Source: Tsukamurella conjunctivitidis
GTDB taxonomy: Bacteria; Actinomycetota; Actinomycetes; Mycobacteriales; Mycobacteriaceae
Length of the DNA stretch: 64,000 bases
Direction of reading: 5' to 3'
NCBI RefSeq assembly: GCF_007858475.1
Contig: NZ_VIGX01000010.1
Location: forward strand, 1 to 64,000
Shown here: one piece after another, positions 1 through 64,000 of the stretch
Layout: each line of letters begins with the position of its first letter
Position numbering within the stretch: position 1 is the stretch's first letter
Position numbers and translations under genes: made by a program
The notes under the pieces: model-generated
Told to the model about the DNA's origin: nothing
The model's database searches: none
What the model saw: only the letters and a program-made list of their open reading frames with translations

Positions 1-2
1 TG

Positions 3-227
3 CCGGAGGTGCGTAGTCAGTTGGCGTTGTCGTGGGGGACGGAGACCTTCCTGGTGGACGGCGCGGACAGTACTGACGCGATGATCAAGCAGGTCGACCA
101 CTCGTTGGAAGGCATCGGCCGGTACTCGAAGGGCGATCAGGTCGTCATCGTCGCGGGTGCGCCCCCCGGGACGATCGGCTCGACCAACCTGATCCAGGTG
201 CACCGGATCGGCGAGGACGACCACTAG
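3..227 (+). CDS. pyk: Pyruvate kinase, C-terminal end (partial)
   Basis: The window opens inside this gene. About 74 residues remain, in the frame starting at base 3, ending at a TAG at 225-227. They match the end of the C-terminal allosteric domain of pyruvate kinase: a WGTETF segment, a long helix, then GDQVVIVAGAPPGTIGSTN and a terminal hydrophobic strand. The enzyme makes ATP and pyruvate from phosphoenolpyruvate in the cytoplasm. The catalytic barrel lies outside the window. tesB follows 24 bp downstream on the same strand, the pyk-tesB order of M. tuberculosis, which supports the identification. Confidence 0.93.
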   Translation, partial: PEVRSQLALSWGTETFLVDGADSTDAMIKQVDHSLEGIGRYSKGDQVVIVAGAPPGTIGSTNLIQVHRIGEDDH

Positions 228-251
228 GAGCCGCCCAGTAGGCTTCGCGTC

Positions 252-1142
252 ATGACGGAGACACTCACCGACTTCGACGAGTTCCTCGGCACCCTGGATC
301 TGGCGCAGGCGGGGGAGGACCGGTTCCTCGGTCGCCACCCCGCCAAGACCGCCTCCCGGACCTTCGGCGGCCAGATCCTCTCGCAGGCGATCGTCGCGTC
401 GGGCACCACTGTTCCGGGCGCACGGGACTCGTTGTTCCTGCACGCGGCGCACACGCACTTCATCAACGGCGGCGAGACGAACGCCGACCTGGAGTTCGTG
501 GTGCGGCGCCTGCGGGACACCCGCAACGTCGCGAACCGTCTGGTCTCCGTGGAGCAGGACGGCACCGTGCTGGCCCTGATGCAGCTCGCGTACCAGACCG
601 ACGGCCGGAACCCCCTCGTGCACGGCGACCCCGCGCCGCAGGTGCCGGGCCCCGACGGGCTGCCGAACATCCAGGACACCCTGGAGGGCTACGAGGACGT
701 GGTCACGATGTTCGTCGACGCGCCGCAGCCGATGGACATGCGGTTCACCAACGATCCCGCGTGGATCGCGAAGGGCAAGGGCCTGATCCAGGAGGACAAC
801 AACGTCTGGATCAGGACCGCCGGGCCGCTGCCCGACGATCAGGTCATCCACGACGCGGCGCTGGCCTACGCGTCGGACACCACGATCCTCGACTCGATCA
901 TCACCCGCCACGGCCTTTCCTGGGGATTCGACCGGATCATGGCGGTCACCCTCAACCAGTCGCTGTGGTTCCACCGCCGCGTCCGATTCGATCAGTACAA
1001 CCTGTATTCCTCGCATTCCACGGTCGCCGACGGCGGCCGCGGTATGTCGAACGGGCAATTCTTCGATTCGGAAGGCATTCTGGTAGCAAGCACCACCCAG
1101 GAGGGTGTGCTCAAGTACTTCCCGTCGAAGGGGGCGAAGTGA
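252..1142 (+). CDS. tesB: Acyl-CoA thioesterase II
   Basis: The 296-residue product has the length and double-hotdog layout of TesB-type thioesterases, which hydrolyse medium- and long-chain acyl-CoA to fatty acid and CoA. Visible family segments are RTFGGQILSQA near residue 37, the HAAHTHFINGG segment near residue 65, and a second hotdog repeat containing DSIITRHGLSWGFD near residue 215. The ATG at 252 is 24 bp after the pyk stop. Its stop overlaps the GTG of the next membrane protein as GTGA, so the two are probably co-transcribed. Confidence 0.93.
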   Translation: MTETLTDFDEFLGTLDLAQAGEDRFLGRHPAKTASRTFGGQILSQAIVASGTTVPGARDSLFLHAAHTHFINGGETNADLEFVVRRLRDTRNVANRLVSVEQDGTVLALMQLAYQTDGRNPLVHGDPAPQVPGPDGLPNIQDTLEGYEDVVTMFVDAPQPMDMRFTNDPAWIAKGKGLIQEDNNVWIRTAGPLPDDQVIHDAALAYASDTTILDSIITRHGLSWGFDRIMAVTLNQSLWFHRRVRFDQYNLYSSHSTVADGGRGMSNGQFFDSEGILVASTTQEGVLKYFPSKGAK

Positions 1143-1690
1143 CGAGCCAGGACACGCAGCAGCGTCCGATCCCGAACGTGCCGGAGGGCACGCCCGGCCG
1201 CGATTGGCGTGCGGACCTGCCCCCGGCGCTGCCGTCGGGCGCGCAGCAGCCGTGGCGCCGCCTCGGCCCCGGATCCCGCGCGTGGGTCGCCATCGTCACC
1301 GCGGTCGCGTTGGTGCTCATGGCCATCGCCGGTGTCTTCGCGCTGTCCTTCGGCTTCGCGACCACGGCGTTCGAGCGGAACGGCGTGGTCGTGCTGACCC
1401 CGTCCGAGTACGTCGCCACCACCACGTCCTGCTCCGGCGCCCGGGACGCCGCCGGCGTCCGTGAGGGGGCGCGGATCGTCTTCAAGAGTGGGCCCGACAG
1501 CTTCGGCACGGACCTCGGCAAGGGCGTGCTGCGCTCGGGCCGCTGCGTCTTCCCGTTCACGCTCTCCTCGGTGCACGCGGACCCCGATGTGAACTACGCC
1601 GTGACCGTCGGCGACGCCTCGGCGACTCCGGTCGCGGGCAGCGAACTCGCCTCCACGTCGGGCACCCTCATGGTGTCCCTCGCGGGCTAG
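1139..1690 (+). CDS. Single-pass membrane protein, function unknown
   Basis: The 183-residue product starts at a GTG that overlaps the tesB stop (GTGA at 1139-1142). A proline-rich cytoplasmic N-terminus of about 45 residues is followed by one hydrophobic segment (roughly residues 50-73, AWVAIVTAVALVLMAIAGVF). A polar outer domain with two cysteines follows; they could form a disulphide. I recognise no domain. An in-frame reading extends upstream to 761, but that part only shadows tesB. The rhomboid protease starts 6 bp downstream, so these three genes look like one transcript. Confidence 0.75.
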   Translation: MTSQDTQQRPIPNVPEGTPGRDWRADLPPALPSGAQQPWRRLGPGSRAWVAIVTAVALVLMAIAGVFALSFGFATTAFERNGVVVLTPSEYVATTTSCSGARDAAGVREGARIVFKSGPDSFGTDLGKGVLRSGRCVFPFTLSSVHADPDVNYAVTVGDASATPVAGSELASTSGTLMVSLAG

Positions 1691-1696
1691 CCGCCG

Positions 1697-2425
1697 GTGA
1701 CCGCACTCGGATCGACGGTCCGCCGCGACTGGCAGCCCGTCGTCACCTACTCGCTGATCGCGGTCAACGTGATCGCCTTCGCGTTCAGCGCGAAACAGTC
1801 GGGCAGCATCGACAACAACATGGCCTCGTACGAGGTCGCGCGCCTCGCCCTGTCCGAGCCCGCCACCGCCAACGGCTGGTGGTGGACGGCGGTGACCTCG
1901 GGTTTCCTGCACTTCGGGCCGTTCCACCTGCTCGTCAACATGTTCACGCTGTACGTCTTCGGACGTAACGTCGAGCAGGCACTCGGGCGAGCGCGGTTCG
2001 GTGCGATCTACGCACTCTCGCTGCTCGGCGGCAGTGCGGCGGTGCTGTGGTTCGGGCTGGAGAACACGATCACCGTGGGCGCGTCGGGCGCGATCTTCGG
2101 GCTGATCGGGGCGGAGCTGGTGCTCTTCCTCAAGCTCAAGCTGAACCCGACGTCGCTGCTGGTCCTGATCGGCGTCAACGTCGTCGCCTCGTTCACCTTC
2201 TCCGCCATCTCCTGGCTGGGCCACCTCGGTGGCTTCGTCATCGGCGCCGCCGTGACGGCGGGTTTCGTCTACGGGCCCGAGCTGCTGCCCCGGGACAAGC
2301 GCACACGGCAGCAGGTGGAGGGCATCGGCTGGGCGTGCGCGGGTGTCATCGCGGCCGTGGTCGTCGCCGCGATCGCCGTCCGGTTCGGTACGTTCCCCGG
2401 CGCGCAGGTCTACTCGCTGCGCTAG
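1697..2425 (+). CDS. Rhomboid-family intramembrane serine protease
   Basis: This 242-residue polytopic protein carries the rhomboid signature. GASGAIFG holds the catalytic serine (Ser130), and WLGHLGG holds the partner histidine (His176). HLLVNM (His77, Asn81) in the second helix forms the oxyanion region. About six to seven membrane segments are evident, consistent with an active GlpG/PF01694 protease that cleaves other membrane proteins within the bilayer. The start is a GTG 6 bp after the preceding membrane protein. The substrate is unknown; the neighbouring single-pass protein is a possible but untested one. Confidence 0.92.
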   Translation: MTALGSTVRRDWQPVVTYSLIAVNVIAFAFSAKQSGSIDNNMASYEVARLALSEPATANGWWWTAVTSGFLHFGPFHLLVNMFTLYVFGRNVEQALGRARFGAIYALSLLGGSAAVLWFGLENTITVGASGAIFGLIGAELVLFLKLKLNPTSLLVLIGVNVVASFTFSAISWLGHLGGFVIGAAVTAGFVYGPELLPRDKRTRQQVEGIGWACAGVIAAVVVAAIAVRFGTFPGAQVYSLR

Positions 2426-2449
2426 CCGCCCTCGTCACTGACGGGCCCG

Positions 2450-3421
2450 TCAGTGGCCCCGGTTCATCTCCCGCAGGCGCGCGTTGTAGGCGGCCAGGGC
2501 GGCCTCGTCGTCGTCGATGTCCACGTCGTCGCCGCCCTCGCCCATGAGCTGACCGCGGCGCGCCGAATCGAGCCACGAGCCCATGCCGCCGCCGCGCTTG
2601 CCGGTGGCCTCCGCGGTGATCCACTGGAAGGCCACGACGAGCAGCAGGATCATCATCAGGCCGTCGCCGCCGAACCACATGATCGCGCCGGCCGCCGACT
2701 GATCCTCGAGCCCGGTGGGGCCCCAACCCAGGCGCGACGCGGCGTAGCCGGGAGCCAGCTCGGTGGTGGTCATCATGAGCGTGACACCGACCAGGGTGTC
2801 CGGGCCCATCGCCAGCAGGAACGAGGCGAAGCGCAGCGGGTGCGAGAGCTTGGTGGGCCCGCACAGTTCGTTCCCGATGAGCGGCAGCATGAAGATCCAG
2901 CCGACCACGAAGTAGCCGGTGTACTCGAGCTGCTTGAGCCACGGATTGTCGAGCGCGAGATCCTGGAACCCGGTGAGGTGCGTGCTGATCAGCGCGAAGG
3001 CGTACAGCGGCAGGCCGACGATCGGGCTGGTGATCAGTCGTACCACCCGGTGGCCCAGGAACGCCCGCACGCGCCGGTCGCCCGTCTCACCCGTCGCCGT
3101 GGCCAGCAGCCGGATCGGCTCGGCGAGCACCAGGAACATGGGCACGACCGTGATCAGAACCAGGTGCACCACCATGTGCGCCCAGAAGAGGTGCTTGGCG
3201 AGCTCGGCCATCACGCTGTTGACCGCGAGCACGAGGAGCGCCATCGCGACGAACCACGACAGGATGCGGGAGATCGGCCAGGCGACTCCGGCGCGCCGCG
3301 CGCGAATCGTGCCGTACACGTAGAGGATGGAGGCGACGACCATGAGCCCCGTCACCACGGGTGTGAAGACCCAGGTGTGAAGCACGTCCGGCGACTGGGT
3401 CGCCACAGCTGAGGGAGACAT
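2450..3421 (-). CDS. Cytochrome c oxidase assembly (CtaG-like) membrane protein
   Basis: The 323-residue multi-pass protein belongs to the actinobacterial CtaG/Caa3_CtaG-type membrane family linked to copper delivery and cytochrome oxidase assembly. The signs are about seven hydrophobic segments, several histidines at membrane ends (HLFWAHMVVHL, STHLTGFQDLAL, PTKLSHPLRF), and a hydrophilic acidic tail (DDVDIDDDEAA). The ATG at 3421 follows a non-coding stretch. The frame stays open upstream, but that extension is low-complexity antisense sequence. The gene is transcribed away from the small DNA-binding-like gene at 3557. The family call is good; the exact role in copper handling is inferred. 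Confidence 0.8.
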   Translation of the reverse strand: MSPSAVATQSPDVLHTWVFTPVVTGLMVVASILYVYGTIRARRAGVAWPISRILSWFVAMALLVLAVNSVMAELAKHLFWAHMVVHLVLITVVPMFLVLAEPIRLLATATGETGDRRVRAFLGHRVVRLITSPIVGLPLYAFALISTHLTGFQDLALDNPWLKQLEYTGYFVVGWIFMLPLIGNELCGPTKLSHPLRFASFLLAMGPDTLVGVTLMMTTTELAPGYAASRLGWGPTGLEDQSAAGAIMWFGGDGLMMILLLVVAFQWITAEATGKRGGGMGSWLDSARRGQLMGEGGDDVDIDDDEAALAAYNARLREMNRGH

Positions 3422-3556
3422 CGATGCCCGTTGTACCACCCCTGGCAAACTAATCCAACCGGCGTGTAACAAACCACGGCGGACGGTCGATGTACGGTCG
3501 AACGCCCCTATCAGCTGCCTGGGTACCCGCCCCGGGCTAGAACTCACGGAGTAGAG

Positions 3557-3865
3557 ATGCCGAAGGTCCCCGAGCCCACGCCTCAAGAGGTCCGCGACTT
3601 CCTCAGCCCGATCTCGCACTGGTCGCACCTGAAGGCGAACGCTGAGGAGCAGTACCGCAAGACGATCCTCGCCGCGTACGCCGCGCGGATCCCGATCGTG
3701 CACATCGCGCGTTACACGGGGACGTCGCCGCAGGCCGTCAAGAAGGTCATCGACCGGCAGAACGACAAGGCCACGGGCGACGCGCCCGCCTTCCAGAACA
3801 TGCCGCGCACCGGGTACTACCGGGGCCAGCAGCTCCCGCCGTCGCGGTCGGTCCGCGCGGTCTGA
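3557..3865 (+). CDS. Small helix-turn-helix-like protein
   Basis: The product is 102 residues and basic. The middle third (AAYAARIPIVHIARYTGTSP then QAVKKVIDRQ, about residues 34-63) reads as a helix-turn-helix in which the second helix follows a TGTSP turn, as in homeodomain-like or sigma region-4 folds. The tail is polar and rich in proline and arginine. The preceding 135 bp separate it from the divergent CtaG-like gene. DNA binding is inferred from this segment only; no target is known. It converges on pdtaR with a 7 bp gap. Confidence 0.7.
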   Translation: MPKVPEPTPQEVRDFLSPISHWSHLKANAEEQYRKTILAAYAARIPIVHIARYTGTSPQAVKKVIDRQNDKATGDAPAFQNMPRTGYYRGQQLPPSRSVRAV

Positions 3866-3872
3866 CCGACCG

Positions 3873-4487
3873 TCAGGGCGCTCCCGCCGAGTCGGAGGGA
3901 GTGCCCAGCGTGTCGATCACCAGGTGCGCGACGGTGCGCATGTCGGTGCGGCGGTCCATCGCCGTCCGCTGGATCCACCGGAACGCCTCCGGTTCCGAGA
4001 CGCCGTGCGCCTGCATGAGGATGCTCTTCGCCCGGTCCACCAGCTTGCGGGTCTCCAGCTGACCGGAGAGCGTCGTGACCTCCTTCTCGAGCGCCTTGAG
4101 CTCGGCGAACCGGCTGATGGCGATCTCGATCGCGGGCACGAGGTCGGCCTTGGTGAAGGGCTTGACCAGGTAGGCCATCGCGCCCGCCTCGCGGGCCTTC
4201 TCGACGAACTCGCGCTGACCGAAGGCGGTCAGCATCACGACGGGGGCGATCCGCTCGCGGGCGATGTCCTGTGCGGCGTCGAGCCCGGTGCGGACCGGCA
4301 TCTTGACGTCCATGATGACGAGGTCGGGCAGCAGCTCCCGGGCCTTCTCCAGGGCTACCTGGCCGTTCTCGGCCTCGCCGACCACGTCGTACCCCTCCTC
4401 CCGCAGCATCTCGGTGAGGTCCATGCGAATGATCGCCTCGTCCTCGGCGACGAGCACGCGGTGCGGGGTGGGCTCGGTGGCTTTCAT
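3873..4487 (-). CDS. pdtaR: ANTAR-domain response regulator PdtaR
   Basis: The 204-residue protein has an N-terminal receiver domain (residues about 10-125) with acidic pair Glu15/Asp16, phospho-acceptor Asp60 in IMDVKMP, and the conserved lysine in YLVKPF. The C-terminal ANTAR domain (about 135-195) includes RAKSILMQAHG and EAFRWIQ. This is the architecture and length of M. tuberculosis PdtaR (Rv1626), which binds RNA and acts as an antiterminator after phosphorylation by the sensor PdtaS. No sensor kinase lies in this window. Its place between pyk/tesB and polA also matches M. tuberculosis. Confidence 0.93.
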   Translation of the reverse strand: MKATEPTPHRVLVAEDEAIIRMDLTEMLREEGYDVVGEAENGQVALEKARELLPDLVIMDVKMPVRTGLDAAQDIARERIAPVVMLTAFGQREFVEKAREAGAMAYLVKPFTKADLVPAIEIAISRFAELKALEKEVTTLSGQLETRKLVDRAKSILMQAHGVSEPEAFRWIQRTAMDRRTDMRTVAHLVIDTLGTPSDSAGAP

Positions 4488-4546
4488 CAGGGGGTACGTT
4501 ACCGGGCCGCGGAGATCGGGCCCGCCGCGCGCGGTACTGTGAGCCC

Positions 4547-5662
4547 ATGAACGTATTGAGCCTGACTCAATTGCGCGAGCGCGCCGGCAATCTCTGGGCG
4601 CTGACCTTCGGCGAGGGTATCCGCCCCGTCGAGCGCACTCCGCACGTCGTGGTGGCCGACGGTGCGCATCGCACGCTCCGCCGATTCGGCTCGGATTCCG
4701 ATCGTGATGGTGCTGCGATTCCCGGCGCCGCGCCGGTGCTTCTGGTTCCGCCGATCGCCGCGCCCGCCACCTGCTACGACCTCTCGCCCGAGACCTCCGT
4801 CGTTGCGCACCTGGTGGCGGCGGGGCGCGTTCCGTACGTCATCGACTTCGGCGAGATGGGCTACGGCGACCGTGGGCTCGGCTTCGAGGACTTCGCGCTC
4901 GACATCATCCCGCAGGCCATCGCTCGGGCCCTGGAGGACTTCTGGGGTGGGGAGGTGCCCGACGGTGCCGGCGTCGACCTGTACGGCTGGAGCCTGGGCG
5001 GGACGCTGTCCTTCCTCACCGCCGGTGCGTCGACCGACTCGATCCGCTCGATCGTCTCGATCGCCACGCCGCTGAAGTACGCCGCGCAGCCGCCGTACCC
5101 GCTCGTGACCTCGCTGATGAAGCCGATCGATGGTTTCGGTCCGGGCGCGCTCATCGCGCTCCTCGGCGGCATCCCCGCGCCGATCGTGCAGGTGGCCTAC
5201 CGCGCGACGTCGTGGGACCGGGAACTGAAGAAGCCCAAGTTCGTGCTCGAGAACCTCGGCGAGCCCGAGAAGCTCGCGCGCATGGAGGTCATCGACCGTT
5301 TCCAGCGGACCTTCCCCGGTTACCCGGGCAAGCTGGCGACCCAGCTGTGGGAGCGCCTGATCTTCCGCGGTGAGCTCGCCGCCGGCGAGGTGCACCTGGG
5401 GGAGCGGACGATCGATCTGCACTCCATCGACGTGCCCATCCAGCTGTTCGGCTCGCACCGGGACGCCCTGTGCGCGTGGGAGACCGCGCGGCACGGCGTG
5501 GATCTGTTCACCGGTTCGCCGCGGGTGGAGTTCGCGACGGTCGAATCCAGCCACCTCGGCCTCGTCGCCGGCCCCGACGCCGTCCGCGAGACCTGGCCCG
5601 TGATCGACGCCTTCCTCGCGTCCGTGGACGCCGAGTCCGAGGCCGCCGACCCCGCCCGGTAA
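4547..5662 (+). CDS. PhaC-like alpha/beta-fold hydrolase
   Basis: The 371-residue protein has a nucleophile elbow GWSLGG near residue 148, preceded by VLLVPPIAAPATCYDL (about 64-80), as in the PHA synthase/PhaC-related branch of alpha/beta hydrolases. True PHA synthases use a cysteine at the elbow (G-x-C-x-G), whereas serine is here, so a hydrolase or acyltransferase is likelier than a polymerase. The late residues SHLGLV supply a candidate catalytic histidine. It is divergent from pdtaR with about 60 bp between them. Substrate unknown. Confidence 0.75.
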   Translation: MNVLSLTQLRERAGNLWALTFGEGIRPVERTPHVVVADGAHRTLRRFGSDSDRDGAAIPGAAPVLLVPPIAAPATCYDLSPETSVVAHLVAAGRVPYVIDFGEMGYGDRGLGFEDFALDIIPQAIARALEDFWGGEVPDGAGVDLYGWSLGGTLSFLTAGASTDSIRSIVSIATPLKYAAQPPYPLVTSLMKPIDGFGPGALIALLGGIPAPIVQVAYRATSWDRELKKPKFVLENLGEPEKLARMEVIDRFQRTFPGYPGKLATQLWERLIFRGELAAGEVHLGERTIDLHSIDVPIQLFGSHRDALCAWETARHGVDLFTGSPRVEFATVESSHLGLVAGPDAVRETWPVIDAFLASVDAESEAADPAR

Positions 5663-5699
5663 GCTGGCTCGGCTGGCCGTTTCCGACGGTCCGCCGGAC

Positions 5700-5773
5700 G
5701 CCCCCGTAGCCCAATTGGCAGAGGCAACGGATTCAAAACCCGTCCAGTGTGAGTTCGAGTCTCACCGGGGGCA
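5700..5773 (+). tRNA. tRNA with anticodon CAA (Leu codon UUG), short variable loop
   Basis: A full cloverleaf folds by eye. The 7-bp acceptor GCCCCCG (5700-5706) pairs with CGGGGGC (5766-5772). U8-A9 follow, then a 3-bp D stem with a GG-containing loop. The anticodon stem ACGGA/CCCGT has its loop-proximal A-C pair mismatched. The 7-nt loop TTCAAAA places CAA at the anticodon. The T arm is GTGAG/CTCAC with loop TTCGAGT. The discriminator is A, and CCA is not encoded. The anticodon reads the leucine codon UUG, but the variable loop is only 5 nt (CCAGT), whereas bacterial tRNA-Leu normally has a long variable arm. The tRNA call is firm; the amino-acid identity is less so. Confidence 0.85.
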
Positions 5774-5783
5774 CAGCGAAGGT

Positions 5784-7682
5784 CTACCAGGCGATGTCGC
5801 CGACGCTGGCGAGCGGCTGGTGCTCAGCGAGACTCTCCGGTGCGTTGTAGGTGTCGCCGCCGTGGAGGTCGTCCGCGAAGCGCAGCTTGGTCCGCTCCTC
5901 GATGGTCGCCAGGCTCACCTGGTAGGCGCGGAACTCGTCGAGATCGAGCGCCTCGAGCCGGTCGAGGTTCTGTGTGAGCAGGAATCCACGGGCGACGAGC
6001 TTCCCGTCGCTGACGAAGGCGACGACCTTGAAGAACTCGCGGGGGAGTGCGACGCCCCGGTAGGTGCGGTCGTCGTCGCCGAAGACCGGCCCGCCGAAGA
6101 CGCTGACCTTCAGGTTCTCCGCCTCGGCGTCGGTCAGGACGGCGTTCTCGATCAATCCCCAGATGCCTTGGCGGGCACTCTGGTTGAAGTCCTCGACCTG
6201 GGGGGAGATGTTGGTGTAGTAGAACGAGTCGGTGTTCGCCTGCTCGGCTTCGGCGGTGCTGCCCCAGGTCAGGTCGGCGCGGCGCGCAACGTGTCCGCGG
6301 TCGATGCGGTTGCCGGAGTACAGCTCGTTGCCGACCTGCGTGTCCGCCGGGAGGCGGGGGTCGAGGACGAACTTCGATCCGCTCCGTTCGATGTTCTTGA
6401 GAGTGGTGCCGTCGATGTTCCAGGCGACCCAGCGGGTGAGGCGGCGCGACCGGCTCTGCGTCAGCGAGAAGTGCGTGTAGTCGATGATCGGGCTGCCGTC
6501 GACCTCGACCGCGTCGTCGGCCACGCTCGCATCCACCCCGGGCACCGGCACCGCAGCACCGAGGAAGTCGGGGTCGTATCCGGCGCCGATCCGAGCCGCA
6601 CCCGCGGCCTGCGCCGCGGGGGCACCGTCGGGCGGCGTGAGGGTGATGCCGAGCTTCGTGAACACGGACTTGCCGAGGCACGCGAGTGCGTGGTCGTCGG
6701 GGCTGCCGGCGGCTTCCCCGCCGAAGTGCAGGCCGGCGAAGACTCCGGTGGGGCGGCCGTTCGCGGCTTTGAACAGCCACACGGCTCCGGAGTCGCCGCC
6801 TTCACTGATCTGGTTGTCGGGCGCGGGGTTCCGCGGGTCCGGCCCGATCTCGAAGCCGCCGATCTGCTGTTCCCCGACGCTGCCGCCGTAATCGATCTTC
6901 ACGACGACGTCGATGCGGCGCACGAGGCCGTGGGTGACGCCGGTGGTGCGGCCGCTCTTGATCACCTTGTCACCCAGCTCGGGCTCGCCGAGCTCGGTGG
7001 GCGCGACGGTCAGCCCGAGCGGTTCGGGAGCGTAGCCGCGGTCCTCGATGGTGGCCACGGCGCAGTCGCCGGCGGCGCCGAGATGCGAGCGGTACAGCGC
7101 CCCGAGGCGATTGTCGTCGACCCGGTCATCGTCGTACGCGCCCGGCTGGACGACGGTGTCGCCGATCTTCCCGTCGGGGCCGTTGAGGACGTGCCAGTTC
7201 GACAGGACGAGCGGGGTGCCGTCGGTGCGGTCGTAGACGATCGCACCGATGGTGCCCGCGGAGACCTTCACGTTGCCGACGCTGATGCCCGGCCGGATCG
7301 GGTCCAGGCGGGCCTTCGCCTCTGCCGGTGCCGCCTCGGGTTCGGCGACGATCCGGTACGAGGCCTCGTAGCTGCGCTCGAGCACATCCGTGGGCACCGC
7401 GACACCGTCGACCTCGACGGACTCCGGCAGCAACGAGGTCCCCAGGCTCTCGAGCGCCTCGGGCGCGACCTTCCGGCGCACGGTGAACTGCACTGCGACG
7501 GTGTCGGTCGGCTTGCCGTCGACGACCTTGTAGCCGATCCCCACCGAGGTCACGTTCGGGTCGGCCAGGTAGTCGGTGGCGCGTGCGCGGACGAAGCTGC
7601 GCAGCGCCTCCGCGGACGCGCGAGACGCGTCCTTGGCCTGCTTGGTCGACGGTGCTGCGGGCTTCCGTTTGTTTCCGGCCAT
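5784..7682 (-). CDS. Trypsin-like protease fused to NucA-type DNA/RNA non-specific endonuclease
   Basis: This 632-residue two-domain protein begins with a lysine-rich tail. A chymotrypsin-fold domain (about residues 130-350) has SNWHVL (His164), AGDCAVA (Asp206) and GGDSGAVW (Ser298), a complete catalytic triad. The C-terminal domain (about 390-632) is a beta-beta-alpha-metal nuclease with IDRGHVARR (catalytic His464), then NISPQVEDFN with Asn491 and Asn500 as likely metal-binding residues. There is no signal peptide, so a cytoplasmic site is likely. The ATG at 7682 is chosen over an upstream start eight codons earlier because the family-like sequence begins there. It sits 69 bp downstream of an SDR gene. 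A self-processing or host-killing effector is a reasonable inference, not shown. Confidence 0.85.
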   Translation of the reverse strand: MAGNKRKPAAPSTKQAKDASRASAEALRSFVRARATDYLADPNVTSVGIGYKVVDGKPTDTVAVQFTVRRKVAPEALESLGTSLLPESVEVDGVAVPTDVLERSYEASYRIVAEPEAAPAEAKARLDPIRPGISVGNVKVSAGTIGAIVYDRTDGTPLVLSNWHVLNGPDGKIGDTVVQPGAYDDDRVDDNRLGALYRSHLGAAGDCAVATIEDRGYAPEPLGLTVAPTELGEPELGDKVIKSGRTTGVTHGLVRRIDVVVKIDYGGSVGEQQIGGFEIGPDPRNPAPDNQISEGGDSGAVWLFKAANGRPTGVFAGLHFGGEAAGSPDDHALACLGKSVFTKLGITLTPPDGAPAAQAAGAARIGAGYDPDFLGAAVPVPGVDASVADDAVEVDGSPIIDYTHFSLTQSRSRRLTRWVAWNIDGTTLKNIERSGSKFVLDPRLPADTQVGNELYSGNRIDRGHVARRADLTWGSTAEAEQANTDSFYYTNISPQVEDFNQSARQGIWGLIENAVLTDAEAENLKVSVFGGPVFGDDDRTYRGVALPREFFKVVAFVSDGKLVARGFLLTQNLDRLEALDLDEFRAYQVSLATIEERTKLRFADDLHGGDTYNAPESLAEHQPLASVGDIAW

Positions 7683-7751
7683 AACTTCGACGGTAGGCGA
7701 AATCACGGAACACGGCCGGGTGAGCGAGAACGCGAGCCCCCCGGGGCGGCC

Positions 7752-8477
7752 TCAGCGGGAGGGGCACTCGCCCCCGTTGACCGCGAAGGTCTGCGCGGTG
7801 ATCTGGCGCGCGTCCGGGTGTGCGAGAAATGCGACCGTGTTCGCGATGTCCGCCGGAACGCCGGCGCGCTTGGTCATCGCTGCGTCGATCAAGGAGGCGC
7901 GGCGGGCGTCGGTGAGGGCATCCCGGAAGAACTCGGTGCGGGCGATGTACCCGGGGGAGACCACATTGGCGGTGATCCCGCGCTCCCCGACGCGTCGGGC
8001 GAGGCCGATGTTCCACGACGCGAGACCCGCTTTGGCGGCCCCGTACGACTCGGCTCCTTTGTCGGCGGCGATCGAGCCGATGGAGATGATGGCGCCGCCG
8101 CCCGTCATGGTCGGTAGCACCGCCTCGGTCATCAGGACGGCGCTGACGAGGTTGCTCTCGAGGTTGCGCCGCCACGCTGTCGCGAGCGCGGCGAGGTCAC
8201 CCGGTTCGGGGTGGTCGAAATCGGTGTTGCCGCCCGCGTTGTTGACCAGGACGGTCGTCTCGGTGATCTCGCGGTCGACGAACGCCTGGATCGCCTCGGG
8301 ATCGGTGCCGTCGAGAGTCGCGGCCCGGACGGTGCCGGTGATCTCGGCTGCTGCGGCGGACACGACGTCGGCACGGCGGCCGGTGATGACGACCTCCGCA
8401 CCCTCGGCGGCGAGGCGCGCGGCGATCGCCCGGCCGATACCGGTTCCGCCGCCCGTGACGATTGCGATGGTGGACAT
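7752..8477 (-). CDS. SDR-family NAD(P)-dependent oxidoreductase
   Basis: The 241-residue protein is a classical short-chain dehydrogenase. TGGGTGIG (residues 8-15) binds the cofactor and NNAGG follows the fourth strand. The catalytic set is Ser in ISIGSIAAD with YGAAK (Tyr, Lys), and SPGYI follows. The substrate cannot be read from the sequence. It is divergent from a MarR regulator, and a perfect 9-bp inverted repeat lies 22 bp before its start codon, so MarR control is likely. Confidence 0.9.
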   Translation of the reverse strand: MSTIAIVTGGGTGIGRAIAARLAAEGAEVVITGRRADVVSAAAAEITGTVRAATLDGTDPEAIQAFVDREITETTVLVNNAGGNTDFDHPEPGDLAALATAWRRNLESNLVSAVLMTEAVLPTMTGGGAIISIGSIAADKGAESYGAAKAGLASWNIGLARRVGERGITANVVSPGYIARTEFFRDALTDARRASLIDAAMTKRAGVPADIANTVAFLAHPDARQITAQTFAVNGGECPSR

Positions 8478-8498
8478 CTCGATCCTCCTGCACTAGAT

Positions 8499-8518
8499 TA
8501 CGTTTAGACCTAAACGTA
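8499..8518. promoter_or_regulatory. Inverted repeat, probable MarR operator
   Basis: TACGTTTAG (8499-8507) and CTAAACGTA (8510-8518) are perfect 9-bp arms with a 2-bp spacer. The site sits in the 57 bp between the divergent SDR and MarR genes. Its AT content contrasts with the surrounding GC-rich DNA. Length and symmetry suit a winged-helix MarR dimer controlling both genes. Confidence 0.75.
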
Positions 8519-8534
8519 GACGGAATGGTGCGCG

Positions 8535-9077
8535 GTGACAAGAGAATTGAGCGAGTCCGATCCGGTCGACGCGATCGCCCTCGCATGGCAGCGCGAACGC
8601 CCGGACCTTCCGGTTCAGTCGATCGGCGTCATCACGCGAATCTGGCAGGCCGCCAAGATGCTCGGCGACGAACGGACGCGGCTGCTTCGCGAGCAGGGGG
8701 CGGACACGGCGACGCTGGACCTGCTGTCGACCCTCCGTCGGTCCGGGCAGCCCTACCGGCTGACCACTCGGGAGCTCGGGCAGGCTGCGATGGTGACGGC
8801 GGGCGCGATCTCGCAGAGGGTCGAGCGCGCCGAACGCGCGGGTCTCGTGCGTCGCGCGAACAGACCCGGAAGCCGCACGGTCGACGTGGAACTCACCGAA
8901 GCCGGCCACCGTGAGGTGGACCGACTCGTGACGGAGGTTCTCACCCGCGAACAGTCCCTCCTCGCAGGATTGTCGCCGGACGGTATGAGCGACCTCGCCG
9001 AGTCGCTTCAAGACCTACTGGAGCACCTGCACGGCGAATTGGGCCGGACGAGACCGAGTCAGGTCGGAGACGGATAG
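8535..9077 (+). CDS. MarR-family transcriptional regulator
   Basis: The 180-residue protein has the MarR winged-helix core. The recognition region is LTTRELGQAAMVTAGAISQR (about 76-95). The wing has RPGSRTVDVELTEAG, and a long C-terminal dimerisation helix follows. The chosen start is a GTG at 8535, just after the palindrome, giving normal family length. It probably represses itself and the divergent SDR; an inducing ligand is unknown. A strong terminator follows 52 bp after the stop. Confidence 0.9.
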   Translation: MTRELSESDPVDAIALAWQRERPDLPVQSIGVITRIWQAAKMLGDERTRLLREQGADTATLDLLSTLRRSGQPYRLTTRELGQAAMVTAGAISQRVERAERAGLVRRANRPGSRTVDVELTEAGHREVDRLVTEVLTREQSLLAGLSPDGMSDLAESLQDLLEHLHGELGRTRPSQVGDG

Positions 9078-9129
9078 GTACCGCAGGGTGGGGTGCCCGC
9101 GGAGCGTGTGCATCCGTGCCGGGACCGAA

Positions 9130-9168
9130 CGACGCCGCCCGCCCTGAAAGCCAGGGCGGGCGGCGTCG
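9130..9168. terminator. Strong hairpin between convergent genes
   Basis: CGACGCCGCCCGCCCTG (9130-9146) and its exact complement (9152-9168) form a 17-bp perfect stem with a 5-nt loop AAAGC. It lies between the convergent marR and kas genes, where it can stop transcription from both sides. No long T tract follows, which is usual for high-GC actinobacterial terminators. Confidence 0.85.
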
Positions 9169-9184
9169 TCAGAAGAGTTGCGGC

Positions 9185-10501
9185 TCAGTACTTGCCGAAG
9201 GCGAGTGCCACGTCGTGGCCGCCGAAGCCGAACGAGTTGTTCAAGGCGTACTTGTAGTCACCCTTGCGCGCCTCGCCGTGCACCACGTCGAGCTCGATCT
9301 CGGGGTCCTGGTTGTCCAGGTTGAGGGTCGGCGGGATGATGCCGTCGCGGAGCGACAGCACCGTCAGCGCGGCCTCGAGGGCGCCGACGGCACCGATCGA
9401 GTGGCCCAGCGCGCCCTTGGGGGCGTAGATCGCTGCGTCGGTGCCGACGACCGCGTTGATGGCCTTGGCCTCGGCGGTGTCGCCGATCGGGGTCGCGGTG
9501 GCGTGCGCGTTGATGTAGTCGATGTCCTCGCGCGTGAGGCCGGCCGTCTCCATGGCGCGCTTCATGGCGCGAGCGGCGCCGCCGCCCTCCACGTCGGGGG
9601 AGACCATGTGGTAGCCGTCCGAGGTGATGCCGGCGCCGAGCAGGCGCGCGATGGGCTTCGCGCCGCGGGCGAGGGCGTGCTCCTCGGTCTCGATGATCAT
9701 CAGCGTCTGGGCCTCGCCGAAGACGAAGCCGTCGCGGTCCTTGTCGAACGGGCGTGATGCGGCCAGCGGATCGTCGTTGCGGGTCGAGAGGGCGCGCATC
9801 ATGGCGAACGGGGCGATGACGGGGCTGTCGATCTTGCCCTCGATGCCGCCGCAGACCGCGATGTCGGCGTCGCCGAGCACGATCTGGCGCCAGGCGTGCG
9901 CGATGGCCTCGTTGCCGGTCGAGCAGGCCGAGACCGGTGCGATGGCACCGGCGCGGGCGCCGATCTCCAGGGCCGAGACCGCGCAGGCGCCGTTGGGCAT
10001 GGCCATCTGCACGGTGAACGGCGAGACCTTGCGGACGCCGTGGTCGCGCAGCGCGTCGACGGCCTCGACCATCGACTCGCCGCCGCCGAGCCCGGTACCG
10101 ACGACCGCGGCGAGGCGCGTCGGATCGACGTCGGGGCGGCCGGCGTTGTCCCACAGCCGCTTGGTGATCACGTGCGCAGCCTGCTCCACGTAGGACATGC
10201 GCCGCTTCGACACGTGCTGCTTGCTGATGTCGCCCGCGTACTTGCGGTCGGGGCGCTCGGGGACCTCGGAGGTGGGATCCTCGAGCAGCTGGCCGCCGAA
10301 GCGGACCGGGAGGTCGGCGATGTCGACGCCGATGAAATCGCCCTTGAGCTCGCGAATGCCGCTCTTGCCGGCCAGAAGGCCCGCCCACGTGGACTCGGTG
10401 TCGGTGCCGATCGAGGTGGTCATCTCGATCGCGGTGACGACGACGTTGGGGAACTGTCCGCCGAGCGTGCTGAAACTCCGGATGTCTGCCATGCCTTCCA
10501 T
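9185..10501 (-). CDS. Beta-ketoacyl-ACP synthase, KasA/KasB type
   Basis: The 438-residue protein closely resembles mycobacterial KasA/KasB, the FAS-II condensing enzymes that elongate meromycolate precursors. It has the catalytic Cys193 in [10 protein letters not shown], His333 in [11 protein letters not shown], and His367 in [14 protein letters not shown]. The usual NAHGT is NAHAT here, a Gly-to-Ala change beside the catalytic His. It stands alone, without fabD, acpM or accD nearby, unlike the kas operon. Start could be 10501 or the ATG three codons later. The upstream 90 bp hold a 16-bp palindrome and a hairpin. Which of KasA or KasB it equates to is not decidable here. Confidence 0.88.
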
Positions 10502-10529
10502 GAAACAGGATCGAAACGTCCATCCGGCT

Positions 10530-10545
10530 GTTCTCAGGTGAGAAC
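10530..10545. promoter_or_regulatory. 16-bp palindrome upstream of the kas gene
   Basis: GTTCTCA (10530-10536) and TGAGAAC (10539-10545) are perfect 7-bp arms separated by GG. The site lies 29-44 bp before the kas start, where an operator would be expected. The regulator is not identifiable from this window. Confidence 0.5.
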
Positions 10546-10574
10546 TTCACAGCCGTCTCTTGTGGGATCGTCAC

Positions 10575-10588
10575 GAACCGTTCGGTTC
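10575..10588. terminator. Short hairpin after the MgtC-like gene
   Basis: GAACCG and CGGTTC are separated by TT, immediately downstream (4 bp) of the minus-strand MgtC-like stop codon. The hairpin is small and its GC-rich stem is only 6 bp, so termination is plausible but weak. An operator role for the kas gene is the alternative. Confidence 0.35.
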
Positions 10589-10592
10589 ACCC

Positions 10593-11315
10593 TCAGTCCT
10601 CGTCCGCCCCGCGGTCGATGCGCAGCACGCCGTCGACGCCGCCCAGAGCGGCGCCCGCCTCGGTCACACCCCGCCCCACCAGGGATAACGCGACGGTTAC
10701 CTCGTGGCCGTCGTCAGCGTCATCGGCGGGGCCGTCGACCACCGTGAGCGACGCCACACTCCAACCACGCCGCGAGCACGCGCCGAGGAGTTCCCGCAGA
10801 ACGCCGGCCCCGTCGCGGTAGGTGACGGTGAAAGCGCGCTCGGCGGTGCCCCGCGCCGCGACCATCCGCCCGACGGGGGTGAAGCCGAGGACCGCCACGA
10901 AATGCAGGACGGTCACGGCGACCGCCAGGATCTCGAGCCCGGCCCCGGCCGCCATGCCGATCGCGGCGGTCTCCCACACCGCTGCGGCGGTGGTGAGCCC
11001 CCGGATCGCGCCCCGCCGCGTGATGATGAGCCCCGCGCCGAGGAAGCCGATGCCCGAGACGATCTGCGCCGCGACGCGGGACGGGTCGAGGATGACCGTG
11101 TCCGGGTCGAGAACATTGCCGAAGCCGTACTTGCTGACCAGGAGGATCAGCGCGGACGTGGTCCCCACGATGGCCTGCGTGCGCAGGCCGGCACTCTTCC
11201 CGCGGAACTCGCGCTCGAGCCCGACCACGGTCGACAGGGCGAACGCGAGGACGAGCTGCTCGATCTGGCGCCACCCCTGGCCGGCGCTGATCCATGAGTC
11301 CGCGAGCGTGCTCAC
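10593..11315 (-). CDS. MgtC/SapB-family membrane protein
   Basis: The 240-residue protein has the MgtC core: VVGLEREFRGKSAGLRTQAI, then five hydrophobic segments including GIGFLGAGLIITRRGAIRGL and TTAAAVWETAAIGMAAGAG. A soluble ACT-like C-terminal domain follows (about residues 155-240). MgtC proteins support growth under low magnesium and acid stress and inhibit F-type ATPase in some pathogens. The start is a GTG at 11315 that overlaps the stop of the upstream membrane protein (GTGA). The longer open frame upstream is a shadow of that gene. Confidence 0.88.
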   Translation of the reverse strand: MSTLADSWISAGQGWRQIEQLVLAFALSTVVGLEREFRGKSAGLRTQAIVGTTSALILLVSKYGFGNVLDPDTVILDPSRVAAQIVSGIGFLGAGLIITRRGAIRGLTTAAAVWETAAIGMAAGAGLEILAVAVTVLHFVAVLGFTPVGRMVAARGTAERAFTVTYRDGAGVLRELLGACSRRGWSVASLTVVDGPADDADDGHEVTVALSLVGRGVTEAGAALGGVDGVLRIDRGADED

Positions 11316-12445
11316 ACCTCCATGGTGCTCCCGATCGGCTCCGATGCAACCGGTTCTCGGCCGCGGATACGGAAGGTCAGGGCGACCGCGCCGGCGCCGA
11401 TCACGAAACAGAGCAGCGTGAAGGGCAGATTCCCGATCGGGTCCCCGGCCGCCGTGACGCCGTTGTTCGCGTCGAAGAAGTCGGGGAGCGCCGCGATCCA
11501 GAGACCCGCGAAGACCACGAGGTAGAGCGTGGCGTACGTCTGGACCAACGGGTTCCGGTGCGCCGGGATCGACGGTGCGCCGGGGGCGGGGGACAGGCAC
11601 CGTCGGACCGCGTAGAGCGCCGCCGCGGCCATGACGGCGAGCTCCAGCGCGTAGACGGTGCCGCGCACCGTGTCGCCGGCGAGGCCGATGACCGTCGCCG
11701 GGAGGGGGAGGATGAACGTGCCCACCGAGGCCGCGAGGCCGATGACGACGGTCCGCCACACCAGCTGCGGGCCCGTGAACCGGGCGGCGTCGACGTGCCG
11801 CCCGACCATGAACTGCACGCACAGCGCCAGCGACATCGGCCAGAGCGCGGCGAAGACCACGACCGAGCCCATCGGAACGGACGCGAAGAAGGGCAGGTTG
11901 ATCGGATTGTCGGGCGCCCACTCCCACCAGCGCAGTTGCGGCCCGATGTGATCGAAGATCTCGTAGAACGCCCCGTGCACCAGCCCGACGGTGCACGCGC
12001 CCAGGATGATCCCGCACCGCCGGAAGACGCCGAGCATGCGGACGATCTCGAAGGACATCGTGGCCATCAGGGGGTAGATCGCCACGATGTACAGCGGCAG
12101 CCTGCCCCACAGGAACTCGACGGTGAAGAGGTTGTGCGCGAACATCGTGTCCACGTAGTCCTCGATGCCGAAGGCGCCGGGGAAGTACAGCGGCGGCTCG
12201 ATGACGAAAAGGTAGGCGGTCGCGCCGAACCACACGGCGAGGTTCGTCGCATCGCCCCGGCGCCAGCGCCGGAAGGCGTGCACCAGCATCAGCACCGAGC
12301 CGACGATGATCGTCAGCTCCAGCACCGGCAGGGTCCAGTTCTCCAGCTGGAACGGGCTGCGGACCGAGACGAGGCCGCCCGTATCGTCGCAGGTGAAGCC
12401 CATGCGGCGCGCGAGGGCGTCGAAGGTGGGGGTGCACATGTCCAT
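11312..12445 (-). CDS. Polytopic membrane protein, function unknown
   Basis: The 377-residue protein has about nine hydrophobic segments and a cysteine-containing N-terminal loop. Charged and aromatic groups lie in the loops (EPPLYFPGAFGIEDYVDT, IFDHIGPQLRWWEWAPD). I do not recognise the family. It begins 3 bp after the metal-dependent hydrolase stop and overlaps the MgtC-like start, so the three minus-strand genes from 13372 to 10593 look like one operon controlled from the TetR-facing promoter. Confidence 0.75.
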   Translation of the reverse strand: MDMCTPTFDALARRMGFTCDDTGGLVSVRSPFQLENWTLPVLELTIIVGSVLMLVHAFRRWRRGDATNLAVWFGATAYLFVIEPPLYFPGAFGIEDYVDTMFAHNLFTVEFLWGRLPLYIVAIYPLMATMSFEIVRMLGVFRRCGIILGACTVGLVHGAFYEIFDHIGPQLRWWEWAPDNPINLPFFASVPMGSVVVFAALWPMSLALCVQFMVGRHVDAARFTGPQLVWRTVVIGLAASVGTFILPLPATVIGLAGDTVRGTVYALELAVMAAAALYAVRRCLSPAPGAPSIPAHRNPLVQTYATLYLVVFAGLWIAALPDFFDANNGVTAAGDPIGNLPFTLLCFVIGAGAVALTFRIRGREPVASEPIGSTMEV

Positions 12446-12448
12446 CGG

Positions 12449-13372
12449 TCAGGCCCCGATCGCCGCGTCCGAGGTGTACCACCGGGTGCAGTCGACGCCG
12501 TCGTCGTAGCGGCGCAGCCACTCGCCGGCGAGGGCCGGCAGATTCTCATGCGCGGGATCGTGCAGGGGCATCTGGCTGCGGATGATGCCCTTCATGGCGA
12601 CGGCCTGTTCCGCCTTGGGGAGCACGTCGAAGGCGCGGGGCATGGCGCCCTTCGTCAGGTGCGGCGCCACCGCGACCAGCATCTTCTGCTTGAGCCGGTA
12701 GCGGCCGAACATCGAGAGTGCGTCGACCTTGCGGTCCTTGAGCGGCACGTGCTGGTTGAAGCCGGCGCAGGCGATCCGGATCACCTTGAGCACGTGCGCG
12801 AAGATCGACGGTGCCATCCGCATCCGGTACACCTCGCTGCCCACCAGCGCGTTGTAGATGATGAGCGCGGAGCTGCGGTGCTCCACCTCCTCGACGAAGT
12901 GCCACAGGAACATCGACGCCACCCGGTCGTCGCCGGGGCGGAACAGCGCCTCCTCGTTGTCGAGCATGAGCTTGAAGACCGGCGTGAACGTGGCCTCCAG
13001 GTCGGCCGTGTAGGCCAGCCGGTAGTCCGTGGACGTCGCCTCGGTGAGGAGGTCGAACTCGCCGATCACCGCGTCGAGGGTGTTCTCCAGGCCCGGGTAC
13101 CGATCGATCAGCGCCTGCACGTGTCGACGGTGCGCGGTCGAGTGATGCCCCTCCTGCTGCATGAACGCGGTCGCCTCGGCGGCCACCTCGGGGTCGGGGA
13201 ACTCCTTGCGCACCTGCAGGATCAGCTTGACGATCATCTTCTCGAAGCCGACGGCGAGGAAGGAGACCGCGTTCATCATCGACGAGAAGGCGGGGTTGTC
13301 GGGGTTCCACAGGAAGGGCACGGGAGCCTCGTCGAAGTGGAAGTCCATCTTGCGGGGGTGCAGGTCGGTCAT
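12449..13372 (-). CDS. Metal-dependent hydrolase (PF10118 type)
   Basis: The 307-residue protein matches the predicted metal-dependent hydrolase family PF10118. The putative metal ligands are His and Glu in QQEGHHSTAHRRH (about residues 90-102) and HFVEEVEHRSSALI (about 168-181), the di-iron-like helical pattern of the family. The ATG at 13372 follows a regulatory gap shared with a divergent TetR gene. Such hydrolases are commonly paired with a TetR regulator in mycobacteria. The substrate is unknown. Confidence 0.82.
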   Translation of the reverse strand: MTDLHPRKMDFHFDEAPVPFLWNPDNPAFSSMMNAVSFLAVGFEKMIVKLILQVRKEFPDPEVAAEATAFMQQEGHHSTAHRRHVQALIDRYPGLENTLDAVIGEFDLLTEATSTDYRLAYTADLEATFTPVFKLMLDNEEALFRPGDDRVASMFLWHFVEEVEHRSSALIIYNALVGSEVYRMRMAPSIFAHVLKVIRIACAGFNQHVPLKDRKVDALSMFGRYRLKQKMLVAVAPHLTKGAMPRAFDVLPKAEQAVAMKGIIRSQMPLHDPAHENLPALAGEWLRRYDDGVDCTRWYTSDAAIGA

Positions 13373-13389
13373 GGCGTCAACATACACAT

Positions 13390-13401
13390 AGAACACGTTC
13401 T
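13390..13401. promoter_or_regulatory. TetR-type palindrome AGAAC-AC-GTTCT
   Basis: AGAACACGTTCT lies in the 65 bp between the divergent metal-hydrolase and TetR genes. The arms are 5 bp with a 2-bp centre. Partial symmetry extends outward, since the flanking bases are CAT and GTA. The core resembles the AGAACnnGTTCT core of KstR boxes in mycobacteria and rhodococci. The neighbouring TetR protein is the obvious candidate binder. Confidence 0.6.
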
Positions 13402-13437
13402 GTATGGTGAGAACGCGCGAAGCTGTAGCCTGGGGCG

Positions 13438-14055
13438 ATGGCACGCAGGGGATGGGGTGGCTCGCCGCCGGCCAGCGACGAGGAGGCGTCCGCACGCATC
13501 GTGGCGGCCGCGGTGGAGATCATCGGCGACCGCGGCACCACGTCGATCGCGGAGGTCGCCGACGCGCTCGGTGTGATCCGGCAGACCGTCTATCGCTACT
13601 ACCCGACCGTCGACGCGCTGCTCCAGGCGGCGGCGGTCCAGTCGGTCGGCGCCTTCCTCGATCGACTCGCGGCGCACGTGCGGGGTATGCGCGACCCCGC
13701 GGAGGCGGTGGTCGAGGGCATCGTCTTCACGCTCGATCAGGTACCGCGGGCGCCACACCTGCGTCTGATGCTCGCGGGGGAGCACTCGCACACCGAGGCG
13801 ATCGCGTCCGGCCAGGCGATGACCTTCGGCATGACCATGATCCGCCGCTTCGACGTGGACTGGCCCGCCCACGGTTACGACGAGGCGCGGCTGCGGGAGC
13901 TGGTCGAGTTCCAACTGCGCATCATGCAGTCCTTCTTCATCTCCCCGGGCGACCCGCCCCGCACGCCCGACGACCTGCGTGCCTACCTCCTCCGGTGGGT
14001 TGCGCCCGCCGTCATCGACCTGCGCTGCAACCCTGCTGCAACTCTTGACTCGTAG
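13438..14055 (+). CDS. TetR-family transcriptional regulator
   Basis: The 205-residue protein has an N-terminal TetR helix-turn-helix: TTSIAEVADALGVIRQTVYR (about residues 38-57) followed by YYPTVDAL. The ligand-binding C-terminal domain is unremarkable. It is divergent from the metal-dependent hydrolase operon with a palindrome between them, which suggests autoregulation and control of that operon. It is not KstR itself, as the sequence outside the HTH differs from the KstR I know. Confidence 0.9.
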   Translation: MARRGWGGSPPASDEEASARIVAAAVEIIGDRGTTSIAEVADALGVIRQTVYRYYPTVDALLQAAAVQSVGAFLDRLAAHVRGMRDPAEAVVEGIVFTLDQVPRAPHLRLMLAGEHSHTEAIASGQAMTFGMTMIRRFDVDWPAHGYDEARLRELVEFQLRIMQSFFISPGDPPRTPDDLRAYLLRWVAPAVIDLRCNPAATLDS

Positions 14056-14067
14056 TGTTCCAGATCA

Positions 14068-14122
14068 CACCGACACGATCCGTCGGTGAAACACGCCGAT
14101 ACCGCCCCGGAAACACGCCGGG
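14068..14122 (+). promoter_or_regulatory. Tandem hairpins in the ethanolamine operon leader
   Basis: Two hairpins lie within the 98 bp before the permease gene. The first has a perfect 7-bp stem CACCGAC/GTCGGTG (14068-14074, 14082-14088) and loop ACGATCC. The second has a 5-bp stem CCCGG/CCGGG (14106-14110, 14118-14122) and loop AAACACG. Tandem small hairpins upstream of ethanolamine genes recall ANTAR-target leaders. However, the loops have seven bases and lack the A1/G4 hexaloop consensus, so recognition by an ANTAR protein is only a possibility. Confidence 0.35.
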
Positions 14123-14153
14123 AACAGGATCGACCGTGATCAGGAAGGCCCAC

Positions 14154-15599
14154 ATGAGTACTGAGCGCCAGGCGCCGCACCAGCTCCACCACGACGGTGT
14201 GGACGCGACCATCGAGTCCGACGACTACCTCGCCAAACGCACCCTCCGGTCGGGTTCCGCCGGCTGGGTGCTGCTGGCGGGGCTGGGCGTGAGCTACGTG
14301 ATCTCCGGCGACTACGCCGGCTGGAACAACGGACTCGCGCAGGGCGGCTGGGGCGGCCTCGCGATCGCCGCCGTGATCATCGCCGGCATGTACCTCGCGA
14401 TGGTGCTCGGCATGGCCGAGATGTCCTCGGCGCTGCCCGCAGCCGGCGGCGGCTACACCTTCGCTCGGCGTGCGCTCGGCCCCTGGGGCGGCTACGCCAC
14501 CGGCATCGCGATCCTCATCGAGTACTCCATCGCCCCCGCGGCGATCGCGACCTTCATCGGGGCGTACGTCCAGTCGCTCAACCTGTTCGGGATCACCGAC
14601 GGCTGGTGGGTCTACCTGTTCGTCTACGCGCTCTTCATCGGCATCCACCTGACGGGCGCCGGCGAGGCGCTCAAGGCCATGTTCGTGATCACCGCGATCG
14701 CCCTCGTCGGCCTCGTGATCTTCGCGATCTTCGCCATCGGGAAGTTCGACGCCCACAACCTCACCGACATCGCCGTCACCGATGCCGCGGGCGCCTCGAG
14801 CTGGCTCCCGCACGGCTACCTCGGCATCTGGGCCGCCGTGCCCTTCGCGATCTGGTTCTTCCTCGCCATCGAGGGCGTCCCGCTCGCCGCCGAGGAGGCG
14901 CGCGAGCCCGAGAAGAACGTGCCCCGGGGCATCATCGTCGCGATGCTGATGCTCGTCGTCACCGGCGCGACGGTGTTCTTCCTGGCGCCCGGCGCCGTCG
15001 GAGCGCAGGCGATGTCCACCTCCGGCAACCCGCTGGTCGAGGCACTCGGGGACGGCACCGCCGCCAAGGTGGTGAACTACATCGGCCTCGCCGGCCTGGT
15101 CGCGAGCTTCTTCTCGATCATGTACGCCTACTCGCGCCAGACCTTCGCGCTCTCGCGGGCCGGCTACCTCCCGAAGAGCCTCTCGGTCACCAACGCCCGC
15201 AAGGCACCGGTCCTCGCGCTGATCGTGCCCGGCGTGATCGGCTTCGCGCTGTCCCTCACCGGGGAGGGCGCGATGCTCCTCAACATGGCCGTCTTCGGCG
15301 CCGCCGTCAGCTACGTGCTCATGATGATCAGCCACATCGTGCTGCGCCGCCGCGAGCCCGACATGCCGCGCCCGTACCGCACGCCCGGCGGCATCGTCAC
15401 CACCTCGTTCGCCCTGGTCGTCGCCTGTATCGCCGTCGTGGCGACCTTCCTCGTCGACCCCACGGCCGCGGGCCTGACCCTCGCCGCGTTCGCCGCCTTC
15501 CTCGTCTACTTCGGGGTCTACAGCCGACATCACCTGGTGGCGAACTCGCCCGACGAGGAGTTCGCCGCCCTCGCCGATGCCGAACGGGACCTGCAGTGA
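14154..15599 (+). CDS. Ethanolamine permease (APC superfamily)
   Basis: The 481-residue protein has about twelve membrane segments and the amino acid/polyamine/organocation pattern (GDYAGWNNGLAQGGWGG, SSALPAAGGGYTFARRALGP, EEAREPEKNVPRGI). Its closest match is to ethanolamine permeases, and the position directly upstream of eutB and eutC agrees. The ATG at 14154 gives a polar N-terminus of normal length, with AGGAAGG as a ribosome-binding site. The stop overlaps the GTG of the next gene (GTGA at 15596-15599). It would import ethanolamine across the plasma membrane. Confidence 0.88.
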   Translation: MSTERQAPHQLHHDGVDATIESDDYLAKRTLRSGSAGWVLLAGLGVSYVISGDYAGWNNGLAQGGWGGLAIAAVIIAGMYLAMVLGMAEMSSALPAAGGGYTFARRALGPWGGYATGIAILIEYSIAPAAIATFIGAYVQSLNLFGITDGWWVYLFVYALFIGIHLTGAGEALKAMFVITAIALVGLVIFAIFAIGKFDAHNLTDIAVTDAAGASSWLPHGYLGIWAAVPFAIWFFLAIEGVPLAAEEAREPEKNVPRGIIVAMLMLVVTGATVFFLAPGAVGAQAMSTSGNPLVEALGDGTAAKVVNYIGLAGLVASFFSIMYAYSRQTFALSRAGYLPKSLSVTNARKAPVLALIVPGVIGFALSLTGEGAMLLNMAVFGAAVSYVLMMISHIVLRRREPDMPRPYRTPGGIVTTSFALVVACIAVVATFLVDPTAAGLTLAAFAAFLVYFGVYSRHHLVANSPDEEFAALADAERDLQ

Positions 15600-16858
15600 G
15601 CCGCGCCCGCGCGGCGCTGCTCGCCGCCCTGCTCGCCGTCGCCCCGGCTGCCGTCGCCTGTTCCTCGAGCGACGCGGACTCGAAGGCGGCCGAGTGCCGC
15701 ACCCTGGCGTCCGACAAGGGCTGGTACGGCGACAACCACGATCGCCTCCAGAACCTCATCACCGAGCGCGGCCACTGCGGCACCACGCCCGACGGTGCCG
15801 CCCCCGTCGCCCTGTTCGACTGGGACAACACCGTCGTGCGCAACGACATCGGCTCGGCGACCGCGTACTGGATGATCCGCACCGGCAAGATCCGCCAGCC
15901 CGCGAACGGCGACTGGCGGACCACGAGCCGCTACCTCGTCCCCGAGGCGGCGCAGGCCCTCGCCGAGGCGTGCCCCACGGCGCTCGCCGCTCCCGGCTCG
16001 CCACTGCCCACCGACCGGGACACCCGCTGCGCCGACGCGCTCGTCGCGGTCGTCGACGACGGCGAGATCGGCGGCAAGGCAGCCTTCGCCGGCTACGACC
16101 ACCGTCGGATGGAGCCCGCGTACGCCTGGGTCGTCCAACTCATGGCGGGATACACCGAGGCTGAGATCGAGGACTTCGCGAAGAGCGCCCGCAGCGAGGC
16201 GCTCGCCGCGGCGGAGGGCTCGAAGCAGCGCGTCGGGACCACGGAGGTAACGGCCTGGGTGCGCTACTACAGCCAGATCAAGGACCTGATCGGGACGCTG
16301 GTGGACAACGGCTTCGACGTGCGGATCATCTCCGCCTCCGCGCAGCCCGTCGTACGGGCGTGGGCGCCCGAGGTGGGGCTCGCCCCCGACAAGCTGATCG
16401 GCATCCGCCCCGTCGTCACCGACGGGAAGATCGTTCCGCACCTGCGCGGATGCGGCGACGTGCCCGACGGCGACGACTCGATGATCAACTACATCGACGG
16501 TAAGCGCTGCCTGGTCAATCAGGAGGTCCTCGGCATCACCGGGGCACAAGCCTGGCAGCAGGCGCCGGAGGCTCGGCGGCAGGTGCTCTCCGCCGGGGAC
16601 TCCGTCACCGACATCACCTTCCTCGGCGATGCGACCGGCCTGCGGCTCGTGATCAACCGCAACGTCCCCGAGCTGATGTGCACCGCCTACGCGGACGCCG
16701 ACGGCAAGTGGCTCGTCAACCCCATGTTCATCGAGCCGAAGCCGCAGGCGAAGCCCTACGCGTGTGCCGCCGCCGGCACCGACGCCGCGGGTGCGAAGGT
16801 GCCGGTCCGCGGCGCCGATGGCGCCCCGCTGGGCTCCGTCGCGGATACCGTCTACTAG
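15596..16858 (+). CDS. Exported HAD-family phosphatase (phosphorylcholine/phosphoethanolamine phosphatase-like)
   Basis: This 420-residue protein has an N-terminal export signal ending in AAVACSSS. Cys22 may be lipidated, although the box is not ideal. HAD motif I is DWDNT (75-79), motif II is the serine in RIISASAQP, and the late acidic motif is SAGDSVTDITF. The layout resembles the secreted phosphorylcholine phosphatase PchP of Pseudomonas. Its place between the ethanolamine permease and eutB, overlapping the permease stop, suggests release of ethanolamine from phosphoethanolamine outside the cell. That substrate is an inference. Confidence 0.82.
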   Translation: MSRARAALLAALLAVAPAAVACSSSDADSKAAECRTLASDKGWYGDNHDRLQNLITERGHCGTTPDGAAPVALFDWDNTVVRNDIGSATAYWMIRTGKIRQPANGDWRTTSRYLVPEAAQALAEACPTALAAPGSPLPTDRDTRCADALVAVVDDGEIGGKAAFAGYDHRRMEPAYAWVVQLMAGYTEAEIEDFAKSARSEALAAAEGSKQRVGTTEVTAWVRYYSQIKDLIGTLVDNGFDVRIISASAQPVVRAWAPEVGLAPDKLIGIRPVVTDGKIVPHLRGCGDVPDGDDSMINYIDGKRCLVNQEVLGITGAQAWQQAPEARRQVLSAGDSVTDITFLGDATGLRLVINRNVPELMCTAYADADGKWLVNPMFIEPKPQAKPYACAAAGTDAAGAKVPVRGADGAPLGSVADTVY

Positions 16859-16883
16859 AAGTCACGTCTGAATCGGAGCAATC

Positions 16884-18299
16884 ATGATCCGCAGCCAATC
16901 CGTCCGCGGGGAGACTTTCACCTTCACGTCGATGGCCGACCTGCTGGCCAAGGCCACGCCGCTGCGCTCGGGCGACGAGCTGGCCGGGTGCGCGGCCTCC
17001 TCCGACGCCGAGCGCGCCGCCGCGAAGTGGGCCCTCGCCGAGGTCCCGTTGACCGCGCTGCTCGAGGAACTCGTGGTGCCCTACGAGTCCGACGAGGTCA
17101 CGCGCCTCATCATCGACACGCACGACCGGTCGGCCTTCGCCCCGATCGCGCACCTCACCGTCGGAGACCTCCGGGACCTCCTCCTGCGTATCTCCGTCGC
17201 CGACGATGCCGGTGCCCGACTCGCCGCCCTCGGCCCCTCCCTGACGCCGGAGATGGTAGCGGCGGTGAGCAAGCTGATGCGCAACCAGGACCTCATCGCC
17301 GTGGCCCGGGCAGTCCGCGTCACCGCGGGTTTCCGCACGACGGTCGGTCTGCCGGGCACCCTCGCAACCCGGTTGCAGCCCAACCACCCCACGGACGATC
17401 CGCGGGGCATCGCGGCCGCCACCCTGGACGGCCTGCTGCTCGGCTGCGGCGACGCGGTGATCGGGATCAACCCCGCCACCGACTCGCCGCACGCCACCTC
17501 GGACCTGCTGCACCTGCTCGACGAGGTGCGCACCCGGTTCGACATCCCGACCCAGTCGTGCGTGCTCAGCCACGTGACCACGACGCTGGGGCTCATCGAG
17601 CAGGGCGCTCCGGTGGACCTGGTCTTCCAGTCGATCGCCGGGACCGAGGGTGCCAATTCCGCTTTCGGCGTGACGATCCCGCTGCTCGAGGAGGCGAACG
17701 CGGCCGCGCGCGAGCTGGGGCGCGGCACCGTCGGGAACAACGTCATGTACCTGGAGACCGGGCAGGGCTCGGCGTTGTCGTCGGGCACGCATATCGGTAC
17801 CGACGGTGCGCCCGTCGACCAGCAGACGCTCGAGACCCGTGCGTACGCGGTCGCGCGGCACCTCGATCCGTTGCTCGTCAACACCGTGGTCGGCTTCATC
17901 GGGCCCGAGTACCTCTACGACGGCAAGCAGATCACGCGCGCCGGACTCGAGGACCACTTCTGCGGCAAGCTCCTGGGCCTGCCGATGGGCGTCGACGTCT
18001 GCTACACCAACCATGCCGAGGCCGACCAGGACGACATGGACGACCTGCTCACGCTGCTCGCCGTCGCCGGGGTCTCCTTCGTCATCACCGTCCCCGGCGC
18101 CGACGACGTGATGCTCGGCTACCAGTCGCTGGCCTTCCACGACGCGCTGTACGTGCGCCGCGCGCTCGGCCTGCGCCCCGCGCCCGAGTTCGACGCCTGG
18201 CTCGCGCGGCAGGGGATGACCGATGAGTCCGGCGGCCTCCGCGACATCGCCGTCGAGGCGTCCCCGCTCCGCGAACTCGCGGCGGGAGTCGGGCGATGA
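16884..18299 (+). CDS. eutB: Ethanolamine ammonia-lyase, large subunit
   Basis: The 471-residue protein matches EutB along its length, including LMRNQDLI, LQPNHPTDDPRG, INPATDS, QSIAGTEGANSAFG and NNVMYLETGQGS. This TIM-barrel subunit carries the ethanolamine site of the adenosylcobalamin-dependent enzyme that forms acetaldehyde and ammonia. A ribosome-binding site (CGGAGCA) precedes the ATG. The last four bases overlap the eutC ATG (ATGA). No eut microcompartment, reactivase or aldehyde dehydrogenase gene lies next to it, so this is the short actinobacterial form of the pathway. Confidence 0.96.
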   Translation: MIRSQSVRGETFTFTSMADLLAKATPLRSGDELAGCAASSDAERAAAKWALAEVPLTALLEELVVPYESDEVTRLIIDTHDRSAFAPIAHLTVGDLRDLLLRISVADDAGARLAALGPSLTPEMVAAVSKLMRNQDLIAVARAVRVTAGFRTTVGLPGTLATRLQPNHPTDDPRGIAAATLDGLLLGCGDAVIGINPATDSPHATSDLLHLLDEVRTRFDIPTQSCVLSHVTTTLGLIEQGAPVDLVFQSIAGTEGANSAFGVTIPLLEEANAAARELGRGTVGNNVMYLETGQGSALSSGTHIGTDGAPVDQQTLETRAYAVARHLDPLLVNTVVGFIGPEYLYDGKQITRAGLEDHFCGKLLGLPMGVDVCYTNHAEADQDDMDDLLTLLAVAGVSFVITVPGADDVMLGYQSLAFHDALYVRRALGLRPAPEFDAWLARQGMTDESGGLRDIAVEASPLRELAAGVGR

Positions 18300-19111
18300 G
18301 CTCACCCGAGCGCGCCGACGGCGCGGCCCGTCGGCCCGCCGACGGCGCCTTCTGGGACGCCCTGCGCGCGACCACCCAGTCCCGGATCGGCCTGGGGCGC
18401 ACCGGCGATGCGCTGCCGACCCGCCGAGTGCTGGAGTTCTCCGCCGCCCACGCCGCGGCCCGCGACGCCGTGCACCAGCCCCTCGACGCCGACGACCTCG
18501 TCGCCCGCGCCCGCGACCTGGGACTCGGCGAACCCGTCGTCGTCACCAGCCGCGCGGCGGACCGCGGCGAGTACCTCCGCCGTCCCGACCTCGGCCGGGA
18601 GCCCGCGGACCTCTCCGGCGTGTCGACGGTGACCGCCGGTGCCGACGTCGCTCTCGTCCTCGCCGACGGCCTCTCACCGAAGGCGCTGACCGATCACGGC
18701 ACGGCGCTGGCGGGAGCGATCCTCGCCGCCCTGCCGCCCGACCTGACGGTGGCGCCGCCCGTCATCGCGACGCAGGCGCGCGTGGCACTGGGCGATCATG
18801 TGGCCCGGGCGCTCGGCGTACGCACCCTGCTCGTGCTGATCGGGGAACGCCCGGGCCTGTCGGTCGCCGACAGTCTGGGGATCTACCTGACCCACCGCGC
18901 CGACCCCGAGGACTTCGGGGCGGGCGTCACCGACGCGCATCGCAACTGCATCTCCAACATCCACCCGCCCGAGGGACTCGGCTACACCGACGCCGCGCGG
19001 ATCGCGGCGGGCCTGGTCGTCGGCGCGCGGCGGCTCGGGCGTTCCGGAGTGGATCTCAAGGACACCTCGCGGGCGGAACTGGAGGGCCCTGACCAGCGCG
19101 GACTAGACTGA
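18296..19111 (+). CDS. eutC: Ethanolamine ammonia-lyase, small subunit
   Basis: The 271-residue protein is EutC: TTQSRIGLGRTGDALPTR near the N-terminus, SPKALTDHG, then IGERPGLSVADSLGIYLTH and NCISNIHPPEGLGY. EutC binds the cobalamin cofactor with EutB. The ATGA overlap with eutB indicates translational coupling. The N-terminal 20 residues are polar and variable, as in other EutC proteins. Confidence 0.96.
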   Translation: MSSPERADGAARRPADGAFWDALRATTQSRIGLGRTGDALPTRRVLEFSAAHAAARDAVHQPLDADDLVARARDLGLGEPVVVTSRAADRGEYLRRPDLGREPADLSGVSTVTAGADVALVLADGLSPKALTDHGTALAGAILAALPPDLTVAPPVIATQARVALGDHVARALGVRTLLVLIGERPGLSVADSLGIYLTHRADPEDFGAGVTDAHRNCISNIHPPEGLGYTDAARIAAGLVVGARRLGRSGVDLKDTSRAELEGPDQRGLD

Positions 19112-19138
19112 GGTCAGTCCGAAAGAAGGAGTCGGAAG

Positions 19139-19402
19139 ATGATCGGCAAGCGGATCCAGCAGAACATCGACGCGGTCACCCGCATCGCGGCCGATTCGGT
19201 ACGCAAGTCCGGAGAGATCGTCGAGGGCGCCGGCGAGGCGCTGAAGGGCGACGTGATGGGCGGCGTCAGCCGGATGGCGACCGGCGCGGCCGACATCGCG
19301 ACCTCCGCCACCGCCGAGGGGGTCAAGCTCGCGGGCGAGAACCTCTCCGCCGCACGCGAGGCCTCCGATGCGGTGGCCGACAAGGTGACCCGGAAGGACT
19401 GA
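19139..19402 (+). CDS. Small amphipathic helical protein, unknown
   Basis: The 87-residue product is almost entirely alanine-, valine- and glycine-rich amphipathic helix without cysteines or aromatic residues (for example VEGAGEALKGDVMGGVSRMA). AAGAAGGAG-like purines before the ATG give a good ribosome-binding site. A 14-bp inverted repeat (19106-19119, arms GACTGA/TCAGTC) sits just upstream. It resembles small stress or cell-envelope helical proteins in general shape, but I do not recognise a family. Confidence 0.65.
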   Translation: MIGKRIQQNIDAVTRIAADSVRKSGEIVEGAGEALKGDVMGGVSRMATGAADIATSATAEGVKLAGENLSAAREASDAVADKVTRKD

Positions 19403-20167
19403 TCACAGCGCGGTCCGTCGGTACCCGCCGGGCGTGAAGCCGAGGACCTTGCGGAAGTCCCGGACCAGATGCGGCTGATCGGCGTAGCCCAGGTCCGCGG
19501 CGATGTCCGCGATCGCGATGTCCGGCTCGGTGCTGAGCAGGTGCGCCGCCTGCTGCAACCGGCGCCGGTGGATCAGCGCCAGCGGGGTCAGACCCACGTA
19601 CCGGCGGGTGAGGCGCTGCGCCGTCCTGGGAGAGACGCCGATCGCCGCGGCCGCGTCCTCGACGGTGATGATCGACTCGTCCTCCTCGATGGCGACGACG
19701 AGTCGATTGGCGAGCGCCGCCTCGTCGGGCACCGTCGGAACCCTTGCGGTGAGCCAGGATTCGACGGTGCGGCAGGCCCCCGTGATGTCGCCGCGTGCCA
19801 TCGCCGCGGCGACATCCGTGTGCAGGTCCGGTGCGTCGACGGTGGGGTAGTCGTCCAGGACCGCACGGGCGTCGTCAGTGACCGCGGGCGTCGCGGCTGG
19901 GCGCAGGAGCGCGCCCACGGCCCATCCCGTGCCGACGAGGTCGCGGTGCGAGCGCTCGGTCGTCGCGCCGGCGAGCCCGACGAGGTCCGTCTCGACAACC
20001 AGGTTGAGGGCGGGGAAGGCGAGTACGTCCTGGCGCGACGTGCGGCCGGGCGCGATCTCCCACTGCGAGATCCAGAACCAGCGCACGAGCGCATCCACTC
20101 CCGGTGACGGGGCACGGCGCTCGAAGGTCGGCAGCTGCGCCGGATACAGGATGCCGCGGGGGTTCAC
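19403..20167 (-). CDS. AraC-family transcriptional regulator
   Basis: The 254-residue protein ends in an AraC/XylS DNA-binding domain (about residues 165-250): ITVEDAAAAIGVSPRTAQRL forms the first HTH and IAIADIAADLGYADQPHLVR the second, followed by FRKVLGFTPGGYRR. The N-terminal 150 residues match the DUF6597-like sensor part of similar actinobacterial regulators. It is divergent from the VOC gene at 20244, with about 75 bp between, and may regulate it. Confidence 0.88.
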   Translation of the reverse strand: MNPRGILYPAQLPTFERRAPSPGVDALVRWFWISQWEIAPGRTSRQDVLAFPALNLVVETDLVGLAGATTERSHRDLVGTGWAVGALLRPAATPAVTDDARAVLDDYPTVDAPDLHTDVAAAMARGDITGACRTVESWLTARVPTVPDEAALANRLVVAIEEDESIITVEDAAAAIGVSPRTAQRLTRRYVGLTPLALIHRRRLQQAAHLLSTEPDIAIADIAADLGYADQPHLVRDFRKVLGFTPGGYRRTAL

Positions 20168-20243
20168 GGATCGATCCTAGGCGCGAGGGATCTGTCGCGA
20201 ATGTTCAATCGGCGGTGCGGTGCGCCCTCATAGCGTCAGTGGC

Positions 20244-20741
20244 ATGACAGAGAACACCACCGCCGCGAACGGCGAACACACCACCGACGGCGTCCCGAAC
20301 TCCTTCTCCTCGCTGACGCCCTTCCTGGCGATCCCGAACGCGAAGGGCGCCATCGACTTCTACGTCTCCGTGCTCGGGGCCCGCTCCCTCGGCGTCACCG
20401 AGATGGGCGGTGTGGTCGTCCACGCCGAGCTCGACTTCGGGCACGGGCGCCTCCAGCTCGGGGAACCGAACGAGCAGTTCGGCCTCATCGGGCCGCCCGA
20501 GGGTGACGCCGACTGCTACTCGCTGGGGCTCTACTGCAGCGATGTCGACGACGTGGTGGCCCGCGCCGAGGCCGCGGGTGCCACGATCCGCGAGCCCGTC
20601 GCGAACTTCGTCTCCGGGGACAGGTTCGCCAGTATCCGCGACCCGTTCGGCGTGCGCTGGTCGATCATGACCCGCGTCGAGGACCTCAGCGACGAGGAGA
20701 GCGCCGCGCGGGTCGAGGAGTGGGCGGCGGCCCAGGGCTAG
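20244..20741 (+). CDS. VOC-family (glyoxalase-like) protein
   Basis: The 165-residue protein has the vicinal-oxygen-chelate fold: SSLTPFLAIPNAKGAIDFYV, then LQLGEPNEQFG, and the second half with RFASIRDPFGVRWSI. It resembles PhnB-type VOC proteins that lack an assigned substrate. The ATG at 20244 is preferred to an earlier reading because the latter overlaps the promoter region shared with the divergent AraC gene. Its end overlaps by 4 bp the convergent secreted-protein gene. Confidence 0.85.
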   Translation: MTENTTAANGEHTTDGVPNSFSSLTPFLAIPNAKGAIDFYVSVLGARSLGVTEMGGVVVHAELDFGHGRLQLGEPNEQFGLIGPPEGDADCYSLGLYCSDVDDVVARAEAAGATIREPVANFVSGDRFASIRDPFGVRWSIMTRVEDLSDEESAARVEEWAAAQG

Positions 20742-21238
20742 TCCGCGACCTGCGGCGGGATCGGATCCAGTGGCTGCGGGGTGTCCTGCGGCATCGTCTG
20801 GAACCGGACGTCGGCCGAGCCCGTGGGATTGGCATTGGCGTCACCGGGGTTCAGCCACTTGAACCGCACGGTGATCTGGCCGGGGCCGTTGCTCCCGACC
20901 ACCGAGGTGAAGGCGTCTCCCTTCGGCGTCGGCGTGCCGGCGAACTTCTGGTGGTCGAAGAGCAGGATCTGCACGGGCGAGCTGCCGGTGCCGCGGTCGG
21001 TGTCGAGACGCACCCAGTTGAGGGTGCAGTCGACCGAACCGCCCATCGCCGTCACGCGCCACGGGACACCGAGCAGCGGCGGCGCGATCGTCCGGATCGC
21101 GCCGTCGATGCGGTCCTGCGGGAGCTCGGGGCAGGCGAGCGGCGCGGCGCCGGCCGCGCCGGTCCCGACGGCCGTGGATCCGACACCGGCGGCGACAGCC
21201 GCAGCGGAGAGGGCGAGCGCGATCAGAGGCTTGCGCAT
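20738..21238 (-). CDS. Secreted LppP/LprE-like protein
   Basis: The 166-residue protein has a Sec signal peptide (basic start, a hydrophobic alanine-rich core, cleavage expected near GAAGAAPLA). The mature part resembles the mycobacterial LppP/LprE family, with a QILLFDHQKFAGTPTPKG segment (about 90-107) and SNGPGQITVRFKWL. The first mature cysteine is not in a good lipobox, so secretion rather than lipid anchoring is likely. No function is known for the family. Confidence 0.72.
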   Translation of the reverse strand: MRKPLIALALSAAAVAAGVGSTAVGTGAAGAAPLACPELPQDRIDGAIRTIAPPLLGVPWRVTAMGGSVDCTLNWVRLDTDRGTGSSPVQILLFDHQKFAGTPTPKGDAFTSVVGSNGPGQITVRFKWLNPGDANANPTGSADVRFQTMPQDTPQPLDPIPPQVAD

Positions 21239-21360
21239 GGCTTCGTTCCTTCCATCACGGGAGGTCGACGCGGGGCTCCATCGACGGGCACTGCTTGTAT
21301 CGGGTAACGATCCGTCGACGTTACCTCGCAGGAGTGCCCGCTGGTCATTAGCCTGAGGTC

Positions 21361-22356
21361 ATGAGCGAGGAACAGGGCAGCTACGTCACCGAGAACCAGC
21401 CGTACGAGCGCGACACCCGGTACATCGAAACCCGCATCACCCGCGACGGTCGGGACGGATACCCCGTCGAAGCGGGCCGCTACCGGCTCGTCGCCTCGTA
21501 CGCCTGCCCCTGGGCCACCCGCACCATCATCGTGCGGCGGCTGCTGGGCCTCGAGGACGCGATCTCCCTGGGCATCGCCGGCCCCACGCACGACAAGCGG
21601 TCGTGGACCTTCGACCTCGATGAGGGCGGGCTCGATCCCGTACTCAAGATCCCGCGCCTGCAGGACGCGTACTTCAAGCGGGTCCCCGACTACCCGAAGG
21701 GGATCACGGTGCCCGCGATCGTCGACGTCCCGACGGGCGCCGTGGTCACCAACGACTTCCCACAGATCACGATCGACTTCTCGCTCGAGTGGACCGACTT
21801 CCACCGCCCCGGCGCGCCGCAGCTCTACCCCGAGGACCTGCGTGGCGAGATCGACGAGGTGAACAAGCTGGTCTACCGGGACGTCAACAACGGCGTCTAC
21901 CGCTGTGGTTTCGCGGGCTCGCAGGAGTCTTACGACGCCGCCTACGACCAACTCTTCTCGCGTCTCGACTGGCTCACCGAGCGGCTCTCGACGCAGCGGT
22001 ACCTCGTGGGCGACACCATCACCGAGGCCGACGTGCGGTTGTTCACCACGCTGGCCCGGTTCGACCCGGTGTACCACGGCCACTTCAAGTGCAACCGGGA
22101 GAAGCTCAGCGAGATGTCGGTGCTGTGGGCCTACGCCCGCGACCTGTTCCAGACGCCCGGCTTCGGCGATTCCACGCACTTCGACCACATCAAGCGGCAC
22201 TACTACGAGGTGCACCGCGACATCAATCCGTCGGGCATCGTCCCGAAGGGACCGGACCTGCGGAACTGGTTCACCGAGCACGGCCGGGAGAAGCTGGGCG
22301 GCAGCCCCTTCGGAGCAGGCACCGCACCCGCGCCGCTACCGGTTCCCGCCGGCTGA
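21361..22356 (+). CDS. Glutathionyl/mycothiol-hydroquinone reductase-like GST (Xi class)
   Basis: The 331-residue protein matches the YqjG/ECM4 Xi-class glutathione transferases. RYRLVASYACPWATR holds catalytic Cys49, then VPAIVD and a TNDFPQITIDF segment complete the thioredoxin-like half, and ITEADVRLFTTLARFD lies in the helical C-terminal half. These enzymes reduce S-glutathionyl quinones. Actinobacteria use mycothiol, so the natural thiol partner is probably mycothiol or another thiol, an inference. A small 4-bp gap separates it from the next gene. Confidence 0.9.
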   Translation: MSEEQGSYVTENQPYERDTRYIETRITRDGRDGYPVEAGRYRLVASYACPWATRTIIVRRLLGLEDAISLGIAGPTHDKRSWTFDLDEGGLDPVLKIPRLQDAYFKRVPDYPKGITVPAIVDVPTGAVVTNDFPQITIDFSLEWTDFHRPGAPQLYPEDLRGEIDEVNKLVYRDVNNGVYRCGFAGSQESYDAAYDQLFSRLDWLTERLSTQRYLVGDTITEADVRLFTTLARFDPVYHGHFKCNREKLSEMSVLWAYARDLFQTPGFGDSTHFDHIKRHYYEVHRDINPSGIVPKGPDLRNWFTEHGREKLGGSPFGAGTAPAPLPVPAG

Positions 22357-22360
22357 GTCC

Positions 22361-23383
22361 ATGACCGAATGGATCGAGGTTCTGAAATCGCTGGTGGACG
22401 GCCCGGGTCTGCCTGTGCACGGGATCGTGCGTACGCGGAACGCCGAAGCTCTCGGCAGGACCGAAACGGTCGGGTTCATCGGGGCACCTCCGATGTGGGT
22501 CGGAATCGGGGGAGACGACGTCAGGGTATGGCGAGACGGCCGCCGAGTCCGGGTAGAACTGCCCGACGGGTCCCCCTACTTCATTAGTGACGGAGTCACC
22601 TCCTGGCAGTTCGACGATGCCGAGACGCCGCCGACGTTCGTCGGTGCTGATCGCGTGTATTACCACGGCCCGGGCGCGGAGCTGCTGATCTCCCGCAATG
22701 CGCAGGACTGGTTGCGTGGCGACGATTTCACGCAGCCGACGCGTCCGGTGGCAGAGATCGAGTTCCTCGGGAGGGACTGCTGGTCAGTGGAACTGGCACC
22801 GCCGCCGCACAAGCCTGCGCCGCTGCAGATGATCGTCGACCGGCAATCAGGGGCTGTGCTGCAACAGGGGAGCGAGGAGTTCGACGTGTCCGTCGAATTC
22901 ACCTCGCTCGATGTCGGCGGCCAAGTCGATGATTCGCTGTTCACGTGGGACGGTGCTGCCGTGTCGTTGGACGAGCGTCGTGCGGTTGACGCGCGCGCGG
23001 AGCGGGCCGCGTACGAGGAAGCGCAGGCTGACCGCCTGGCCTGGCTCGAGTCCGATCTAGGCGCACGCTCGCTCAACATCCGCGTACCCGTCGAGCTCGC
23101 GATCACCGATGTCTACGAACTCGATGAGGGGGACGGCAGCTACTTCGTGCGGATCAGATCCGGATCGGGCGCACACATCGAGGGATGCCTGTGGCGACGG
23201 CCGCATCAGCCGGGACGGTGGCGGATCGACAGCACCGATCACACGGTCCATCATTGGTCAGCGGCCGGCTTCGACTGGGCCGTCTGGTTGTACGGCCTCG
23301 ATGTCAACGGAGACGTGCTTGTCCAGCTTCAGGAGCAACTCCATCCGTCCGAATCGGCCACCGGTTCGTACAGCTCGCGCTGA
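22361..23383 (+). CDS. Hypothetical protein, LolA/LppX-like shape possible
   Basis: The 340-residue soluble protein starts 4 bp after the GST stop. It has beta-rich segments such as EIEFLGRDCWSVELAPPPHK and MIVDRQSGAVLQQGSEEFDV (about 135-185), the pattern of outer-membrane-lipoprotein-sorting folds. A charged linker (ERAAYEEAQADRLAWLESDL) and a second, tryptophan-rich beta domain follow. There is no signal peptide. Base composition is a little less GC-rich than the neighbours. No family is recognised with confidence. Confidence 0.7.
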   Translation: MTEWIEVLKSLVDGPGLPVHGIVRTRNAEALGRTETVGFIGAPPMWVGIGGDDVRVWRDGRRVRVELPDGSPYFISDGVTSWQFDDAETPPTFVGADRVYYHGPGAELLISRNAQDWLRGDDFTQPTRPVAEIEFLGRDCWSVELAPPPHKPAPLQMIVDRQSGAVLQQGSEEFDVSVEFTSLDVGGQVDDSLFTWDGAAVSLDERRAVDARAERAAYEEAQADRLAWLESDLGARSLNIRVPVELAITDVYELDEGDGSYFVRIRSGSGAHIEGCLWRRPHQPGRWRIDSTDHTVHHWSAAGFDWAVWLYGLDVNGDVLVQLQEQLHPSESATGSYSSR

Positions 23384-23400
23384 CCACCTGATTCACGCGG

Positions 23401-24624
23401 TCACGCTGCCAGATCGGGTGCCGTGGATCGGTGCACATGCCCGGTGGGAGTGCGTGTTTCGACGGTGTGCCGTCCGCTCGGGTCGGGGATGACGGTGCTG
23501 TGCCAGCCGGCGGCTTCCTTGGCGTAGTTGCACGCTGCGCACAGTCCCTGGCCGTTGTCGAACTCGGTGGGGCCTCCGGCGGCGTGGGGGACGATGTGGT
23601 CGGTGTGGGCGATGGGTGCGTCGCAGTACGGGGTGCGGCAGTACCGGTCCCGCGCGCGGATCATCTCCGCCAGTCCGTCGGGGAAGCACCGCTGTCGCGA
23701 GTCCATCGCGACCACTGCCCCTGTCTCAGGGGAGATGTAGAGGCGTTTGACCCAGGCGAGACCCGCCGCGGTGGCTTTGCCGACGAGGTTGCGGGCGATC
23801 TCCGCGGGTATGGTGCCGCCGCCGTCGAGGTGCCCGGTGCCGGGCTGACCGCCGAGGAGCACTGTGGCGGGGACGGTCAGGTTCACCGTGACCGGTTGCC
23901 CGGTGGCGGCCTCGCGGCCGGTGATCCGGGCGAAGGCGGTGTCGGCCATGATCTGCCCTCGTGTGCGGAGGTCCGCGCCGATGCCGATGCGGGTGTCGGC
24001 GTGCTTGCGCAGGGCTGCGTAGACGCCGACGCCCTGCGCGACCGGCAGCAGCAGTGACACCCGGGCCATGCCCTCCGGGAGGGGGCGGATAGTGACGGTA
24101 CGGTCCTTCTCCGCGGCGGCGTTGCGGTCGATGGTCGCCTGTGCGTCGAGCTCGTAGGCGAGCTTCTTCACCAGGTCCGAGATCCGGCCCGGCCCGCATC
24201 CGGCCAGGGTGGCGGGGTCGGCGCACAGCAGCTCGTCCGCCCGCTCCCGATCGCAGATGTCCAGATGCGACAGGCCCGCCACCAGGATCGGGATCGCCTC
24301 CGGCGCCAGATCACCGCTATACAGTCGGGCGCGGGCGTGGGGCATGGTGCGTTCCAACTCCACCGCCCTCGCCAGGAACCTCGCGGCCGTGTGCGGCGAC
24401 ATGTGCAACGCCAGCCCGATCTCCGCGGCCACGCCCTGCCGCCACCGGTCCTGCGGCAGTCCGGCCGCGACCCGCTCACACACCCGCTCCCGCAGCAGCT
24501 CCGCCGCCAACCGGTACTGCTCGAACACCGTCCGACAGCGCTGTCCCTCCATCGAACGCAACCGCTCCACCACCGACACTCCATCAGGAGGCGGGTCTTC
24601 CTCTACCGCAACGATTTCATCCAT
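23401..24624 (-). CDS. DUF222 and HNH endonuclease protein (13E12 family)
   Basis: The 407-residue protein has the DUF222 helical region (about residues 20-290, with MSPHTAARFLARAVELERTM) and a C-terminal HNH domain: CRTPYCDAPIAHTDHIVPHA then GGPTEFDNGQGLCAACNYAK, with the D-H pair, N and paired cysteines all present. Proteins of this 13E12 type occur as dispersed multi-copy genes in mycobacteria and relatives and are suspected mobile or repetitive elements. No flanking direct repeats are evident here. Confidence 0.88.
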   Translation of the reverse strand: MDEIVAVEEDPPPDGVSVVERLRSMEGQRCRTVFEQYRLAAELLRERVCERVAAGLPQDRWRQGVAAEIGLALHMSPHTAARFLARAVELERTMPHARARLYSGDLAPEAIPILVAGLSHLDICDRERADELLCADPATLAGCGPGRISDLVKKLAYELDAQATIDRNAAAEKDRTVTIRPLPEGMARVSLLLPVAQGVGVYAALRKHADTRIGIGADLRTRGQIMADTAFARITGREAATGQPVTVNLTVPATVLLGGQPGTGHLDGGGTIPAEIARNLVGKATAAGLAWVKRLYISPETGAVVAMDSRQRCFPDGLAEMIRARDRYCRTPYCDAPIAHTDHIVPHAAGGPTEFDNGQGLCAACNYAKEAAGWHSTVIPDPSGRHTVETRTPTGHVHRSTAPDLAA

Positions 24625-24725
24625 ACCCGGACGCTACGCCGACCCCCTGACAAGTTTTCGAAATCGCAAGAGTCGTGGAACTGGAAGCCGAAAGTCGGAG
24701 TCGTCGCTTCCCGGCCGATCGGGGC

Positions 24726-25541
24726 TCACGCTGGCCGATTGTCTCCACACTCGTCGTGGCGGTCGAGGAACCAGAGGATGGCCTGCGCTGCGGCGTCAGG
24801 CTCCTGCTCGGTGGGGTAGTGGCCGGACTGCTCCAGCACCACCCCGGTGACGTCCGCGGCCACGGCGCGAAGGCCCTCCTCGACGGCGGTGCTCATGGCG
24901 TAGCGACCGCCGAGCGCGAGGACGGGCGTGCGGATCAGCCGGTCCCGCAGGCGCGCGACATCGGCGAGATCGCTGGAGCGGCTGCGGTAGTGCGCGAGCC
25001 CGGCCGCGTGCACGACCGCCGGCCGGTAGGCGTCGACGTACGCCGCGAGCGCGGTGGCCTCGAGCCCCGCGGGTCCGGCGCTCTGTCGGAGGAAGGCGCC
25101 GTAGTAGGCGTCCTCCCGGCCCGGGACGAGGGTCTCGGCGAGGCCCGGGGTTCGGTTGAACGCGCCGTGCCAGTCCGGATAGTGCGCGCTCCCCGGGGCG
25201 GGCACGTTCACGTCGATACCGGGCAGGATCTCCTCTTCGACGACGAGGGCGGCGACCAACTCCGGCGCAGCCGCGGCCAGGTGCACGGCGACCGTGCCGC
25301 CCCAGTCGTGGCCGACCACGGCGCACCGTCGAACGCCCTCCGCCGCGAGCCGATCACGCAGTCGCGCCGCGAGCGCGCTCTTGCGGAAGTCGACGGCACC
25401 GTCGGCCCCGGCACCGAGACCGGGCAGCGTCACGGGGAGCGGATCGAAGCCCGCGTCGCGCAATCGCGGCACCAGGCCCCGCCAGTGCGCGTCCGTGACG
25501 GGCCAGCCGTGCAGTAGGACGACGGGAAGGGCGTCGGTCAT
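24726..25541 (-). CDS. Epoxide-hydrolase-like alpha/beta hydrolase
   Basis: The 271-residue protein has an oxyanion motif LLHGWP (about 9-14) and the nucleophile motif GHDWGG (about 77-82). The aspartate nucleophile places it with epoxide hydrolases and haloalkane dehalogenases. SGHYPTEQEP near residue 250 gives the catalytic histidine. The ATG overlaps the upstream kinase stop (ATGA), so both are in one minus-strand operon. The long open frame continuing upstream is only a shadow. Confidence 0.85.
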   Translation of the reverse strand: MTDALPVVLLHGWPVTDAHWRGLVPRLRDAGFDPLPVTLPGLGAGADGAVDFRKSALAARLRDRLAAEGVRRCAVVGHDWGGTVAVHLAAAAPELVAALVVEEEILPGIDVNVPAPGSAHYPDWHGAFNRTPGLAETLVPGREDAYYGAFLRQSAGPAGLEATALAAYVDAYRPAVVHAAGLAHYRSRSSDLADVARLRDRLIRTPVLALGGRYAMSTAVEEGLRAVAADVTGVVLEQSGHYPTEQEPDAAAQAILWFLDRHDECGDNRPA

Positions 25542-26359
25542 GAGGCCGAGCCCAGGTGGGTCGCCGCCAGGCCGGCGACGTCGAAATCGCTTTCGCGCCT
25601 GTCGGTCTCGCCGTCCTCGTCGAACCACGCGGCGGACAGGCCCGCGAAGGCGAGCACCCACCGAAGCAGGCGCTCGCGCGGCAGCCCGGACTCCGCGACG
25701 ATCACGTCGAGCTGCCGGGCGAACCGTGCGGGATCCGCCGCCGTCGGCAGGTCCGGGTTGGTGAGCAGGTTGGCGTAGTCGTAGCCGCGATCCCCGACGA
25801 CGCACTTCGGATCGATCGCGAGCCAGCCCCGCTCGCCGAAGTCGAGGACGTTGTCGTGGTGCACGTCGCCGTGCAGCACCACCTCGTCGCGCGGATCGGC
25901 GAGCAGGGACTCGGCGGCCTCCCACGACCTGCGGTACCGCGGGTCTGCGTCGCGCACCTGCGCGAGCGAACCGAACCAATCCCGCAGCGGAACGAGCACG
26001 GTCGCGGGAGCGCCGGGACGCGACCGGTGCAGGTGTTCGACGGTGCCGCACAGGATCCGGGTCGCCTCGTCGTCGCGCCCGCCGAGCGCCATGTTCATCA
26101 GATCGCCGGTGCCGGTCGCTCGCTCCATGAGCACGGTGTCGCCCTCGTGCGCGAAGACCTCGGCGGCACCGTCGCCGCCCCACCACCGCAGGACGGCTGC
26201 CCCGGCCCGCTCCTCGGCGGTGTTCGCGCGCTTGAGCATCGCGGCCCTGCCATCGAGGCGGACCGGCAGCAGATCGCTGCCGGGCGTGGCGAAGGGCGCA
26301 CCGTCGGGGGAGAGGCTCCAGCGATCGAGTACGCCGCGCCAGGAATCGAGGGGATCCAC
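25538..26359 (-). CDS. Aminoglycoside/hydroxyurea phosphotransferase-like kinase
   Basis: The 273-residue protein matches the APH(6)/hydroxyurea kinase family (PF04655). It has the catalytic loop VVLHGDVHHDNVL (about 175-187) and the metal-binding WLAIDPKCVVGDRGYDYANL. Such enzymes phosphorylate streptomycin or related small molecules, though many chromosomal copies have no known antibiotic substrate. The start is set at a GTG (26359); an earlier ATG would overlap the promoter of the divergent gene. It is coupled by overlap to the epoxide-hydrolase-like gene. Confidence 0.82.
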   Translation of the reverse strand: MDPLDSWRGVLDRWSLSPDGAPFATPGSDLLPVRLDGRAAMLKRANTAEERAGAAVLRWWGGDGAAEVFAHEGDTVLMERATGTGDLMNMALGGRDDEATRILCGTVEHLHRSRPGAPATVLVPLRDWFGSLAQVRDADPRYRRSWEAAESLLADPRDEVVLHGDVHHDNVLDFGERGWLAIDPKCVVGDRGYDYANLLTNPDLPTAADPARFARQLDVIVAESGLPRERLLRWVLAFAGLSAAWFDEDGETDRRESDFDVAGLAATHLGSAS

Positions 26360-26393
26360 GGCTCCCGACCCTAGCCGGGCGCATGATGGTCGG

Positions 26394-26876
26394 ATGAGCG
26401 ACAGGGACGAGACGTCGGTGGCGATGGCGCGGGTACGGGCGCATGATGAAGCCGTGAGCGACTTCAATCAGGGCATCATCGACGAGTTCCGCGCGAACAA
26501 CGGCACCGTGACGGCGATGGGCTTCGGCCGCGCGCTGGCCCTCGTGCACAGCGTGGGCGCCAAGTCCGGCGAGCCGCGGGTCAACCCGCTCGCCGCGATC
26601 CGCGACGACGAGGGCTGGCTCCTGCCCGCCTCCGCGGGCGGCGCGCCCAAGAACCCGGCCTGGTACCACAACCTCAAGGCGCACCCGGAGATCGAGATCG
26701 AGTACCCGGATGAGAACGGCGGCATCTCCACGGCGCAGGTCACCGCGACCGAACTGACCGGTGCCGCGCGCGACGAGGCGTGGGCCCGGTTCAAGGCCCG
26801 CTCGTCCGGCTTCGCGGAGTACGAGGAGAAGGCACAGGGCCGGGTGATCCCGGTCTTCCGATTGACCCCCCGCTGA
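26394..26876 (+). CDS. F420-dependent nitroreductase/quinone reductase family protein
   Basis: The 160-residue protein belongs to the deazaflavin-dependent DUF385/Ddn family: ALALVHSVGAKSGEPRVNPL (about 49-68), then NPAWYHNLKAHPEIEIEYPD. These split-barrel proteins use F420H2 to reduce quinones or nitro compounds in mycobacteria. The ATG at 26394 gives a longer N-terminal helix than the minimal family; a GTG 60 bp later is another option. It ends 1 bp before the convergent MFS gene. Confidence 0.88.
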   Translation: MSDRDETSVAMARVRAHDEAVSDFNQGIIDEFRANNGTVTAMGFGRALALVHSVGAKSGEPRVNPLAAIRDDEGWLLPASAGGAPKNPAWYHNLKAHPEIEIEYPDENGGISTAQVTATELTGAARDEAWARFKARSSGFAEYEEKAQGRVIPVFRLTPR

Positions 26877-26877
26877 C

Positions 26878-28356
26878 TCAGACGCTCACCGGCTCCGGGG
26901 CCGGACGCCGGTCGCGCATCACGACGAACGCGGCGATCGCGGTGGCGACCAGCAGGACGCTGGACACGCCGACGGTCGTGGTGACCGCGTCGACCCAGGC
27001 GGACCGGGCGGATTCGGCGAGCGCGGGCGCATCGGGGCCGGTCAGCTCATCGACGCGGGCGAGAGTGTCGCCCAGCGTGCGCGACATCCCGTCGTGGCGG
27101 GTGAAGACGGCCGTGGCGACCGAGCCGAGTACGGCGAGTCCGAGGGCGGTGCCCAGCTCGAAGCTCATCTCGGACATCGCCGAGGCCTGGCCCGCCCGCT
27201 CCGGCGGCGCCGCGTCGAGCGCGACCGCGGAGACGAATGTGAACAGCGTGCCGTAGCCGACGCCCGCGACTACGGTGCCCAACACGTACAGCCACGACGG
27301 GCCGTCCGTGCCGAGCCCGACGAGCAGCAGCTGTCCGGCGGCGGCGAACAGCAGCGCCGTCACGAAGGTCGCGCGCCGGCCCAGGTACTGCTCGATCCAC
27401 GGCGCCCGCATCGAGAAGTAGGCGACGACGGCCGCCGCGGGCAGGCCGAGCAGCGCGGCGGCGAGCACGTCGAAGCCCACGACCGACTGCAGGTAGATGC
27501 CTGTGAGGTAGGACATCGAGCCCAGCGTGGACATCGCGAGGATCGTGCCGGCGATCGCCATGGCGAAGACGCGGTTGCGGAACAGGTCGAACGGGATCAG
27601 CGGGTACGGCGTGCGGCGCTGCTGCGCGATGAAAGCCACGAGCATCACCGCACCCGCGGCGCCGATCGCGACCGTGGAACCGTGCACGCCGTGGCCCGCG
27701 GCCGACTTGACGGCGTAGACCAGTGGGAAGATCGCCGCCATCGACAGAGCGACGCCGACCAGATCGAAGCGCGCGCTGGAGCTGTTCCGGAAGTCCGGGA
27801 TGAGGAGCGGCCCGGCCACCAGGAAGGCCAGGAAGACCGGCGCGTTGATGAGGAACACCGAACCCCACCAGAAGTGGTGCAGGAGAACGCCGCCGATGAC
27901 GGGGCCGACGGCCATGCCGAAGGAGAAGGCGGCGGTCCAGATACCGATGGCGACCCCACGGGCCTTCGGATCGCGGAAGATGTTCGCGATCAGCGCGAGG
28001 CTCGCGGGCAGCAGGGTGGCGCCGCCGACGCCCATGAGAGCGCGTGCAGCGATCAGCAGGTCGGGCGACGGTGCGAACGCCGCGATCACGGACGCGATGC
28101 CGAACAGTCCCGCACCCCAGGTCATGAGGCGGCGCCGGCCCCAGCGGTCACCGAGGTTGCCCATGGTGATGAGGAGGCCGGCCAGCATGAAGGGGTAGAT
28201 GTCCAGGATCCATAGCTGCTGTTCCGGGCTCGGATGCAGCGCGCCGGTCAGGTGCGGCATCGCCAGGTACAGCACCGACGCGTCCATCGAGACCAGGAAC
28301 ACCGGCAGGAGCAGTGCGGCGAGACCGGCCCAGGCACGGCGCGGGGTGGTGGACAC
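26878..28356 (-). CDS. MFS drug-efflux transporter (DHA2 type)
   Basis: The 492-residue protein has fourteen predicted membrane segments and the DHA2 motif set: VFLVSMDASVLYLAMPHL in helix 1, GNLGDRWGRRRLM in loop 2-3, and GPVIGGVLL of motif C. It would export drugs by proton antiport across the plasma membrane. AGGAG lies 6 bases before the GTG start at 28356. It is divergent from a TetR gene, with two palindromic operators between, so TetR control is very likely. Confidence 0.92.
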   Translation of the reverse strand: MSTTPRRAWAGLAALLLPVFLVSMDASVLYLAMPHLTGALHPSPEQQLWILDIYPFMLAGLLITMGNLGDRWGRRRLMTWGAGLFGIASVIAAFAPSPDLLIAARALMGVGGATLLPASLALIANIFRDPKARGVAIGIWTAAFSFGMAVGPVIGGVLLHHFWWGSVFLINAPVFLAFLVAGPLLIPDFRNSSSARFDLVGVALSMAAIFPLVYAVKSAAGHGVHGSTVAIGAAGAVMLVAFIAQQRRTPYPLIPFDLFRNRVFAMAIAGTILAMSTLGSMSYLTGIYLQSVVGFDVLAAALLGLPAAAVVAYFSMRAPWIEQYLGRRATFVTALLFAAAGQLLLVGLGTDGPSWLYVLGTVVAGVGYGTLFTFVSAVALDAAPPERAGQASAMSEMSFELGTALGLAVLGSVATAVFTRHDGMSRTLGDTLARVDELTGPDAPALAESARSAWVDAVTTTVGVSSVLLVATAIAAFVVMRDRRPAPEPVSV

Positions 28357-28386
28357 TTCGAACTCCTCGGGGTGACGACGGCATGC

Positions 28387-28424
28387 GCGTACGGTGTACG
28401 CAGAGGCGGCTGGGTACACTGTAC
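28387..28424. promoter_or_regulatory. Two TetR operators between the MFS pump and tetR
   Basis: Site 1 is GCGTAC-GGT-GTACGC (28387-28401), with perfect 6-bp arms. Site 2 is GTACA-C-TGTAC (28414-28424), with perfect 5-bp arms. Both contain the 11-mer GTACnnTGTAC and both are followed by GCAGA. They lie between the divergent genes and probably cover both promoters. Confidence 0.75.
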
Positions 28425-28463
28425 GCAGAATCGCCGATCACGGTCAACGGAGAAAGGGAGCGG

Positions 28464-29126
28464 GTGTCCGAGACCACGCTGACCCGCGAGGCCATCGTGG
28501 CCGAGGCCGTACGCCTCGCCGACGAGGGAGGCCTCGAGAAGGTCTCCATGCGACGGATCGCCGACGCGCTCGGCGCGGGCGCGATGTCCCTGTACCGGCA
28601 CGTGCCCGACAAGGACAGCCTCGTGCGCGAGATGGCGGCCACCGTCGGTGCGGAGTACCTGTACCCGGCCGAGCTGATGGGTGACCCGGACTGGCGGACC
28701 CGCGCGCACGCCGCGGCGGAGGCCGACATGCGGCTCTACCTGCATCATCCCTGGGTGCTGCTCGCGCACTCGATGCCGCGCGCCGCGATGGCGCCGTCGG
28801 CGGTCTCCTGCTTCAACTGGCTCGTCGAAGCCTTCACGCACCTCACGGGCACCGTCCCCGAGGCCGCCGAGCTCACCCTGCACGTCTGGAATCACGTCCA
28901 GGGCGCCGGCGTCGGGGCCGTCGGCCGGCTGCTGCTGGCTCCGGGCTCGTCGCTGGAGGGCGCCGGCTTCGTCGCGGACCTCGCCGACAACCCCGTGATC
29001 GAAGAGCTGCCGCTGCTGCAGGAGCTCGTCGCGGTCGACCGTCCCGATCTGTGCGCCGCCATGCCGCTGCTGCACTCCGGCGTCGAAGCCCTCTGCGACG
29101 GATTCGCGCAGCGCTACCGGCGCTGA
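28464..29126 (+). CDS. TetR-family repressor of the MFS pump
   Basis: The 220-residue protein has an N-terminal HTH (LTREAIVAEAVRLADEGG, then MRRIADALGAGAMSLYRHVP) and a TetR_C-type ligand domain. The GTG at 28464 follows an AGAAAGGGAG ribosome-binding region. Position opposite the DHA2 pump and the palindromes at 28387-28424 indicate that it represses both genes and is released by a pump substrate. Confidence 0.9.
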   Translation: MSETTLTREAIVAEAVRLADEGGLEKVSMRRIADALGAGAMSLYRHVPDKDSLVREMAATVGAEYLYPAELMGDPDWRTRAHAAAEADMRLYLHHPWVLLAHSMPRAAMAPSAVSCFNWLVEAFTHLTGTVPEAAELTLHVWNHVQGAGVGAVGRLLLAPGSSLEGAGFVADLADNPVIEELPLLQELVAVDRPDLCAAMPLLHSGVEALCDGFAQRYRR

Positions 29127-29196
29127 ACCGTCGATCGCCGTTCAGTGTCGCGCCACCGCCGATTCAATCCGATGGGCCAGCGTGGCATTCGTGAGC

Positions 29197-30981
29197 ATGG
29201 CGAATCGACGCACCTTCCTCAGGGGAGCCCTGGGCGGCGGTATCGTCGCCGGTATGGGCCTGCTCCCGTCGTCGTTGACCGAGGCGCTGGCCGAGCCCGC
29301 ACCGTCCGGCGGGCTGGGCGGTCTCGAGCACGTGATCTTCCTGATGCAGGAGAACCGCTCGTTCGACCACTACTACGGCAGCCTGCGCGGCGTGCGCGGT
29401 TTCGGTGACCCCGCCGCGATCCGGCTCCGCTCCGGCCACGACGTCTTCTTCCAGCCCACGCGGTCCGGTCTGACGGTGCCGCCCTTCCCGGTCCGCGGCG
29501 CCGCCGACCGGCAGCGGATGGACGCGGAGAACATCGACGCGCTGGACCACACCTGGAAGGGCGGCCACGCGGCGCTCGCGGACGGCTGGCACGACGGCTG
29601 GATCGCCGCCAAGACCGACTCGACGATGGCGTACTACGAGCGCGAGGACATCCCCTTCCACTACGCGCTCGCCGACGCCTTCACGATCTGCGACCACTAC
29701 TACTGCAGCTCGCCGACGTCGACCTCGCCGAACCGGAACTTCTTCTTCTCCGGCACCACGGGCTACGAGCCGCTCACGGGCGAGCGGGCGGTCGAGAACA
29801 CCGCCTACGACCGCGGCCATCCGGGCTACGACTGGCCCTGCATCGGCGAGATCCTGCAGACCGCGGGCGTGCCCTGGCAGGTCTATCAGGAGTGGGACAA
29901 CTTCACGGACAACAACATCGAGTTCTTCCGCCGGTTCAAGACCGTGTCGAAGGCCGTCTTCGGCGACTTCGGCACCGAGATCGACGACTTCTACCAGGGC
30001 CTGCGGCGCCTACCCGCGACGGAGGCTCACCGTCGGTCCGGGGAGGTCGACGCCCGGGCGCGGGCGCTCCCGCAGACCGACCGCGACCTCTTCTTCCGCG
30101 GTCTGCGGCGTACCGCCACAGGCACCCTCACCGACCGGATCACGGCCGACATCGCCGCGGGAACCCTTCCCGCCGTCAGCTACGTCGTCGCGCCGGAGCG
30201 CGAATCGGAGCACCCCAGCGGCTCCTCGCCCCGAGCCTCGGCGAACCTGGTGTACCGGATCCTCGACGCCCTGGGCCGCAACCCGGAGGTGTGGCGGAAG
30301 ACCGCGCTGTTCCTGCTCTACGACGAGAACGACGGTTACTTCGACCACGTTCCACCGCCGCGCCCGCCGCGCGACCACGCCGACGAGTGGGTGGGAGACC
30401 TGCCGCTCGGACTCGGGGACCGCGTCCCGATGACGGTCGTCTCGCCGTGGACCGTCGGCGGCAACGTCGCCTCGGAGACCTTCGATCACACGTCCACGCT
30501 GCGCTTCCTCGAACGCTGGCTGGGCATCGCGGTGCCCGCGATCTCACGCTGGCGGCGCACCGTCTGCGGCGACCTCACCAGCGCTTTCGACTTCCGCGCC
30601 CCACAAGTGCTTCCGACGCAGTCGCGCCCCCGCTCCGTCGGATCGCTCAGCCCGCGGTGGAAGCCGCACGCACCGGCCGTCGGCCGGCGCCCCGCCCAGG
30701 AACCCGGCGACCGGCCGGCGCGGCCCGTGCCCTACGTCCCCGGAGCCTCTGCGGTCCCGGTGGCCGACGGTGTCCGCGTGCGCCTGACCAACGCGGGGAC
30801 GCGGAGCGCGCACTTCATCGTCTTCCCCTACCACGCGCCGGATTCCGTGCCGTTGCACGCGGACGTCCTCGGTGCGGAGGAGGTCGTGGTGCCCGCGCCC
30901 GGAGGGCGCTTCGACCTGCTGGTGCTCGGCCCCGCGGGCGAGCACTGGACGTTCGTCAGCGATCCGTCCGCCGCAGGATGA
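29197..30981 (+). CDS. Tat-exported phospholipase C
   Basis: The 594-residue protein opens with a twin-arginine signal (NRRTFLRG, residues 3-10) and a hydrophobic stretch. The phosphoesterase domain (PF04185) has FLMQENRSFDHYYG near residue 50, THAFTICDHYYCS-like metal ligands near 165, and DENDGYFDHVPPP near residue 380. One DUF756-like C-terminal module follows (about 500-594); larger family members have two. It hydrolyses phospholipids outside the membrane. The last 26 bp overlap the convergent MerR gene. Its products could feed the ethanolamine genes at 14-19 kb. Confidence 0.9.
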   Translation: MANRRTFLRGALGGGIVAGMGLLPSSLTEALAEPAPSGGLGGLEHVIFLMQENRSFDHYYGSLRGVRGFGDPAAIRLRSGHDVFFQPTRSGLTVPPFPVRGAADRQRMDAENIDALDHTWKGGHAALADGWHDGWIAAKTDSTMAYYEREDIPFHYALADAFTICDHYYCSSPTSTSPNRNFFFSGTTGYEPLTGERAVENTAYDRGHPGYDWPCIGEILQTAGVPWQVYQEWDNFTDNNIEFFRRFKTVSKAVFGDFGTEIDDFYQGLRRLPATEAHRRSGEVDARARALPQTDRDLFFRGLRRTATGTLTDRITADIAAGTLPAVSYVVAPERESEHPSGSSPRASANLVYRILDALGRNPEVWRKTALFLLYDENDGYFDHVPPPRPPRDHADEWVGDLPLGLGDRVPMTVVSPWTVGGNVASETFDHTSTLRFLERWLGIAVPAISRWRRTVCGDLTSAFDFRAPQVLPTQSRPRSVGSLSPRWKPHAPAVGRRPAQEPGDRPARPVPYVPGASAVPVADGVRVRLTNAGTRSAHFIVFPYHAPDSVPLHADVLGAEEVVVPAPGGRFDLLVLGPAGEHWTFVSDPSAAG

Positions 30982-31942
30982 AGCCCGCGGTCCCGGCGAT
31001 ACGGGGATCGGGGTCGCGGGCGAGTACACGCAGCGCCGCCTCGGCCCCGGCAGTGGGGACCTCCGCGAGCGCCTGCACCACGCGCTGTCGTACCGCGTAG
31101 TCGTCGGTGCCCGCGGCCATCGCCGCCAGCTCGGCGCTGATCGTCTCGGGTGCGGGCGCCGCGACGGCGATCACTCCGAGCGCCTCCGCCGCGTCGACGT
31201 CCTTCTGCCCGGTGCGCACCATCGTGAGCAGCTCCGGCGCGGCGGCCGGGTCGCCACGCCGCCCGAGGGCCACGGCCGCGAGCAGTCGCACCGCACCGTC
31301 CTCGTGAACGAGCGCCGTCCGCAACGCGTGGTCCTGGCCGGGAATCTCCGCGAGCGCCTCGACCGCGCGGTGCCGGACCTGGGGGGCGGGGGAGTCGAGC
31401 GCGGCGACGAGTGAGGTGAGGTCCGCCCCGTCGGCGCGCGCGAGCGCCCAGCGCAGCGCCCCGGCGACGTTCGTGCTCTCCTCGTTCAGGAGCGCCCCTG
31501 CCAGCGCGTCGGCGGGAGCGCCGGCCCCCGCCGTCAGAGCCGCGCGCTGCCGGGCGCCGGGGGAGCCGGTGTCGAGCTCGGAGAGCAGCGCGACGACGGC
31601 GAGCACCTGTTCCCAGTCCGACGGACCCGTTCCGGCGACGTGCTGCAGCCGTTCCAGGAGCTCCGATTCGAGGCGGATGCGCTCGCGGCTCCGCTCGATC
31701 ATGTCCGCGACGAGCCGGTCCGGCGCGAACGAGGGATCATCGAGTGCGCGCCCGATCTCCTTGAGCGACAGTCCTAGTGAGCGGAGACTCTCGATGTGGA
31801 AGATGCGGCGGATGTCGCCCTCGGAGTACTCCCGGTACCCCGACGACGACCGCTCCGAGGGGTGGACGAGGCCCAGTGCCTCGTAGTGCCGCAGCATGCG
31901 CGCGCTCACGCCCGAACGGCGCGCCACCTCGCCGATCCGCAT
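30956..31942 (-). CDS. MerR-family regulator with HEAT-repeat C-terminus
   Basis: The 328-residue protein has a normal MerR N-terminus: MRIGEVARRSGVSARMLRHY, then SGYREYSEGDIRRIFHIESL and a dimerisation helix to about residue 120. The remaining 200 residues are HEAT-like helical repeats (for example APQVRHRAVEALAEIPG and DDYAVRQRVVQALAEVPTAG). In place of a metal or drug pocket it may sense a protein partner. It follows a HEAT-repeat protein gene by 16 bp on the same strand. Confidence 0.85.
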   Translation of the reverse strand: MRIGEVARRSGVSARMLRHYEALGLVHPSERSSSGYREYSEGDIRRIFHIESLRSLGLSLKEIGRALDDPSFAPDRLVADMIERSRERIRLESELLERLQHVAGTGPSDWEQVLAVVALLSELDTGSPGARQRAALTAGAGAPADALAGALLNEESTNVAGALRWALARADGADLTSLVAALDSPAPQVRHRAVEALAEIPGQDHALRTALVHEDGAVRLLAAVALGRRGDPAAAPELLTMVRTGQKDVDAAEALGVIAVAAPAPETISAELAAMAAGTDDYAVRQRVVQALAEVPTAGAEAALRVLARDPDPRIAGTAGFILRRTDR

Positions 31943-31958
31943 ACCCACCGCTCTCCGT

Positions 31959-32591
31959 TCACTCCGTGCGGCCGAGCGCCGCCACCCGCTGCGCCTCGTG
32001 GATCGCGCTCGCGAATCCGGCATCGGGATCGTCCAGAAGCCGCAGGGTCTCCGCGATGTGCCAGCGGACGTCGTCGGTCGTCGCGGGCGCGGTGTGCAGC
32101 GCCTGCACGCCCTCCTCGCCGAGGCCGAGGATCGCGCGACTGAGGCTGCGCCGGGCCTCGGCATCGCCTCGCCCCAGCCTGCCGACCAGGGCCGCGGCGG
32201 CGGACCGTCGGGCGGCCGAGTCCGGGGCGAGGGCCACGGCCGTACGCCAGGCGGCCTTCGCGACCTCGGCGTCGTCGTCCGCGGCGAGAGCGAGCACCTC
32301 GCCGAACGCCGCCGCGGCCTCGGCACCGCCGACCTTCGACAGGGAGTGCAGCGACTGGCTGCGGGCCTGCGGGACGGCGGACGTCAGCTCGGCGCGCAGC
32401 AACGGCACCGTCGTCGCCGCGGGCAGCCGGGTCAGAGCCCAGGTCAGCATGTCGCGGACGAAGAAGTCGGGCTCGACCGCGCACCGGGCGACGAGCTCCG
32501 CGGCGTCGACGGTACCGGGGTTCGTCCCCGCGTCGAGCGCCGCGCGCAGCCGGATCGAGGCGTTCTGATGATCGAGCAGGGTCCGGGCCAT
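31959..32591 (-). CDS. HEAT-repeat protein
   Basis: The 210-residue protein consists of HEAT-type helical pairs (FVRDMLTWALTRLPAATTV, VPQARSQSLHSLSKVGG, AEVAKAAWRTAVALAPD, DVRWHIAETLRLLDDPDAG). It has no catalytic motif, signal or membrane segment. The ATG at 32591 has GGAGG 8 bases upstream and is preferred to the GTG three codons earlier. It precedes the MerR-HEAT regulator in one operon, so the two repeat proteins may interact. Confidence 0.82.
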   Translation of the reverse strand: MARTLLDHQNASIRLRAALDAGTNPGTVDAAELVARCAVEPDFFVRDMLTWALTRLPAATTVPLLRAELTSAVPQARSQSLHSLSKVGGAEAAAAFGEVLALAADDDAEVAKAAWRTAVALAPDSAARRSAAAALVGRLGRGDAEARRSLSRAILGLGEEGVQALHTAPATTDDVRWHIAETLRLLDDPDAGFASAIHEAQRVAALGRTE

Positions 32592-32673
32592 GGTGGCCAC
32601 CTCCGTTCCTTCGTCGGTGGCACCATGGAAGACCCTGTCACGATGTCAAGGTCAAGAGTCGCTGGTCAGCGAC

Positions 32674-32859
32674 TCACTCCTTGTCGGTGTCGACCACCTT
32701 GGCGCCCTCGGCGGCACGCTGCACGGCGGCGGCACCGTCGTGGGCGCCCTTGCGGGTGGCGTAGGCCTGGCCCGAGGCCACGACCTCTCCGTTGCCGGCC
32801 TTGAGCCGGAACCGGAACTTGCCGGCGTTGTCCTCGTACACCTCGAACTTGCCTGCCAT
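32674..32859 (-). CDS. YegP-like DUF1508 protein
   Basis: The 61-residue protein is a single DUF1508 module: KFEVYEDNAGKFRFRLKAGN, then GEVVASGQAYATRKGAHDGA. The E. coli member YegP has two such modules. It is a small beta-alpha fold of unknown role, common in stress-exposed bacteria. The ATG at 32859 has a purine-rich ribosome-binding site upstream. Confidence 0.88.
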   Translation of the reverse strand: MAGKFEVYEDNAGKFRFRLKAGNGEVVASGQAYATRKGAHDGAAAVQRAAEGAKVVDTDKE

Positions 32860-33062
32860 GTGGAGCACCTTTCTCGTGGTGATCCCCGTCGTCGGGGCCG
32901 GATGCAGCGTATGACGCCGCCCACGGGAATGTGAGGTGAAGCGATCGACACGCCGAGAGTCGATCGCCGCGATCTGAACGCCATCAGCCGGCGCTCAGCC
33001 GTTCCCAAGCCGCGTGGCTATCGTGGGTGCGACGGCAACGAACGACAGGGGTGGCAGCGCAG

Positions 33063-34223
33063 ATGGGGATCATGGACCGGGTCCGAGGCGAGCTCGTCGA
33101 CATCATCGAGTGGTTGGAGGACAACCGCTCGACCATGGCGTGGCGGTTCCCGCGCTACAACAACGAGATCAAGAACGGCGCGCAGCTGATCGTGCGCGAA
33201 GGGCAAGAGGCGCTGTTCGTCTACCGCGGCCAACTCGCCGATCGCTACGGGCCGGGGAACTACCAGCTGGTCTCGGAGAACATGCCGATCATGTCGACGC
33301 TGCAGGGCTGGCCGCACGGCTTCAAGAGTCCGTTCCGCAGCGAGGTCTACTTCGTCAACACCCGCCCCATCACCGACCTGCGTTGGGGCACGGCGAATCC
33401 GATCACCATCCGGGACCAGGATTTCGGCATGGTGCAGGTGCGCGCTAACGGACTCTGCGTCGTGCGGGTGGTCGACTCGCCGACCTTCCTGCGTCAGGTG
33501 ATCGGCACCGACTCCAACGTCGACTCCGACGAGATCGCCGAGCTACTGCGCCGCACCATCACCACGGCGTTCTCCGAGATGCTCATCGAGACCGGCGTGG
33601 GCGCGATCGACCTGCAGGCCCGGCAGCGGGAGCTCGCCGCGAAGCTGCAGGAGTACGTGCAGTCGAAGGTCAATCAGCAGTACGGGCTCGCCTGCGAGGC
33701 GATCGAGCTGAACATCTCACTGCCGGACGAGATCACGCAGGCGATGACCCGCGGTGTCGCGCGCGGCGTGGAGGAGAAGGGCTACTACGGGAACGTCGGC
33801 GACATGAACCGCTTCCAGCAGGGCCGCGCCGCCGACGCGATGCTCGGCGCCGCGACCAACGAGGGCGGCGGCGGTGCGGGGGACTTCCTCGGCGCCGGGA
33901 TGGGCATGGCGATGGGCCAGCAGTTCGCTCAGAACTTCCAGTCGCAGCAGGGCCAGGGCGGGGCCGCGCAGGGCGTCCCGCCGCGGACACCGGGCGGGCC
34001 GCAGCAGGGACCGCCGCCGTTGCCCAACGCGCAGGTCTTCCACGTGGAGCAGAACGGGCAGTCCGCGGGGCCGTTCCCGATCGAGCAGCTGCGCGGCATG
34101 AACCTCACTCCGCAGACTCTGGTGTGGTCGCCCGCGATGTCCGAGTGGACTCCAGCGGGACAGGTGCCCGCGTTGGCGCCGCTCTTCGGGCAGACCCCGC
34201 CGCCGCTTCCGCCCCGGTCGTAG
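33063..34223 (+). CDS. SPFH-domain protein with C-terminal GYF_2 domain
   Basis: The 386-residue protein has an SPFH/band-7-like domain (about residues 20-230; QALFVYRGQLADRYGPGNYQ-like core with a helical arm ending in VNQQYGLACEAIELNIS). A glycine/glutamine-rich linker follows, then a GYF_2 domain (about 325-375; VFHVEQNGQSAGPFPIEQLR and TLVWSPAMSEWTPAGQV). It belongs to the group annotated as virion core protein-like, which includes B. subtilis YdjI. The start is the ATG at 33063. It is the first gene of a three-gene operon with 2-bp spacing. Confidence 0.86.
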   Translation: MGIMDRVRGELVDIIEWLEDNRSTMAWRFPRYNNEIKNGAQLIVREGQEALFVYRGQLADRYGPGNYQLVSENMPIMSTLQGWPHGFKSPFRSEVYFVNTRPITDLRWGTANPITIRDQDFGMVQVRANGLCVVRVVDSPTFLRQVIGTDSNVDSDEIAELLRRTITTAFSEMLIETGVGAIDLQARQRELAAKLQEYVQSKVNQQYGLACEAIELNISLPDEITQAMTRGVARGVEEKGYYGNVGDMNRFQQGRAADAMLGAATNEGGGGAGDFLGAGMGMAMGQQFAQNFQSQQGQGGAAQGVPPRTPGGPQQGPPPLPNAQVFHVEQNGQSAGPFPIEQLRGMNLTPQTLVWSPAMSEWTPAGQVPALAPLFGQTPPPLPPRS

Positions 34224-34225
34224 CG

Positions 34226-35455
34226 ATGTCGGTGCCGCCGCCGCTGCCCGGGCAGCAGCCACCCCCACCGCCCGGAAGCCGGCCGCGCCCGCCGGTTCCC
34301 GGGCCGGCCGTGCCTTCGCCACTCGTGCCCGGCGTCCCGTCGGCGAACGACCGCGAGATGCTGCAGGTCACGGAGCAGACGCGCACGTACCCGTGCGGGA
34401 ACTGCGGCGACGCGCTGATCTACGACCCGGCGATCGGTCAGCTGCGCTCGCCGAGCTGCGGCAGCACGTATCCGGTGCTGCTCGACACACGCAAAGCGCT
34501 GATCCCGCACCCGCTGGGCCCCACCATGAACGCGCTGTACGCGCGGGCCGCATCCACCGAGCAGGTGCGGGTCGTGGACCACGAAGTGGTGTGCCAGAAC
34601 TGCGGCGGACGCACGCTGTTCAGCGGCACCCTCACCGCGGTGCGTTGCCCGTACTGCAACACCCCGATCCAGCGGACCGATGTCCAGGTCGCGCCCGCGC
34701 GGCTGCCCGTCGACGGCATCCTGCCGCTCCGCATCGGCGAGGATCGGGCTCGGCAGAACATCGAGGCCTGGGTCAACAGCCGGTGGTTCGCGCCGCGCGA
34801 GTTCAAGAAGTACCGGGTACTGGGCTCGTTCACGAGCGTCTACCTGTCGTACTACAGCTACGACGCCGAAGTGACGACGGACTACTCGGGTGCGCGCGGC
34901 GTCCACCGGACGCGACGCGACCGCGACGGCAACATCGAGACGTACACGGACTGGTGGCCGGTGAGCGGGCGCGTGCACGACAGCATCCGGCAGCTCGCGG
35001 AGTCCGCCAACACCGGTCTCGACGGCGACCGCGTGCGCGATCTCGAGCCCTGGCCCACGGAACAGGCCGTGACGTACACGCCCGAGTTCGTGGCGGGCCA
35101 CCTGGCGCGCACGTACGACGGCGACGCGGCGCAGGTCTTCGAGGCGCAGGCCCGGCCGCGGATCGAGGGCATCATCGAGCACACCGTGCGTCGCGACATC
35201 GGCGGCGACGAGCAGCGCATCAGCCGGATGAACCCGGCCTACCAGTCGATCGACTTCCTCTACCTGCTCATGCCGGTCTGGCTCCTCACCGTCACCTTCG
35301 CGAACAAGCCCTTTCAGGTGTTCGTCAACGGCGTGACGGGAGAAGTGCAAGGTCAGCGTCCGTGGAGTGCGATCAAGATCGCCTTCGCGGTCACCCTCGG
35401 GTTGCTGCTCGTCGGGCTGGCGGTGTACCTGTACATGCAGGCCCGCGGCGGGTAG
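34226..35455 (+). CDS. Zinc-ribbon membrane protein (YdjG-like)
   Basis: The 409-residue protein begins with a proline-rich tail. The first ribbon has CGNC but then SPSCG in place of the usual CPxCG, losing one Cys ligand. The second ribbon (CQNC then CPYC) is intact. A central domain of unknown fold follows, and a single C-terminal membrane segment (AFAVTLGLLLVGLAVYLYM) anchors the protein. It overlaps no gene but starts 2 bp after the SPFH gene. The arrangement parallels the B. subtilis YdjG/YdjI pair that works with PspA in membrane stress; no pspA is visible here. Confidence 0.8.
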   Translation: MSVPPPLPGQQPPPPPGSRPRPPVPGPAVPSPLVPGVPSANDREMLQVTEQTRTYPCGNCGDALIYDPAIGQLRSPSCGSTYPVLLDTRKALIPHPLGPTMNALYARAASTEQVRVVDHEVVCQNCGGRTLFSGTLTAVRCPYCNTPIQRTDVQVAPARLPVDGILPLRIGEDRARQNIEAWVNSRWFAPREFKKYRVLGSFTSVYLSYYSYDAEVTTDYSGARGVHRTRRDRDGNIETYTDWWPVSGRVHDSIRQLAESANTGLDGDRVRDLEPWPTEQAVTYTPEFVAGHLARTYDGDAAQVFEAQARPRIEGIIEHTVRRDIGGDEQRISRMNPAYQSIDFLYLLMPVWLLTVTFANKPFQVFVNGVTGEVQGQRPWSAIKIAFAVTLGLLLVGLAVYLYMQARGG

Positions 35456-35479
35456 CCGCCGCGGCGGAGGAGGTAGGTC

Positions 35480-35914
35480 GTGTCCTGGATCATCGTGGTG
35501 CTGCTCGCCGTCGTCGTGCTGGCCGTGCTCGCGGCCACCGGTTTCGCCATCGCGCTCGTGCGCAACAGCCGCCGGCAGCAGCAGGCCGAGGCCGCCATGC
35601 CCTTCCCGTCCCGCGCCCCGCTGTCGTGGTCGGGCTCGCACGTCCCCGAAGCGCGGCTGCACCGCCGCATCCGGACGGCGCTGCGCGCGTTCGAGCAGCC
35701 CGCCGGCGCGCTGTCCGCGGCGCAGTTGGACGCGCAGGTGACTCTGACCGTCGCGGCCCAGGAACTCGACGACCGGCTCGTGGCGATCGCCTCGCTGCCC
35801 GAGACGGAGAAGACCGCGGCGATCGAGGCCGCCACCGCGGACGTCGCCGACCTCGAGAAGCGCATCGCCGACACCGTCGTCGTGCGGCCCCAGCTGCCGC
35901 CCACGACGACCTGA
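35480..35914 (+). CDS. Small membrane-anchored helical protein (YdjH-like position)
   Basis: The 144-residue protein has an N-terminal membrane helix (WIIVVLLAVVVLAVLAATGF) and a cytoplasmic helical domain (VPEARLHRRIRTALRAFEQP, AAQLDAQVTLTVAAQELDD, ETEKTAAIEAATADVADLEK). Its start is the GTG/ATG area at 35480 after a GGAGGAGG ribosome-binding site. It is third in the SPFH/zinc-ribbon operon. Position and architecture suggest the same membrane complex; the sequence itself is not diagnostic. Confidence 0.75.
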   Translation: MSWIIVVLLAVVVLAVLAATGFAIALVRNSRRQQQAEAAMPFPSRAPLSWSGSHVPEARLHRRIRTALRAFEQPAGALSAAQLDAQVTLTVAAQELDDRLVAIASLPETEKTAAIEAATADVADLEKRIADTVVVRPQLPPTTT

Positions 35915-35949
35915 CGAAAGCTGTCGGGGGCCATCACTAGACTGCCGGT

Positions 35950-38658
35950 GTGACTTCTGCGAACTCCTCGACCAAGCCCACGATGCTGCTGATCGACGGG
36001 CACTCGATGGCGTTCCGCGCCTTCTTCGCCCTCCCGCTCGACGGGGGACGCTTCCGCACGAAGTCGGGGCAGCCGACCAACGCCGTGTACGGCTTCACGT
36101 CGATGCTGATCAAGCTCCTCAAGGAGGAGGCTCCCGGCTACGTCGCCGCGGCCTTCGACGTCTCCCGCCAGACCTTCCGCGCCGAGATGTACCCGGAGTA
36201 CAAGGCGCAGCGCTCATCCGCACCGGACGACTTCCGCGGCCAGGTCGACGTGGTGAAGGACGTCCTCGCCGCGATGGGCATCCCCACCATGGCGCAGGAG
36301 GGCTACGAGGCGGACGACATCATCGCCACGATGACCACGCAGGCCCAGGCGCAGGGTTTCAAGGTGCTCATCGTCACGGGCGACCGGGACGCGCTGCAAC
36401 TGGTCAACGACGACGTCACGGTCCTCTATCCGCGCAAGGGCGTCTCCGATCTGACCCGGTTCACCCCGGAGGAGGTGGAGTCGAAGTACGGCCTGAGCCC
36501 GTCGCAGTACCCGGACTACGCGGCCCTGCGCGGCGACCCGTCGGACAACCTGCCGGGCATCCCGGGCGTCGGCGAGAAGACGGCCGCGAAGTGGATCCGC
36601 GAGTACGGGAACCTCGAGGGTCTGGTCACGAACGTCGACAAGGTCAAGGGCAAGGTCGGCGATTCGCTGCGCGAGAATCTCGCGACGGTGCAACTCAACA
36701 GGCAGATCACCGAGATGGTGCGCGATATGACCCTGCCGTACGTGCCGGAGGACCTGGCGCTGCAGCCGTGGAACCGCGAGGCCATCCACCAACTCTTCGA
36801 CGATCTCGAGTTCCGCGTCCTGCGCGAGCGCATCTTCACCGAACTCGCCAGCGCCGAGCCGGAGGCCGACGAGGGCTTCGAGATCTCGGGCGGCATCGTT
36901 GCGCCGGGCACCGTCGCCGAGTGGCTCGCCGAGCACGGCGCTTCGGGCGAGCGGTCGGGGCTTGGCGTGATCGGCCCGGAGGTCGTGGTCGACGGCGACG
37001 CGGAGGCGGTCGTCATCGCCGCACCCGACGGCGAGGGCGGGTACATCGAGCTGTCGTCGCTGACCCCGCACGACGAAGCGGCGCTCGGCGCCTGGCTGGC
37101 GGACGAGGCACAGCCCAAGGCCGCGCACGAGGCCAAGTGGGCCATGCACGCGCTCGCGAGCCGCGGCTGGACCCTCGGTGGTCTGACGTCGGACACGGCG
37201 ATCGCCGCCTACCTCGTGCGACCGGGCCAGCGGACCTTCAACCTCGACGACCTCTCGGTGCGGTACCTGCACCGGGAGCTGCGGGTCGAGGCGGCCGGTG
37301 ACGATGCACAACTGTCCCTTCTGGACGACCCGGACGATTCCGCGGGGGAGAAGGCGCAGCAGGCGATCCTGCGGGCACGCGCCGTCGCCGACCTCGCCGC
37401 CGCGCTCGACGACGAGCTGGACAACATCGAGTCGCGCCCGCTGCTCGCGGAGATGGAGCTGCCCTTGCTCCGCGTCCTCGACGTCATGGAGGGCACGGGC
37501 ATCGCGGTCGACACCGCACACCTCGAGGCGCTGCACAGCGAGTTCAGCGAGCGGATCCGCGCCGCGGAGGCGGCAGCGTTCGAGGAGATCGGGGAACAGA
37601 TCAACCTCGGCTCGCCCAAGCAGCTGCAGGTGATCCTGTTCGAGAAGCTGGGCCTGCCGAAGACGAAGAAGACCAAGACCGGCTACACCACCGACGCGGC
37701 CGCACTCGAGGCGCTGTACGAGAAGGAGCCGCACCCTTTCCTGCAACACCTGCTCGAGCACCGCGACGCGATGCGGCTCAAGGTCACGGTCGAGGGCCTG
37801 CTCAAGACCGTCGCCTCGGACGGCCGGATCCACTCCACGTTCAACCAGACGGTGGCAGCCACCGGCCGGCTCTCGTCGACCGACCCGAACCTGCAGAACA
37901 TCCCGGTGCGTACGGAGGCCGGTCGTCAGATCCGGCACGCCTTCGTCGCGGGCGAGGGCTACGAGACGCTGATGACGGCGGACTACAGCCAGATCGAGAT
38001 GCGCATCATGGCGCACCTGTCGGGCGACGCGGGACTCATCGAGGCCTTCAACACCGGCGAGGACCTGCACAATTTCGTCGGTTCGCGCGCCTTCGGCGTC
38101 CCGATCGACGAGGTCACCCCCGACATGCGCCGCCGGGTGAAGGCGATGTCCTACGGGCTCGCCTACGGGCTCTCCGCGTTCGGCCTGGCCGCGCAGCTGA
38201 AGATCTCGCGGGACGAGGCGAAGGAGCAGATGGAGGCGTACTTCTCCCGCTTCGGTGGCGTGCGCGACTACCTGCAGGACGTCGTCGTCGAGGCGGGCCG
38301 CAACGAGTTCACCGAGACGATCTACGGCCGCCGTCGCTACCTCCCGGATCTCACCTCGACCAACCGGATGCGCCGGGAGGCGGCGGAGCGGATGGCGCTC
38401 AACGCGCCGATCCAGGGCAGCGCCGCCGACATCATCAAGGTGGCCATGATCCGCCTGGACGAGAAGATCCGGAACGCCGGCCTGAAGTCCCGCAAGCTTC
38501 TCCAGGTGCACGACGAACTCGTGCTCGAGGTCGCGGCGGGGGAGCGGGAGCAACTCGAGGTCCTCGTCCGCGACACGATGGGCGGCGCCGCCGAGCTCTC
38601 CGTGCCTCTCGAGGTCTCGGTCGGGTACGGCCGCAGCTGGGATGACGCAGCGCACTAG
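35950..38658 (+). CDS. polA: DNA polymerase I
   Basis: The 902-residue protein has a 5'-nuclease domain (about 1-300; GDRDALQLVND and DPSDNLPGIPGVGEKTA near 195), a degenerate 3'-5' exonuclease region, and an intact polymerase domain. Motif A is DYSQIEMR (678-685), motif B RRVKAMSYGLAYG near 728, and motif C VHDELVLEV near 854. The acidic exonuclease residues are not visible, as in mycobacterial PolA, so proofreading is probably absent. It fills gaps in repair and replaces RNA primers. The start is a GTG 35 bp after the preceding gene. Confidence 0.97.
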   Translation: MTSANSSTKPTMLLIDGHSMAFRAFFALPLDGGRFRTKSGQPTNAVYGFTSMLIKLLKEEAPGYVAAAFDVSRQTFRAEMYPEYKAQRSSAPDDFRGQVDVVKDVLAAMGIPTMAQEGYEADDIIATMTTQAQAQGFKVLIVTGDRDALQLVNDDVTVLYPRKGVSDLTRFTPEEVESKYGLSPSQYPDYAALRGDPSDNLPGIPGVGEKTAAKWIREYGNLEGLVTNVDKVKGKVGDSLRENLATVQLNRQITEMVRDMTLPYVPEDLALQPWNREAIHQLFDDLEFRVLRERIFTELASAEPEADEGFEISGGIVAPGTVAEWLAEHGASGERSGLGVIGPEVVVDGDAEAVVIAAPDGEGGYIELSSLTPHDEAALGAWLADEAQPKAAHEAKWAMHALASRGWTLGGLTSDTAIAAYLVRPGQRTFNLDDLSVRYLHRELRVEAAGDDAQLSLLDDPDDSAGEKAQQAILRARAVADLAAALDDELDNIESRPLLAEMELPLLRVLDVMEGTGIAVDTAHLEALHSEFSERIRAAEAAAFEEIGEQINLGSPKQLQVILFEKLGLPKTKKTKTGYTTDAAALEALYEKEPHPFLQHLLEHRDAMRLKVTVEGLLKTVASDGRIHSTFNQTVAATGRLSSTDPNLQNIPVRTEAGRQIRHAFVAGEGYETLMTADYSQIEMRIMAHLSGDAGLIEAFNTGEDLHNFVGSRAFGVPIDEVTPDMRRRVKAMSYGLAYGLSAFGLAAQLKISRDEAKEQMEAYFSRFGGVRDYLQDVVVEAGRNEFTETIYGRRRYLPDLTSTNRMRREAAERMALNAPIQGSAADIIKVAMIRLDEKIRNAGLKSRKLLQVHDELVLEVAAGEREQLEVLVRDTMGGAAELSVPLEVSVGYGRSWDDAAH

Positions 38659-38690
38659 TACGCCGGGCCTGTGGCAATCTGGAATCATGC

Positions 38691-38844
38691 GACGTCGCTC
38701 GGGTGAGGCGGGATCCGCGCGATCCGTCCCAGCGGTAACCGCTGGGAGCACTGCACAGTCACTCCCTGCGTCCCGCGCCGGCCTGTGCGCTTCGCGCACC
38801 TCGCGGCGCTCCGGGACTCTGTTCCAGGTCACCCGAGCGGCGTT
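38691..38844 (+). ncRNA. Candidate retron msr-msd non-coding RNA
   Basis: GACGTCGCTCGGGTGA (38691-38706, a1) pairs with TCACCCGAGCGGCGTT (38829-38844, a2). This gives 16 contiguous pairs, of which 11 are an unbroken Watson-Crick run and two of the rest are G-U. Between them lie two msr-like hairpins: GGATC/GATCC (38711-38725) and a 9-bp stem TCCCAGCGG/CCGCTGGGA with loop TAA (38727-38747). A long interrupted msd-like hairpin follows (38770-38817; stems of 5, 6 and 6 bp around loop TTC). The G at 38707, directly after a1, is in the position of the retron branching guanosine. The RT start codon is 12 nt after a2. The structure is read by eye; transcription is unproven. Confidence 0.62.
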
Positions 38845-38856
38845 CGCATCCCGCGC

Positions 38857-40134
38857 ATGACGGCCGTCGAGATCGTCCGGGGGCTGCCGCGGGCACAGCG
38901 GTACGCCGTCGCCGGCCGCGTCGTCTCCCTGACGGAGGACCTCTGGGCCGCCGACGTGATCGCGCCGCTGATCCGCGGCGCGGTGCCCGACGAGCTGGTG
39001 GATGCCGCCGTGCAGGCGCTTCTCGCCGGGCACCCGGAGCCGCCGGTCAGGTTCGTCGACGGCGACGTCCTCCAGTCTGGCCCGGGTCCGCTCGTGGCCG
39101 CGCTCGACGGGGTCCGCATCGTCGTCGCGCTCGAGCCCGCCGGCCCGGGCGACGTGCCCGGTCTGGCTCTGCCCGATGTCGCGGCGGTGACGCGACTGCT
39201 GGATCTGACCGTCCCCGAATTGGAGTGGTTCGCCGACCACGGGATGTGGTTACGGCACGCGCGGCCCCCTCTGCGGCATTACCGCGTCTCACGGATGGAC
39301 AAGCCGGCCGGCGGGATCCGGATGATCGAGGCTCCCAAGCCGCGGCTCGCCGAGGCGCAGCGGCGGATCCTGCGCCGGGTGCTGGACCCCGCCGGCGCGC
39401 ACCCGGCGGCGCGCGGTTTCCGGCCCGGCGGCTCGGTCCTCGCCTACGCGGCACCCCACGTCGGCGCGAGGTCCGTAGTCCGGCTCGACCTCCGCGACTG
39501 CTTCTCGACGGTGACGGTGCCCCGCGTCCGGAACGTCTTCCGTCGGTTGGGCTACTCGGCCCCGGTGGCGGGCGTCCTGGCGGACCTGTGCACCGTATCG
39601 ACACCCGCCGACGAGCTCCACGGCCTCGACCCGTGGCAGGCGGCGACGATGCGATCGCGACATCTCCCGCAGGGCGCCCCCACCTCGCCCGCGTTGGTGA
39701 ACCTCGCACTCCACCGGCTGGACGCACGGCTGACCGGTCTGGCCCGCGCGCAGGGCGCGCGGTACACCCGGTACGGCGACGATCTCGCCTTCTCCGGCGC
39801 GCTCGACCCGGCGCTGATCGCCGCGGTGGTACCGAAGATCGTGGCGGCGGAGGGTCTGTCGGTGAATCCCCGGAAGACCCGGATCATGCGGGCGGGCGCG
39901 CGGCAGGAACTCGCGGGCCTGGTGGTGAACGCCCGCGCCCAGATCCCGCGCTCCGAGTACGACGCTCTGCGCGCCCTGCTGCACAACGCGGCCCGGTCCG
40001 GCGGCGAGATTCAGAACCGCGACGGGCACGACGACTTCCGCGCCCACGTCTACGGCCGGATCGCCTGGGTCGCGCAGGGCAACGACGCCCGGCGCGAGCG
40101 CCTGCTCGCCATGGCCGCGCGCGTGCGGTGGTGA
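38857..40134 (+). CDS. Retron-type reverse transcriptase
   Basis: The 425-residue protein has an N-terminal extension (about 1-112) without a known domain. The RT domain follows: KPAGGIRMIEAPKPRLAEAQ, GFRPGGSVLAYAAPHVG, motif A RLDLRDCF (Asp211), LPQGAPTSPALVNL, and motif C YTRYGDDL (Asp308, Asp309). The C-terminal thumb has LAGLVVNARAQIPRSEYDAL and GRIAWVAQG as in retron RTs; the usual VTG triplet is LAG here. The ATG at 38857 is chosen over a GTG at 38785, which would overlap the structured RNA. No maturase or HNH domain suggests a group II intron. Retron-like is the best call. Confidence 0.87.
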   Translation: MTAVEIVRGLPRAQRYAVAGRVVSLTEDLWAADVIAPLIRGAVPDELVDAAVQALLAGHPEPPVRFVDGDVLQSGPGPLVAALDGVRIVVALEPAGPGDVPGLALPDVAAVTRLLDLTVPELEWFADHGMWLRHARPPLRHYRVSRMDKPAGGIRMIEAPKPRLAEAQRRILRRVLDPAGAHPAARGFRPGGSVLAYAAPHVGARSVVRLDLRDCFSTVTVPRVRNVFRRLGYSAPVAGVLADLCTVSTPADELHGLDPWQAATMRSRHLPQGAPTSPALVNLALHRLDARLTGLARAQGARYTRYGDDLAFSGALDPALIAAVVPKIVAAEGLSVNPRKTRIMRAGARQELAGLVVNARAQIPRSEYDALRALLHNAARSGGEIQNRDGHDDFRAHVYGRIAWVAQGNDARRERLLAMAARVRW

Positions 40135-40195
40135 GCATCCGCGGCCCGGCGCGACCGCGCGGAGAATGTCGGTGGCGTGTGGCATCTTCTCCCGC

Positions 40196-40600
40196 ATGAC
40201 CGATCGAACACTAACCCTTCTCGGCCTGCGGATACCGCGCATGCCGAAGCCGGACCCGATGCGGGTCGCCTGGTACGCCCAGATCCCGGTCGCCGCGGTG
40301 ATGTTCGCCGCCGCCCTGTCTCCGGTCCGGTTACCGTCGGTCGTCATCGGTGTCGGCATCGGCGCCTGCGTGTTGGGCGTGGCATCGGTGTTCCTCGCGT
40401 GGCGCCGCCGTCAGGTGTCGTCCTTCGCGGCGCCCGTGGCGGCCACGGTCGTCGCGCAGGCGCTCCTGAACGCCGTCGTCTTCGCGTCGATGCCCTTCCG
40501 GGGCGGTGGCCCGACTACGGAGAGCCGGATCCTCTGGGGATTCTGCGCGGTCGTTCTCGTCATCAACAGCGCCTTCACCCTCGGCACCTGGCGCCGGTAG
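40196..40600 (+). CDS. Small four-helix membrane protein, possible retron partner
   Basis: The 134-residue protein has four hydrophobic segments (about 24-41, 46-68, 75-98 and 110-132) with short basic loops (AWRRRQ, GTWRR). It starts 61 bp after the RT stop on the same strand. A longer start (ATG 40166 or GTG 40172) lies nearer a GGAGA ribosome-binding site and may be real. No family is recognised. Some retrons pair with small membrane effectors, so a role with the RT is possible but rests only on position. Confidence 0.65.
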   Translation: MTDRTLTLLGLRIPRMPKPDPMRVAWYAQIPVAAVMFAAALSPVRLPSVVIGVGIGACVLGVASVFLAWRRRQVSSFAAPVAATVVAQALLNAVVFASMPFRGGGPTTESRILWGFCAVVLVINSAFTLGTWRR

Positions 40601-40611
40601 CGTTGGGCGCT

Positions 40612-41220
40612 GTGTTCACCATCGGCTTCGACCTGGACCTGACGCTGATCGATTCGCGGCAGCGCATCCTGACCGCCGCCCAGCGCGCGTTCGCCGACCT
40701 CGGGCACGCGGTGGACGATGCGCCGCTACTGCCGCACATGGGCGTTCCGATCGACGTCGTCGCGCGTGAGGTGGTACCGGGTATCGATGGCGAGCGGTTC
40801 CTGCGGCGCTACCGTCTGCACTACGACACGGACACGACCACTCCGGTGCCCGTACTCCCGGGCGCGGAGGAACTGCTCGCGGCCATCCGGGCGGCAGGCG
40901 GAACGTCGGTGGTCGTGTCGGCGAAGCAGCAGGCGGCGGCCGAGCGGGCGGTCGCGGATGCGGGACTCGACGTCACCGCCGTCGTGGGTGGCCACTTCGG
41001 TGAGCGCAAGGGCGAGGCGCTACGGCGTTTCGGGAACGTCCGCGCCTACCTCGGAGATCACGTCGAGGACGCGTCGGCGGCCCGGGCGGCGGGGTGCCCC
41101 TTCATCGGCGTCACGACGGGCGAGTTCGACGACGACGCCCTCACGCGGGCCGGGGCGGCGTGCACCGTCGGGCATCTGGCGGACGTCGTCGCCCTGCTCC
41201 CGGGGTACGCGCGCCGCTGA
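40612..41220 (+). CDS. HAD-family hydrolase (phosphoglycolate phosphatase-like)
   Basis: The 202-residue protein has HAD motif I FDLDLTLIDS (residues 7-16), motif II in TSVVVSAK, a lysine in ERKGEALRRFG, and motif IV YLGDHVEDASAA. The layout and cap suit a Gph-like small-molecule phosphatase. The start is a GTG at 40612, 11 bp after the membrane-protein stop. The substrate is unknown. Confidence 0.85.
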   Translation: MFTIGFDLDLTLIDSRQRILTAAQRAFADLGHAVDDAPLLPHMGVPIDVVAREVVPGIDGERFLRRYRLHYDTDTTTPVPVLPGAEELLAAIRAAGGTSVVVSAKQQAAAERAVADAGLDVTAVVGGHFGERKGEALRRFGNVRAYLGDHVEDASAARAAGCPFIGVTTGEFDDDALTRAGAACTVGHLADVVALLPGYARR

Positions 41221-41270
41221 AACCGTCCAAGAGCTGGACATTCACCGGCGGATTTGATATTGCATAACCT

Positions 41271-41657
41271 ATGGGGCAGACAATCGGGGGGACATCGGAC
41301 ACCGTATATCCGATGAAGGCGCGGAAGATCGAGTGGAACACCTACGGGGACTCACTGGCCCGCCGCCTGGTGACGATCCGGAAGGCGCGGGGCCTGTCAC
41401 AGGAGAAGCTCGCCGAGCTGGCGGGCCTGCATCGCAACCAGATCTCGAACATCGAGCGCAACGTGAGCTCGAACGACGGGGTCTCGGACCCGCACATGTC
41501 CACCGTGTACCGCCTCGCGGCGGCGCTGGACGTGCAGCCCGCGCTGCTCATGCCGGACATCGACCGTCGCGTCGCGAACCGTTCCCCGGAGCAGGCGTCG
41601 GGAAAGGCGATCGCGACGGTCGAGGCGGCGCTGCGCTCGGCCCTCGCCGAGGGCTGA
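41271..41657 (+). CDS. XRE-family helix-turn-helix regulator
   Basis: The 128-residue protein has an HTH_3 domain (about residues 30-90): LVTIRKARGLSQEKLAELAG, LHRNQISNIERN, then MSTVYRLAAALDVQPALLM. Start may be the ATG at 41271 or the ATG at 41313; the latter begins the conserved part. An AT-rich stretch (TTGATATTGCATAACCT) directly before 41271 may be a -10 region, so a leaderless or very short-leader transcript is possible. Target unknown. Confidence 0.88.
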   Translation: MGQTIGGTSDTVYPMKARKIEWNTYGDSLARRLVTIRKARGLSQEKLAELAGLHRNQISNIERNVSSNDGVSDPHMSTVYRLAAALDVQPALLMPDIDRRVANRSPEQASGKAIATVEAALRSALAEG

Positions 41658-41667
41658 GCGGACGGGC

Positions 41668-42066
41668 CTACTTGGCCTTCGCGGACGAGCAGGTGCGGTA
41701 CGCGTCGGCGACGGCGCGCTGCACGTTGGCCTGCTCGCCGGCCAGGCTCATGGCGGAGCCGGTGCCGCGGAACGCGAGGGCTGCCACGCGGACCTGCCGA
41801 GCCAACCCGTCCGACGCCGCGATGTCCGCGAACTCCTGCGGTCCGCCCGCGGCGTCCTCGAGTCGCTTCGCGAGGCCGGGCGACGAGCGGTCGATCGCGG
41901 CCCGCAGCTGTCCCACCGTGCACGAGGTACCCGGCACCGCGCGGGCCGATGCGGCGTTCGGCTTGGGGGCGGGCTTCGGCGTCGGGGCGGCGGCGGCGAG
42001 CGGCGCGCCGGCCAGGGCGATCGCGCCGAGGACGGCGGCGGTGGCGGCGGTGCGGCGGAAGGTCAT
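41668..42066 (-). CDS. Secreted haemophore-related protein, copy 2
   Basis: The 132-residue protein has a Sec signal (AAVLGAIALAGAPLAAAAP), a proline-rich linker, then a small helical domain with two cysteines (PGTSCTVGQLRAAIDR and AYRTCSS). The paired cysteines and length match the mycobacterial haemophore-like family (Rv0203-related) thought to bind haem outside the cell. It follows a shorter paralogue by 40 bp and shows weak similarity to it, so the pair probably arose by duplication. Confidence 0.75.
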   Translation of the reverse strand: MTFRRTAATAAVLGAIALAGAPLAAAAPTPKPAPKPNAASARAVPGTSCTVGQLRAAIDRSSPGLAKRLEDAAGGPQEFADIAASDGLARQVRVAALAFRGTGSAMSLAGEQANVQRAVADAYRTCSSAKAK

Positions 42067-42106
42067 GCGGAGGTGCCTTTCGGTGGCGACTGTCGGAGGT
42101 GTGGGA

Positions 42107-42460
42107 TCAGTACTTGTCGCAGGTGGCGATGACCTTGGCGATCTTCGCGTCGACCTCGGTGCGGTTGGCCTTGTAGTACGCGGCCGCGGCCGGGTTCTCC
42201 TTGGTCAGCCGGTCGATGATCTTCTGGCGATCCTCGGGCTTGGCGGTGAGGAGCTCGACGGCCTGGTCGCGGCCGCCGGGAGTCGCGTCCATGACCGCGA
42301 TCGCCTCGGGGGCGATGACCTGGGTGGCGCGCTCGACCTGCGCGACGGTGCACTTGGTTCCGGGCACCTTGTCGTTGGGCGCGGCCGAAGCGACGGCGGG
42401 GGCGAGCGCGAGAACGCCCGCGAGGGCGGCCACAGCGGCGGAGATGCGGATCCGGTTCAT
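42107..42460 (-). CDS. Secreted haemophore-related protein, copy 1
   Basis: The 117-residue protein has a Sec signal (AAVAALAGVLALAPAVASAA) and a helical domain with PGTKCTVAQVERATQVIAPE and the terminal CDKY. The pattern of one early and one late cysteine is that of Rv0203-type haemophore-related proteins. Haem binding by this copy is inferred from the family. The 230 bp upstream contain no gene I can support. Confidence 0.78.
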   Translation of the reverse strand: MNRIRISAAVAALAGVLALAPAVASAAPNDKVPGTKCTVAQVERATQVIAPEAIAVMDATPGGRDQAVELLTAKPEDRQKIIDRLTKENPAAAAYYKANRTEVDAKIAKVIATCDKY

Positions 42461-42690
42461 GACTTCCCCTATCGGGCGGTTGACGATTGCCCCGCGAGAC
42501 TACCGGTTCGCCGGGGGCCGCGAAAGCGCCGTGACAGGCAAAACCAACCCGATGCGGACCGACTGAAACCCGGGTAGGTGCTGTGGTTGCCCGCCGGTTC
42601 CGGAGACTGCGCGATGTCGCTGAACTGGGCGTTCACCCGGGTACGGCAGGTCCGGCCCGGTGCGTTCGTCCATGCGGTGAGTGCTACGAA

Positions 42691-43500
42691 TCAGTCCGGC
42701 TTCACGCAGACGAAGATCGCCGTTCCGGGGAAGATCTCGCCGCGGAGCGGGCTCCACTGGCCCCATTCCTGAGTGAATCCCTCCGGCCACTCCGGTTCGA
42801 TCACGTCCGCGACCCTCAGGCCCGCACCCACGATCTCCCGGATCCGGTCGCCCATCGTTCGATGGTGCTCGACGTAGGTGGGGACGCCGTCGTCGTCCGT
42901 CTCGACGTAGGGGGACCGGTCGAAGTAGGACAGGGTCGCGACGAGGCCGTCCGGCCCGGGGTCGTCGAGGAACATCCAGCGCATCGGATGGTTCACCGAG
43001 AAGACGAAGCGGCCGCCGGGGCGCAGCACGCGGTGCGCCTCCGTCATCACGCGCGCGGAGTCGGCCACGAACGGGATCGCGCCGAACGCGGAGCAGACGA
43101 TGTCGGCGGCGCCGCCGGCGACCGGAAGGTTCTCCGCCCCGGCCTGGACCAGGAGCGGGTTGGTGCCACGGACATGGGGAAGGCCGCGGCGCAGCATCCC
43201 GGCCGAGATGTCGACCCCGAGGACGGTGGCGCCCTGCGCGGCGAGCCAGCGCGCGCACGGGGCGCTGCCGCAGCCGATCTCCACCGCGAGGGTGCCCGGT
43301 CCGACGGGGCCGAGGAGCCCGGCCTCGGATTCGCGCAGCCCCTCGGGGCACCAGACGAATTCGCCGTCGGCGGTGTCGACGCCCAGGAACGCTGCGTGTT
43401 CGGCGTGGTAGGCCTCGGCATCGGAGTCCCACCACGAGCGGTTCGCGGCCTCGGAACCGGCGCTGTCCCGGCGCATGTCCGGTTTGGGGCGGTGGGACAC
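42691..43500 (-). CDS. Class I SAM-dependent methyltransferase
   Basis: The 269-residue protein has a Rossmann methyltransferase core: LAVEIGCGSAPCARWLAAQG (motif I), VLGVDIS, DIVCSAFGAIPFV and LRPGGRFVFSVNHPM. The N-terminal RRDSAGSEAANRSWWD matches an actinobacterial family of unassigned substrate. The GTG at 43500 has GAGAGG upstream; the ATG 24 bases later has none. It is divergent from rpsA, with 142 bp between them. Confidence 0.87.
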   Translation of the reverse strand: MSHRPKPDMRRDSAGSEAANRSWWDSDAEAYHAEHAAFLGVDTADGEFVWCPEGLRESEAGLLGPVGPGTLAVEIGCGSAPCARWLAAQGATVLGVDISAGMLRRGLPHVRGTNPLLVQAGAENLPVAGGAADIVCSAFGAIPFVADSARVMTEAHRVLRPGGRFVFSVNHPMRWMFLDDPGPDGLVATLSYFDRSPYVETDDDGVPTYVEHHRTMGDRIREIVGAGLRVADVIEPEWPEGFTQEWGQWSPLRGEIFPGTAIFVCVKPD

Positions 43501-43642
43501 GGGAGTGAACCTCTCGACGGTGGGGGTGGAGAGGGCGGTTTGCCCAGGTTGCACGCGGTGGAGTAGCCTGGACTCCGCGTGTGCCCATGCGTGCGCGATC
43601 TCGACCCACACTACTAGCACCCTGTCCGGAGCAACTTACCCA

Positions 43643-45127
43643 ATGCCCACCACCACCGTTACGTCCCCGCAGGTCGCCGTCAACGACATCGGCACCGCGG
43701 AGGACTTCCTCGCCGCGATCGACGCCACGATCAAGTACTTCAACGATGGCGACATCGTCGAGGGCACCATCGTCAAGGTCGACCGTGACGAGGTCCTGCT
43801 CGACATCGGTTACAAGACCGAAGGTGTCATCCCCTCCCGCGAGCTGAGCATCAAGCACGACGTCGACCCGTCCGAGGTCGTCAACGTCGGCGATGCCGTC
43901 GAGGCCCTCGTCCTCACCAAGGAGGACAAGGAAGGCCGCCTGATCCTGTCGAAGAAGCGTGCGCAGTACGAGCGCGCCTGGGGCACGATCGAGGAGCTCA
44001 AGGAGAAGGACGAGGCCGTCAAGGGCACCGTCATCGAGGTGGTCAAGGGTGGTCTCATCCTGGACATCGGCCTCCGCGGCTTCCTCCCGGCCTCGCTGGT
44101 CGAGATGCGTCGTGTGCGCGACCTCCAGCCGTACATCGGCAAGGAGATCGAGGCGAAGATCATCGAGCTCGACAAGAACCGCAACAACGTGGTCCTGTCG
44201 CGCCGTGCGTGGCTCGAGCAGACCCAGTCCGAGGTCCGCAGCGAGTTCCTGCACCAGCTGCAGAAGGGCCAGGTCCGCAAGGGCGTCGTGTCCTCGATCG
44301 TCAACTTCGGTGCCTTCGTGGACCTGGGCGGCGTCGACGGCCTCGTGCACGTCTCGGAGCTGTCCTGGAAGCACATCGATCACCCGTCCGAGGTGGTCAC
44401 CGTGGGCGACGAGGTCACCGTCGAGGTCCTCGACGTCGACCTGGACCGCGAGCGCGTCTCGCTGTCGCTCAAGGCGACCCAGGAGGATCCGTGGCGTCAG
44501 TTCGCCCGGACCCACGCCATCGGCCAGATCGTGCCCGGCAAGGTCACCAAGCTCGTCCCGTTCGGCGCGTTCGTCCGCGTCGAGGAGGGCATCGAGGGCC
44601 TCGTCCACATCTCGGAGCTGGCCGAGCGCCACGTCGAGGTCCCGGACCAGGTCGTCTCGGTCGGCGACGACGCCATGGTGCGCGTCATCGACATCGACCT
44701 CGAGCGTCGTCGTATCTCGCTGAGCCTCAAGCAGGCCAACGAGGACTACACCGAGGAGTTCGACCCGTCGAAGTACGGCATGGCCGACAGCTACGACGAG
44801 AACGGCGAGTACATCTTCCCCGAGGGCTTCGATCCCGAGACCAACGAGTGGCTCGAGGGCTTCGAGAAGCAGCGCGAGGAGTGGGAGGGTCGCTACGCCG
44901 AGGCGGAGCGCCGTCACAAGATGCACACCGCGCAGATGGAGAAGTTCGCGGCCGACGAGGCCGCCGAGGCCGCTGCCGGTGGTCCGGCCGCGGGTGGCGC
45001 GAACTACTCGAGCGAGTCGTCCTCGAACGACCGCGGCGGCAACGAGGCCCCGCAGAGCACCGGCGGTTCGCTGGCCAGCGATGCGCAGCTCGCCGCTCTC
45101 CGCGAGAAGCTGTCGGGCAACGCCTGA
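43643..45127 (+). CDS. rpsA: 30S ribosomal protein S1
   Basis: The 494-residue protein has four S1 RNA-binding domains (about 34-105, 120-187, 205-275 and 290-360), each with the GxVxxIxxFGAFVDLG or related signature. Examples are VVSSIVNFGAFVDLGGVDGL and VTKLVPFGAFVRVEEGIEG. The acidic and glycine/serine-rich C-terminus ends in AALREKLSGNA. Actinobacterial S1 has four rather than six domains. It helps mRNA bind the small ribosomal subunit. GGAGC lies 11 bases before the ATG. A strong terminator follows. Confidence 0.97.
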   Translation: MPTTTVTSPQVAVNDIGTAEDFLAAIDATIKYFNDGDIVEGTIVKVDRDEVLLDIGYKTEGVIPSRELSIKHDVDPSEVVNVGDAVEALVLTKEDKEGRLILSKKRAQYERAWGTIEELKEKDEAVKGTVIEVVKGGLILDIGLRGFLPASLVEMRRVRDLQPYIGKEIEAKIIELDKNRNNVVLSRRAWLEQTQSEVRSEFLHQLQKGQVRKGVVSSIVNFGAFVDLGGVDGLVHVSELSWKHIDHPSEVVTVGDEVTVEVLDVDLDRERVSLSLKATQEDPWRQFARTHAIGQIVPGKVTKLVPFGAFVRVEEGIEGLVHISELAERHVEVPDQVVSVGDDAMVRVIDIDLERRRISLSLKQANEDYTEEFDPSKYGMADSYDENGEYIFPEGFDPETNEWLEGFEKQREEWEGRYAEAERRHKMHTAQMEKFAADEAAEAAAGGPAAGGANYSSESSSNDRGGNEAPQSTGGSLASDAQLAALREKLSGNA

Positions 45128-45146
45128 TCCGCTTCGCCGCACAGCC

Positions 45147-45187
45147 GGGAACGCCCCGCATCCTCCTCGAGGATGCGGGGCGTTCCC
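45147..45187. terminator. Bidirectional hairpin terminator after rpsA
   Basis: A 19-bp perfect stem (45147-45165 with 45169-45187) with a 3-nt loop CTC. The left arm contains AACGCCCCGCATCCTC. It sits between the convergent rpsA and the ABC ATPase gene and can end both transcripts. Confidence 0.9.
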
Positions 45188-45199
45188 CGTTCGCGGGCC

Positions 45200-46306
<1,107 letters not shown>

Positions 46307-46338
46307 GTCTCGCTCCTAGATTCGGATGTGGGGTGCGG

Positions 46339-47178
46339 CTACTTGATGGCGCCGAAGGACAGGCCGCGGACCAGTTTGTTCTGGGCGATCCATCCGCAGA
46401 TGACGACGGGGAGGGCGGCCAGTACGGACGCGGCGGAGAGCTTCGCCCAGAACAGGCCCTGGCCGGACATGAAGCCGGTGAGCGCCACCGGCATCGTCTG
46501 GGCGTTGACCGCGGTGAGGTTCACCGCGAAGAAGAACTCGTTCCACGAGAAGATCACGCAGATCAGCGCGGTAGCGGCGATGCCGGGGGAGATGATCGGC
46601 AGGATCACCTCGCGCACCGACGTCCACAGTCCGGCACCGTCCATCCCCGCGGCCTCGAGCAGTTCGCTCGGCACCTCGAGGAAGAACGAGCGCATCATCC
46701 ACACGGCGATCGGCAGGTTCATCGCGGTGTAGAGGATCACGAGCGTCCAGATGTTGTCGAGCATGCCGATCCGGCCGACGATCACGTACAGCGGGATGAT
46801 CGCGGCCACGATCGGCAGCATCTTGGTGCTGATGAAGAAGAACAGCGCGTCCTGCGTCTTGCGCACGGGCCGCAGCGAGAGGGCGAACGCCGCGGGCACA
46901 CCCAGCACCAGCACGAGCGTCGTCGAGATGATTGTGGCGAAGACCGAGTTGAGCAGCGGCACACCGATACCCGAGTCGAAGACGGCCTTGAACTGGTCCA
47001 GCGTCGGAACGAAGAAGACGGTCGGAGGCCGGGTCGCCGCGTCGCTCTCCTGCTTGAACGCCGTGAGCACCATCCAGAGCACGGGGAAGAAGAAGCCGAT
47101 GGCGATGATCCAGGTCAGCGCTGTGAGGGCTCCGCCCTTGGGGTTTCGCCGCCGGCGGGGGACGATGGTCGTGGACAT
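46339..47178 (-). CDS. Carbohydrate ABC transporter permease (MalG type)
   Basis: The 279-residue protein has six membrane segments and the EAA loop EAAGMDGAGLWTSVREVILP (about 185-204) that contacts the ATPase. The start ATG at 47178 shares its A with the upstream permease's TGA (TGATG), indicating coupling. The longer open reading upstream is a shadow. It is the second permease of the polyol importer. Confidence 0.92.
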   Translation of the reverse strand: MSTTIVPRRRRNPKGGALTALTWIIAIGFFFPVLWMVLTAFKQESDAATRPPTVFFVPTLDQFKAVFDSGIGVPLLNSVFATIISTTLVLVLGVPAAFALSLRPVRKTQDALFFFISTKMLPIVAAIIPLYVIVGRIGMLDNIWTLVILYTAMNLPIAVWMMRSFFLEVPSELLEAAGMDGAGLWTSVREVILPIISPGIAATALICVIFSWNEFFFAVNLTAVNAQTMPVALTGFMSGQGLFWAKLSAASVLAALPVVICGWIAQNKLVRGLSFGAIK

Positions 47179-48125
47179 CAGGCTGCTTCCTCTCCGGCGC
47201 CGAAGCTCTTGAAGATCAGTCGGATCGCGAGTGTTGAGACGACGATCGTGCCGACCACGGTGACGACGCCCATCGCGGCGGCCTGACCGATGTCGAAGCC
47301 CAGGAAGGCGCGCTGATAGATGTAGAAGGGCAGGTTGGAACTCGCGACGCCCGGACCACCCGAGGTCATCATGTACACCGCGTCGAAGGTGTTGACCAGG
47401 TAGATCGCCCCGAGGACCGCCCCGAGCTCGATGAACCGCCGCAGGTGGGGCAGCGTCAGCTCCCGGAACAGGCGCACGCTGGTGGCGCCGTCGACCCGTG
47501 CCGCCTCCTGGACGTCGCGGGGCATGGACTGCAGGCCCGCGAGGATCAGCAGCATCATGAACGGTGTCCACTGCCAGACGAGCTCGGCTACCACGGACGC
47601 CAGCGGGTACTCGGAGAGCCAGTCGACGTGAATGCCGAGCGGGCTCAACACCCATGCGAGGAGGCCGTTCGTGGGGGAGAGCAGGCTCGTCTTCCACAGC
47701 AGGGCGGCGGCCACCGGAGTCACGAGGAAGGGGGTGATGAGCAGCGTGCGGACCACGCCGCGCCCCAGGAACTTCCGGTCCAGCAGCAGGGCCAGGATCA
47801 GCCCCAGGATCACCGACAGGACGACCGTGCCCACGATGAGCAGCACCGTGTTGAGCGTCACCGTCCAGAACTGGGTGTCGCGGAAGACCTCGACGTAATT
47901 GTTGAGCCAGTTGAACTTCCGCGAGCCGGGACGCACCAGGTTCCACGACTGCGTGGAGTAGTAGAGCGTGACCAGGAAGGGGATCTGCGTGACGATCACC
48001 ATGAAGACCAGTGCCGGCAGCAGGGGGCCGCGCCGTCGCCACGCCTCGGCGCGGGTGATCCGGTCGCGCTTGGAGCGCAGGGGTGTCGCCGGCGGCGCTG
48101 CAGTCGGCGTGCTGGTCGTGGTCAT
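47178..48125 (-). CDS. Carbohydrate ABC transporter permease (MalF type)
   Basis: The 315-residue protein has about six membrane segments, a 40-residue cytoplasmic N-terminus, and the EAA loop EAARVDGATSVRLFRELTLP (about 213-232). It pairs with the MalG-type permease to form the channel. The ATG overlaps the binding-protein stop by 4 bp, so the four transporter genes and the regulator form one minus-strand operon. Confidence 0.92.
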   Translation of the reverse strand: MTTTSTPTAAPPATPLRSKRDRITRAEAWRRRGPLLPALVFMVIVTQIPFLVTLYYSTQSWNLVRPGSRKFNWLNNYVEVFRDTQFWTVTLNTVLLIVGTVVLSVILGLILALLLDRKFLGRGVVRTLLITPFLVTPVAAALLWKTSLLSPTNGLLAWVLSPLGIHVDWLSEYPLASVVAELVWQWTPFMMLLILAGLQSMPRDVQEAARVDGATSVRLFRELTLPHLRRFIELGAVLGAIYLVNTFDAVYMMTSGGPGVASSNLPFYIYQRAFLGFDIGQAAAMGVVTVVGTIVVSTLAIRLIFKSFGAGEEAA

Positions 48126-49507
48126 CGTGCTGCTCCCGTCCGGTCCTGGCTGTCGCGATAGCTCTTCCCGACGACCTCGGCGTACTTCTGGGACTGGGCC
48201 AGCGCGTCGGCGACGGAGATCTGTCCGGCGATGGCGGCACTGATCTGCTGACTCACCCGGGTACCGAGGTCCTGGAACTCGGGAATCGCGAGGAACTGGA
48301 TACCGGTGTAGGGCACGGGCTCCAGCGTCGGACGCGATTGGTCGGCGGCGAGCATCGAATCGAGCGTCTGCTTCGCGAAGGTCGACGACAGCTCCTTGTA
48401 GGCGGGAAGCTCATAGGTGGACAGGCGGCTGCCGGGGGGTACGCGGCTCGCCCCCAGCTTGTCGGCGACGCCGGCGATGTACTGCTTGCTCGTCATCCAG
48501 GAGATGAACTTCCACGCGTCACCGGCGCGGGTGCTCTTGGCGGGGATGCCGAGCGACCAGGTGTAGAGCCAGCCGTTGCCGGACTTCGCCATCCGCGGCG
48601 CGGGGAGATATCCGACCTGTCCGGCGATCTTCGAGGTTTCGGGGCTCTCGAGGGAGGAGACCGCAGCCGTGGAGTCGTACCACATGGCGGCCTGCCCCTG
48701 CGCCAGCAGATTCCCGCACTCCTGGAAGCCGGTGGAGGCGGCGCCCGCCTCGCCGTAGTCGCGCACGGTGTCGACGTAGAACTGCACCGCGTCCCGCATC
48801 TGCGGGGAGTCGAACTGCGGGTGCCACTGCTCATCGAACCAGCGACCGCCGAAGGCGTTGATCACGGTGTTCAGCGGCGCCAGCACCTCGCCCCAGCCCG
48901 GCTTACCGCGCAGGCAGATGCCCGCCACGTCGCGCGAGTGCAGCGTGCGGGCCGCGTCCGCGACCTCGGGCCACGTCGGCTCGGCGGGCAGGGTGATGCC
49001 TGCCTTCGCGAACATCTGCTTGTTGTACATGAGGAACGAGGACTCGCCGTAGAAGGGCACGGAGTACATCCGCCCCTGATACGAGAGCGCCTCGCGCAGC
49101 GTGGGGATGAAGTCGCCCGGATCGTACGACGGATCCCGGTCCATCAGGGTGGACAGGTCCGTGAGCCAGCCGTTCTGCGCCCACATCCGCGTCTCGTAGT
49201 TGCTGATCATCACGACGTCGAACTCGCCGCCGCCGGTGGAAACCGACGCGGTGATCTTGGCGCGCGCCTCGTTCTCGGACAGCGTGATGAACTTGAGTTT
49301 CACGCCGGGGTTGGCGCGTTCGAACTCGGGGGCCAGGCCCACCGCGTCCGTCATCTGCGAGTTCGACACCATGGCCACGGTGACGGCGGAGTCGCCCCCG
49401 TCGGTGAAGACACCCGCGCCGGAGCAGCCTGCGAGCAGTGCCGTCACGGCGGCGAGGCCACCTGCGGCCGCGGCGCGGCGTCGAGCGGATCTGCGGATCA
49501 CGGTCAT
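48122..49507 (-). CDS. Extracellular polyol/sugar-binding lipoprotein
   Basis: The 461-residue protein has a basic N-terminus and lipobox TALLAGC (Cys28), then a family-1 solute-binding fold (for example PGVKLKFITLSENEARAKIT, YSVPFYGESSFLMYNKQMFA). It would capture the substrate at the outer membrane face and deliver it to the two permeases. Gene context (mannitol/sorbitol-type dehydrogenases, xylulokinase) suggests a sugar alcohol. The ATG overlaps the stop of the SorC regulator (ATGA). Confidence 0.91.
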   Translation of the reverse strand: MTVIRRSARRRAAAAGGLAAVTALLAGCSGAGVFTDGGDSAVTVAMVSNSQMTDAVGLAPEFERANPGVKLKFITLSENEARAKITASVSTGGGEFDVVMISNYETRMWAQNGWLTDLSTLMDRDPSYDPGDFIPTLREALSYQGRMYSVPFYGESSFLMYNKQMFAKAGITLPAEPTWPEVADAARTLHSRDVAGICLRGKPGWGEVLAPLNTVINAFGGRWFDEQWHPQFDSPQMRDAVQFYVDTVRDYGEAGAASTGFQECGNLLAQGQAAMWYDSTAAVSSLESPETSKIAGQVGYLPAPRMAKSGNGWLYTWSLGIPAKSTRAGDAWKFISWMTSKQYIAGVADKLGASRVPPGSRLSTYELPAYKELSSTFAKQTLDSMLAADQSRPTLEPVPYTGIQFLAIPEFQDLGTRVSQQISAAIAGQISVADALAQSQKYAEVVGKSYRDSQDRTGAAR

Positions 49508-50487
49508 CCCTTCTGTTCGGTGAGCAGCCACTGCGCGGTCGGGCGGTCCGTGACCAGGGCGGTCGCGAAGCCGCCCCGCAGGGCGCCCAGGATCGATTCC
49601 CGGCGGTGTTCGCCGCCGGAGGTGAGAATCGCTGTGGGGCAACGCCGGATGTCCTCCAGCGGTACAGAGACCGTGCGGTCGACGAGCGACGAGGCGACCG
49701 GCGTCCCATCGAGTCCGTAGAAGCGACCGCCGATCTCGCCGACGGCCCCGAGCTCGTGGAGCTCGCCCAGGACCTCGGTGTCGATGTACGCGCCCTCGAA
49801 GAGAGTCGTGGAGGTCGAGACGGAGCCGACGCCGAAGAGCATCACCTCGGCGGAGCGGGCCGCCTCGAGCGCCTGCGAGACGATGGAATCGCGCTCGAGC
49901 GCGCGGACCGTGTCCGGGTCCGCGAACAGCGGCGCCACGAGCCGGACGGGCCGAGCGCCGAGCCGTTCGGAGAAGCGGCCGAGGGCGTGATCGACGCCGG
50001 TGTGGTACTCGACCGAGGTCATCGAGCCGTCCATCTGCACGACCCGGGCGCAGGTCGCGCCGCCGCCGAGCGCGTCCGCGACCGCCACCTGCTCAGGACC
50101 CCACGTGAAGCCGAAGGTGTCCGTCGGCTGCAGGCGACGGGTGAGGACCGAAGCGCCCGCGCGGCCCAGTGCGGCGTCTCCCGAGGGCGTCCCGTCGGCG
50201 TCTTCGGCGATGATCAGCGCCTCGGCGAGCCCGAACGCGGCCTCCAGGTCGCGTTCGAGGCCGGGATGGATCGAGTCCGCGAGGTGCGCCGGCGCGGCGA
50301 CGGTCACGGTCACGAGGCCCTGCGCGCGGGCCCGGGCCACGAGGCGCCCCGCGGTGGGGCGGGAGACGCCGAGGCGTTCGGCGATCTGCGCCTGCGTCAG
50401 GCCCTCCAGGTGGTACATCGTGGCCGCGCGCACCAACAGGCGCAGATCGTGGCCGGGTTCCCCGGGGGTCCGCTGCGGTGATGTCAC
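49504..50487 (-). CDS. SorC-family sugar-responsive regulator
   Basis: The 327-residue protein has an N-terminal HTH (LTQAQIAERLGVSRPTAGRL, about 31-50) and a SorC sugar-phosphate-binding domain (about 75-327), including DTFGFTWGPEQVAVADALGG and a G-rich VGSVSTSTTLFEGAYI segment. Family members change DNA binding on binding a sugar phosphate. The start is a GTG at 50487. It heads the transporter operon and faces the dehydrogenase operon across an operator-rich 72-bp gap. Confidence 0.88.
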   Translation of the reverse strand: MTSPQRTPGEPGHDLRLLVRAATMYHLEGLTQAQIAERLGVSRPTAGRLVARARAQGLVTVTVAAPAHLADSIHPGLERDLEAAFGLAEALIIAEDADGTPSGDAALGRAGASVLTRRLQPTDTFGFTWGPEQVAVADALGGGATCARVVQMDGSMTSVEYHTGVDHALGRFSERLGARPVRLVAPLFADPDTVRALERDSIVSQALEAARSAEVMLFGVGSVSTSTTLFEGAYIDTEVLGELHELGAVGEIGGRFYGLDGTPVASSLVDRTVSVPLEDIRRCPTAILTSGGEHRRESILGALRGGFATALVTDRPTAQWLLTEQKG

Positions 50488-50506
50488 GCGATGCTCCGTC
50501 GATATC

Positions 50507-50541
50507 GTGAGCAAATGCTCACTAGCGGTGATAATGCTCAC
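50507..50541. promoter_or_regulatory. Operators between the SorC operon and polyol dehydrogenases
   Basis: GTGAGCA-AA-TGCTCAC (50507-50522) is a perfect 16-bp palindrome. A second, shorter site GTGATAATGCTCAC (50528-50541) repeats the right arm TGCTCAC and the GTGA left end. Both lie in the divergent gap and are strong candidates for SorC binding and joint control of import and catabolism. Confidence 0.75.
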
Positions 50542-50559
50542 TACGCTAGCATCGAGAGT

Positions 50560-51612
50560 GTGACCCAGGCAACAGTTCCGAACGAAATGCGCGCCAGCGT
50601 GCTGTACCCCGGGGGCCGGATGACCCTCGAGACGAGGCCGGTCCCGAGACCCGATCCCGGGGACGTCCTCATCGAGGTCGCGGCGGTGGGAGTGTGCGGA
50701 TCCGACACCCACTACCTGCGCCACGGCCGGATCGGCGCCTTCGTGGTGGAGGCGCCGCTCGTACTCGGGCACGAGGCGTCGGGCCGCATCGTGGCGGTGG
50801 GGCCGGGCGTCCCGGCGGCGCGGATCGGCGAGCGGGTCTCCATCGAACCGCAGCGCCCCGATCCGCACAGCGCCGAGTCGCTGCGCGGCGAGTACAACCT
50901 CTGTCCGGCCATGCGGTTCTACGCGACGCCTCCGGTCGACGGCGCGCTCGCCGAGTACGTGACCATCGGATCGGCCTTCGCCCACGCGATCCCCGACACC
51001 GTGTCCGACGAGGCGGCCGCGCTGTTCGAGCCGCTGTCCGTGGGTATCGCGGCGCTCCGGAAAGCGGCGGTCGGTCTCGGCGGCAGCGTTCTCGTCGCCG
51101 GCGCCGGGCCGATCGGACTGCTGTGCGCGCAGGTCGCGCGCGCGTCCGGGCTGACGCGGATCGTGGTCACCGACCCGGATCCGGCGCGGCGACGTGCGGC
51201 GGAACGGTTCGGCGCCACGATCGCCGCCGTGCCGGGGGAGGCCACCGTCGGGACGGGTTTCGACGCCTTCATCGACGCGTCCGGTGCGCCACCGGCGATC
51301 CGCGCGGGCATCCCCGCCGTCCGTCCCGGCGGTCGCATCGTGCTCGTGGGCATGGGCGCCGACGATCTGGCGCTGCCGGTCTCGCTGATCCAGTCCCGCG
51401 AGCTGGTCCTCACCGGCGTGTTCCGCTACGCCAACACCTGGCCCGCCGCGATCGCGCTCGCCGCGGCGGGCCGCGTCGATCTCGACGGCATGGTCACGGG
51501 CCGATTCGCCCTGGAGGACGCCGAGGCCGCGCTCAACGCCGACCGCGACCCGGGCGGCATCAAGGCCGTGGTGCGCCCCGGCGCCGCGCCGCACACCGAG
51601 GAGGAGTCATGA
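50560..51612 (+). CDS. Zinc-dependent polyol dehydrogenase (sorbitol/xylitol DH-like)
   Basis: The 350-residue protein is a medium-chain dehydrogenase. GVCGSDTHYLRHGRIG and LVLGHEASGRIV hold the catalytic-zinc ligands, and VAGAGPIGLLCAQVARASG is the NAD-binding strand. The lobe that normally carries four structural-zinc cysteines reads EPQRPDPHSAESLRGEYNLC with a single cysteine, so that zinc is absent, as in animal sorbitol dehydrogenase. The GTG start at 50560 gives family length; an ATG at 50587 is an alternative. Its stop overlaps the next start (ATGA). Confidence 0.87.
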   Translation: MTQATVPNEMRASVLYPGGRMTLETRPVPRPDPGDVLIEVAAVGVCGSDTHYLRHGRIGAFVVEAPLVLGHEASGRIVAVGPGVPAARIGERVSIEPQRPDPHSAESLRGEYNLCPAMRFYATPPVDGALAEYVTIGSAFAHAIPDTVSDEAAALFEPLSVGIAALRKAAVGLGGSVLVAGAGPIGLLCAQVARASGLTRIVVTDPDPARRRAAERFGATIAAVPGEATVGTGFDAFIDASGAPPAIRAGIPAVRPGGRIVLVGMGADDLALPVSLIQSRELVLTGVFRYANTWPAAIALAAAGRVDLDGMVTGRFALEDAEAALNADRDPGGIKAVVRPGAAPHTEEES

Positions 51613-53093
51613 CCGCACCCGTCGCACTGACCGCGGCCGCGCTACCCGTCATCCGGGGCGCATCCGTACCCGCGTACGACCGCGCCGCCGTCCGCCCCGG
51701 CATCGTTCACTTCGGCGTCGGAGGCTTCCATCGTGCCCACCAGGCCGTCTACGTCGATCGGCTGCTCGCGGCCGGGGCCGGCGCGGCGGGCTGGGGTATC
51801 TGCGGCGTCGGGCTACGGCCCGCCGACGCCGCGATGCGCGACGCCCTCGTGCCCCAGGACGGGCTCTACACGCTGACCCTCAAGCATCCCGACGGCGCTG
51901 TGGAGACCTCTGTCGTCGGGGCGATCGTCGACTACCTGTACGCCCCCGACGATCCCGAGGCGGTCGTCGAGCGGCTCGCGGCGCCGGAGACCCGCATCGT
52001 CTCCCTGACGATCACCGAGGGCGGGTACAACTTCTCCGCGACCACCGGCGATTTCGACACCGAGAACCCCGACGTGCGCCACGACCTGGAGGCGAACGGC
52101 GCGCCGCGCACCGTCTTCGGGTACGTCACCGAGGCCCTACGCCGGCGGCGCGCGCGGGGCGTTCCGGCGTTCACCGTGATGTCCTGCGACAACATCGAGG
52201 GCAACGGCCATGTCGCGCGACGGACGTTCACCGCCTTCGCCCGGCTCGCCGATCCGGGGCTCGCCGCGTGGATCGAGGGGACCGTCCGGTTCCCGAACTC
52301 CATGGTCGACCGGATCACGCCCGCGACGCCGGACGCGCTGCGCGCGGAGGTCGCTGCGCGCGCGGGAGTGGACGACCGCTGGCCGGTCGTCGCCGAGCCG
52401 TACACCCAGTGGGTGCTCGAGGACGATTTCGGCGCCGGGCGCCCGCACTTCGAAGACGTGGGGGTGCAGGTGGTCGACGACGTCGCTCCCTACGAGCTCA
52501 TGAAGCTTCGTCTGCTCAATGCGGGGCACCAGGCGCTCGGACATTTCGCCCGCCTCCTGGGCTACGAATTCGTGCACGACGCGGCCGCCGATCCCGACGT
52601 CCGGACGCTGTTGCGGCGGTACATGCAGGATGAGGGCCGTCCGACACTGCGGCCGGTTCCGGGGATCGATGTCGACGACTACATCGACACCCTGCTGGAG
52701 CGGTTCTCCAACCCCGCGATCGCCGACACCGTCGCGCGCCTGTGCCAGGACGCCTCCGACCGGATTCCCAAGTGGCTCGTGCCCGTGATCACCGCGCGCC
52801 TCGACGACGGCGCCGCCGCCCCCCTGGTGGCGGCGGTGGTGGCGGCGTGGACGCGCGGCTGCGAGGGGACCGACGATGCCGGCGCGCCGATCGTCCTGAA
52901 CGATCGCCACGCGCCGGATCTCGCGGAGCGCGCATCCCGCTCGCGGAGCGAGCCGCTCGCCTTCGTCGCGGTGCCCGACCTCTTCGGGGACCTCGCGCAC
53001 CGGCCGGGCTTCACCGAGCCCTACCTGGCGGCGCTCGCGTCGCTGCGGGAGCGTGGAGCGCGCGCGACGTTGCGGGCGCTCCTGGCCGGCTAG
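51609..53093 (+). CDS. Mannitol dehydrogenase-family polyol dehydrogenase
   Basis: The 494-residue protein is a long-chain mannitol/arabitol dehydrogenase. It has IVHFGVGGFHRAHQAVYVDR at the N-terminus for NAD binding, and the catalytic lysine and histidine region ELMKLRLLNAGHQALGHFAR (about 297-316). It oxidises mannitol to fructose or D-arabitol to D-xylulose. With xylulokinase next to it, arabitol is a good candidate substrate; sequence does not decide. Translationally coupled to the zinc dehydrogenase. Confidence 0.9.
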   Translation: MTAPVALTAAALPVIRGASVPAYDRAAVRPGIVHFGVGGFHRAHQAVYVDRLLAAGAGAAGWGICGVGLRPADAAMRDALVPQDGLYTLTLKHPDGAVETSVVGAIVDYLYAPDDPEAVVERLAAPETRIVSLTITEGGYNFSATTGDFDTENPDVRHDLEANGAPRTVFGYVTEALRRRRARGVPAFTVMSCDNIEGNGHVARRTFTAFARLADPGLAAWIEGTVRFPNSMVDRITPATPDALRAEVAARAGVDDRWPVVAEPYTQWVLEDDFGAGRPHFEDVGVQVVDDVAPYELMKLRLLNAGHQALGHFARLLGYEFVHDAAADPDVRTLLRRYMQDEGRPTLRPVPGIDVDDYIDTLLERFSNPAIADTVARLCQDASDRIPKWLVPVITARLDDGAAAPLVAAVVAAWTRGCEGTDDAGAPIVLNDRHAPDLAERASRSRSEPLAFVAVPDLFGDLAHRPGFTEPYLAALASLRERGARATLRALLAG

Positions 53094-54511
53094 CTCGGTC
53101 GGCGCTCCAGGACCAGGCCCATCGCCCTCCGGTAGCGGTGGTAGACCTCGTGCGTGGGGGCGGCGGAGAAGGTCTCGGCCGTGGGCCGCGGCCAGGCGGG
53201 TGCCGGTCCGTCGCCCCGGAGCGCCCACGCCGCCTGCCGCGCCGCACCGCGGGCGACGTACTCGCCGTCCGCGGGGAAGGCGACGTCGCGGCCGAGGATC
53301 GCGGGCGCGATCGCCCGCACCGCTGCGGAGCGTCCGCCGCCGCCCACCAGGAGGATCCGCTCCACCACGGTGCCCTGCGCGGTGATGGCGTCGAGGCAGA
53401 ACCGCAGCGAGCACAGCAGGCCCTCCACGGCGGCCCGGGCGATGTTCTCCCGGGTGAGGTTCGCGCCGGTGACGCCCTGCAGCGCTCCTGTGGCGTTCGG
53501 CAGGTTGGGGGAGCGCTCCCCGGCGAAGAACGGGACGAGGACCAGGCCCTCCGCGCCGGGCGGGGCGGCCTGGGCGAGTCGTGCGAACTCCTCGAGGTCG
53601 GCCCCCAGCATGCGCGCGGTCGCCGCGAGCACCGGCGCGCCGTTCAGGGTGCACACGAGCGGGAGCTGATGCCCCGTGGCGTCCGCGAACCCGGCGACGA
53701 TGCCCGACGGGTCCCGCGGCGCGGTCCCCGTCACGGCGCTCACCACGCCCGACGTCCCGAGGGAGACGATGCAGTCGCCGGGCCGGGCGTCGAGGCCCAG
53801 TGCGGCACCGGCGTTGTCGCCCGCGCCCGCGCCGAGCAGTGTGCCCCGGCGCAGCGGACCGTCGCCGATCCGGACCGGCACCGAGTCGGCCGGGCCGAGT
53901 ACCCGGGGCAGTGCGGGGCGGCGCCCGCGGAGGGTGAGTTCGAGGATGTCCGTGCGGTACTCGCCGCTCGCGGCGCTGAAATAGCCGGTCCCCGACGCGT
54001 CGGAGCGGTCGGTGACGAGGGAGCCGAGGTCGCCGCCGCCGAGTCGCCAGGTCAGCCAGTCGTGCGGGAGGCAGACCGCCGCGGTCGCGTCCGCGTGGTC
54101 GGGCTCGGTGTCGGCGAGCCAGCGCAACTTCGCCGCGGTGAACGCGGCTACCGGTACCACGCCGACCGCGTCGGCCCACTGCTCCGCTCCGCCGAAGTCC
54201 GCGACGAGCTGATCCGCCGCGGTGGACGACCGGGTGTCGTTCCACAGCAGTGCGTCTCGCACGACCGCGCCGTCCCGGTCGAGGCACACCATGCCGTGCT
54301 GCTGCGCACCCACGGAGGCGGCCGCGACGTCGTCGAGACCGCCCGCGGATCGCGCCGCCGCGGCGAACGCCTCGAGCCACGCGGCGGGGGCGACCTCGGT
54401 GCCCGGCGGATGCGGGGCGGACCCGGAACGCACGACCTCGCCCGAATCCGCGTCGCACACCACGACCTTGCAGGATTGGGTGGACGAATCGACGCCGGCG
54501 ACGAGGGGCAT
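53090..54511 (-). CDS. xylB: Xylulokinase
   Basis: The 473-residue protein is a FGGY kinase: GVDSSTQSCKVVV (5-17), GAQQHGMVCLD, LLWNDTRS, LLGAGAGDNAGAALG and GLLCSLRFCLDA. It phosphorylates D-xylulose for the pentose phosphate pathway. GAGAGGA precedes the ATG at 54511. It converges with the mannitol-dehydrogenase gene, overlapping its stop by 4 bp. The product of polyol oxidation would be its substrate, closing the pathway. Some FGGY members act on other pentuloses. Confidence 0.9.
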   Translation of the reverse strand: MPLVAGVDSSTQSCKVVVCDADSGEVVRSGSAPHPPGTEVAPAAWLEAFAAAARSAGGLDDVAAASVGAQQHGMVCLDRDGAVVRDALLWNDTRSSTAADQLVADFGGAEQWADAVGVVPVAAFTAAKLRWLADTEPDHADATAAVCLPHDWLTWRLGGGDLGSLVTDRSDASGTGYFSAASGEYRTDILELTLRGRRPALPRVLGPADSVPVRIGDGPLRRGTLLGAGAGDNAGAALGLDARPGDCIVSLGTSGVVSAVTGTAPRDPSGIVAGFADATGHQLPLVCTLNGAPVLAATARMLGADLEEFARLAQAAPPGAEGLVLVPFFAGERSPNLPNATGALQGVTGANLTRENIARAAVEGLLCSLRFCLDAITAQGTVVERILLVGGGGRSAAVRAIAPAILGRDVAFPADGEYVARGAARQAAWALRGDGPAPAWPRPTAETFSAAPTHEVYHRYRRAMGLVLERRPS

Positions 54512-54568
54512 GGACGCGATCCTCTCAGACCGCCGAGCGGCACATGCACGTATCGCCATGGTGATCTT

Positions 54569-54583
54569 TGACAATGATTTTCA
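54569..54583. promoter_or_regulatory. Zur box upstream of AztD-like gene
   Basis: TGACAATGATTTTCA is a near-perfect inverted repeat (TGAnAAT-G-ATTnTCA) that fits the actinobacterial Zur consensus (TGAAAATGATTTTCA type), with one arm mismatch. It sits 21 bp before the AztD-like start codon. Repression when zinc is plentiful is expected. Confidence 0.82.
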
Positions 54584-54604
54584 TCACCGATTACACCTGT
54601 CGTC

Positions 54605-55867
54605 ATGCCCAAGCACCTGCACCTCGCCGCACCCCTTCTCGCCGCCGCAGTCCTGGTCGCCGGATGCGGTTCCTCCCAGCCCGATCCGGCACCGTCGTCC
54701 GCCGCCTCCGACGGGTCCGATGCGGACGCCCCCGGGGGCGCGACCGAACAACGCCGTGCCGCACCGCGGCTCGCGATCACCTACGAGGGCGGGGTGCAGA
54801 TCGTGGACGCGGGAACCCTGCGGGGGATCGCCGACATCCCCGGTGAGGGCTACCTCCGAGTGAATCCGGCGGGCGACGGGCGCCACGCCTTCCTGTCCGA
54901 GGGCACCGGCTTCCGGCTGCTCGACCTCGGCGCGTGGTCGGTGCCGCACGGCGATCACCAGCACTTCTACACCGCGGCGCCCCGTCGTACCGACATCCGG
55001 ATCGAGGCACCCGAGCCCGGTCACGTGGTCCGCCACGACGGCCGCACGGTGCTCTTCTCCGACGGCACCGGCGCGGTCACCTCCATCCCGTCGGACAAGA
55101 TCGGTGACCCGAACGCACCCCGCGCGACGTACACCGCCCCGAAGCCGCACCACGGCGTCGCCGTCGAGCGCGCCGACGGCTCGATGCTCATCACCCTCGG
55201 TGATGAGAAGACCCGCACCGGCGTCGCGATCCTCGACAAGGACCGCAAGGAGATCGCGCGCAACGAGGAGTGCGCGGGCGTGCACGGCGAGGGTGCGGCC
55301 GAGGGCGGCGTCGTGCTCTTCGGCTGCGAGGACGGCGTACTCATCGTGCGCGGCAATGAGATCGTCAAGACCGCGGCGCCGACCCCGGGCTACGCGCGCA
55401 CGGGGAACGTCGCCGCCACTGAGGCGCACGCCGTGGTGCTCGGCGACTACAAGGTGGACAAGGCCGCGAAGCCGGAGCGACCCACGCGGGTCAGCCTGAT
55501 CGACACCCGCACCGGCGCCGTGAAGCTCGTCGACCTGCCCGCCTCGTACAGCTTCCGGTCCCTCGCGCGGGGCCAGTTCGGCGAGGCGCTCGTGCTCGGT
55601 ACCGACGGGGTGCTGCGCATCCTCGACCCGGAGACCGGTGCCGTCGTGCGGGAGGTCAAGGCGACCGCGCCGTGGACCGAGGACGCGAACTGGCAGGAGC
55701 CGCGGCCCGCCGTGTTCGTGCTGGGCTCCACCGCGTTCGTCACGGAGCCCACCACCAAGACGATCGTCGCGATCGACATCCCGTCGGGGAGCGAACTGCG
55801 CCGCGGCACCCTGGAGCACACCCCCGACGAGGTGTCGGGCGTCACCGGGGTCAGCGCGACTCACTAG
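54605..55867 (+). CDS. AztD-like periplasmic zinc metallochaperone lipoprotein
   Basis: The 420-residue protein has a lipobox LVAGC (Cys21), then a beta-propeller-like chain. The histidine motif PHGDHQHFY (114-122) and PKPHHGVAVE match the zinc-binding loops of AztD, which passes zinc to an ABC transporter's binding protein. No aztABC transporter is adjacent, unlike the usual cluster. The Zur box 21 bp upstream supports a zinc-starvation role. Lipid anchoring keeps it at the outer face of the plasma membrane. Confidence 0.85.
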   Translation: MPKHLHLAAPLLAAAVLVAGCGSSQPDPAPSSAASDGSDADAPGGATEQRRAAPRLAITYEGGVQIVDAGTLRGIADIPGEGYLRVNPAGDGRHAFLSEGTGFRLLDLGAWSVPHGDHQHFYTAAPRRTDIRIEAPEPGHVVRHDGRTVLFSDGTGAVTSIPSDKIGDPNAPRATYTAPKPHHGVAVERADGSMLITLGDEKTRTGVAILDKDRKEIARNEECAGVHGEGAAEGGVVLFGCEDGVLIVRGNEIVKTAAPTPGYARTGNVAATEAHAVVLGDYKVDKAAKPERPTRVSLIDTRTGAVKLVDLPASYSFRSLARGQFGEALVLGTDGVLRILDPETGAVVREVKATAPWTEDANWQEPRPAVFVLGSTAFVTEPTTKTIVAIDIPSGSELRRGTLEHTPDEVSGVTGVSATH

Positions 55868-55876
55868 TGTGAGGGC

Positions 55877-56773
55877 ATGTTGCGGATCGGACTCACGGGC
55901 GGCATCGGCGCTGGCAAGTCGACGGTGGCGAAGGAACTCGCGGCGCTCGGCGCCGTCATCGTGGACGGCGACAAGATCGCTCGCGAGGTGGTCGAGCCCG
56001 GCACACCCGGCCTGGCCGCCCTGGTGGAGGCATTCGGGGAGGGGATCCTCGCCGAGGACGGCAGCCTGAACCGGCCCGCCCTCGCGGCGATCGCCTTCTC
56101 CGACGACGAGTCCCGCGCGAAGCTCAACGCGATCACGCACCCGCTGGTGGGCGCCCGCTCGGCCGAGCTGATCGCGGCTGCCGGACCGGACGCCGTGATC
56201 GTGCAGGACATTCCGCTGCTCGTCGAGAACAAGGTGGCGCCGATGTTCCACCTCGTGATCATCGTCTGGGTCGACGCGGAGGAGCGGGTCCGCCGCCTCG
56301 TGGGCTCGCGCGGGATGGCGGAGGACGACGCCCGCGCCCGGATCGCTGCCCAGGCCACCGACGAGCAGCGGCACGCCGTCGCCGACGTCTGGCTGGAGAA
56401 CACCGGCACCGAGGACGCCACGCGGTCCGCGGTCCGCAGCCTCTGGGCGGACCGGATCGCGCCCTTCGCGGCGAACGTCGCCGGGCACCGTCCGGCCGCC
56501 GGTGCCCCGCGCGTCGCGGATCCCGCCTACGACGAGCGGTTGGTCGGCCGGCTGTGGGTCACCCTGGGCGCCGACGCCGCCTCCGTCACGGCCGACGGTG
56601 CCGTGGCCTCGGTGCTGCTCGCCGACGGCGTGACCGTCGACGCGGTCACCGACAAGCTCGGGGATGCGGGCTTCGCGGCGACCGGCGCCGGAGCCGGCGA
56701 GTTCGCGGGCTCCGACCCGGGGCGCGCCGTGACCGTGCGGGTGCGGCCTCAGACCGGTTCGGGTACCGCGTAG
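55877..56773 (+). CDS. coaE: Dephospho-CoA kinase with short C-terminal extension
   Basis: The first 200 of 298 residues are CoaE: RIGLTGGIGAGKSTVAKELA (P-loop), DGDKIAREVVEPGTPGLAAL and QDIPLLVENKVAPMFHLVI. It phosphorylates dephospho-CoA in the last step of CoA synthesis. Mycobacterial CoaE carries a GrpB/UPF0157-type C-terminal domain and is about 400 residues long. Here only about 100 residues remain, so that domain looks shortened. Its last 25 bp overlap the convergent SWIM gene. GAGGG precedes the ATG. Confidence 0.93.
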   Translation: MLRIGLTGGIGAGKSTVAKELAALGAVIVDGDKIAREVVEPGTPGLAALVEAFGEGILAEDGSLNRPALAAIAFSDDESRAKLNAITHPLVGARSAELIAAAGPDAVIVQDIPLLVENKVAPMFHLVIIVWVDAEERVRRLVGSRGMAEDDARARIAAQATDEQRHAVADVWLENTGTEDATRSAVRSLWADRIAPFAANVAGHRPAAGAPRVADPAYDERLVGRLWVTLGADAASVTADGAVASVLLADGVTVDAVTDKLGDAGFAATGAGAGEFAGSDPGRAVTVRVRPQTGSGTA

Positions 56774-57309
56774 TAGTCCCGCACGTGCAGCGCCGCGAGC
56801 GGCGTCCAGCGCGGCGCCGGGCGCTCGGCCTCCGCCTCGCCCGCCGGTGCCGATGATCCGTACGACTGGAGCATCAGGGCGGTGACGGGTTCGTGATCGA
56901 CGAGCGTCGCCAGCGCGTACGCCGCGGCGAGCACGTGCACGCACATGGTGCTGCGTGCCCTGCAGGAGCAGTCCGCGGCCTCCAGCGCGGGAGCGGGGCG
57001 CAACCCGCGCGCGATCAGCGCCGCGTGGATCGCGTCGTCGGGCTCGGTGCGCGACCCCAGCGCGTCGCGGAGCGCGGTCGCGACCGCCGGTGCCATCGGG
57101 GCGAATTCGAGGTGCGCCACCGAGGCGCTCGCGCCGCTGTGCACCAGGGCCGTGACACGCCGGTCGTCCAACTGCAGCGTGACGCCCCCGTTCCGGGCGA
57201 GCATACGGGCCCGGGGAGCGTGGGTGTTCGGGCTGCTCGCCGTGATCGGCTCCGCGATCCGGACGAGGTCGGCGCCCCAGGTCGTGAATCCGAAGGGGTT
57301 CGTGGCCAT
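56749..57309 (-). CDS. SWIM zinc-finger protein
   Basis: The 186-residue protein has a SWIM-type zinc finger, CSCRARSTMCVHVL (about 113-126), with the CxC...CxH pattern. N-terminal segments resemble the SWIM subunits encoded next to SNF2 helicases in actinobacteria. It begins 1 bp after the stop of the SNF2 gene, so the two form one operon and probably one complex acting on DNA or chromatin-like nucleoprotein. Its role is unproven. Confidence 0.85.
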   Translation of the reverse strand: MATNPFGFTTWGADLVRIAEPITASSPNTHAPRARMLARNGGVTLQLDDRRVTALVHSGASASVAHLEFAPMAPAVATALRDALGSRTEPDDAIHAALIARGLRPAPALEAADCSCRARSTMCVHVLAAAYALATLVDHEPVTALMLQSYGSSAPAGEAEAERPAPRWTPLAALHVRDYYAVPEPV

Positions 57310-57310
57310 C

Positions 57311-58903
57311 TCAGTTCTCCCGGTTCCGACGCAGGACGTCCATCAGGCGCTCGTCGTCGAGCGCGGCCAGTTCGGTGACGATCGACCCGTCGTCGGCGTG
57401 CACACCGAGAAGCGCCTTGCGGCGGTGCATCTCGTCGATGTGCTCTTCGATGGTGGTCGCCGTCGTCAGCGTGGTCACGGTGACGGGCCGGTCCTGACCG
57501 ATGCGGTGCGCGCGGTCCGTCGCCTGCGCCTCGACCGCCGGATTCCACCATCGGTCGTAATGCAGTACCTCGCTCGCCCGGGTGAGGGTGAGGCCGGTGC
57601 CGCCCGCCTTGAGGCTCATCACGAGGATCCCCGGACCGGCACCGGACTGGAAGTCGTCGGCGATCGCGGATCTCTCGGCGAGGGACAGGCCACCGTGGAA
57701 GAACGGGACCGTGGTCCCCAGCACGGAGCCGGCGGCCGCCGCGAGCAGCTCGCCCGTCTCCCGGTACTGGGTGAAGACCAGAGTCGGCCGGTGCGCCGCG
57801 ACGTTCGCCCCGAGGATCTCCATCGCGACATCGAGCTTGCCGGACCGTCCCGGCTCCCAGGACGGCGCGGCACCGTCGAGCAGGCCCGGATGGTTGCAGA
57901 TCTGCTTGAGTCCGGTGAGCACCGCGAGGAGACGGCCGTGGCGCTCGAGCCCGCTGCCGAAGCCGTCGTCCGCGGCGCGGGCGAGGACCGCGTCGTAGCG
58001 GCGCGCCTGCTCGTCGGTGAGGTCGCACAGCACGGGGTTGTCGATCTTCGGGGGCAGGGCGCCGGCGGCGCGGTCCTTGGTGCGGGCCAGCATCACCGGT
58101 GCGACGGCGGCGCGCAGGCGTCGCAGGGCACCGTCGTCCCCGGATTCGACGGCCCGGGTGAAGCGGCGCCGGAAGACCGCCTTCACAGGGAACATTCGCG
58201 GCGCGACGACCCGCAGGATCGCCCACAGGTCATCGAGCGAGTTCTCGATCGGCGTGCCGGTGAGGGCGATCCGGAACCCGGCGTCGAGATCTCGTGCTGC
58301 GCGCGACACCTGCGTCCGCGGGTTCTTCAGGGTGTGTGCTTCGTCGAAGACGACCGCTGTCCACCGGGTGGTCGCGAGCTCCGCCGCCGAGAGGCGGAGC
58401 CGGGCGTAGGAGACGACCGTGACCTCGCCCTGCAGCGCCGGCGCGAACCGGGCGATCTCCCGCCGCCAGTTGGTGGCGAGGCTCGTGGGGCACACCACCA
58501 GGTGGGGCCCCGGGCCGAGGCGGGTGAGCGCGCCGATCGCCTGCAGGGTCTTGCCGAGGCCCATCTCGTCGGCGAGGAGCGCGCCGCCGTGATCGTGCAG
58601 CGTCCGCAGCAGCCAGGCGACGCCGGCGGACTGATAGGGGCGCGGCTTCGCGTCGAGGTCGCCGGCGAGCGATGCCGCCGTGGCGGCGGTGTCGGCGAAG
58701 GCGCGGACCGCGTAGGCGGCGGACGTGACGGCGGTCCCCGTCGGATCGGGCTCGGCGTGCGCCGCGATCGGCAGCAACGCCTCCTCGCCGCGGCCCCGCG
58801 CGCTCCACGCGGTGAGCGAGGCGGACGGTCGTGCCCGCTCGGGCAGGGCCGTGACGTCGACGACGTCGCAGCGCACGTCCCGGACGGCGAGCGCGCCGTC
58901 CAC
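57311..58903 (-). CDS. SNF2-family DNA-dependent ATPase/helicase
   Basis: The 530-residue part starting at a GTG has LLADEMGLGKTLQAIGAL (motif I), VVFDEAHTLKNP (motif II), and AQATDRAHRIGQDRPV (motif VI). The reading frame stays open and protein-like upstream, through a segment encoding VTYLPDLHQFALWSSHHLDD, to a CTG at 59011 that has GAAGGA 7 bases before it. The true start may therefore be this rare CTG, adding 36 residues. The GTG has no ribosome-binding site. It is likely a repair or remodelling ATPase. Confidence 0.9.
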   Translation of the reverse strand: MDGALAVRDVRCDVVDVTALPERARPSASLTAWSARGRGEEALLPIAAHAEPDPTGTAVTSAAYAVRAFADTAATAASLAGDLDAKPRPYQSAGVAWLLRTLHDHGGALLADEMGLGKTLQAIGALTRLGPGPHLVVCPTSLATNWRREIARFAPALQGEVTVVSYARLRLSAAELATTRWTAVVFDEAHTLKNPRTQVSRAARDLDAGFRIALTGTPIENSLDDLWAILRVVAPRMFPVKAVFRRRFTRAVESGDDGALRRLRAAVAPVMLARTKDRAAGALPPKIDNPVLCDLTDEQARRYDAVLARAADDGFGSGLERHGRLLAVLTGLKQICNHPGLLDGAAPSWEPGRSGKLDVAMEILGANVAAHRPTLVFTQYRETGELLAAAAGSVLGTTVPFFHGGLSLAERSAIADDFQSGAGPGILVMSLKAGGTGLTLTRASEVLHYDRWWNPAVEAQATDRAHRIGQDRPVTVTTLTTATTIEEHIDEMHRRKALLGVHADDGSIVTELAALDDERLMDVLRRNREN

Positions 58904-59039
58904 GGGAACGACCAGCGGGAGAACGGTGCTGCGCGCCGGATCGTCGAGATGGTGCGAGGACCAGAGGGCGAACTGGTGGAGGTCGGGGAGGTACGTGACT
59001 TCGAGGCTCAGGGCGTGTCCTTCGCGGGAGTCTAATAGA

Positions 59040-59077
59040 GTACGTTGTACGGAGTACTCGAACAGTGTACACAGTAC
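59040..59077. promoter_or_regulatory. GTAC-type operators before tetR
   Basis: GTACGTTGTAC (59040-59050) and GTACACAGTAC (59067-59077, whose complement is GTACTGTGTAC) both fit GTACnnTGTAC, the same 11-mer found twice at 28387-28424. A further GTACGGAGTAC overlaps at 59047-59057. The cluster lies between the divergent SNF2 and TetR genes. Confidence 0.7.
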
Positions 59078-59085
59078 GGAGAATG

Positions 59086-59874
59086 ATGTCGATGAATCCC
59101 GAGGACGAGGGTCGCGCGCTGGTCAGGCTCCTGTGGAGGTCCGAAGCGGAGGAGCCCGTCCGGGCCCGCAAGGGGCCCAAACAGCGGCTGACCGTCGACG
59201 AGGTGGTGGACTCGGCCATCGATCTCGCCGACGCGGAGGGCCTCGGCGCGGTGACCGTGCGCGCCCTCAGTGCGCGCCTGGGAGTAGGGCCGATGAGCGT
59301 CTACACCTACGTGCCGACCCGCGACGTGCTCGTGGCCCTCATGGTGGACGCGGTCGCGCTCGCGCAGCCTCCGGTCGAGCGCCTGGCGACGCTGCGCGAC
59401 TCCCTCGTGGCCGCCGTCCGGGCGCGGCGGGACGAGTACCTCGCGCACACGTGGCTGCTCGACGCGCCGTCGTGGCGCGACGTCCTCGGGCCGGGACGGA
59501 TCGGGCAGTACGAGGCGCAGCTCGCGCTGCTCGAGGAGCTACCGATCAGCGATCTCGAACGCGACTGGCTGATCGTGCTGTTGGAGAGTTTCGCCGCCGG
59601 CGCGGCGCGCAGCTCCGGTGCGCGCGGGGCCGCCTCGCGCCCCATGACCGACGCGCAGTGGTGGGAGGTCGTGGGTCCGGAGCTGGCGGCGATCATGCCG
59701 CCCGGCCGGTACCCGCTCGCGGGGCGTGTCGGCACCGCGGTTGGCGAGCACTACAGCGCGCCCGGCGATCCCGACGCCGGCTTCGCACTGGGGCTCGAAG
59801 TGCTGCTCGACGGCCTCGAGGCGCGGATCCCGGGTCTGCGGGAGGGGACCGCGCGGGACCTCAGCGCCACGTGA
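59086..59874 (+). CDS. TetR-family regulator with TetR_C domain
   Basis: The 262-residue protein has a long N-terminal tail, then an HTH (LTVDEVVDSAIDLADAEGLG, VRALSARLGVGPMSVYTYVP) and a TetR_C-like ligand domain. GGAGA lies close upstream of three ATGs (59083, 59086, 59092); the second is given here but the third has better spacing. The GTAC-type operators just upstream suggest autoregulation. It overlaps the convergent DUF402 gene by 14 bp. Confidence 0.88.
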   Translation: MSMNPEDEGRALVRLLWRSEAEEPVRARKGPKQRLTVDEVVDSAIDLADAEGLGAVTVRALSARLGVGPMSVYTYVPTRDVLVALMVDAVALAQPPVERLATLRDSLVAAVRARRDEYLAHTWLLDAPSWRDVLGPGRIGQYEAQLALLEELPISDLERDWLIVLLESFAAGAARSSGARGAASRPMTDAQWWEVVGPELAAIMPPGRYPLAGRVGTAVGEHYSAPGDPDAGFALGLEVLLDGLEARIPGLREGTARDLSAT

Positions 59875-60670
59875 TCGGCGCGCCCTCCGCGGCGAGCCAG
59901 GCGTCGACGCTGTGCCCGTGCGCCGCCGTGCCGGCGACGGCTCGCGCTGCCGCGTGCACCGCGCGCTCCGCATCCGGCGCGCTCACCAGTTCCGCGGCGG
60001 ACGCGGCGAGCAGCTCGTCGACGTCGATCAGCTCGATCGGCCGGCCCGGGTGCTCGACCAGGTCGAGGTACCAGTCCTCGGTGTGCCAGACGTTCCCGTC
60101 GCGCCACACGCGGGCGACGTCGAGGTACACCCGCTGGTCGCGCTCGTTGCCCCGCGTGAAGTGGAAGACCGTCGCGCGCAGGTCGAACGCGGGCAATAGC
60201 CAGGACTCGATGGCATCGAAGCGGGGGTGGTCCGCGCGACGGAAGACGTACAGGCCGAAGGGCGTCTCCCGGAACTCCTCGACCTCGCGGACGAAGCCCT
60301 TGGGGTCGGTGTTCGTCATGGCCGGCGGGTCGAAGACCTCGCGCTTGGGCGGGTGCACCGCGCCGTCGTCGAGCGCGGCGTCGTCCGCCAGGCGCAGCAC
60401 CAGCGTGACCTCGGTGCTTCCCCGAGGCCGGCCGGCGACGGCGCCCGACGGCCGGAACCCGTGGCGGCGCAGCAGCGCGCCGAGCTCGTCGTCATGCGAG
60501 CGCACGAGGATCCCGTCGAGGCCGGACGCCCGCTCGCGGGCCGCCGCGAGGAGCGCGGGCACGGCGTCCTCGGCCGCGTCGAGCACGGTCAGGTCGAGCC
60601 AACCGCCGCCCACCGCGCCGATGGCCGCCGCCCCGTCGACGGTGAGCTCGAAGGTCTCGTCCGTATCCAT
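59861..60670 (-). CDS. DUF402 protein with N-terminal extension
   Basis: The 269-residue protein has a DUF402 (FomD-like phosphatase) domain in the last 155 residues: VHPPKREVFD, TNTDPKGFVREVEEF, GNERDQRVYLDVARVW and HTEDWYLDLVEHPG. The acidic cluster (D, E, D) suits metal-dependent nucleotide diphosphate hydrolysis. The first 110 residues (LLRRHGFRPSGAVA) look like an added domain, possibly GNAT-like. A comparable gene lies between coaE and uvrB in M. tuberculosis (Rv1632c), as I recall. Confidence 0.82.
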   Translation of the reverse strand: MDTDETFELTVDGAAAIGAVGGGWLDLTVLDAAEDAVPALLAAARERASGLDGILVRSHDDELGALLRRHGFRPSGAVAGRPRGSTEVTLVLRLADDAALDDGAVHPPKREVFDPPAMTNTDPKGFVREVEEFRETPFGLYVFRRADHPRFDAIESWLLPAFDLRATVFHFTRGNERDQRVYLDVARVWRDGNVWHTEDWYLDLVEHPGRPIELIDVDELLAASAAELVSAPDAERAVHAAARAVAGTAAHGHSVDAWLAAEGAPITWR

Positions 60671-60771
60671 TCGTCCACGATACGACCCCTCGCGGGGATT
60701 CCCGGACGGCCGCGTCGCCCGGGGGCCAGCGTGGGACTGCCGGCCTGGACACCCCACGTACGATCTCAGCC

Positions 60772-61803
60772 GTGCCCCAGTACCTGCTCCTGACCGCACC
60801 CGCCGCCAACCGCGTCTACGCCGAGGCCGCGGCGTCGATGGTGCGCGCCGAGCTGACCGTGCTCAGCCGCGCCGCGCTGGCCGGCCGGGTCGGCCCCGTC
60901 GAGACCGCGACCGTCGCCGGCGTCGAATACCTCGCCTTCGAGGCCGACGAGCTGACCGCCCGTGACTTCGCCTTCCTCGGCCTGGCATCGGCGTTCTACG
61001 CGCTGTACGAGGCCGACGGTGAGCTGTTGCGTCCCGTGGCGGTGCCCTCGCCCGACCGGTATCCGTCGGATCTGCTCACGATCCTCAAGTACCAGGGCAA
61101 GACGAACGAGCAGTTCACGCGCCTCGTGCTCAACGTGACCGCGGCATCGACCGCCCGGCCCGGCGGACTGCTCGACCGCACGCTGCGCGTGCTGGACCCG
61201 GTGTGCGGCAGGGGCACGACGCTGAGCCAGGCCGTCATGTACGGCCTGGACACGGTGGGCATCGACGTCGACACCAAGGACTTCGAGCTCTACAGCTCCT
61301 TCTTCACCACGTGGCTCAAGGACCACCGGTTCAAGCACGCGGCGTCCACCACGCCGGTGCGGCGCGAGAAGTCGGTGATCGCCAAGAAGTACGAGGTGGA
61401 CTTCGCGGCGGAGAAGGCCGACTATCTGGCGGGGAAGAAGCAGTCCCTGACCTTCTACGCCGCCGACACCCTTGTGACCTCCCAGCTGGTGAAGCCCGGC
61501 ACCGTCGACGTGGTGATCGGGGACCTGCCCTACGGCGTCCAGCACGGCAGCCGCGGCCCCCGCGGACTGGTGCGCAACCCGCTCGATCTGCTCGAGGCCG
61601 CGCTGCCGGGCTGGGCCGGCAGGTTGCGCACCGGCGGCGCCATGGGACTGGCGTGGAACACCCGCGTCGCGCCCCGGGTGCGGGTGGCGGAGCTGCTCGA
61701 GTCCGCGGGCCTGACGGTGCTCGACGGCCCCGGCTACGACGATCTGCGGCACCGCGTGGACCGGGCGATCACCCGGGACGTGATCGTCGCGCGCAAGGAC
61801 TGA
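60772..61803 (+). CDS. TRM11-like SAM-dependent methyltransferase
   Basis: The 343-residue protein has a methyltransferase core with [20 protein letters not shown] (motif I, about 143-162) and [10 protein letters not shown] (motif IV, N-methyltransferase DPPY-like, about 250-259). This is typical of TRM11/RlmL-type enzymes that methylate guanine or adenine in RNA. The N-terminal part lacks an obvious THUMP domain. The start is a GTG. The target, tRNA or rRNA, is not known. Confidence 0.82.
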
Positions 61804-61857
61804 GGGAGCGCCGCCGCTCGCGGCGAACTTGTCGGTGGGGCGGCCTAGGCTGGTCCC

Positions 61858-64000
61858 ATGGCATTCGCGGCAGAGCAACCGGTGGTGGCGCACTCCGAGC
61901 ATCGGCCCATCGGGGAGATCGAGCGGGCGTCGGCCGAGTTCACGGTGGTCAGCGAGTACGAGCCGGCGGGCGACCAGCCCACGGCCATCGCCGACCTCGA
62001 ACGCAGGCTGAAGGCGGGCGAGCGGGACGTGGTGCTGCTGGGCGCCACCGGAACGGGCAAGTCGGCCACCACGGCCTGGCTGATCGAGAAGGTGCAGCGG
62101 CCCACGCTGATCATGGCGCCGAACAAGACCCTCGCGGCGCAGCTGGCGAACGAGTTGCGGGCGATGCTGCCGCACAACGCGGTCGAGTACTTCGTCTCGT
62201 ACTACGACTACTACCAGCCCGAGGCGTATATCGCGCAGTCCGATACGTACATCGAGAAGGACTCGTCCATCAACGACGACGTGGAGCGGCTCCGGCACTC
62301 CGCCACCTCGTCGCTGTTGTCGCGGCGGGATGTCGTGGTGGTCGCCTCGGTGTCGTGCATCTACGGTCTCGGCACCCCGCAGAGCTACCTCGACCGGTCG
62401 GTCCAGCTCGAGGTGGGGCAGGAGGTCGACCGGGACGCGCTGTTGCGCCTGCTCGTCGACGTGCAGTACAGCCGCAACGACACGGCCTTCACCCGGGGCT
62501 CGTTCCGCGTCCGCGGCGATACCGTCGAGATCATCCCCTCCTACGAGGAGCTCGCGATCCGGATCGAGTTCTTCGGAGACGAGATCGAGGCGCTGTACTA
62601 CCTGCACCCGCTCACCGGCGACATCGTGCGCCAGGTCGACGACCTGCGCATCTTCCCCGCCACGCACTACGTCGCCGGTCCCGAGCGGATGGCCCGTGCG
62701 ATCGAGGGCATCGAGGCCGAGCTCGAGGAGCGTCTGGCGGAGTTCGAGCGCCAGGGGAAGCTGCTCGAGGCCCAGCGGCTGCGGATGCGCACGCAGTACG
62801 ACGTGGAGATGATGCGCCAGGTCGGCTTCTGCTCCGGCATCGAGAACTACAGCCGGCACATCGACGGGCGCGAAGCGGGCTCCGCGCCGGCCACCCTCAT
62901 CGACTACTTCCCGGAGGACTTCCTCCTGGTGATCGACGAGTCCCACGTGACGGTTCCGCAGATCGGTGCGATGTTCGAGGGCGATGCATCGCGCAAACGC
63001 AACCTCGTGGACTTCGGCTTCCGGCTGCCCTCCGCCGTCGACAATCGCCCGCTGACCTGGGAGGAGTTCGAGGGCCGGATCGGGCAGACGGTGTACCTGT
63101 CCGCGACGCCGGGCCAGTACGAGCTCGGCCAGACCGGCGGCGAGTTCGTCGAGCAGGTGATCCGCCCCACGGGGCTGGTGGATCCGCAGGTGGTCATCAA
63201 GCCGACCAAGGGGCAGATCGACGACCTCATCCACGAGATCCGCGATCGCACCGAGAAGGACGAGCGGGTCCTCGTCACCACCCTCACCAAGAAGATGGCG
63301 GAGGACCTCACCGACTACCTGCTCGAAGCGGGTATCCGCGTCCGGTACCTGCACAGCGACATCGATACGCTGCGCCGCGTGGAACTGCTGCGGCAACTGC
63401 GGCTCGGCGAGTACGACGTGCTGGTCGGTATCAACCTGCTCCGTGAGGGCCTCGACCTCCCCGAGGTCTCGCTGGTCGCGATCCTCGACGCCGACAAGGA
63501 GGGCTTCCTCCGTTCCACCACCTCGCTCATCCAGACGATCGGCCGCGCGGCCCGCAACGTCTCGGGGGAGGTGCACATGTACGCCGACAAGGTGACCGAG
63601 TCGATGCGCGTCGCCATCGAGGAGACCGAGCGCCGACGGGAGAAGCAGATCGCCTACAACAAGGAGATGGGCGTCGACCCGAAGCCGCTGCGCAAGAAGA
63701 TCGCCGACATCCTCGACCAGGTGTACACGGAGGCCGACGACACGGAGCAGGCGATCGGCGGCTCGGGCCGCAACGCTACTCGCGGCCGGCGCGCCCAGGG
63801 CGAGCTGCGCTCGGCGTCCGCCGTGAGCGCCGGCATGTACGAAGGTGAGGACGTGAAGTCGATGCCGCGGGCCGAGCTCGCGGACCTGATCTCCGAGCTC
63901 ACCGATCAGATGATGAACGCGGCGCGCGAGCTGCAGTTCGAGCTCGCGGGCCGCATCCGCGACGAGATCGCCGATCTGAAGAAGGAACTGCGCGGAATGG
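61858..64000 (+). CDS. uvrB: Excinuclease ABC subunit B (partial at the right edge)
   Basis: At least 714 residues are encoded before the window ends. Walker A GATGTGKS (62-69), the damage-binding hairpin [10 protein letters not shown], motif II VIDESH near 358, and ATPGQYELG are intact. The UVR domain that contacts UvrA and UvrC begins near the edge ([20 protein letters not shown]). Only a few residues should be missing. UvrB verifies DNA lesions in nucleotide excision repair. The ATG at 61858 follows a 54-bp gap. Confidence 0.97.

Follow-up and report, generated by a model that had tools for sequence, protein, structure and literature searches.

A locus in the genome of Tsukamurella conjunctivitidis is, judging by its sequence and that of its relatives, almost certainly a retron. 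It lies in the window, the whole stretch of 64,000 nucleotides that was analysed, and was compared with 102 relatives drawn from 114 genomes positive for its reverse transcriptase (RT), giving 103 loci in total. We consider it very probably a solo retron: a covarying msr-msd RNA and a retron RT, mostly present once per genome, with no linked effector. A retron had been proposed here in the first-pass annotation. We looked for a long helix without compensatory changes, an RT that groups with group II intron or DGR enzymes, and orthologous RT genes without the inverted repeat. None of the three was found, and the proposal is strongly supported. By RT, Tsukamurella species are the nearest named relatives, and the surroundings in the window resemble those in an annotated record of T. 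tyrosinosolvens. Table 1 lists the parts of the locus.

Table 1. Features of the retron locus and its flanking genes (nucleotide positions in the window unless residues are given).
Feature	Position	Strand	Basis or remark
polA	35950-38658		upstream neighbour of the retron
-10-like element CAATCT	38675-38680	+	directly 5′ of the RNA
a1, 5′ arm of the long helix	38688-38706	+	pairing and covarying pairs, helices 1 and 2
Predicted branching G	38707	+	invariant in 56/56 copies; position by analogy with known retrons, from the available text of PMC6868368
msr hairpin 1	38711-38725	+	two-sided changes in 4/5 pairs
msr hairpin 2	38728-38746	+	100% of cells paired; two-sided changes in 4/8 pairs
Putative template of the reverse-transcribed DNA, ~70 nt	38755-38828	+	ends approximate; from known retrons
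Interrupted msd hairpin	38776-38808	+	two-sided changes in 7/11 pairs, helices 5 and 6
a2, 3′ arm of the long helix	38829-38848	+	pairing and covariation
Predicted retron reverse transcriptase, 425 aa	38857-40134	+	RT core from ~residue 141
Fast-evolving N-terminal domain of the RT	residues 1 to ~104	+
Membrane protein, 134 residues	40196-40600		~60 nt behind the RT
HAD hydrolase gene	~40612-41220

The msr-msd RNA

Comparative analysis identifies the stretch between polA and the RT gene as an msr-msd RNA of ~163 nt (~38687-38848). Its folding energy has a z-score of -3.6, and 0/200 dinucleotide shuffles were as good. The 5′ arm GACGTCGCTCGGGTGA (38691-38706) pairs with TCACCCGAGCGGCGTT (38829-38844) through 14 Watson-Crick and 2 G-U pairs, and this a1/a2 helix can be extended outward, with a bulge, to 38688 and ~38848. 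The helix had originally been argued from the 16-bp length of its arms, an argument that did not hold up: each of 20 Markov resamples of the window contained 0-5 pairs of strictly pairing 16-nt arms, 80-200 nt apart and with at most one mismatch, while the same rule missed the a1/a2 pair of the window itself. Since chance yields such arms and the strict rule omits this pair, arm length by itself proves nothing, and the case for the helix therefore rests on comparative covariation.

The consensus fold that RNAalifold derived from 56 non-redundant RNA copies has six helices with 39 pairs, comprising a two-part a1/a2 helix, two msr hairpins and an interrupted msd hairpin. Standard pairs made up 94.6% of the cells, and 29/39 pairs showed two-sided changes, including 9/9 pairs in the outer and 5/6 in the inner part of a1/a2. 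None of 500 shuffles reached any of the five measures, and pairing fell to 35-51% when partners were slid by 1-3 columns. G38707, immediately 3′ of the a1 helix, and the GTC at the a2 boundary (38828-38830) are both invariant in 56/56 copies; the branch site reads GAG, mostly followed by A or G. The layout first read from the window, which runs from a1 through the G, the msr hairpins, the msd hairpin and a2 to the RT, is the consensus structure across its relatives. Three RNAs of genus g6 (L107, L120 and L125) have an insertion of ~35 nt within msr hairpin 2.

The reverse transcriptase and its N-terminal domain

The protein encoded behind the RNA, named 'reverse transcriptase family protein' in RefSeq, is a retron RT according to profile, sequence and structure comparisons. 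Its best PADLOC matches were RT_other (522 bits, E-value of 4e-157) and RT_outgroup (496 bits, E-value of 3e-149), both spanning the protein from residue 18-19 to the C-terminal end, and lower scores were obtained for RT_XIII (298 bits over residues 107-422), RT_III-A (218 bits) and RT_II-A (192 bits). Retron models also ranked best in NCBIfam, where none reached its cut-off (top 160 of 600 bits); group_II_RT_mat (48 bits) and Drt2 (32 bits) were both far below theirs. The top PDB sequence matches were retron RTs (Ec86, E-value of 1e-32). In structure searches with an AlphaFold2 model (mean pLDDT 84, from an alignment of 6 sequences), ranks 1-18 were all retron RTs, followed by group II RTs from rank 19, DRT2 at 26 and a DGR RT at 35. 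Profile scores and structure ranks speak against a group II intron, DGR or DRT enzyme. A quick tree, which does not resolve the order among retrons, set the RTs off from two RTs of group II (SH-aLRT support of 99%). Profiles, tree and structures thus place the enzyme with retron RTs and away from those of group II introns.

The YGDD active site and the retron-type C-terminal region reported for the window are present, and YGDD, YADD or FADD was found in 102/103 RTs, the sole exception being interrupted by a stop codon. Likewise, the LAG noted in place of VTG in region Y recurs in 63/103 relatives, with LTG in another 30/103. Region X carries xAxxH or a near variant in 67/103 RTs and falls outside the pattern used in 36. 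For retron RTs in general, the accessible part of one publication gives frequencies of 47% for VTG and 59% for NAxxH (PMC4244168). The RT domain is under purifying selection, with a dN/dS of 0.11-0.25 in nine comparisons.

How far is this retron new? PADLOC RT_other and RT_outgroup, with which the family was compared by profiles only, represent retron RTs without an assigned type. As both match the RT and its Pirellulaceae relative, this RT branch is already in the defence database. The original description of the retron as undescribed therefore holds only in part: the protein is covered and would be a known kind of retron RT without assigned type, while the RNA has no match in Rfam and may be new by that measure alone. 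RT_XIII was the third-best match, and its 298 bits against the 522 of RT_other reject membership of type XIII; a planctomycete RT (L007), unlike that of the window, scores best against RT_XIII.

The N-terminal extension noticed in the first reading is real, as the alignment to the Ec86 RT begins at residue 142 of the window protein and residue 48 of Ec86. It is ~95 residues longer than the pre-core region of Ec86, which has no extended N-terminal domain. Databases already contain this extension, since most of it falls within the two PADLOC matches to the full-length protein; queried alone, it had no PADLOC profile match. Modelled alone, the domain had a mean pLDDT of 83 and was confident over most of its length, with three helices followed by two short strands, one more helix and one more strand in a winged-helix-like order. 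PDB searches with it yielded only weak hits, winged-helix proteins among them. Across 91 RTs, W30 and P63 reach a conservation of at least 95%. Over the same nine comparisons, residues 1-110 had a dN/dS of 0.34-1.11, against the much lower values of the RT domain, so that the region may be nearly unconstrained. A predicted fold combined with fast evolution is what contact with phage or partner proteins would lead one to expect, the alternative being near-neutral drift.

Distribution and chromosomal setting

The RT was found in 114/401 sampled Mycobacteriaceae genomes and as a single match in 111 of these 114. A profile built from copies with a common core motif detected the RNA 5′ of the RT in 103/103 loci, so that the inverted repeat stands beside every orthologous RT gene examined. 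Searches with a covariance model identified one RNA copy in the source genome, and RNA in 11/16 Tsukamurella genomes, exactly those with the RT. The same model detected RNA in 41/121 family genomes, including 40/40 that are RT-positive. In the 41st, G011 (L174), the copy is weak (39 bits) and is followed by pieces of the RT in two frames; this locus is, from its sequence, a decaying retron. In-frame stops interrupt the RT match in five genomes (L002/G158, G049, G192, G230 and G251), which together with G011 indicates repeated loss of the retron.

Beyond the Mycobacteriaceae, few genomes of the phylum have the RT. A phylum-wide sample yielded RT matches in 5/396 genomes, 2 of the 5 outside the Mycobacteriaceae; of these two, G700 contained the RNA (E-value of 7e-8) and L157 had no RNA match to the covariance model. 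On the 46.8-kb Dietzia plasmid pII (L150), too, the RNA stands before the RT (E-value of 8e-30), so the cassette is able to reach mobile DNA. Genes nearby on this plasmid include merA and those for a transposase and a recombinase. Weak RNA matches in the correct position, each unconvincing singly, were found in two Burkholderia replicons (E-values of 0.003 and 0.067) and a Pirellulaceae MAG (E-value of 0.009), and a Methylobacterium relative had no RNA match upstream of its RT.

The retron had been described as inserted behind polA. For Tsukamurella this proved correct, with polA 19-2420 nt upstream of the RT in 11/11 loci; it does not extend to other genera, where the retron occupies many different chromosomal settings that are stable within each genus. 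The polA-HAD gap could be measured in 3/5 RT-negative Tsukamurella genomes: it is 55-62 nt in two, which represents the empty site, and ~657 nt in the third. Since the contents of the gap differ among genomes, the polA-HAD interval of Tsukamurella carries varying cargo. A DnaE-type polymerase gene lies near the retron in 17 loci of four genera (L046-L048, L050, L052, L056, L064, L068, L071, L076, L087, L096, L098-L100, L104 and L106), as identified by clustering with one case Pfam-tested, and recA adjoins it in L062. With polA, these are perhaps three settings of DNA repair or replication, though chance may account for them. The replicon NZ_LR134447.1 (L149), named T. tyrosinosolvens plasmid 5, contains polA as well as rpsA and probably represents a chromosomal fragment.

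This distribution bears on whether the element serves its host at all. A retroelement that is mostly selfish or neutral, has no function for the host and persists by chance and slow horizontal transfer would fit the patchy occurrence in the family, the varied chromosomal settings, the Dietzia plasmid copy, the several broken copies and the lack of a partner gene. We nevertheless consider this improbable, given the strong constraint on both the RNA and the RT domain, the single match in nearly all RT-positive genomes and the stability of the settings within genera, exemplified by polA in all Tsukamurella loci.

Neighbouring genes and a proposed mode of action

We sought a partner gene by comparing all six-frame ORFs of at least 70 aa within ~5 kb of the RT. 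The only ORF family common to all 103 loci was the RT itself, with the shadow frames inside it; no other neighbour cluster extended beyond 20/103 loci, and no effector family was linked to the RT within this range and size limit.

Membrane effectors occur in some known retron types, and the membrane protein behind the RT had been suggested as the effector. This would make the locus a tripartite retron in which the RT-msDNA particle holds the membrane protein and frees it on phage infection. The protein starts ~60 nt behind the RT and, within Tsukamurella, occurs only in RT-positive genomes (5/11, against 0/5 RT-negative ones, hence 5/16 overall); a small multi-TM ORF stands immediately behind the RT in 4/11 Tsukamurella loci. 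However, it is missing from the other 6/11 RT-positive Tsukamurella genomes. Elsewhere, its matches were weak and confined to 10 other genomes of 151 (the best, with an E-value of 7.6e-6, covered part of a 503-aa frame), and neither PADLOC nor Pfam has a family that it matches above cut-off. Nor are small membrane genes in excess: a small multi-TM ORF starts at most 150 nt behind the RT in 7/103 loci, 4 of them with the membrane-protein family of the window, compared with 283/7426 random anchors (3.8%), and outside Tsukamurella the figure is 3/92. With no linkage across relatives, the suggested effector role did not survive the comparison, and we regard the tripartite reading as very unlikely. 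The membrane protein may instead be cargo of the variable polA-HAD interval.

Two other genera have their own genes close behind the RT. In genus g6 (L113, L116, L120, L124, L125 and L133), a 91-aa hydrophobic protein, which we take to be reminiscent of YrhK, follows at 60-72 nt. In genus g11, a ~139-aa protein follows at 68-80 nt in 8/8 loci (L076, L087, L096, L098, L099, L100, L104 and L106) and forms no cluster elsewhere among the 103 loci.

A -10-like element directly precedes the RNA. The pattern [TCG]AnnnT occurs 9-14 nt before an (A/G)TG at the a1 start in 97/98 loci, a raw count without a shuffled control, where the 98 are those of the 103 loci that have this triplet. The transcript therefore probably starts at a1. 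From the same triplet, a frame stays open through the stretch in 94/98 loci, and in the window its stop overlaps the RT start, which would suit a gene for a short peptide whose translation is coupled to that of the RT. Measured against the msd anchor, however, this frame lies in phase 0, 1 and 2 in 39, 14 and 39 of the 98 loci (6 unscored), so no peptide is conserved; together with the covarying base pairs, this refutes a peptide gene in place of an RNA as the main explanation, leaving it a negligible chance.

Retron-Eco1 (Ec86), the top PDB match of the RT in both sequence and structure, has the same order of a1, G, msr hairpins, msd hairpin, a2 and RT. Ec86 has a linked effector, whereas none was found beside the RT of this family. 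In kind, the Mycobacteriaceae retron resembles the myxobacterial retrons Mx162, Mx65 and Sa163, beside which it is set by description only; according to the available text of PMC6868368, these have N-terminally extended RTs and appear to be mostly inherited vertically. Their branch context is CAGC or GAGC, whereas in this family the GAG mostly precedes A or G, and the DNA of Mx162 is 162 nt long compared with the ~70 nt expected here. PMC6868368, a 2019 review, restricts experimentally validated retron RTs to Gamma- and Deltaproteobacteria and lists actinobacterial retrons as bioinformatic predictions. Retrons without a clear neighbouring effector are mentioned in the accessible part of a review (PMC8867640).

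By analogy with known retrons, msDNA is in all likelihood produced in nature. A promoter just 5′ of a1 would give an RNA starting at a1, which would pair with a2 while the msr hairpins are held by the RT. DNA synthesis would be primed from the 2′-OH of G38707, and copying would start beside a2 and proceed back through the msd hairpin, yielding a branched msDNA of ~70 nt. The RT would remain bound, forming an RNA-DNA-protein particle with a plausible role in phage defence or in sensing DNA or the state of single-strand-binding protein. Because there is no neighbour gene to guard, this particle might act through the N-terminal domain of its own RT and/or a host protein encoded elsewhere, a step that is the weakest of the scheme and that we put forward tentatively, at somewhat less than even chances.

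More speculative still, and on balance rather unlikely, is that the family belongs to a solo-retron branch spanning phyla, in which a fast-evolving, winged-helix-like RT domain replaces a separate effector and RT-bound msDNA serves as a sensor or regulator and not as the guard of a neighbouring toxin. If true, its targets would be phage proteins, single-strand-binding protein or repair, in lineages where the retron is resident within the Mycobacteriaceae.

For the Mycobacteriaceae, a complete cassette of RT and covariation-backed msr-msd RNA is now available. The family is widespread and lineage-resident, its RNA is clear and no effector is linked to it, so that the role of effector-less retrons becomes testable. 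As a natural actinobacterial cassette of high GC content, it also lends itself to DNA production in laboratory strains of Mycobacterium or Rhodococcus.
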